Source: a virus
Reading direction: 5' to 3' (one strand)
Virus record (IMG/VR): IMGVR_UViG_3300021975_000006
Span: 1 to 20,030 of that record
Length of the DNA stretch: 20,030 nucleotides
The notes below the pieces were generated by a model. That model saw only the letters and a program-made list of their open reading frames with translations, was not told where the DNA came from and did not search any database. Each line of letters opens with the position of its first letter. Positions within the stretch are counted from its first letter, which is position 1. This document shows positions 1 through 20,030 of this stretch, piece by piece. Both the position numbers and the translations under genes were made by a program.

Positions 1-92
1 TAACCCCTGAACAGCTAGACAGTGCAACAAGCACTATAAAAGCCAAAACAAAAGAGTATAAGGCAAAACAAGGGGTAAAAGATGAAAAATAA
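1..92 (+). CDS. C-terminal end of an upstream gene, possibly a RecT-type annealing protein (partial)
   Basis: An open frame enters the window and ends at TAA 90-92, leaving 29 visible codons. The visible tail is hydrophilic and rich in lysine and glutamate (ending KEYKAKQGVKDEK). It overlaps the next gene's ATG at 82 by 11 bases, so the two are translationally coupled. The downstream gene is a lambda/YqaJ-type exonuclease, and such exonucleases are usually encoded beside a RecT/Bet-type single-strand annealing protein. That makes RecT the first guess, but it rests on context only; no diagnostic motif is visible in this fragment. Confidence 0.55.
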   Translation, partial: TPEQLDSATSTIKAKTKEYKAKQGVKDEK

Positions 93-759
93 TATCATTG
101 AGGATTTGAATCCACAAGGTTCTAAGGCATGGTTAAATGCTCGTTTAGGCTTCATGAGTGGGAGCGATAACCCACTAAAACAAAACGGCGAATTAAAAAG
201 CACATGGAAAGATTACGCCAACAAAAAAGCAGTTGAACTAATCTATAAGCACACCAGTAACGAAGCCCTTAAAAAAGAAATAGACTTCACAGACTTCAAA
301 GAGGACTTTAAAACCCCTCTTATGGAGCGTGGAAACAAATTAGAGGGCGTAGCAGTGGCAGAATATAAAAAACTTTTCCCCCAAGATACAATAATAGAGC
401 GTGGATTTATGTATAATCCTGCTTTACTAACAGGGGTATCAGTTGATAGAGAGTGTATTAGTACATTACAGGAACATTACTTGATAGAAATCAAAAACCC
501 TAAGTTATCAACATTTTTAGGGTATGCAAATGACCCCAAATCTTTAGCTAGAAGATACCACACTCAAACCCAATTACAATTATACATAATGGGTTTAGAC
601 TTGGTTAAATTAATAGCCCACTACCCAAATCATGGGCTTATCATTGTTGATGTGGTAAAGGATAAAAAGTTTATTCTGAACTTAGAAAAGTCTCTTAAAC
701 AATATAAAAATTATATACTCTCTCTTTTACAAGCCCAAAATAAATTATTAAAAAAGTAG
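82..759 (+). CDS. YqaJ/lambda-exonuclease family recombination nuclease
   Basis: A 225-residue protein with the layout of the YqaJ/lambda-exonuclease branch of the PD-(D/E)XK nucleases, which degrade one strand of duplex DNA 5' to 3' so that an annealing protein can load. The N-terminal motif GSKAWLNARLG (13-23) matches the family's G-W-x-x-R-x-G signature. GNKLEGVAVAEY (84-95) supplies the conserved Glu88. GVSVD (118-122) gives the acidic Asp122, and EIKNP (136-140) gives the catalytic Glu136-x-Lys138 pair. A glutamine-rich helix (YHTQTQLQLYIMG, 159-171) matches the usual Y-x-x-Q-x-Q motif. The length is normal for phage members (lambda Exo has 226 residues). It starts inside the end of the preceding gene, consistent with an exonuclease/annealase pair for recombination or genome end processing. 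Confidence in the family is high; polarity and partner are inferred. Confidence 0.9.
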   Translation: MKNNIIEDLNPQGSKAWLNARLGFMSGSDNPLKQNGELKSTWKDYANKKAVELIYKHTSNEALKKEIDFTDFKEDFKTPLMERGNKLEGVAVAEYKKLFPQDTIIERGFMYNPALLTGVSVDRECISTLQEHYLIEIKNPKLSTFLGYANDPKSLARRYHTQTQLQLYIMGLDLVKLIAHYPNHGLIIVDVVKDKKFILNLEKSLKQYKNYILSLLQAQNKLLKK

Positions 760-775
760 ATTTTTTTCTACTTTT
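752..775 (+). terminator. Hairpin overlapping the exonuclease stop codon, weak terminator or attenuator
   Basis: AAAAGTAGA at 752-760 pairs perfectly with TCTACTTTT at 767-775 around a loop of six T. The stop codon TAG (757-759) lies in the left arm. The stem is AT-rich and the T run is in the loop rather than after the stem, so efficiency as an intrinsic terminator is doubtful. It sits directly before the promoter of the next gene and may separate the two transcription units. Confidence 0.4.
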
Positions 776-776
776 A

Positions 777-840
777 AAGCTTCTCTTAAATTATCATATG
801 ATATAATTACATTACAACAAATAAATATAAAGGGTACAAA
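777..840 (+). promoter_or_regulatory. Promoter-leader cassette, copy 1
   Basis: AAGC at 777-780 is followed after 18 nt by the extended -10 TGATATAAT (799-807), which runs into ATTACATTAC (806-815). The leader ends in the ribosome binding site AAAGGGTACAAA directly before ATG 841. The same arrangement, with identical AAGC-to-TG spacing, is found before the genes at 4494, 9729 and 10819. The -10 matches a sigma-70-type extended -10 element. The role of AAGC and of the ATTACATTAC block is unknown. Confidence 0.7.
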
Positions 841-2439
841 ATGGAATACATAAGATTAACTTTCGGCGTAGAATTAGAAAACGGATTTGATTTCAGAACT
901 ATAAACATAAAAAGAGGCGAGAGCCTAGAATCTGCTACTGATAGATTGGTATCACAACTAAATGCAGAAACTGAAAAAATGGGTCAACCTGCTTTATTAG
1001 AAACTCCAACATTTCAAGAAGCAAATGACAAGGAAGAACACGAGAGACTAACAAACGAGTCAAACGAAATGAACACAGAGGAAGCAGAAAAAGAGGAAAT
1101 AAAACCAATGAAAACACTTAATAAGGTTATTAACTTAATGAACACAACAGAGACACAAACAAAAGAGATAGATAGACTAAAAGCTATTATTGAACAACAG
1201 GAACAAGACTTAAAAGAGTTTAGAGAAATTCAAAAGATTTTAGGACTTAATACAGATGTAAATACCCCTGAAACAAAAGCAGAAGCTTTAATTATCCCAA
1301 GTGTGGAAACAGTTATTGAAGCTCCTGAAACTCCATTTAATGCGATATTAGAAGAGGACAATGTAAGTATTGAACCAAGCTATAACCCTTTTAGTGATGA
1401 AGCCTTACAAGCATTAGATAATGAACATGAAGAGCTAACAAACCCATTTGATGAAGAGCCAAGCGATGAGCTAGAAATAAATGAGATATTCCCACCACTA
1501 GAAACAGTGGAGGCAGAAGAAACAGGAGAGCCAAAAAGCTTAAATGAACTAATAGATTTACTAAAAGAAGATGAAGTACCGACCGAGCAGGAAGAGCCAA
1601 AAGTTGAAACAGCCCCAAGTATGCTTAGAAAAGAGATTGAACAGAATAAAGAAATAGAGCAAGATACTAAAGATTATACTATTAATCCTAAAGATATTTT
1701 CATAGATAGATTGATACCAACCATTGAAAAGGCTGATAAAAAAGCGTACTTAATAGAGGAGATTCTAAACAAAGAACTTAACCCAATAAATGAAAATAAT
1801 TTGATGATAAAAGCCCCTCAAATGAAAGAAATAAAAAATGAGTATAGCAAACTCTCAAAACTTCTTAACCGTGCCACTACGAACAAACTAAAAGAAAAGC
1901 TAAACATCTCTAAAACTTTTACAATAGATAGTATCCCCACTAGAGCAATAGCTTTAAAGTGTATGAGAGAAATCAATTATATATTAGAGTATGGAGAGTT
2001 AGCAGATAGAGCAGGAAAAGAGGTAAACCACCTTATAGATTCAACCCCTAATGAAGCCCAAGAAATAGAGGGTATAGAGCCAAAAAGCAACCAAAAAGCC
2101 CCTAAGGTTCAAACCCCTCTTAGTGAACAATTAATATCTTATCTTTTAAATACACAAATAGAGCCAAATGAGGCATTAAAAAAAGAGATACATGATATTG
2201 ATGAAATTACCCTTATAACAATGTTTAAAAAAATGGTCAAAAATGACTTAAAATCAATCTTTGAGAACCAAAGAAACAATCTGATTAAGAATAAAGATAT
2301 GCACAGAATATATATAGAACATGGCAGAAATGGAGATAATACTTTACAAACTAGAAGAGGATTAGAATTCTTTTACAATCAAATATTTGATTTAATGGGG
2401 TTTGATGGGGAGATTAGAAAAATTGTAGAGGAGATTTAA
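841..2439 (+). CDS. Large acidic coiled-coil protein of unknown function in the replication region
   Basis: A 532-residue protein I do not recognise. Residues 1-45 (MEYIRLTFGV... ESATDRLVSQL) look like a small folded domain. About 60-90 is highly acidic and polar. About 95-133 (ETQTKEIDRLKAIIEQQEQDLKEF) is a predicted coiled coil. About 140-265 is acidic, rich in Glu and Pro and probably disordered, with two NPF-centred short segments (182-184 and 201-203). From about 280 the sequence becomes helical and balanced in charge (FIDRLIPTIEKADKKAYLIE, then NYILEYGELADRAGKEVNHL), with a C-terminal helical segment ending at GFDGEIRKIVEEI. No Walker, zinc or nuclease motif is visible. It lies between recombination and helicase genes under its own cassette promoter, so a role in DNA replication or recombination, or as a scaffold for those proteins, is a guess from context. 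ATG 841 is fixed by the AAAGGG site just upstream. Confidence 0.8.
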   Translation: MEYIRLTFGVELENGFDFRTINIKRGESLESATDRLVSQLNAETEKMGQPALLETPTFQEANDKEEHERLTNESNEMNTEEAEKEEIKPMKTLNKVINLMNTTETQTKEIDRLKAIIEQQEQDLKEFREIQKILGLNTDVNTPETKAEALIIPSVETVIEAPETPFNAILEEDNVSIEPSYNPFSDEALQALDNEHEELTNPFDEEPSDELEINEIFPPLETVEAEETGEPKSLNELIDLLKEDEVPTEQEEPKVETAPSMLRKEIEQNKEIEQDTKDYTINPKDIFIDRLIPTIEKADKKAYLIEEILNKELNPINENNLMIKAPQMKEIKNEYSKLSKLLNRATTNKLKEKLNISKTFTIDSIPTRAIALKCMREINYILEYGELADRAGKEVNHLIDSTPNEAQEIEGIEPKSNQKAPKVQTPLSEQLISYLLNTQIEPNEALKKEIHDIDEITLITMFKKMVKNDLKSIFENQRNNLIKNKDMHRIYIEHGRNGDNTLQTRRGLEFFYNQIFDLMGFDGEIRKIVEEI

Positions 2440-2581
2440 AAACCTCGCCCCCCTATATTTTAAGGATACAAAACATTCAAAAGAAAAGGGGAGACAGGAG
2501 TAAGTTTTAATTGTGGATACTTGAAACTTTATCCTATCCCCCCTTATAAAACATTTAAAAATTACAAAAGGATAAAAAAAA
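2440..2581 (+). other. Intergenic leader of the helicase gene with an orphan ribosome-binding-site cassette
   Basis: This 142-base gap holds no convincing gene. At 2458-2477 it contains TTTTAAGGATACAAAACATT, nearly the same leader that precedes the primase start (TTTTAAAGGATACAAAAA then ATG), but here no ATG follows. An ATT codon at 2475 would open only eleven codons. The real helicase leader is further on, with AAAAGGAT a few bases before ATG 2582. A TATAAA box at about 2546-2551 could be a weak -10, but the ATTACATTAC block is absent. The orphan leader looks like the relic of a deleted small gene. Confidence 0.45.
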
Positions 2582-4312
2582 ATGAACTCAATACTAGAGA
2601 TTATACCACGCGACCACCAAGCCGAGCTTATAGAGGACACTATAAATACTAATGAAAAGATAATAACCATCAAACTAATAACAGGTGGTGGGAAAACTTT
2701 ATTTTTTTACCTGCTCTCATTAATCCACATGCAGGATAAAAAATTCCTATTCACAACCCCACAAATTAACCTAACACACCAAACAGCACAAGAACAAAGC
2801 CACCATGTGGGAATATTACAAGGTAGCATCAGCAAAGACCTACACAAAAGAATAGTTATAGCAACTATTCATACCGTAATAAATAGAGGTATCAATACAA
2901 ATAAATTCAACTTAAAACAATTTGATTGGATTGTTATAGATGAAGCACATTTACAAAAACCGAAAGTGCAAAAAATCTTAGATAACCTAGCATCACACCA
3001 AAGAGTCATTTTATTATCTGCTACACCATACGACAGTAAAAAAGGAACTTATCTATCATACGCAGATAAATTTATACTTGGTACAAAATATGATTGGCAG
3101 TACATGAGAGAACGCAATTATCTTTGCCCTATAGATTATCATGTTACTAATACTTTGGAAACAAAAGGTATTAAAAGAAATAAAGAGGGTGATTTTAACG
3201 ATAAGGAACTAACTAAAGCAATAAAAGATAGTGGTATAGACATAGTTAATACCTCACTTCAAAAAATCAACCGTGCCTTACCTACTGTAGTAGTCGCCCA
3301 AAATATAGAGTTTGCCGATGAGCTAACAAAACAGTACAAAGAGGAGGGTTTTCGAGTTCGTGCTATTCACTCCAAAATGGAAGGGGAGAGCCAAACCGAA
3401 CTAATAGAAGCTCTTAAAAAAGGTAAACTAGACATGCTAGTAGCCGTAAACATGCTTAAAACGGGCGTGGATATAAAACACTTAGGCAACATAGTATTAG
3501 CCACCAAATTAGGCTCTATAAACGATTATATTCAAACATACGGAAGAGGGGCGAGAGTTGACCCACGCAAAGACAAATGTATATTCATAGACATTTTTAA
3601 CACGCTAGAAGAACACGGACACCCCGAAGAGTTCAAACCAAAAGAAGAGGAAGAACAAAAAGAGAAAAAGAAACGAACTCCTAAAAAATGCCCTTGTGGT
3701 TCAACTGAATTTGAAACCATATTTAAAGCAGGTTTAGTTATATCTAAATGCGTAGAGTGTGGAGAAGAGGACGAGAAGCCAAACAATAAAGTTTTAGAGT
3801 GTCCAAAATGTCATTGGGTAGGCAAAAGCTATACAAAAAGACTAAACGGACAAGACATCAACGCACATTGCCCAGAGTGTAACACTTTTATAAAAACAGT
3901 AGAGCAGGTATTACCACGAGAACTAATCCTTATTAGAGCAAGTGGCGAGAGATTACAAAAGGAATTAAAAGTAAATATCACTCTATCAGAAGAGGAATTA
4001 AAACAATTAGCCGTGTTTGGTTCAGAGCAACAATTAGAATATGTGCTAAACCTCAAAAAACGAGGGGTTAGCCCTGCCAGTAAAAAGCTAGTAGAAAACA
4101 GAGTACAAGGCTTTTTACGAACCATACCACACGCCAATAAACAAATAGCCCATTTGTTAGAGTACGATAAGGAAGCAATAGATTTAGCCTTTAATCTCAT
4201 AAATACCAACCCTAACGCCCACATAGGAAGAGTAATAAACAAACTCAAACGCCGTAAAAAGCAAAAGCCCTTGACCTATATCAAGAGTTATATAAACTTT
4301 TTAAGTAAGTAA
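2582..4312 (+). CDS. SF2 DEAH-box helicase with two C-terminal zinc ribbons
   Basis: A 576-residue superfamily 2 helicase. RDHQ (10-13) is a Q-like motif; LITGGGKT (32-39) is Walker A; VIDEAH (118-123) is motif II with DEAH at 120-123; LSATPY (145-150) is motif III. The second RecA-like domain has MLKTGVDI (291-298) as motif V and QTYGRGAR (318-325) as motif VI with the arginine finger. A charged linker (350-368) leads to two four-cysteine modules: Cys370, 372, 390, 393 and Cys407, 410, 430, 433. A basic helical tail follows (550-576). All catalytic residues are intact. It lies directly upstream of the primase, so it is probably the phage's replicative or origin-opening helicase. SF2 phage helicases of this size with a primase beside them are common; the double zinc ribbon is a less usual extension. 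Start ATG 2582 follows AAAAGGAT at proper spacing. Confidence 0.9.
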   Translation: MNSILEIIPRDHQAELIEDTINTNEKIITIKLITGGGKTLFFYLLSLIHMQDKKFLFTTPQINLTHQTAQEQSHHVGILQGSISKDLHKRIVIATIHTVINRGINTNKFNLKQFDWIVIDEAHLQKPKVQKILDNLASHQRVILLSATPYDSKKGTYLSYADKFILGTKYDWQYMRERNYLCPIDYHVTNTLETKGIKRNKEGDFNDKELTKAIKDSGIDIVNTSLQKINRALPTVVVAQNIEFADELTKQYKEEGFRVRAIHSKMEGESQTELIEALKKGKLDMLVAVNMLKTGVDIKHLGNIVLATKLGSINDYIQTYGRGARVDPRKDKCIFIDIFNTLEEHGHPEEFKPKEEEEQKEKKKRTPKKCPCGSTEFETIFKAGLVISKCVECGEEDEKPNNKVLECPKCHWVGKSYTKRLNGQDINAHCPECNTFIKTVEQVLPRELILIRASGERLQKELKVNITLSEEELKQLAVFGSEQQLEYVLNLKKRGVSPASKKLVENRVQGFLRTIPHANKQIAHLLEYDKEAIDLAFNLINTNPNAHIGRVINKLKRRKKQKPLTYIKSYINFLSK

Positions 4313-4330
4313 TTACCACATAAAACATTA

Positions 4331-4350
4331 AGCAGGTTTAAACCCCTGCT
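4331..4350 (+). terminator. Hairpin after the helicase gene, possible weak terminator
   Basis: AGCAGG (4331-4336) pairs with CCTGCT (4345-4350) around an eight-base loop, 18 bases after the helicase stop. No T run follows, so termination may be weak or factor-dependent. It divides the helicase unit from the cassette promoter of the primase. Confidence 0.35.
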
Positions 4351-4412
4351 ACCTTAACCCCTAAATATCAACATCTTATACACTCCTCTATCAAATCAAA
4401 ATAAATATAAAT

Positions 4413-4493
4413 TATAAGTTTCCTTTTTTATAAGCAAAGAATAATTATACCTATGCTATTATTACATTACATAACTTTTAAAGGATACAAAAA
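4413..4493 (+). promoter_or_regulatory. Promoter-leader cassette, copy 2
   Basis: A T-rich stretch bounded by TATAAG and TATAAGC (4413-4435) ends in AAGC at 4432-4435. After 18 nt comes TGCTATTAT (4454-4462) fused to ATTACATTACA (4461-4471). The leader carries AAAGGATACAAA before ATG 4494. Spacing and sequence match the copies upstream of 841, 9729 and 10819. The TATAAGTTTCCT start of this element also recurs at 10604. Confidence 0.7.
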
Positions 4494-5600
4494 ATGTACT
4501 TAAAATACACAGCCCCAACAAATCACAAATTTTACAATTACCTCATAAACCAAAGAGGGATAACCCCACAAGAGATAGAAGAATACCAAATAGGCTTTGC
4601 AGGGGATTTTTTAGAAGAAAAAAACAAATTAAGAGACTATAGAGGTAACCAAATGATAGCATTTAGAAAAGATAAAAGGGGTCAATTCGCCCCTATCTTC
4701 TCAAATCGTGTTATGTTCCCTATTATGAACATAGAGGGGAAAATAATCGCATGGAGTGGGAGAAGCTTAGACCCTAAGCAGCCGAAATATTTCAATAGTG
4801 CAGAGAGTAGATTATTTAACAAATCCCAAAGCTTCTTTGGCTTAAATGTTTTTCTAAATAAAAAAAATAGAAAAAAAATAATAATAGTAGAGGGACAAAT
4901 TGATGCTATAAAAGCTAACCGATACGCCCCATCACTTGCCCCTATGGGGAAATTTACTAAAACCCACGCTAAAACACTAAGAGGGTTAGGGGTTAAAGAG
5001 GCTTTAATTGTAGGCGATAATGATAAAGCAGGGAGAGAATTCACACGACAGGCAATCAAGTATTGTTTAGAGTGTGATATATTACCAAAGGTAGGCAAGT
5101 TAAAAAAAGAATTTAACGATTTTGGAGAAACTAGCAATCAAAAGTTTAGCGATATTGTAGAAGTCCAAGACCTATATACATATTTAAAAAGTATTATAAG
5201 TTTTATTCAAAATAAAAAAGAGTTCGGATATACAAATCAATACTATGATTTTATAAACGAGTTCCCTACCCTCTCTTTTTTATCAGTCCAAGAAGCCAAA
5301 AAACTATACTTATTGGGACAAGAGGTAAAAGGCGAGTTACAAGCCACTATAACAAATAAGTACTATAGCTTAATTTTTAACTCCACTTTTTCAGATAAAA
5401 AATACAGAACAGAAAATACAAATATAGAGGGGTTGACTTTGGATAGATTAGGTTTTACAGTCCATCATTTCATACCCGTTATATATGAAGATGAGAACAG
5501 AAAAGCATATTATGACCTTAGAAGTAAGAAAGAAATTGATTTATCAAAAGAAGAAAAAGAGAGAATAAGAAAGATAGCTAAATTTTTAAGCCCATCATGA
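4494..5600 (+). CDS. TOPRIM-domain DNA primase (DnaG-like) without an N-terminal zinc ribbon
   Basis: A 368-residue protein resembling the catalytic core of DnaG-type primases, which make RNA primers for lagging-strand synthesis. Residues 1-100 match the N-terminal subdomain of the RNA polymerase core: YLINQRGITPQEIEEYQIGFAG (16-37), then IMNIEGKIIAWSGR (77-90) and PKYFNSAES (97-105). The TOPRIM fold follows: VEGQIDAIK (132-140) with the catalytic Glu133, VGDNDKAG (173-180) with the Asp175-x-Asp177 metal pair, and a third acidic segment KEFNDFGE (205-212). Residues 220-368 are helical and not recognised. The CHC2-type zinc ribbon found at the start of most DnaG proteins is absent; the start is well fixed by the leader, so this is not a mis-called start. 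The neighbouring helicase carries two zinc ribbons. The stop codon TGA overlaps a downstream promoter. Confidence 0.88.
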   Translation: MYLKYTAPTNHKFYNYLINQRGITPQEIEEYQIGFAGDFLEEKNKLRDYRGNQMIAFRKDKRGQFAPIFSNRVMFPIMNIEGKIIAWSGRSLDPKQPKYFNSAESRLFNKSQSFFGLNVFLNKKNRKKIIIVEGQIDAIKANRYAPSLAPMGKFTKTHAKTLRGLGVKEALIVGDNDKAGREFTRQAIKYCLECDILPKVGKLKKEFNDFGETSNQKFSDIVEVQDLYTYLKSIISFIQNKKEFGYTNQYYDFINEFPTLSFLSVQEAKKLYLLGQEVKGELQATITNKYYSLIFNSTFSDKKYRTENTNIEGLTLDRLGFTVHHFIPVIYEDENRKAYYDLRSKKEIDLSKEEKERIRKIAKFLSPS

Positions 5601-5626
5601 TATAATTCTAATAGGGTTTACTAAAC
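5598..5626 (+). promoter_or_regulatory. First promoter of the structural block, with a downstream dyad
   Basis: TGATATAAT at 5598-5606 is a consensus extended -10 element that overlaps the primase stop codon TGA (5598-5600). Ten bases downstream, around and just past the expected start point, GTTTACTAAAC (5616-5626) forms a near-perfect dyad (five-base arms, one central base) that could be an operator. The next gene starts at 5687. Confidence 0.6.
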
Positions 5627-5642
5627 ATTTCCCTTCCTTTAC

Positions 5643-5684
5643 CTAAAACCTTTTTTGTGATATAATTTGCAAAAAAGGTTTTAG
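5643..5684 (+). promoter_or_regulatory. Second promoter of the structural block, inside a perfect 15-bp inverted repeat
   Basis: CTAAAACCTTTTTTG (5643-5657) and CAAAAAAGGTTTTAG (5670-5684) are exact reverse complements. The 12-base centre holds the extended -10 TGATATAAT (5658-5666). The right arm supplies AAGG upstream of ATG 5687, only about eight bases away. The structure could be an operator clamping the promoter, a stem exposing the -10 on single-stranded DNA, or, in transcripts from the promoter at 5598, a hairpin that hides the ribosome binding site of the next gene. It lacks a T run for an intrinsic terminator. Confidence 0.65.
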
Positions 5685-5686
5685 TG

Positions 5687-5863
5687 ATGCGAAAATTAAC
5701 AAAGCTTATCGACACTTTAAAAGAAAAGTTCCCTGATAAAATCCCAACTAACCAACTGATAACAGAACGAGATATATCTTTTTTACAAGGACAGCAAAAT
5801 ATAATTAGCTATATAGTCCAATATCAAAAAGAGCTAATCCAAAAAGAACAGGGTAAAAAATGA
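5687..5863 (+). CDS. Small protein of unknown function just upstream of the portal gene
   Basis: A 58-codon gene starting MRKLTKLIDTLKEKFPDK and ending IQKEQGKK. Its stop TGA overlaps the portal ATG in an ATGA junction (5860-5863), strong evidence that it is translated and coupled to the portal gene. AAGG in the right arm of the upstream dyad serves as ribosome binding site. The protein is charged and mostly helical; the segment DISFLQGQQNIISYIVQ (29-45) looks amphipathic. Many podoviruses place a small helical protein directly before the portal, but I cannot assign this one to a named family. It may act in portal assembly or packaging; that is inference from position only. Confidence 0.72.
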   Translation: MRKLTKLIDTLKEKFPDKIPTNQLITERDISFLQGQQNIISYIVQYQKELIQKEQGKK

Positions 5864-7341
5864 ATATCCAATATAACGCCCTATCCACAGACCGACAAAG
5901 ATATATAGATATAACTAAAGAGTTAGAGCTATACACTTTTAACATACTAAGAGACTCGAAAACACAAGGTAGTCACCCCATAAGACACCAATCCCTAGGA
6001 GCTGATTTAATCGCCTCACTATCCTCTAAACTTTTAAAATCCGTTTTCCCTTTTGGCTATCGCTTCTTTACTCTAAGCGTGGATAACCCACCACAAGACC
6101 AAAAAAAAGAAGATGAGATAACAGATATACTAATCTCATTAGAAAAAGAGATAGGCAAAGAAGCCAACAAAGGAATATTAAGAGGTTTTCTTATTGGTGC
6201 AATGGAACACTTACTAATTAGTGGGAACGCCTTGATAGACTTTACAGGGGATAAGCCAAATATGTATAGTCTAGACGAGTATGTAATTGCTAGGAGAGAA
6301 ACAGGAGATTGGCACACAATAATAATCAAAAAAGAAATTGTGGTATTACCTGATGACAAAAGCGTATATGTAAAATATTTGGAGCAATTAGGAAGCTATA
6401 CCAATGAACAGGACTACAGACTAGAGAAAGAGTATCATCATGATTTTTATATCCAATACAGAAGAAAAGAAAATGATATAGTAGAGGTCACCGAATGGTT
6501 AGAAGAGATTGAAGTAGTGGAGCAAAAGAGGGAAATAGCATTTAAAAAACTAAACCTCTACCCTATCCGACTATATGAAGAGGCAGGATATAATTATAGT
6601 TACGGATATGCCTATAGATATATAGGAGATTTGAGAGCCTATGACATAGAAAGAAAAGCACTAAGCGAAAACATAATCGAGGGTTCAAAGCTTTTACACT
6701 TAGTTAACCCTCAATCTAACACGGCTGATAATATCAAGGAAATACAGGATGCTAAAAACGGCGATTTTATCGTAGGACATGAGGGCGATATAACCCCTTA
6801 TGGTGGGGCAGATTTTAGGAATATCCAATTTCAAGACCAAATACTAGACAAGAAAGAAAGAAACCTATCCATATCTTTTTTAAGGGGTACAGGCGTAGTT
6901 AAGCAGGGTCAACAAACAGCTTATGAGATACAAACGCTAATTAATGAAATGATGGAGAAATTCGGAGGGTTTTTTATTACCATATCCGAGAGCCTGCAAA
7001 AACCAACCTTTAATTTTTTACTAAGCAAACTAAAAATAGAAAAAGAATTAAAAGGTGTCAATGTAGAATTTATGAACGGAGTAACTCAACTAAGAGACGC
7101 TGAAACATTCCAAGCACTCCAACAAATCGCACCGTTAGAACTCCTTTATCAAAGTGGAGCAGTAACCCAAGCGATAAGCACAGAAAAAGTTATTTCTCTC
7201 TATTGTGAAACTATAGGGATAGATAAACGAGATATTCTAAAAGATGAGGAGGAAATACAGGCAGAAGAGCAAACAAAGGTGAACCAACAGTTAATGGCAA
7301 ACGCAGGGGCAGGACAACCCCCACAGCAACCCCAACAATAA
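5860..7341 (+). CDS. Portal protein (T7 gp8-like head-to-tail connector)
   Basis: A 493-residue portal of the podovirus head-tail connector family; T7 gp8 has 536 residues. The portal ring is the single vertex through which DNA is packaged and ejected and the platform for the tail. Visible landmarks are the N-terminal HQSLGADLIASLSSKLLKSVFPF (43-65), corresponding to the family's helical region followed by an F-P turn, and YGYAYRYIGDLRAYDIERKA with a following SKLLHLVNP, which closely matches the T7-like pattern of a Y-x-x-G-D-L-R helix and K-V-x-x-L-V-N-P strand. The segment NGDFIVGHEGDITPYG matches the next family motif (GDFVxGxxxDI). The C-terminus is a Gln/Pro tail. ATG 5860 overlaps the previous stop. 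The stop is followed at once by AAAGGA, the site for the next gene, so the block 5687-9360 is one operon. Confidence 0.92.
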   Translation: MNIQYNALSTDRQRYIDITKELELYTFNILRDSKTQGSHPIRHQSLGADLIASLSSKLLKSVFPFGYRFFTLSVDNPPQDQKKEDEITDILISLEKEIGKEANKGILRGFLIGAMEHLLISGNALIDFTGDKPNMYSLDEYVIARRETGDWHTIIIKKEIVVLPDDKSVYVKYLEQLGSYTNEQDYRLEKEYHHDFYIQYRRKENDIVEVTEWLEEIEVVEQKREIAFKKLNLYPIRLYEEAGYNYSYGYAYRYIGDLRAYDIERKALSENIIEGSKLLHLVNPQSNTADNIKEIQDAKNGDFIVGHEGDITPYGGADFRNIQFQDQILDKKERNLSISFLRGTGVVKQGQQTAYEIQTLINEMMEKFGGFFITISESLQKPTFNFLLSKLKIEKELKGVNVEFMNGVTQLRDAETFQALQQIAPLELLYQSGAVTQAISTEKVISLYCETIGIDKRDILKDEEEIQAEEQTKVNQQLMANAGAGQPPQQPQQ

Positions 7342-7350
7342 AGGAATAAA

Positions 7351-7668
7351 ATGAATAAAACATACACAGATAATCAATTAAAAAAGATGACCAAAGAAGA
7401 GCTAATCAATGTCATTAAGGGCTTAACAATTAAAGCCCCAAACACAAATATACCAATGGCAAATACAGGTATAGTATCCGACTCTAAAGAGTTTTATGAG
7501 CGACAAAATCCACGCCAAATTACACCACAAGAGCCAATCAAACAAGCCCCATCAATAAAAGAGGAAACATTATTGCAAGAGAAATCTTTTAATGTAGTGG
7601 ACAGTAAAGACAACAAAGAGAACGAACAGAAAGCAAATATAAATAAAGGGGCTGAAAAATGGCAGTAA
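7351..7668 (+). CDS. Small hydrophilic protein of unknown function after the portal
   Basis: A 105-residue protein. Residues 1-28 (YTDNQLKKMTKEELINVIKGL) resemble the two-helix SAP/Rho-N/LEM-like motif often found at the ends of phage structural proteins, with the typical L-x-x-M-T-x-x-E-L pattern. The rest (30-105) is polar, rich in Gln, Asn, Lys and Glu, and probably disordered. The start is preceded by AAAGGA that overlaps the portal stop; the last codons overlap the start of the next gene by ten bases. In this position a minor virion or assembly factor is likely, but no function can be assigned. Confidence 0.75.
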   Translation: MNKTYTDNQLKKMTKEELINVIKGLTIKAPNTNIPMANTGIVSDSKEFYERQNPRQITPQEPIKQAPSIKEETLLQEKSFNVVDSKDNKENEQKANINKGAEKWQ

Positions 7669-7862
7669 CAATTAAAGATAGTTGCCTATTGGTATATCAA
7701 TCTCCACGATATGGTGGTAACTTACAATGTCCTAACGATGGTGGTATAAGTGGTTCAGGTGGTAGCACTACCCTACCCCTAAATAAAACAAAATTTGAGC
7801 CTAACGGTTGCCGAAAAGTTGACCGTGAGTTTAATTGTAAAATAAAATTGTATAGGGGATAA
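7659..7862 (+). CDS. Small cysteine-containing glycine-rich protein, unknown function
   Basis: A 67-residue protein with four cysteines (Cys9, 24, 51 and 60) and a flexible central GGISGSGGST segment. The spacing does not match a standard zinc finger. The ends are strand-like (VTIKDSCLLVYQSP; EFNCKIKLYRG). It overlaps the preceding gene by ten bases and has AAAGGGG about ten bases before its ATG; the next gene begins one base after its stop. The tight spacing on both sides supports real expression. It might be a small head decoration or cement protein, but nothing in the sequence proves it. Confidence 0.68.
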   Translation: MAVTIKDSCLLVYQSPRYGGNLQCPNDGGISGSGGSTTLPLNKTKFEPNGCRKVDREFNCKIKLYRG

Positions 7863-7863
7863 T

Positions 7864-8073
7864 ATGGCAAAGAGTGAAACAATAATATTAGATAGTGAAG
7901 AGGTTTATCAAAACAGAGGGGCGAAGCATAGAAGCGAAGCCCAATTTATGGATAAAAAATCTCTCCATATCATGGTAAGACAGTTAAAAAATCAAGGTAA
8001 AGAAGTCGAAGAGATAGCTATAGAATTAGGCTTATCAAACGACGAAGCAAACAAACTATATAAGGAAGTATAA
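7864..8073 (+). CDS. Small protein with a C-terminal helix-turn-helix-like segment
   Basis: A 69-residue protein. Residues about 37-69 (MVRQLKNQGKEVEEIAIELGLSNDEANKLYKEV) have the spacing of a simple helix-turn-helix: helix, G-K-E-x-x-E-I-A turn, then a recognition-like helix beginning GLSNDEANKLY. The N-terminal half is polar. GGGGAT precedes the ATG by a few bases. It sits between portal and scaffold genes, where some phages have small head-assembly proteins; DNA binding in packaging is possible. The acidic nature of the putative recognition helix argues for caution. Confidence 0.68.
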   Translation: MAKSETIILDSEEVYQNRGAKHRSEAQFMDKKSLHIMVRQLKNQGKEVEEIAIELGLSNDEANKLYKEV

Positions 8074-8076
8074 AAA

Positions 8077-8853
8077 ATGGCAGATAATCAAACACCACCA
8101 AACACCCCACCAAGTGGAGATACTCCACCACCAAACAATCAAACACCACCAAACACCCCACCAACACCACAAGATGGACTAACGCCACCTGCTACACCAA
8201 ACACACCACAACCCAACGAATGGGAAGCCCAATTAAAAGAAGCACAGCAACAAATAGACCAACTAAAACAAGAAGCATTTAATTATAAAAATGACTTCTT
8301 AAAGACTAAAGAAGAGTTATTAAAAGCCCAAAACCCACAAAAAAGCCTAAGCGAGATGGTAGCAGAGAAACTAGATAATAAGTTACCAATAGATTATGAG
8401 GAGTTCCAAAAACTGGGGTACACCTCTGAAATGGTGGATATAATCAAAGGCAGTATTGAGACAACACGCACAGCAAAAGAACAGGCGAAGGAATTGGCAA
8501 TCTTAGAAGCTCAAAATTACTTAGGGGAAAATAAGCAAGAGGTATTGAACTTTACTAATGAGTTTTTCAATTCTGATAACTTTTCAGAGCAAGAGAAACA
8601 AGATATTCAAAAGCTAGGAGATACTAACCCCCTTTTAATCGCAAAACTATCAAAGGTATTACACGAGTCATACACAGCTACACAATCTCAAAATATGATA
8701 ACTAACCCTTTTACTAGCCGTATGTCAAGCTCTAATGATGTATTCAAAAGCGAAGCAGAGCTAAGAGAAGCAATGAGAAGCCCACAGTTTACAACTGATA
8801 AGAATTATAGAGCCTCTATCATATCAAAAATGAACCGTTCAAAATTGGGGTAA
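8077..8853 (+). CDS. Capsid assembly scaffolding protein (T7 gp9-like by position and character)
   Basis: A 258-residue acidic, helical protein between the portal and the major capsid gene. Residues 1-45 are a Pro/Thr/Asn repeat region (NQTPPNTPP twice). Residues about 48-85 form a Gln/Lys/Glu-rich coiled coil (EAQLKEAQQQIDQLKQEAFNY). The middle is helical with several KLGxxxPL-type segments, and the C-terminus is basic (FTTDKNYRASIISKMNRSKLG), as is usual for scaffolds whose basic tail contacts the capsid protein. T7 gp9 is 307 residues, so the size fits. Scaffolds diverge quickly, so the call rests on position, composition and the basic tail. AAGGAAG precedes the ATG. The major capsid gene would normally follow next, but here it is displaced by about 2.7 kb. 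Confidence 0.75.
   Translation: MADNQTPPNTPPSGDTPPPNNQTPPNTPPTPQDGLTPPATPNTPQPNEWEAQLKEAQQQIDQLKQEAFNYKNDFLKTKEELLKAQNPQKSLSEMVAEKLDNKLPIDYEEFQKLGYTSEMVDIIKGSIETTRTAKEQAKELAILEAQNYLGENKQEVLNFTNEFFNSDNFSEQEKQDIQKLGDTNPLLIAKLSKVLHESYTATQSQNMITNPFTSRMSSSNDVFKSEAELREAMRSPQFTTDKNYRASIISKMNRSKLG
8086..8164 (+). repeat. 28-bp direct repeat encoding the Pro-rich N-terminus of the scaffold protein
   Basis: An identical 28-base unit occurs at 8086-8113 and 8137-8164, offset by 51 bases (17 codons). It encodes NQTPPNTPP in both copies, and related CCACC-rich sequence fills the gap and the following bases. The repeats keep the frame, so copy number could vary without breaking the protein. Confidence 0.85.
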
Positions 8854-8856
8854 CAT

Positions 8857-9360
8857 ATGCACAAAGTAGCAAAGAGGAGAATAAAACTATCAAAGGAACA
8901 ACAGGCTACTATATGCGACCTATATAAACAAGGATACGCCAAAAAAGACATAAGAGAGATAGTAGGGGTTAGTGATTTATGGATAACTAGAGTCTTAATT
9001 TCAGAATATGGAGATTACGAAACTCTCCCTATTTCTGATAGACTTTCATTGCGTATCATAACAGAATTTTCAAAACATAAAAATATTGACAAAGTCCAAG
9101 AAGTTGTAAGGCTGAATAAAAAAAGGATAAGCCGACATATCATAGACAAAATAAAGCCATCAATACAATTTAATAGCGATATAATCATATACTATAAACA
9201 AGGCTTTAGCGTATCGGACATAATGAAGTATTCTACCTATTCAGAAACTCAAATAAGAGCATTTATAGCCAATCATAATAGGACAAATAACGACAAAAGA
9301 ACAGATAATGAAAACAAAGGGATTAACCCTATGTTTCTTAATAGGGGATTAAGATATTAA
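8857..9360 (+). CDS. Protein with probably three tandem helix-turn-helix units
   Basis: A 167-residue basic protein. Unit 1 (about 12-48) is SKEQQATICDLYKQGYAKK with DIREIVGVSDLWITRVL, a resolvase or homeodomain-like helix-turn-helix with the usual Y-x-x-G-x-x-x-x-x-I-A-x-x-x-G-V-S pattern. Unit 2 (about 60-95) is IITEFSKHKNIDKVQEVVRL then NKKRISRHI. Unit 3 (about 106-137) is DIIIYYKQGFSVSDIMKYST then YSETQIRAFI. The tail is polar. It begins three bases after the scaffold stop and is followed by a strong terminator, so it is the last gene of the first structural operon. Its position suggests a role in packaging, for example as a small-terminase-like DNA recogniser, or as a late regulator. Neither can be proven here. 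Confidence 0.75.
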   Translation: MHKVAKRRIKLSKEQQATICDLYKQGYAKKDIREIVGVSDLWITRVLISEYGDYETLPISDRLSLRIITEFSKHKNIDKVQEVVRLNKKRISRHIIDKIKPSIQFNSDIIIYYKQGFSVSDIMKYSTYSETQIRAFIANHNRTNNDKRTDNENKGINPMFLNRGLRY

Positions 9361-9374
9361 TCTGTATAATCCTA

Positions 9375-9428
9375 TTGGGCATTTTTTATATTCCCCATAT
9401 AAAAAAAATCGCCCAACTCTCTTTTTTT
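9375..9428 (+). terminator. Strong intrinsic terminator closing the portal-scaffold operon
   Basis: TTGGGC (9375-9380) pairs with GCCCAA (9411-9416). Inside it ATTTTTTATAT pairs with ATATAAAAAAAAT around a short loop near TCCCC. The stem is followed by CTCTCTTTTTTT. It lies 14 bases after the stop codon of the preceding gene. Confidence 0.85.
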
Positions 9429-9668
9429 CGGATATGTGATAGATAATTTCCTTAATATTTAAACAAAGTCTATAAAGTTACTTTGCAAAAAACTCCCCTG
9501 AAAACCTTAATGAAAAAGAGAGTATAATACCTTGTCTTTTTAAAGGCAAATAAAAAACACATCTATACATTACATATCTGCATAACCATGTTTGTATCAT
9601 GTGTATATAAGGTTTATAAGTTATCTCTCTTAACTCTAATAGGACATTATAAACCTTTCTTTTTTATA
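9429..9668. other. Gene-free stretch with several small dyads and a possible promoter
   Basis: No convincing gene was seen between the terminator and the KilA-N gene; the longest frame (43 codons from ATG 9588) has no ribosome binding site and runs into the promoter of the next gene. Visible signals are AAAGTTACTTT (9474-9484), a dyad with five-base arms; AGTATAAT (9521-9528), a possible -10; CATG-x7-CATG around 9587-9601; and the inverted repeat at 9611-9655. The density of dyads suits a regulator-binding control region. Confidence 0.45.
9611..9668 (+). terminator. Long stem-loop followed by a T-rich tract upstream of the KilA-N promoter
   Basis: GGTTTATAA (9611-9619) and TTATAAACC (9647-9655) are exact reverse complements separated by 27 bases. 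Inside the loop GTTA (9620-9623) and TAAC (9631-9634) can pair as well. The T-rich sequence TTTCTTTTTTAT follows the right arm, as in an intrinsic terminator. It could equally be part of the control region of the next gene, since it abuts the promoter cassette. Confidence 0.4.
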
Positions 9669-9728
9669 AAGCCCCTCTTAATAATCCTTATGCTATCATT
9701 ACATTACAATTTAATTTAAAGGATTACA
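9669..9728 (+). promoter_or_regulatory. Promoter-leader cassette, copy 3
   Basis: AAGC at 9669-9672, 18 nt, then TGCTATCAT (9691-9699) fused to ATTACATTACA (9698-9708), then TTTAAAGGATTACA directly before ATG 9729. The bases from AAAGC to the -10 also resemble copy 1, with CTCTTAA in both spacers at the same place. Confidence 0.7.
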
Positions 9729-10559
9729 ATGAAAACAAATCAATTGATGAATGTACGCTTAGGCGTTTTCGGTACAGTGGAAATTTTTCACAAAACACAA
9801 ATAGGAAAAGTTTCTGACATTATGGCTATTGGCAATCTACAAAGAGAGCTAAAAGGGTTAAGACCTATAAAGATAGATGAGATTTTAAGAACTCAATCCT
9901 TTTGGGAGTTTGTAGTTTCTTGTCATAATGCAGGATTAGGGGTTAATTCTAATTACGGGGAATTCCCGTATTTAAAAAATAGTGATAATTCTAATTCCCC
10001 TGATACAGGGGAATTAAAAAATAGTGATAATTCTAATTACGGGGAAACCCCCACAATTAAAATTGACTTTGATAGTATAAAAGATAATAAAGGTAGAATT
10101 GAATACTCAAAACTAATAAACAAATTCCCTCATTTAATTCAATCTAAAAAGGGGCGTTATGGTGGTACATATATGCACCTATATTTATTATTAGAAGTTG
10201 CTACAAGATTAGATAGTGATTTAAAAGTAGAGATTTATAAAACATTTGTAGAGGGTAAAATACTTGAACACCGTGATAATGGTGGAGAAGCATTTAAACG
10301 ATTAAATAAAGCTATTGATACCTTACCTGATAGGCAACCCCATTTGAAACCTAAAGGTAATAAAGGCGTATATATTAACATCTCTAAAATGATTAGAGAG
10401 AAATTATCAATTATTGATACTAAGGGGTATAATGAAGAAGAACATAACGAGATAGTGCAAAAGAAAAGAGATGAGTATATTAAGAAACTTATCTCTTTTA
10501 TTGAAATGGGGTTTATTATCTCTTATCCACAGTTAAAAGAAACTATCAAGAGACTTTAG
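9729..10559 (+). CDS. KilA-N domain protein
   Basis: A 276-residue protein with a KilA-N DNA-binding domain, common in phage antirepressors and host-takeover proteins. The domain is seen at about 138-195: QSKKGRYGGTYMHLYLLLEV, ATRLDSDLKVEIYKTF and HRDNGGEAFKRLN, which match the family's G-R-x-G-G-T, L-x-L-x-x-E-x-A and final R-D-x-G helices. Residues 1-68 form an unrecognised N-terminal domain (about 57-69 FWEFVVSCHNAGL) that may hold the rest of the domain. Residues 73-111 are three copies of a 14-residue Asn/Ser-rich repeat (NSNYGE... LKNSD). A helical C-terminal domain follows (220-276). It stands alone between a terminator and its own cassette promoter, followed by another terminator. A regulatory role at the lysis-lysogeny decision is inferred from the family; start ATG 9729 is fixed by AAAGGATTACA. 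Confidence 0.85.
   Translation: MKTNQLMNVRLGVFGTVEIFHKTQIGKVSDIMAIGNLQRELKGLRPIKIDEILRTQSFWEFVVSCHNAGLGVNSNYGEFPYLKNSDNSNSPDTGELKNSDNSNYGETPTIKIDFDSIKDNKGRIEYSKLINKFPHLIQSKKGRYGGTYMHLYLLLEVATRLDSDLKVEIYKTFVEGKILEHRDNGGEAFKRLNKAIDTLPDRQPHLKPKGNKGVYINISKMIREKLSIIDTKGYNEEEHNEIVQKKRDEYIKKLISFIEMGFIISYPQLKETIKRL
9944..10051 (+). repeat. Three 42-bp tandem units with internal dyads, inside the KilA-N gene
   Basis: TAATTCTAATT begins at 9944, 9986 and 10028, an exact 42-base period (14 codons). Each unit contains a G-run/C-run inverted repeat: TACGGG (9954-9959) with CCCGTA (9965-9970); TAATTCCCC (9992-10000) with GGGGAATTA (10008-10016), perfect with a seven-base loop; and GGGG (10041-10044) with CCCC (10048-10051). 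The first and third units share TAATTCTAATTACGGGGAA; units 1 and 2 share the A-rich ends. The coding frame is preserved. Confidence 0.85.
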
Positions 10560-10603
10560 AAGATATGATAAAAACTATAGGGGATTAAATTCCCTCATGC
10601 TAA

Positions 10604-10657
10604 TATAAGTTTCCTCTACTTTTTTATAAGCTTCTAACTATTTAAAAAAACATATCA
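10604..10657 (+). promoter_or_regulatory. Decayed copy of the promoter cassette after the KilA-N gene
   Basis: TATAAGTTTCCT (10604-10615) and TTTTTTATAAGC (ending 10631) match the upstream half of cassette copy 2. AAGC ends at 10631, and TATCAA lies at 10653-10658, exactly where the -10 should be, but TG is replaced by AC and the ATTACATTAC block is missing. It probably no longer works as a promoter. Confidence 0.5.
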
Positions 10658-10682
10658 AAATAAACCCCTAAATTTGGGGCTT

Positions 10683-10717
10683 CCTTATAAAATGGATATT
10701 TTATAAGGTTTATTTTT
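10683..10717 (+). terminator. Intrinsic terminator after the KilA-N gene
   Basis: CCTTATAAAAT (10683-10693) pairs perfectly with ATTTTATAAGG (10698-10708) around the loop GGAT, followed by TTTATTTTT (10709-10717). The stem is AT-rich but eleven base pairs long. Confidence 0.72.
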
Positions 10718-10757
10718 AGCTACCTTAAAATTCAGTTCACCAATTATATTTGCTACA

Positions 10758-10818
10758 AAGCACACTTTAGTATTTCTTATGCTATCATTACATTACATTT
10801 TATTTAAAGGATACAAAG
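10758..10818 (+). promoter_or_regulatory. Promoter-leader cassette, copy 4
   Basis: AAGC at 10758-10761, 18 nt, TGCTATCAT (10780-10788) fused to ATTACATTACA (10787-10797), then TTTAAAGGATACAAAG before ATG 10819. From the -10 to the start codon it is almost identical to copy 3. Confidence 0.7.
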
Positions 10819-11442
10819 ATGAAACAATTAGCAATCAACAATCAAACAATCAGTTTAAAAGTAGAGAATGGTAAAGCCTTTGCTACATCATTGGATATTG
10901 CAAAAGTATTTAATAAGAGACATGATAATGTTATTAGAAAAATTAAGGCATTAGAGGGCTTTAATGATTATTTTAACCTCCTCAAAATTGAGGAGGTTAA
11001 ATATATAGATAAAAAAGGTGAAAAACGCCCAATGTATAAACTAGATAGAGATATTTTTATATTGGTGGTATCTAAACTAACAGGTGGAAAAGCCGAAAGA
11101 TACATTTATGAGTTTATCCAAGCTTTTAACCTATTAGAAGAGGAATATTTTAAAACTCAAAAAACTTTAACAGCTGATAACGACAAAGATTTAGTGCTAG
11201 AGCATACACTACCCTTTGACCCAAAGAATACGATTAGTAAAGTAAACGGTTTGAAGCGTGATAAACTTGTTAAGAGTTATTACAGAAGTAAAAACGGTAA
11301 AGAGCTTAGAGCATTAGATAGTGCTATAGCAGAGCTTAAGACTTCTTTGTTTGGTTGGGACGAGGATATGCTAATAGAGCTTATTGATAGAAGAAATGAA
11401 TTAGTATCACAGAGAAACGAGTTTATAGCCCTTATTTCTTAA
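10819..11442 (+). CDS. Rha-family phage regulatory protein
   Basis: A 207-residue protein with the Rha domain at about 18-105. FATSLDIAKVFNKRHDNVIR (21-40) matches the family's helix-turn-helix start (S-x-x-I-A-x-x-x-x-x-x-H-x-x-V-x-R-x-I). YIDKKGEKRPMYKLDRD (62-78) and LTGGKAERYIYEFIQAFN (87-104) match the following conserved Y-x-D-x-x-G and T-G-x-K-A motifs. Rha proteins occur in many temperate phages and interfere with growth when host IHF is absent in the P22-like prototype. The C-terminal half (125-207) is helical and not recognised; it may be an effector domain. The gene has its own cassette promoter. A perfect 14-bp dyad lies inside it (10972-11001). The start is fixed by AAAGGATACAAAG just upstream. 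Confidence 0.85.
   Translation: MKQLAINNQTISLKVENGKAFATSLDIAKVFNKRHDNVIRKIKALEGFNDYFNLLKIEEVKYIDKKGEKRPMYKLDRDIFILVVSKLTGGKAERYIYEFIQAFNLLEEEYFKTQKTLTADNDKDLVLEHTLPFDPKNTISKVNGLKRDKLVKSYYRSKNGKELRALDSAIAELKTSLFGWDEDMLIELIDRRNELVSQRNEFIALIS
10972..11001. repeat. Perfect 14-bp inverted repeat inside the Rha gene
   Basis: TTTAACCTCCTCAA (10972-10985) and TTGAGGAGGTTAAA (10988-11001) are exact reverse complements with two bases between them. It encodes FNLLKIEEVK within the Rha domain. The right arm contains AGGAGG, a strong ribosome-binding-site-like sequence, but no ATG follows at working distance. Possible roles are an operator for autoregulation or a hairpin in the mRNA. Confidence 0.8.
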
Positions 11443-11448
11443 TATAGA

Positions 11449-11471
11449 TAGCCTATATCTCCTATAGGCTA
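11449..11471 (+). terminator. Hairpin after the Rha gene
   Basis: TAGCCTATA (11449-11457) pairs perfectly with TATAGGCTA (11463-11471) around TCTCC, seven bases after the Rha stop. The following sequence is CAAAAATCGTTTTAG, so the T run is late and short. Position favours a terminator; strength is uncertain. Confidence 0.5.
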
Positions 11472-11515
11472 CAAAAATCGTTTTAGTAAATTTAAACCAC
11501 CTTACCCTTTTTAAA

Positions 11516-11548
11516 TGCTATGATTGGCTATATATTTTAACAATGGAG
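11516..11548 (+). promoter_or_regulatory. Promoter and ribosome binding site of the major capsid gene
   Basis: TGCTATGAT (11516-11524) is an extended -10 close to those of the cassettes (TGCTATCAT), but the ATTACATTAC block is missing. AAAC instead of AAGC ends 19 bases upstream. GGAG at 11545-11548 stands eight bases before ATG 11557 and decides the start. Confidence 0.6.
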
Positions 11549-11556
11549 TTAAACAC

Positions 11557-12447
11557 ATGCCTTTTAATACACGAAACAATAACAAAAACTTAGCAGGTGA
11601 GGACATATTACTATATTTCCGAAACAGAACTATAGTAGCCTATGAGGATAGGCTAAAGCTAGTAAAAACGATAAACGCAGAGCCAAGCGTAAGTGGACTA
11701 GGTTATAGCTTCCCACTCGTTGGTAATCCTGATATAACAGATATTCAACAACACACAGCAGGAACACAAGTATCTACAAAGAACATTGAAACAGACCATG
11801 TATTTCTTAACTATGATGATAATGTTACATACTTTAGTATTTTTGCCGATGAGAATAAAATCAACCTAAACGATTTTGGTATCCTTGATAAATACTCACA
11901 AAAGATAGGCTATATCCTAGCTCAAAAGTACGATATGAGAATACTTGATACTATTCAAACTTCAATGAGTACTAACGGTAAAGTGGGAATGGGTAATAGT
12001 CGTGTTATCGTGCGTACAGGTATCGCAACGGCTACAGATGAAGAGACAAGAGGAAATGAACTTGTATTGGCTATAATTCAGGCTATGGATGACAGGTCAG
12101 AGCGTTATATATGGGATGGGGTGACAATCGTTACAGACGCAGTTAATTACTCTCATATTCTCTTATCTAAATACTTTGTAAATAAAGATTACAAAGATGT
12201 ATTGGCACGATTTAATATCAAAGAGATTATCGTATCCAATACCTTTAAACAGCAAAGAGCTAGTACAAAAACCCAAATGTTCCTTTATGGTTCAGATGTA
12301 GCAGGGCGTTTAGACCTATATAACGGAGTTGACACACAGATTAATTATCTACCTGATTATCTCGGTAACCTATTGCTAGGTAAATTTTTTATCGGCTTAG
12401 GTACTCTAGTTCCATCAGAGCTTACAGAAATTAGAGACGCAGTTTAA
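11557..12447 (+). CDS. Major capsid protein (HK97 fold, T7 gp10-like)
   Basis: A 296-residue protein beginning MPFNTRNNNKNLAGEDILLY. A longer frame exists from TTG 11524, but that codon overlaps the -10 element and has no ribosome binding site, whereas ATG 11557 has GGAG at good spacing. The pattern FRNRTIVAYEDRLKLVKTI, then SGLGYSFPLVGNP and a YDDN... ADENKINLNDFGILDKYSQKIGYILAQKYDMRIL helix corresponds to the N-terminal arm, E-loop strand and spine helix of podovirus T7-like capsid proteins (T7 10A has about 345 residues). It lies before tail tubular protein A, as in T7-like phages. The expected direct scaffold-capsid junction is interrupted by the KilA-N/Rha island, and the gene has its own promoter. 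Confidence 0.88.
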   Translation: MPFNTRNNNKNLAGEDILLYFRNRTIVAYEDRLKLVKTINAEPSVSGLGYSFPLVGNPDITDIQQHTAGTQVSTKNIETDHVFLNYDDNVTYFSIFADENKINLNDFGILDKYSQKIGYILAQKYDMRILDTIQTSMSTNGKVGMGNSRVIVRTGIATATDEETRGNELVLAIIQAMDDRSERYIWDGVTIVTDAVNYSHILLSKYFVNKDYKDVLARFNIKEIIVSNTFKQQRASTKTQMFLYGSDVAGRLDLYNGVDTQINYLPDYLGNLLLGKFFIGLGTLVPSELTEIRDAV

Positions 12448-12459
12448 AAAGGTGTTAAT

Positions 12460-13047
12460 ATGGCTTATTCTCTTTTAGATGAAATCAATAAGGTGTTAGA
12501 TGACTTAGCATTACCAATTATCACCAATGCAGAAATAACAACCACTAAAGAGGGTAGGCTAGTATCTCAACGCTTAGAGCGTATCAGGATAGAAGAGCTT
12601 TTGAATAAATGGAACTTTAACACCGAAGTTAGAGAGCTACAACCTACTATTGGTGGGGAAATCTTGCTTGATGGTATCCTACAGTTTCGACCCCTACAAC
12701 CTAATACACAATATAGAAACCTAAACGGAAAGCTTTATAATGTATATGAGGATAGTTTTATATTTTCCTCTTCTGTAATACTCGAGTGTGCATTAGATAC
12801 ACCAATAGACCAAAGCCCAATTTGGTTTATAAATCTAGTAACAGCTGAAACAACATTTAAGCTACTAAGCGTACTTGGTGGAAACATTGAGGATAAAATA
12901 GGTCTAGTAAAAGAGAATTTCGTAAGGAATAGAGCTATAGCTTTGCAATCAGATATAAACGAAACACATCTGAATAAAAATACCACAAACTTATTTGCTC
13001 GGAGTTTTGGGGGTATGACGTATAATAGGGGTCGTGTATGGCTATAA
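12460..13047 (+). CDS. Tail tubular protein A (T7 gp11-like)
   Basis: A 195-residue protein, matching T7 gp11 in length (196) and layout. The dodecameric ring of this protein connects the portal to the nozzle. The N-terminus (LLDEINKVLDDLALPIITNAEI) corresponds to the family's start 'AVN-x-x-L-x-x-I-G-E-x-P-V'. RLERIRIEELLNKWNFNTEVRELQPT (38-63) matches the long helix with R/E pattern and W-x-F-N. The end has the typical AFG-like R-S-F-G-G-x-x-Y-N-R-G sequence. AAGGTG lies five bases before the ATG. It overlaps the next gene by ten bases. Confidence 0.86.
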   Translation: MAYSLLDEINKVLDDLALPIITNAEITTTKEGRLVSQRLERIRIEELLNKWNFNTEVRELQPTIGGEILLDGILQFRPLQPNTQYRNLNGKLYNVYEDSFIFSSSVILECALDTPIDQSPIWFINLVTAETTFKLLSVLGGNIEDKIGLVKENFVRNRAIALQSDINETHLNKNTTNLFARSFGGMTYNRGRVWL

Positions 13048-14642
13048 TGGAGAGTTTTAACCTCTTAGGTGGACTAAATAAGTTACCATACAGCAGACAC
13101 TCAAAGCAAGAGGTTAGCACCATAGAAAACTTTGTAGTGCGTAATTTCCAACTTCAAAGAAGAAATGGGATAGATTTCTTTTCAGGGATTACCATACAAC
13201 AAGGAAACAGAGAAAGTTTGATTTACTCTTTTTCTATAGGCTCAACCCCTTACATTTTGCGTATTCAAGCAACAAGAAACGCCACAGTTCGGAAGCTAAC
13301 ATTTACTATAATAGACCGTAACGGAGCTTCCCCACTTATTACAGACCTATATAAAAATAATCTATCCTCTCAAATTGATAATTCTCTAACTATTCCTTAT
13401 GACAACGAACCGTTAGAGAAGTATATCCAAGTGAGGCAAATAAAAGATAGATTATATATCATAAACAAAACTATAGATGTAAAACTTATTCACGATGTAG
13501 GTAATAGCAATGGAGCGAAGGACACAGCACACAATAACCACTATTGCTTATATGTAAAAGAGGGGGCTACTCCTGCATATAAGTACACGGTAATTAAGGA
13601 TTATTTTTCTAGTAAAACAGTATCAAATAGTGATACTGATTATGTCGCTGAACAAATAGGCTTAAATTGGAATAGCCAATGTTCGTGGAGTGGTTCGGTG
13701 GTAGAATTAATCGCAGGAGATGGCGAAAATTGGAAAGCTCACGATAGTTTCGGAGGTCAAGCAATGAGTTTAATCAAACGCTCAACCCCACGCTATGAAG
13801 ATTTGCCCCAACATTTCGAGACGAATTATTATGTAAAATACTATATAGAGCATAATGATGGATTGCCATATTTTATAGTGTATCGTTTCTCTCATCTTTT
13901 AAAACGGTGGATTATGGATTACACTACACGATACGAGCCGTTACAGTCTAAAGCTATGGTAAAGGAAACATCAACGGCGAACTTCCAAACCATGGGAGAC
14001 CCAATACTGTATTTTAGTCTCAAACTTACAGAGGGGAATAAAAACGGTAAGGGCTATTATATGGAATGGGATAGTAACGAGTGGGCAGAATGTGCAAAGC
14101 CTACAGACGAAACCATTATTGCCGAATATACTATGCCATTACAGATATTCCAAGAAAACGGCAGCTTCTATATTGATACTATGGAATTTAGCAAAAAATC
14201 TGCTACAGCACCTCAACCACCAATAGCAGGTAAAAAAATACAAGATATATTCTTGTTGAATAATAGATTAGGATTTGTCACTGATAGCGATATAACCCTA
14301 TCAAGTCCTTTAGAGGATAAAAAGCCTATCAATCTATTTTATACTACAGCGAAAGACCTATTACCACAAGACCCACTATTTTATGGGATTAGTGACAGTA
14401 GAGCAGGGGAAATTATATTAACCCACACAACACAAGGAGGGTTCTACATCTTCACTACAGAGGGTATATTTCTTAGTCAGATAACTTTTGATAAGGTGGT
14501 AGGACAGCAACCCCAAATATCCAAAGTATCAAACCTAAATGTTAAACACGCCTATAGTTCAGGTTCAAAAGCTTATTTCCTTACGGATAGTAGATTATAT
14601 CTTTTAGACAAAGGGGATACAAGAAGTAGGGCAAAAATATAG
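13038..14642 (+). CDS. Tail tubular protein B (T7 gp12-like), N-terminal part up to a frame break
   Basis: A 534-codon frame belonging to the nozzle protein of T7-like tails. The N-terminus NLLGGLNKLPYSRHSKQEVS with a following NFQLQRRNGIDFFSG matches the family's G-G-(V/I)-S-x-x-P opening and 'L-x-x-R-x-G' segment. AGGGG six bases before ATG 13038 fixes the start, inside the end of the previous gene. T7 gp12 has 794 residues, so 534 is too short. After codon 526 (GGG at 14613-14615) the natural continuation lies one base further on, in the +1 frame, while the zero frame adds DTRSRAKI and stops at TAG 14640. Fused, the product would be 708 residues. Confidence 0.85.
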   Translation: MAIMESFNLLGGLNKLPYSRHSKQEVSTIENFVVRNFQLQRRNGIDFFSGITIQQGNRESLIYSFSIGSTPYILRIQATRNATVRKLTFTIIDRNGASPLITDLYKNNLSSQIDNSLTIPYDNEPLEKYIQVRQIKDRLYIINKTIDVKLIHDVGNSNGAKDTAHNNHYCLYVKEGATPAYKYTVIKDYFSSKTVSNSDTDYVAEQIGLNWNSQCSWSGSVVELIAGDGENWKAHDSFGGQAMSLIKRSTPRYEDLPQHFETNYYVKYYIEHNDGLPYFIVYRFSHLLKRWIMDYTTRYEPLQSKAMVKETSTANFQTMGDPILYFSLKLTEGNKNGKGYYMEWDSNEWAECAKPTDETIIAEYTMPLQIFQENGSFYIDTMEFSKKSATAPQPPIAGKKIQDIFLLNNRLGFVTDSDITLSSPLEDKKPINLFYTTAKDLLPQDPLFYGISDSRAGEIILTHTTQGGFYIFTTEGIFLSQITFDKVVGQQPQISKVSNLNVKHAYSSGSKAYFLTDSRLYLLDKGDTRSRAKI

Positions 14643-15165
14643 AGAGCTATTAAAAGATATAATAGATATAGCCTATTGTATAGAGAGCCAAGAAACCTAT
14701 CTATTAGCAAATGATAGAAACACGGTTTATTGTATAGATATATCAGGAAAACTTTATCCTTTAACTTTTCCAAGCAAACAAATAAACGCTATAGAAGTGA
14801 TAGACAATCGTTTAGTGCTAGGAACAGCACAGGGGATATATGCAATGGAGATTATAGAAGATAGTGGAATTTATCAAGATAGAACCCCAACTTTAGATTA
14901 CATTTCTAGGGTCGCACTACCTAAAAATCTTTTAGGAGATGGCAAAACATGGTTACGCTTTTTTTACAGGCGATTAGAATTATTTCCATTAAGCCAAAAC
15001 TTCAAATTAATTTCAAAAGAGTATAATCATGATATTGAAGATACAACAAGCAATAGGGGTATGATAAACGGTTCAAACTTTACAACGGATATAATTATAG
15101 AGTCCGTAGAAGATAACCCCTTAGATATAGAGCTAGTGAACCTCACAATAGAAAGGGCTAAGTAA
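14608..15165 (+). CDS. Tail tubular protein B, C-terminal part in the +1 frame
   Basis: An open frame after TAG 14605-14607, continuing the tail protein as IQEVGQKYRELLKDIIDIAY and on through NDRNTVYCIDISGKLYPLTF, with short beta strands like the propeller blades of the nozzle protein. From ATA 14617 it adds 182 residues to the first part. An internal GTG at 14797 could open a 122-codon frame but has no ribosome binding site, and good protein-like sequence lies upstream of it, so it is not a separate gene. The end overlaps nothing; the next gene starts five bases later. The part belongs with the preceding frame through frameshifting or sequence correction. Confidence 0.75.
   Translation, partial: TKGIQEVGQKYRELLKDIIDIAYCIESQETYLLANDRNTVYCIDISGKLYPLTFPSKQINAIEVIDNRLVLGTAQGIYAMEIIEDSGIYQDRTPTLDYISRVALPKNLLGDGKTWLRFFYRRLELFPLSQNFKLISKEYNHDIEDTTSNRGMINGSNFTTDIIIESVEDNPLDIELVNLTIERAK
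14610..14617 (+). other. +1 frame-change site in tail tubular protein B
   Basis: The zero-frame codons AAA GGG (14610-14615) are followed by G616 and then ATA, which opens the +1 frame. A Gly tRNA on GGG could re-pair with GGG one base further on, so slippage is chemically plausible. Equally, an extra G in the run could be a mutation or a read error. The zero-frame stop follows eight codons later. Confidence 0.6.
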
Positions 15166-15169
15166 AAAA

Positions 15170-16039
15170 ATGAAGATAAGAGAATATCTAATAGAGCATG
15201 GAAAAACATATACAGTACCAAGAACCCAAAAAGGGGAAAAACTTATAATTTGTATTGATGGGGATGAAATAGACACTCCAATAGTGAACCATAAGATTAT
15301 GGGAATTGTAGGGGAAAAACTAATTATATTTGTCTATAAAGAACCTCATGAGCTAGAAATTATAAGGTCATATATGGATAAAGAAAAAGAGTTATCAGGG
15401 TATAAAAAATTCATTAAGAAGATGGCTAAAAGTGAGAGGATAATCAGTCAGGCTTATTATGCTGTAGAAAACAAAAAGAAAATTTTAACTCATATTGATA
15501 ACGCTATAGAGAGCTTTAAAAGAGAGCGTGATAATTGGCAGGGGAAAGCTCGGAGCTATTATCATGATTTGGACGAAGAGAAGAAAAGGATTATTGGCGA
15601 AATAAAAGAAGCTAACGAAACTTTAGGCGATGGAGTTACAGACCATATTAATAAATTGAATGATACAGTAGCAAAGGGTAACCAAACATCAAAGGATATT
15701 CTTAAAGCCACAGTGGAAGCCTTGAAGCTTAAAAACGATATTGATAGAGAAAAGCAAGAGATAGAGCAGATAAAAAAAGATAATATGGTTCTTCTCGACA
15801 AGATAGAAACTCGAGATAGGATGTTATCTAAAAGAGGAGATAACGCCCTTACTCTTTTTAAACAGCAAAAAGAAGCACTAAACAAGACCCTAGCAGATGT
15901 AACAAAAGAGTTTACACAGATTGCTACAAAGCGAAAGATAGAGTTATTAGAACCATTAGATAGAGTTACTCTAATAGATAGAGGAACAGGCAAACACCAC
16001 ACTTTGACAATAGTTAACGGTGTACTAGATATAGAATAA
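15170..16039 (+). CDS. Coiled-coil tail or internal virion protein, unknown exact role
   Basis: A 289-residue protein. Residues 1-60 (MKIREYLIEHGKTYTVPR... GEKLIIFVYKEP) look like a beta-rich anchor domain. Residues about 65-250 are almost wholly helical and coiled-coil: DKEKELSGYKKF, EEKKRIIGEIKEANETL, KLKNDIDREKQEIEQIKKDN, LFKQQKEALNKTLADVTKEF. The C-terminus (RVTLIDRGTGKHHTLTIVNGVLDIE) carries a V-x-L-x-D-x-x-T-G-K-x-x-x-L-x-x-x-x-G-x-L pattern seen in many phage virion proteins. It lies between the tail tube and the fibres. A trimeric stalk, needle or fibre adaptor is plausible. The start is five bases after the previous stop; AAAGGG is the nearest ribosome binding site, rather far upstream. 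Confidence 0.72.
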   Translation: MKIREYLIEHGKTYTVPRTQKGEKLIICIDGDEIDTPIVNHKIMGIVGEKLIIFVYKEPHELEIIRSYMDKEKELSGYKKFIKKMAKSERIISQAYYAVENKKKILTHIDNAIESFKRERDNWQGKARSYYHDLDEEKKRIIGEIKEANETLGDGVTDHINKLNDTVAKGNQTSKDILKATVEALKLKNDIDREKQEIEQIKKDNMVLLDKIETRDRMLSKRGDNALTLFKQQKEALNKTLADVTKEFTQIATKRKIELLEPLDRVTLIDRGTGKHHTLTIVNGVLDIE

Positions 16040-16056
16040 AAAAGGAGATATAGAAC

Positions 16057-17943
16057 ATGGCTACCTATGTGACAGACCAACAACTACAACAAGCCTTACA
16101 GGACTACATAAAGAAAGACCACATAAAAGATAGTGTGGCAGATAGTGGGGGGGATAATGATTATGTAGTAGGAGAGCAGGGACTTATCCAAAAGTTTAAT
16201 CAGGTTAATTATCCTACTGATTTAAAAGAGTGCCTTGAAGAGTTTGACAATATGTATCTAGGGTACAAAGCAACACACCCAACCCAAGATATAAACGGTC
16301 ACGCTCTTAGCCAAGGTCTTTTATACTTCAACACTACAGACAAGCAACTATATGTATATGATGGTTCAAATTGGGGGCGTACTGTAGGAGTCCCAACTTC
16401 TTATACTCCACCACTAGAAAAAAAGCAGTTTGAAATAGAAACTACAACAGCAACAGATACAGTTATAGTTAATGAAGAATACGACCCAACGACCATAACG
16501 GTTTTCTTAAATGGTGTTCGTATGCAATCAGGGGATTACTCATTACAGGCAGACAATAAAAGTATTAAGTTCACAAGCGACTTAGCCGTAAACGATTTAG
16601 TTAGTGGTTCATGGCTCAAAGAGGACACTACTACAACGGCTATTGTCACAGAGTATGACAAGATAGAGAACGCACCAAACCCTGCTACTAATGGCGTTAT
16701 TGGTTGGGATAGAAGCCGTTCAAGCTTCTTTTTTTATTCTGCTACCAATGGGGGATGGATTGGCAAAAGAGAAAATAACTCTATCAAATTTTATGATAGT
16801 AAAGATGAGTTTGAAGACGAGACACTAGCAACCCTAGACACCTTATATGTTGATAGAAGTAAAAAAGAGTTTTATCTGTTTGATGGAACGGTATATAAGC
16901 AATGGGGTGTAAGCTTCTCTATTCCAAAGCCTACAATAGGTTCAGAGCAAACTTTATATATAAATATAGCTAGTAGAAAAATAGAGGCATGGAATGGTAC
17001 AAGCTATGATACTATTGTAAATGGCAATGACCCAATACAAACAAAGCCAAGCGTTGGAGATTTCATTTATACAGGCAGAGAACAAATCTTTATTGCCGAA
17101 GATACAAACAAAGCCTATACATGGGACGGAAATAATTTTATAGAGTTAGCTTCAAGTGGTGTCGGTGGTGTGGCTAAGGTTTCAGATACTACAGGGGTAA
17201 ATAGTGAGAATACTCTTTTTTATATCCCTACAAATGGTAAAATGTATTATTTAGATGGTGGCGAAATCAAACGAGCTAATAAAGAGATTTGGAGAATATC
17301 AAATGATAGCGACCTCTTAGCAAATGCCATCCGTGATGAGGATTTTATCTATTTGATAGATGATACAAACACACTTAAAAAGTGGGATAACGCGACTAAC
17401 AGATTTGAAACTTTAGGAACTCCAAAAGTTACGCATGTATTCGCAAAAGATAGTAGTATAGCTTATGTTGTAGATTACCCAAGCAGAGCAGAAGCAGAAA
17501 CCTACATTGCGAATATCGGTACTACAGACTGTATTTTATGGGGTAACTTTACAGATAGTAATGCTAATACTACAAAATGGGCTTATTCTATTGATAGCGA
17601 CGGGAAGGCAGTATTATTATATTATGCAGAAGTTACAACAATTAACGGCTATGCCATCAGCGACCAAGACCAAGTGGTAGTAAATGATATTTTAAAAGTT
17701 GAGGTATTAGCAGGTAATAATATAACCGTTAAAGATGGTGGGGGAAATACTCTAAGCTTTACGGATAAAACATCAAACGGCAACATCTCGGACGGTACAG
17801 GCGATTTGAGACTATATATCAATGGTATAAAAGTTCCTGCTAAGTTCGTATCATTGAATAATAACGAATTGACAGCAGATGTTAGTAAGATATTATCAAA
17901 CAGCACTATATACCAAAATACATTTATAGAAATAGCAAAATAA
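16057..17943 (+). CDS. Tail fibre protein with repeated beta blades
   Basis: A 628-residue protein. Residues 67-110 (YLGYKATHPTQDINGHALSQ then GLLYFNTTDKQLYVYDGSNW) match the widespread tail-fibre motif 'L-G-x-x-x-x-x-P-x-x-D-x-x-G-x-x-L-x-x-G-x-L-Y-x-N-T'. Residues 122-190 hold the F-x-x-x-x-x-x-T-x-x-x-V...TVFLNGVRMQSGDYSL motif of fibre spacer domains. About 255-460 repeats a unit of roughly 35-45 residues: TLYVDRSKKEFYLFDG, TLYINIASRKIEAWNG, FIAEDTNKAYTWDG, LFYIPTNGKMYYLDGG, FIYLIDDTNTLKKWD. The C-terminal end (about 555-628) resembles the end of the next protein. AAAGGAG gives strong initiation. It should bind host receptors or link receptor-binding parts. A run of seven G lies at codons 31-32. 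Confidence 0.8.
   Translation: MATYVTDQQLQQALQDYIKKDHIKDSVADSGGDNDYVVGEQGLIQKFNQVNYPTDLKECLEEFDNMYLGYKATHPTQDINGHALSQGLLYFNTTDKQLYVYDGSNWGRTVGVPTSYTPPLEKKQFEIETTTATDTVIVNEEYDPTTITVFLNGVRMQSGDYSLQADNKSIKFTSDLAVNDLVSGSWLKEDTTTTAIVTEYDKIENAPNPATNGVIGWDRSRSSFFFYSATNGGWIGKRENNSIKFYDSKDEFEDETLATLDTLYVDRSKKEFYLFDGTVYKQWGVSFSIPKPTIGSEQTLYINIASRKIEAWNGTSYDTIVNGNDPIQTKPSVGDFIYTGREQIFIAEDTNKAYTWDGNNFIELASSGVGGVAKVSDTTGVNSENTLFYIPTNGKMYYLDGGEIKRANKEIWRISNDSDLLANAIRDEDFIYLIDDTNTLKKWDNATNRFETLGTPKVTHVFAKDSSIAYVVDYPSRAEAETYIANIGTTDCILWGNFTDSNANTTKWAYSIDSDGKAVLLYYAEVTTINGYAISDQDQVVVNDILKVEVLAGNNITVKDGGGNTLSFTDKTSNGNISDGTGDLRLYINGIKVPAKFVSLNNNELTADVSKILSNSTIYQNTFIEIAK
16147..16153 (+). repeat. Seven-G homopolymer near the start of the fibre gene
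   Basis: GGGGGGG at 16147-16153 covers codons 31-32 and the first base of codon 33. Gain or loss of one G would shift the frame and truncate the fibre. Poly-G tracts drive phase variation in Campylobacter and Helicobacter, though usually with eight or more G. Confidence 0.6.
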
Positions 17944-17959
17944 AAAAGGAGAATTAATA

Positions 17960-18943
17960 ATGCTACAAGACAATCAAGTACAAATCAAATTAGGAACTAA
18001 TCTATCAGGAAACCCACAATATGGGGATTTAACACAAATGATAACCCCTAAGGTGGCAATCAAAGAGGATTTAATAGTAGCCTTTACATTAGGGGCTTTA
18101 GCAAACTTATTTCTTTTAAATGCTAATACTCCAACAGGAAACGCCTATATTACAGGTGATAGCTATGAAGCTATTAACGGAGGCTATATCCTCAAAAATG
18201 CACCATTGAACGCACATACTACAGATACTGTTTTAGTGGGTTCTCGTATCGGAAACTTAGGAATTCTATATGATAAAAACAATGATGAGGTTATACACCT
18301 TAAAAAAGACCCTGCAACAGGTGAGGTTATTGGTAGAAAGATAGTCCATGTAATCTTTAGTACAGACTTAACCGATGGGGTAGCTCTAAGCGATAATCAT
18401 ATCCAATTAAACTTTGTTGTTTGGGACGATACAACCAACCAATTAACAGCCGTTGACATTGAAGCAGGGGATTATAAAGTTATATTCAATAGGGCATACA
18501 ATAAGGGAACTTTATCTATCGCACAGCTAAACGGCACAGTCAAAGAAGATTATGATTTAGGGGGGTTCGCAGAAGATGAACTCTTAGACCTCAATGTTCC
18601 AAAGCCTTTTTATATTACAGCAACAGCAAACAGTGATATAACTATTGGTGCAGATAAAAAGGTAACTGTAACTGTAGGGGCTACAGCAGGGGCAACAGTT
18701 GTAAAAGATAGTGGAGGAAATACCCTTAATATGACTATAGAGCAATTAGACACCGTGGTTTTTGATGAGTTCAACAAATCATTATTTGAACTAGCAAATG
18801 GTACGGCATATTTCGAAACAATCCTAAAACCTCAAAATGCAATAGTTAAATCAAGTTCGGATATTGAAATAGATTTAAGCGACACGATAGCAACAAATAT
18901 TATCTATCAAGGTAATGTATTAATTCTACAGGGGGTTAAATAA
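17960..18943 (+). CDS. Probable tail fibre or tail-tip protein, second of three in series
   Basis: A 327-residue protein with no family I recognise. The N-terminus (MLQDNQVQIKLGTNLSGNPQYGDL... LGALANLFLLNANTP) is followed by a beta-rich middle. At about 225-253 KKVTVTVGATAGATVVKDSG then GNTLNM resembles VEVLAGNNITVKDGGGNTL in the preceding protein. The C-terminal IDLSDTIATNIIYQGNVLIL resembles ADVSKILSNSTIYQNTFIEI at the end of that protein. AAGGAG stands eight bases before ATG 17960. Its stop overlaps the ATG of the next gene (TAATG at 18941-18945). A virion role in host attachment is inferred from the shared C-terminal modules and place. Confidence 0.72.
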   Translation: MLQDNQVQIKLGTNLSGNPQYGDLTQMITPKVAIKEDLIVAFTLGALANLFLLNANTPTGNAYITGDSYEAINGGYILKNAPLNAHTTDTVLVGSRIGNLGILYDKNNDEVIHLKKDPATGEVIGRKIVHVIFSTDLTDGVALSDNHIQLNFVVWDDTTNQLTAVDIEAGDYKVIFNRAYNKGTLSIAQLNGTVKEDYDLGGFAEDELLDLNVPKPFYITATANSDITIGADKKVTVTVGATAGATVVKDSGGNTLNMTIEQLDTVVFDEFNKSLFELANGTAYFETILKPQNAIVKSSSDIEIDLSDTIATNIIYQGNVLILQGVK

Positions 18944-20030
18944 TGCAAACCATTAGAAACTTAACCGATATATCTCATAATAAGGCTATAGCTTTATATG
19001 AGGAAAAAATTAATATCTATGGTACAGATGGAGTTTTATTTTCTATTGATACAGACGGAAATATATATCGTGCTTTAGACACAAAAGCAAATATGGCAGG
19101 GGCTTTATTAAATGATAATAGCAAATGGCTAAAAGTAGATTTAATCAATAATCAAAACATAGCTAATCATGCTTTGGGAGCTATTAAAAAAGGATTAGGG
19201 CAAATACTCACGGCAGATTTAAAATTAAATGTAGATATGGGGGCTTTATATACTTATGATGAAACCAAAATGTCATATACTAAAAATGATATAGCTCTAC
19301 AGAATAACGCCCAATTCGACATTATAGACACAACAGGGGCAGACATTGAGACAAACAAGAGCGAAATAGATGTTACTAGCTATGATAATAACGGAACAGT
19401 TACAGCATTAGGCAGAACCACACACGCAACTTTTATCAAGTTCTATATAACAAGTGGTGGCAGACTCAAACAGATGAGGGGGACAGTTGAATATACCTCA
19501 TTAAACAAGGCTTCATATACTTATATGAGTGAACAAATACCAAATCTTAGTGACAATGGTTTATATTTTATAGGTGGTATTCTTGCTAAGAAAAATTGCG
19601 ATGACTTATCCGACCCAAATCAGGCAAGGGTTATTTATGCTTCAAAATTAGGAGAGAGTCAAGTAGGTTCAGCAGGGAGTATATACGCTCTTTTAAAAGC
19701 TCCAGTTTCGGACATAGCAGAGTTAAAAGCTATTGAAGCCCCTGAAGATGGAGAGGTTAGGCAATTAACCGACAATCTACCAAACACAAGCTTTTATATT
19801 TTTAATACCTTAGCAACGACAGGTATCGCCCCTGATGATGGCACAACAGGTAATTGGAATATACTCGAGGGTGGGGGAAAAATAGAAGCAGAAAGCAAAA
19901 CAACAGACTTTACAGGAGAAGCAGGGAAAAATTATCTTTGCGATAGTTCGGCAGGTGCTATTACTGCAACCATAGAAACCCAAGACACCAACAATAAAAA
20001 TAAAATGTTGGCATTTAAAAAAGTAGATAA
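18943..20030 (+). CDS. Tail fibre or spike protein, N-terminal part (runs off the window)
   Basis: A frame open from ATG 18943 to the window edge, 362 whole codons. It starts MQTIRNLTDISHNKAIALYE and overlaps the preceding stop. Segments seen: YGTDGVLFSIDTDGNIYRAL (about 26-45), a beta strand pair like those in the fibre gene two positions upstream; then helix-poor beta-rich sequence; PVSDIAELKAIEAPEDGEVRQL (about 255-276), the typical 'V-x-x-I-A-x-L-x-A-x-x-x-x-x-D-G-x-x-V' fibre segment; and NWNILEGGGK near 309. Near the end, FTGEAGKNYLCDSSAGAITATI is the common phage pattern of 'F-x-x-x-x-G-x-x-Y-x-x-D-x-x-x-x-x-x-T-x-x-L' that precedes C-terminal receptor domains. No stop codon lies in this frame. 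Confidence 0.8.
   Translation, partial: MQTIRNLTDISHNKAIALYEEKINIYGTDGVLFSIDTDGNIYRALDTKANMAGALLNDNSKWLKVDLINNQNIANHALGAIKKGLGQILTADLKLNVDMGALYTYDETKMSYTKNDIALQNNAQFDIIDTTGADIETNKSEIDVTSYDNNGTVTALGRTTHATFIKFYITSGGRLKQMRGTVEYTSLNKASYTYMSEQIPNLSDNGLYFIGGILAKKNCDDLSDPNQARVIYASKLGESQVGSAGSIYALLKAPVSDIAELKAIEAPEDGEVRQLTDNLPNTSFYIFNTLATTGIAPDDGTTGNWNILEGGGKIEAESKTTDFTGEAGKNYLCDSSAGAITATIETQDTNNKNKMLAFKKVD

Follow-up and report, generated by a model that had tools for sequence, protein, structure and literature searches.

The window, that is, the whole stretch of DNA analyzed here, is a virus fragment of 20,030 bases with a G+C content of 34%. On the + strand it carries, from the left, genes for a YqaJ-type exonuclease, a 532-aa protein, a helicase, a DnaG-type primase, a small ORF and the portal, followed by small ORFs, the scaffold, an HTH protein, a KilA-N protein and a Rha protein and, at the right end, by the major capsid, two tail tubular proteins and fibre-like proteins (tail and fibre names were taken from gene order and relatives). 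The phage is little known and podovirus-like, with T7-like structural genes. Two findings make a host in the Campylobacterota likely: of 297 plasmid records with Rha relatives, 243 are from Campylobacter, and Helicobacter phage primases are among those that the window's primase resembles. The primase (4494–5600) starts at the DNAG_N domain, without the N-terminal region of the Helicobacter phage enzymes, and several CxxC pairs lie toward the C-terminus of the neighboring helicase (2582–4312). Rfam and tRNA scans of the window gave no match, and consensus promoter and terminator scans did no better than on shuffles.

Four genes are each preceded by a cassette composed of an AAGC element, an extended −10, a start-site block and a leader with a ribosome-binding site (RBS). 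All features, including a hairpin or inverted repeat found before three of the cassettes, lie on the + strand:

752–775, +, AT-rich hairpin before cassette 1, possible exonuclease-gene terminator by inferred function (z −3.0)
777–780, +, AAGC element, cassette 1
799–807, +, extended −10 TGATATAAT, cassette 1
808–816, +, start-site block TACATTACA, cassette 1, predicted +1 near 814
829–838, +, leader/RBS AAAGGGTACA, cassette 1
841–2439, +, gene served 1, 532-aa protein with no Pfam or PHROG match
4432–4435, +, AAGC element, cassette 2
4454–4462, +, extended −10 TGCTATTAT, cassette 2
4463–4471, +, start-site block TACATTACA, cassette 2, predicted +1 near 4469
4480–4489, +, leader/RBS AAAGGATACA, cassette 2
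4494–5600, +, gene served 2, DnaG-type primase
9609–9658, +, inverted repeat then T-run before cassette 3, possible terminator or operator (z −1.65, weak)
9669–9672, +, AAGC element, cassette 3
9691–9699, +, extended −10 TGCTATCAT, cassette 3
9700–9708, +, start-site block TACATTACA, cassette 3, predicted +1 near 9706
9718–9728, +, leader/RBS AAAGGATTACA, cassette 3
9729–10559, +, gene served 3, KilA-N domain protein (23.4 bits, just below the Pfam cut-off of 23.8)
10683–10708, +, inverted repeat before cassette 4, possible terminator (z −1.7, weak)
10758–10761, +, AAGC element, cassette 4
10780–10788, +, extended −10 TGCTATCAT, cassette 4
10789–10797, +, start-site block TACATTACA, cassette 4, predicted +1 near 10795
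10806–10815, +, leader/RBS AAAGGATACA, cassette 4
10819–11442, +, gene served 4, Rha family regulatory protein

An earlier, sequence-only reading of this DNA had described AAGC elements at a fixed distance before these genes, and their end positions and spacing are borne out: AAGC sits 21 nt before the −10 hexamer in all four cassettes, and TGnTATnAT begins exactly 18 nt past it, at 799, 4454, 9691 and 10780. The same reading had named the products as primase, KilA-N and Rha, as we confirm, while the gene at 841 has no family match. Its conserved block, given as ATTACATTAC, is real but shares two bases with the end of the −10 hexamer, which leaves TACATTACA as the extra part. This part directly follows TATnAT, is identical in the four copies, covers −6 to +3 relative to the predicted start point, and contains neither a palindrome nor an inverted repeat. 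A TGnTATAAT-like −10, intergenic and at a suitable distance from the start codon, is found in every copy, and 8 to 12 nt after each block the short AT-rich leader gives way to AAAGGRT(T)ACA and then the start codon.

The full pattern, AAGC-N18-TGnTATnAT-TACATTACA, occurs four times in the window and 0 times in 100 dinucleotide shuffles; a scan inside genes, which the earlier reading had named as a critical check, also found 0. Without the block, AAGC-N18-TGnTATnAT is still present four times on the + strand and 0 times on the − strand (shuffle mean 0.02), and a search with TATGNTATNATTACATTAC returned four exact matches and none further at 3 mismatches (expected 0.26). The leader AAAGGR(A)T(T)ACA is likewise present four times, only at these genes (shuffle mean 0.56, largest 3), and the window holds no copy of the block away from a promoter. 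The exact 19-mer pattern is present once each in only 6 other IMG/VR contigs, which we estimate to be about the chance level for 17 fixed bases at that collection size. Further cassettes may be missing, as the record is only a 20-kb fragment.

Such a repeat could be alike by descent rather than by function, the cassettes having been copied recently together with their genes in a moron-like spread. The KilA-N and Rha genes, located between the scaffold and capsid genes, do look inserted, since relatives have other genes at that place; moreover, a 60-nt stretch is 78% alike between copies 3 and 4, and leaders 2 and 4 are 78% alike in register, the two sharing more of the leader because of AAAGGATACAAA at the same register. 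However, whole-cassette copying should leave the spacers alike too. Identity among the four copies is at chance level over the 40 nt ahead of the cassette (0.39, expected 0.35, P 0.10) and over the leader downstream of the block (0.41, expected 0.36, P 0.11), and slightly above chance in the 16-nt spacer (0.44, expected 0.32, P 0.009), whereas AAGC and TACATTACA are 100% identical. A distant relative also has AAGC-N18-TGATATAAT. We therefore regard recent whole-cassette copying, which the earlier reading had offered as an option, as rather unlikely; blocks held under constraint, not freshly copied, are the better reading, judged from four copies only.

TGnTATnAT is found at seven sites on the + strand, every one preceding a gene. 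Four have the block and three do not, in agreement with the earlier claim that the portal and capsid promoters lack it:

5598–5606, +, block-free extended −10 ahead of the portal operon, overlapping the primase stop codon
5658–5666, +, block-free extended −10 ahead of the portal operon, within the loop of a strong palindrome
11516–11524, +, block-free extended −10 ahead of the major capsid gene

By sequence, there are thus two promoter classes, one for replication and regulatory genes and the other for virion genes. The palindrome (5643–5684) has a long stem (fold z −7.0) with the extended −10 in its loop, and its 3′ arm contains the RBS, AAAAAAGG, of the first ORF of the portal operon (ATG 5687). 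As judged from the letters, read-through RNA would hide this start, while RNA from the loop promoter would not, a setup that resembles certain T4 late genes, e and I-TevI among them.

Searching IMG/VR with the capsid protein yielded three relatives and a capsid alignment a fourth, with capsids 80–83% identical. No relatives came from a capsid search of genome contigs or from single-protein searches of IMG/VR with portal, primase and Rha, a DNA-level search of phage records returned nothing, and 0 of the 58 loci in a primase alignment share the structural genes. One relative (L080, genome G004) is near-complete at 43 kb: its capsid protein is 82% identical, its exonuclease, helicase and primase have 33–39% identity to those of the window, and terminase, internal virion protein and amidase genes are present. 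In this genome, AAAGGA(A)TACA occurs at six gene starts and nowhere else, five of which show a −10, four bases, and then TTATA or TTACA, one of the five being displayed a base out of register; TTACTG abuts the −10 at three of those promoters, and TTACTGT is also seen in other intergenic regions. Apart from a rough match to TACATTACA at position 34478 of G004 (TACATTTA), the block is not kept in relatives. L077 and L092 have TTGACA-N17-TATAAT, four bases, and then TTATA or TTATC, and L092 has AAGC-N18-TGATATAAT before a KilA-N gene that is followed, in an operon, by primase. The more distant L093 repeats a different start-region sequence, TATAATTTGAAATATCAAAA, at two genes. At the level of sequence, the plan common to the relatives is a −10, four bases, a TTAYA-like start, AAAGGA(A)TACA and the start codon, and the letters are phage-specific. 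As to AAGC before TGnTATnAT as a general phage feature, the 28 usable sites are too few to judge; a raw count over 93 TGnTATAAT sites, which includes genes and GC-rich contigs, gives a hint of AAGC 17–18 nt upstream.

Three further observations concern these genomes. The scaffold–capsid stretch (8857–11556 in the window, a gap in L077–L080) varies in content and length, like an insertion hotspot. In L093, TGTATAATTTGAAATATCAAAA is repeated before two genes (4421 and 4807), and upstream of one of them lies a perfect 24-bp palindrome, CAGTTTATTAAATTTAATAAACTG. In L077 (upstream of 2336) and L079 (upstream of 1286), TATAAT lies only ~8 nt before the ATG of the related small pre-portal gene, which may have a leaderless transcript.

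The polymerase that reads the cassettes could be a phage-encoded, T7-like single-subunit enzyme. T7-type promoters are ~20 nt long and repeated, and the structural genes of the window are T7-like. No T7-type polymerase was found, however, in the 43-kb G004, using a search that was positive in Lau218 and in a faecal podovirus, nor was one present in the 20-kb fragment, outside which the other half of the genome lies. In addition, the cassettes have a clean sigma-70 −10 that varies at tolerant positions, and the virion genes, the usual targets of such polymerases, lack the motif. We thus consider a phage polymerase highly improbable. The two variable positions in TATGnTATnAT are among those that sigma-70 reads least, and the earlier view that the −10 is normal for host sigma-70 holds, as it is an ordinary extended −10. 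Given this −10 and the lack of a T7-type polymerase in G004, the host polymerase very probably reads these promoters.

We next considered whether sigma-70 could account for the whole cassette, as an ordinary strong host promoter with a favored start and leader and no trans-acting factor: AAGC would be a Campylobacter-type −35 substitute, TTACA a preferred start and AAAGGATACA a strong ribosome-binding leader. An extended −10 without a clear −35 is the norm in Campylobacter jejuni and Helicobacter pylori (PMC3656092). The AAGT of the weak C. jejuni −35 motif TTTAAGTnTT, which aids promoter strength, would lie ~22 nt before the −10, beside AAGC at 21 (PMC3824568), and TTAYA is found at the same register in several phages. 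On the other hand, TACA at −6 to −3 is identical in the four copies and varies in relatives, an identity that sigma-70 does not need; the −35 motif is good only in L092 and partial in copy 1; and AAGC and the block are both missing from this phage's portal and capsid promoters. Compared by eye, ~19 nt from the −10, TTTAAGTnTT matches at 3 to 6 of its 8 fixed letters in the window and at 7 of 8 in L092, and AAGC as a counterpart of AAGT, a poor match in copies 2 to 4, is only a lead. Ordinary promoters are therefore a possible explanation, yet a less probable one. The statement that block and AAGC are not explained by sigma-70 was nevertheless too strong: the start-site block and the AAGC spacing are real, but the block lies on the expected start, where relatives keep a TTAYA-like sequence in register, and AAGC is close to the C. 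jejuni AAGT site, with a weak match in three of the four copies. Alternatively, the conserved 5′ end and leader could act in the RNA, in translation or mRNA stability rather than transcription. The leader AAAGGA(A)TACA is common to different phages, and the start-associated repeats (SAS) of mycobacteriophages are thought to act in translation (PMC3203893), but transcription from the expected start would leave about two-thirds of the block, its upstream portion, outside the RNA, which makes this very unlikely.

Since sigma-70 alone needs no identical letters over −6 to +3, an added constraint is likely, and an operator for a phage regulator would be the simplest one on TACATTACA. We thus propose, giving it roughly even chances, that the cassettes form one class of four early sigma-70 promoters whose start-site block is a candidate operator for one trans-acting factor. 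In this model, host sigma-70 RNA polymerase would read all four promoters, which would fire early, a timing judged from gene content alone, and would each drive a transcription unit of its own, for primase, a replication-side gene or one of two regulatory genes. TACATTACA would exert phage-specific control, most likely as an operator that covers −6 to +3 and through which one trans-acting factor would set the four promoters together, the portal and capsid operons using block-free promoters. Block and regulator would change together between phages, such that each relative would have its own version of the block. An extended form, an early regulon whose start-site operator is swapped wholesale between phages, like immunity specificity, with KilA-N or Rha as regulator, seems unlikely, and binding of KilA-N or Rha to the block is speculation.

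Regulation has been little studied in podovirus-like phages of Campylobacter-type hosts, and promoters that form a defined class and whose start points can be tested offer a concrete entry into the timing of their genes, in a setting of T7-like capsid genes and apparently no T7-type polymerase. If a regulator does bind the block, this would provide a simple test of the function of the Rha and KilA-N proteins. The four promoters, together with the plan of the relatives, suggest that control is shared through a small system, similar in kind to systems known from other phages.

Several known systems share features with the cassettes. T7-type promoters are also short and repeated, in a phage with T7-like structural genes, but the near-complete relative lacks the polymerase and the window has a sigma-70 −10. 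Moron units, like KilA-N and Rha, have their own promoters and are placed among late structural genes; here, promoters are present, location varies in relatives and terminators are weak, and the promoter class, unlike that of morons, also serves core replication genes. Promoters of Campylobacterota, as in C. jejuni with its extended −10 and no clear −35 (PMC3656092), share TGnTATnAT and the lack of an Escherichia coli-type −35, and their −35-like motif lies near the position of AAGC, whereas their consensus has no identical TACATTACA over the start, and the host is only likely to belong to this group. A further comparison is with Cluster K mycobacteriophages, in which ESAS, a repeated 46–47 bp sequence with a host-type promoter, is coupled to SAS upstream of non-structural genes at scattered places; the regulator there is unknown (PMC3203893, PMC11373665). 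Both systems combine a repeated intergenic promoter having a host-sigma type −10 with a start-associated leader before scattered non-structural genes, and both vary in sequence between subgroups or relatives. They differ in letters and host, and ESAS has an inverted repeat of 15–17 bp, whereas the block has none; the 13-bp SAS, GGGATAGGAGCCC, is absent before the window's gene starts, its one 2-mismatch match lying inside a gene at 16706. Taken together, the comparison suggests that the cassettes work like ESAS/SAS without belonging to them, as a kind of system that is already known.

Follow-up and report, generated by a model that had tools for sequence, protein, structure and literature searches.

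In phage T4, the genes e, soc, 49 and I-TevI carry a hairpin over the ribosome binding site that silences the early RNA, and RNA from the late promoter, which is devoid of the 5' strand of the hairpin, is translated; the effect of the hairpin is about 100-fold for gene e, and in these genes, as in segB and Aeh1 mobE, which have such a hairpin too, the late promoter is situated in or beside the 5' strand (PMC3014915 and PMC2988022). This gating trick, known from T4, appears to be used with a host-type promoter at the locus considered here, which belongs to an unrelated phage group. Transposase synthesis of IS10 and IS50 is prevented in a similar way, because RNA reading in from outside hides the ribosome binding site and RNA from the element's own promoter does not. 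As in the gate proposed below, the site is hidden in readthrough RNA alone, but IS10 and IS50 are ends of mobile elements.

The stretch of viral DNA analysed as a whole (the window; 20 kb, 34% G+C) is, as judged from its genes, a divergent phage of the T7 supergroup, since a T7-type head-tail connector (PF12236, E 8e-19) and a gp10-like capsid protein (phrog_267, E 2.7e-13) are present. The gene order is YqaJ exonuclease, helicase, DnaG-type primase, a dyad, a 58-codon gene (phrog_4970) and the connector, followed by scaffold-like, KilA-N and Rha-like genes, the gp10-like capsid gene and tail genes. A comparison of the DNA of this region with 50,697 phage records gave no match. The features of the locus are as follows.

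4494-5600, + strand: DnaG-type primase gene, co-directional and upstream (PF08275, E 6.5e-25; phrog_47)
5598-5606, + strand: candidate extended -10 TGATATAAT farther upstream, sharing bases with the stop codon of the primase gene (from sequence)
5643-5657, + strand: left arm of the dyad, CTAAAACCTTTTTTG, with the anti-SD CCTTTT inside
5658-5666, + strand: putative extended -10 TGATATAAT in the dyad centre (from sequence; all four relatives have a -10 in the corresponding position)
5670-5684, + strand: right arm of the dyad, CAAAAAAGGTTTTAG, with the Shine-Dalgarno (SD) sequence AAAAGG inside (5673-5678)
5673, + strand: predicted transcription start, 7 nt after the -10 by the spacing rule
5687-5863, + strand: 58-codon gene, first of the structural operon (phrog_4970, E 6.6e-7)
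5860-7341, + strand: portal gene (T7-type head-tail connector; PF12236, E 8e-19; phrog_449, E 8.3e-72)

The listed open reading frame of the small gene begins at GTG 5684 (59 codons), and counting from ATG 5687, with the SD-like AAAAGG 8 nt upstream, gives 58 codons. The portal start overlaps the stop of this gene (ATGA), and the TGA of the element at 5598 doubles as the stop codon of the gene before it. The primase gene is likely to be the source of readthrough RNA into the dyad; the terminator scan listed no terminator-like site on the + strand between the two. The dyad itself, being a stable stem downstream of a gene, could be taken for the intrinsic terminator of the primase operon, but a U tract past the stem is missing on both strands and the stem is absent from the list of the terminator scan; this reading is disfavoured and was rejected as having next to no probability.

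The two 15-base arms are 100% reverse-complementary and enclose a centre of 12 nt, which makes the dyad the longest perfect one in the window at loops of up to 20 nt. When the whole window was shuffled 100 times by dinucleotides, the longest arm was 13, against 15 in the real sequence, and an arm of 15 bp was reached in 0 of 1000 shuffles of positions 5601-5700. The only other dyad of at least 14 bp in the window, at 10972-11001 (14 bp, 2-nt loop), lies within the Rha-like gene and has AGGAGG in its right arm. A functionless dyad, arisen by chance or as a by-product of a T-rich promoter standing next to an A-rich SD, would agree with the weak promoter-SD pairing general among AT-rich promoters and with the lack of conservation in three of four relatives. 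It is nevertheless unlikely in view of the local shuffles and of a second, unrelated dyad over the SD of the same gene in the relative L145.

The RNA of 5640-5687 has a predicted fold of -20.6 kcal/mol (z -7.45). Three extra pairs inside the 15-bp arms extend it to a predicted stem of 18 bp with a 6-nt loop, which persists in the predicted folds of longer RNA. The Rfam search gave a single irrelevant match, far under its gathering score. T7-type phages have RNase III sites between genes, and so long and uninterrupted a stem might be a place where RNase III or another activity cuts the readthrough RNA and alters the ends or stability of the mRNA. Such processing seems quite improbable to us, since cleavage within the stem would either take away the SD or uncover it, the corresponding stem of L145 has just 10 bp and typical full RNase III sites are longer than 18 bp.

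Accessibility of the SD was expressed as the predicted cost of opening it, computed on RNA reaching from 60 nt before to 30 nt after each start. Freeing the SD of the start at 5687 would cost 13.9 kcal/mol in the readthrough RNA. RNA beginning at 5645 still has a cost of 12.45 kcal/mol, as compared with 2.7 kcal/mol for RNA beginning at 5672-5674, from which the left arm is gone; hence it is the left arm that would hide the SD. Among 60 gene starts in five members of the clade (43 SD-bearing and scored, 17 unscored), only the start at 5687 and its counterpart in L145 (12.5 kcal/mol) exceed 6.0 kcal/mol. The background comes from 129 other AT-rich loci with 352 SD-bearing genes; two of these genes reach 10 kcal/mol, and the two are near-identical, apparently one gene counted twice. 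Of 133 distant T7-like loci matching the portal, 52 had their portal-preceding gene scored, and the next value below that of the window is 7.9 kcal/mol; the small gene of L145 was outside this survey, since a further small gene separates it from the portal.

The first-pass annotation of this locus had described exactly reverse-complementary arms around a promoter motif, a dyad beyond chance and a right arm forming the 5' end of the mRNA and carrying the ribosome binding site of the 58-codon gene, which readthrough mRNA would mask by folding. The arms, the motif in the centre, the position of AAAAGG and the excess over shuffled sequences were confirmed (none of the 100 whole-window shuffles exceeds 13). 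By the spacing rule the predicted start at 5673 falls within the right arm, and the predicted costs, about 14 against about 2.7 kcal/mol for RNA of the embedded promoter, agree with the masking.

It is probable, in our opinion, that the dyad gates the leading gene of the structural operon at the RNA level, as in T4, keeping readthrough RNA silent and allowing translation of RNA from the inner promoter. RNA from upstream, made by the primase operon or from the candidate promoter at 5598, would contain both arms and form the 18-bp stem, so that the SD of the 58-codon gene would be hidden; translation of the portal gene would probably also be lowered through the overlapping ATGA. Host polymerase directed by the extended -10 in the loop would start at about 5673 within the right arm, and the resulting RNA, having no left arm and a free SD, would be translated. 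Synthesis of the small protein and the portal would thus require firing of the inner promoter. We infer the activity of the promoter, its start site, the effect on translation and the timing. The gate is favoured by the clade survey, where only the window gene and its L145 counterpart are costly, and by the independent construction of the L145 dyad. Against it are the missing dyad in three of four relatives, the position of the SD at the extreme 5' end of the gene's own predicted transcript (a leader of 14 nt) and the tendency of AT-rich promoters to pair with adjoining purine-rich SDs.

The arrangement resembles the T4 set in that the SD is hidden solely in the longer RNA, RNA of the inner promoter is without the left arm and a late gene stands behind early genes; for the window this is predicted. 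The T4 promoters are late promoters dependent on gp55 (TATAAATA), whereas the candidate promoter of the window is of a host, sigma70 type, an extended -10 placed between the arms of a perfect dyad, and the locus is therefore not a member of that set. The T4 set concerns lysis or homing genes, and the present gate would control the portal operon of an unrelated phage of the T7 supergroup. We suggest that the locus works like the T4 set by analogy, and no homology is claimed. A literature search found no case of such a gate at a portal operon.

By itself the motif TGNTATAAT shows no enrichment in the window (4 copies against 2.63 expected), so the promoter call is based on position and on the relatives. 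A promoter scan at the embedded element also shows TTTACC at a spacing of 17 nt. Transcription by the host polymerase is likely, because PF00940 (T7-type RNA polymerase) has no match in the 43-kb record of L145, and three of three control phages match. A gene for a single-subunit RNA polymerase, as expected of Autographiviridae, was likewise without a match in the 20-kb window and the records of the four relatives, which are possibly incomplete. The sigma70 promoters of Campylobacter jejuni have TGxTATAAT with no clear -35, and its ribosome binding site is AAGGA (PMC3656092). The extended -10 and the AAGGA-type SD of the window appear to match these elements. The Rha-like and primase proteins have weak matches to phages of Campylobacter and Helicobacter.

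Relatives were found by alignment of the capsid protein, which gave L095, L096, L145 and L144/L146, the latter two being one contig; their capsids are 80-83% and their portals 47-51% identical to those of the window. A single-protein portal scan of viral contigs gave no match, an alignment scan yielded only relatives below 30% identity, and a scan of genome contigs gave five distant, uninformative loci. The 58-codon gene shares 41, 39 and 27% identity with its positional counterparts in L095, L096 and L145, respectively. All four relatives have a -10 shortly upstream of the gene that begins the structural operon. In L145, a perfect dyad of 10 bp (TTCTCCTATA / TATAGGAGAA) comes after TGATATAAT, and its right arm includes the SD AGGAG. 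The arms are unrelated in sequence to those of the window and cover the SD of the same gene; the anti-SD occupies 853-858, past the -10 and immediately ahead of the predicted start at 859. Opening of this SD has a predicted cost of 12.5 kcal/mol in readthrough RNA against 0.7-0.8 for RNA from 858-862, and arms of 10 bp arise in 4 of 1000 local shuffles. In L145 an element ATGATATAATTCT overlaps the stop codon of the preceding gene, like the 5598 element of the window.

The other relatives are built differently. In L095 and L096, TTATATAAT is followed by ATCCTCT and ATG, and the predicted start is at or adjoining the ATG, without SD or dyad, i.e. leaderless. L146 has TGGTATAAT, an ordinary leader and the SD AAAGGAG, and neither a dyad nor the 58-codon gene; its upstream open reading frame is divergent, with its own TGGTATAAT, and thus no readthrough is to be blocked. 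A terminator-like site follows the upstream gene of L095, and none was found after that of L145 or of the window. It is plausible that the start of the first gene is poorly usable on upstream RNA in the window, L145, L095 and L096, all of which have a co-directional upstream gene. Around positions 190-870 of L095, TTGGCTACCTTTTT-like repeats in both orientations stand upstream of a DHH phosphoesterase gene and look origin- or iteron-like.

Symmetry about a -10 is typical of operators, and the -10 lies within the symmetry here. Binding of a dimeric regulator to both arms, which would block or bend the -10, could also agree with an identical 36-bp nest carried at two operons by an unrelated record, G006. 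Copies of the arms in the window are at the level of chance (12 matches with up to 3 mismatches against 8.76 expected), L145 shares the position of SD and -10 and not the arm sequence, and three relatives keep the -10 without the dyad; the shared geometry and the lack of further copies make an operator less likely, and we assign it a low, though not negligible, probability. Another DNA-based reading is a hairpin promoter, as known from phage N4: supercoiling would extrude the dyad as a cruciform with the -10 as its loop, and the promoter would sense supercoiling or the state of replication. The predicted single-stranded DNA stem is stable (-13.2 kcal/mol, z -8.02), but the -10 of L145 is outside its dyad centre and the relatives manage without a dyad, which makes this reading very improbable. 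The first-pass suggestion of a repressor clamp on late genes thus gained no support. Its other proposal, that the dyad couples promoter choice to translation of the portal operon, was upheld in part: the masking of the SD recurs in L145, as predicted from folding, and the exact dyad is not conserved. An obligatory dyad is contradicted by L095, L096 and L146, where the -10 is kept and a dyad is absent, a result that the first-pass annotation itself had named as refuting its reading.

Beyond the clade, a scan for CCTTTT-N0-8-TGNTATAAT-N1-8-AAAAGG gave at least 119 stretches, with at least 74 distinct matches, at least 48 of them followed by a start and an open reading frame; as the pattern selects 6-bp pairing by construction, these counts indicate recurrence and not frequency. 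They are inflated by kinship (L249 and L267 come from a single record, L254/L231 and L205/L249 are related, and the palindrome of L206 was read twice). Among the matches listed, arms of at least 10 bp were found in 10 of 48 with a start against 1 of 26 without, and the ten, by our reading, represent about six lineages. Portal genes of the Phage_portal_3 family (PF06381) follow the pattern in L205, L249, L241, L284 and L190 among the matches listed, the portal of L205 being named by its likeness to that of L249. A terminase gene is directly upstream of the portal in L205 and L249, and in L242 a small gene comes after the terminase. The order of anti-SD, TGNTATAAT, SD and ATG is the same as in the window and stands there directly before the portal gene, but the portal family is PF06381 and not PF12236, and most stems are weaker (predicted SD opening of 12.2 kcal/mol in L284, 7.4 in L205, 6.1 in L190, 4.5 in L249 and 3.1 in L241). 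G006, the record of L249 and L267, has its identical anti-SD/-10/SD copies at 9684-9719 and 19002-19037, before the portal gene and another gene.

The assumption that all promoters of AT-rich phages are paired with an SD was rejected (gain of at least 8 kcal/mol in 0 of 32 sites; shuffled mean 0.5). These sites remained from 76 found after removal of 42 fitting the anti-SD pattern and exclusion of the window and L145. The readthrough gain of the 32 genes did not exceed that with shuffled upstream DNA, and only extreme cases are therefore meaningful.

We propose, tentatively and as something rather doubtful at present, that AT-rich phages using the host polymerase have arrived repeatedly and independently at a gating of their structural operons by the start site of transcription. 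A promoter lying within the ribosome site, or joined to it, would leave the locally started RNA as the sole translatable isoform. The gating would be realised by a hairpin in the window and L145, by leaderless starts in L095 and L096 and by an anti-SD/-10/SD cassette before the portal in the unrelated Phage_portal_3 phages. Phages without their own RNA polymerase need structural genes to be silent on RNA running in from replication genes, and a 42-base element tying translation to the start point of the RNA would achieve this without any protein. That one homologous gene has hairpins of unrelated sequence in two phages and a leaderless alternative in others would open the underlying selection to testing. 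If the proposal is true, the annotation of genes and operons in these phages should consider which RNA isoform is translatable.

Two further promoter-like arrangements were observed. A palindromic nest at 1337-1364 of L206, between two divergent genes, can be read as a promoter and an SD on both strands. A promoter-like repeat of 20 nt, TATGMTATNATTACATTACA, occurs four times in the window (797-816, 4452-4471, 9689-9708 and 10778-10797; 0.04 expected) and is not present in L095 and L096. Its copies precede the genes at 841, 4494, 9729 and 10819, with an AAAGG-type SD after each, and are possibly one class of co-regulated promoters.
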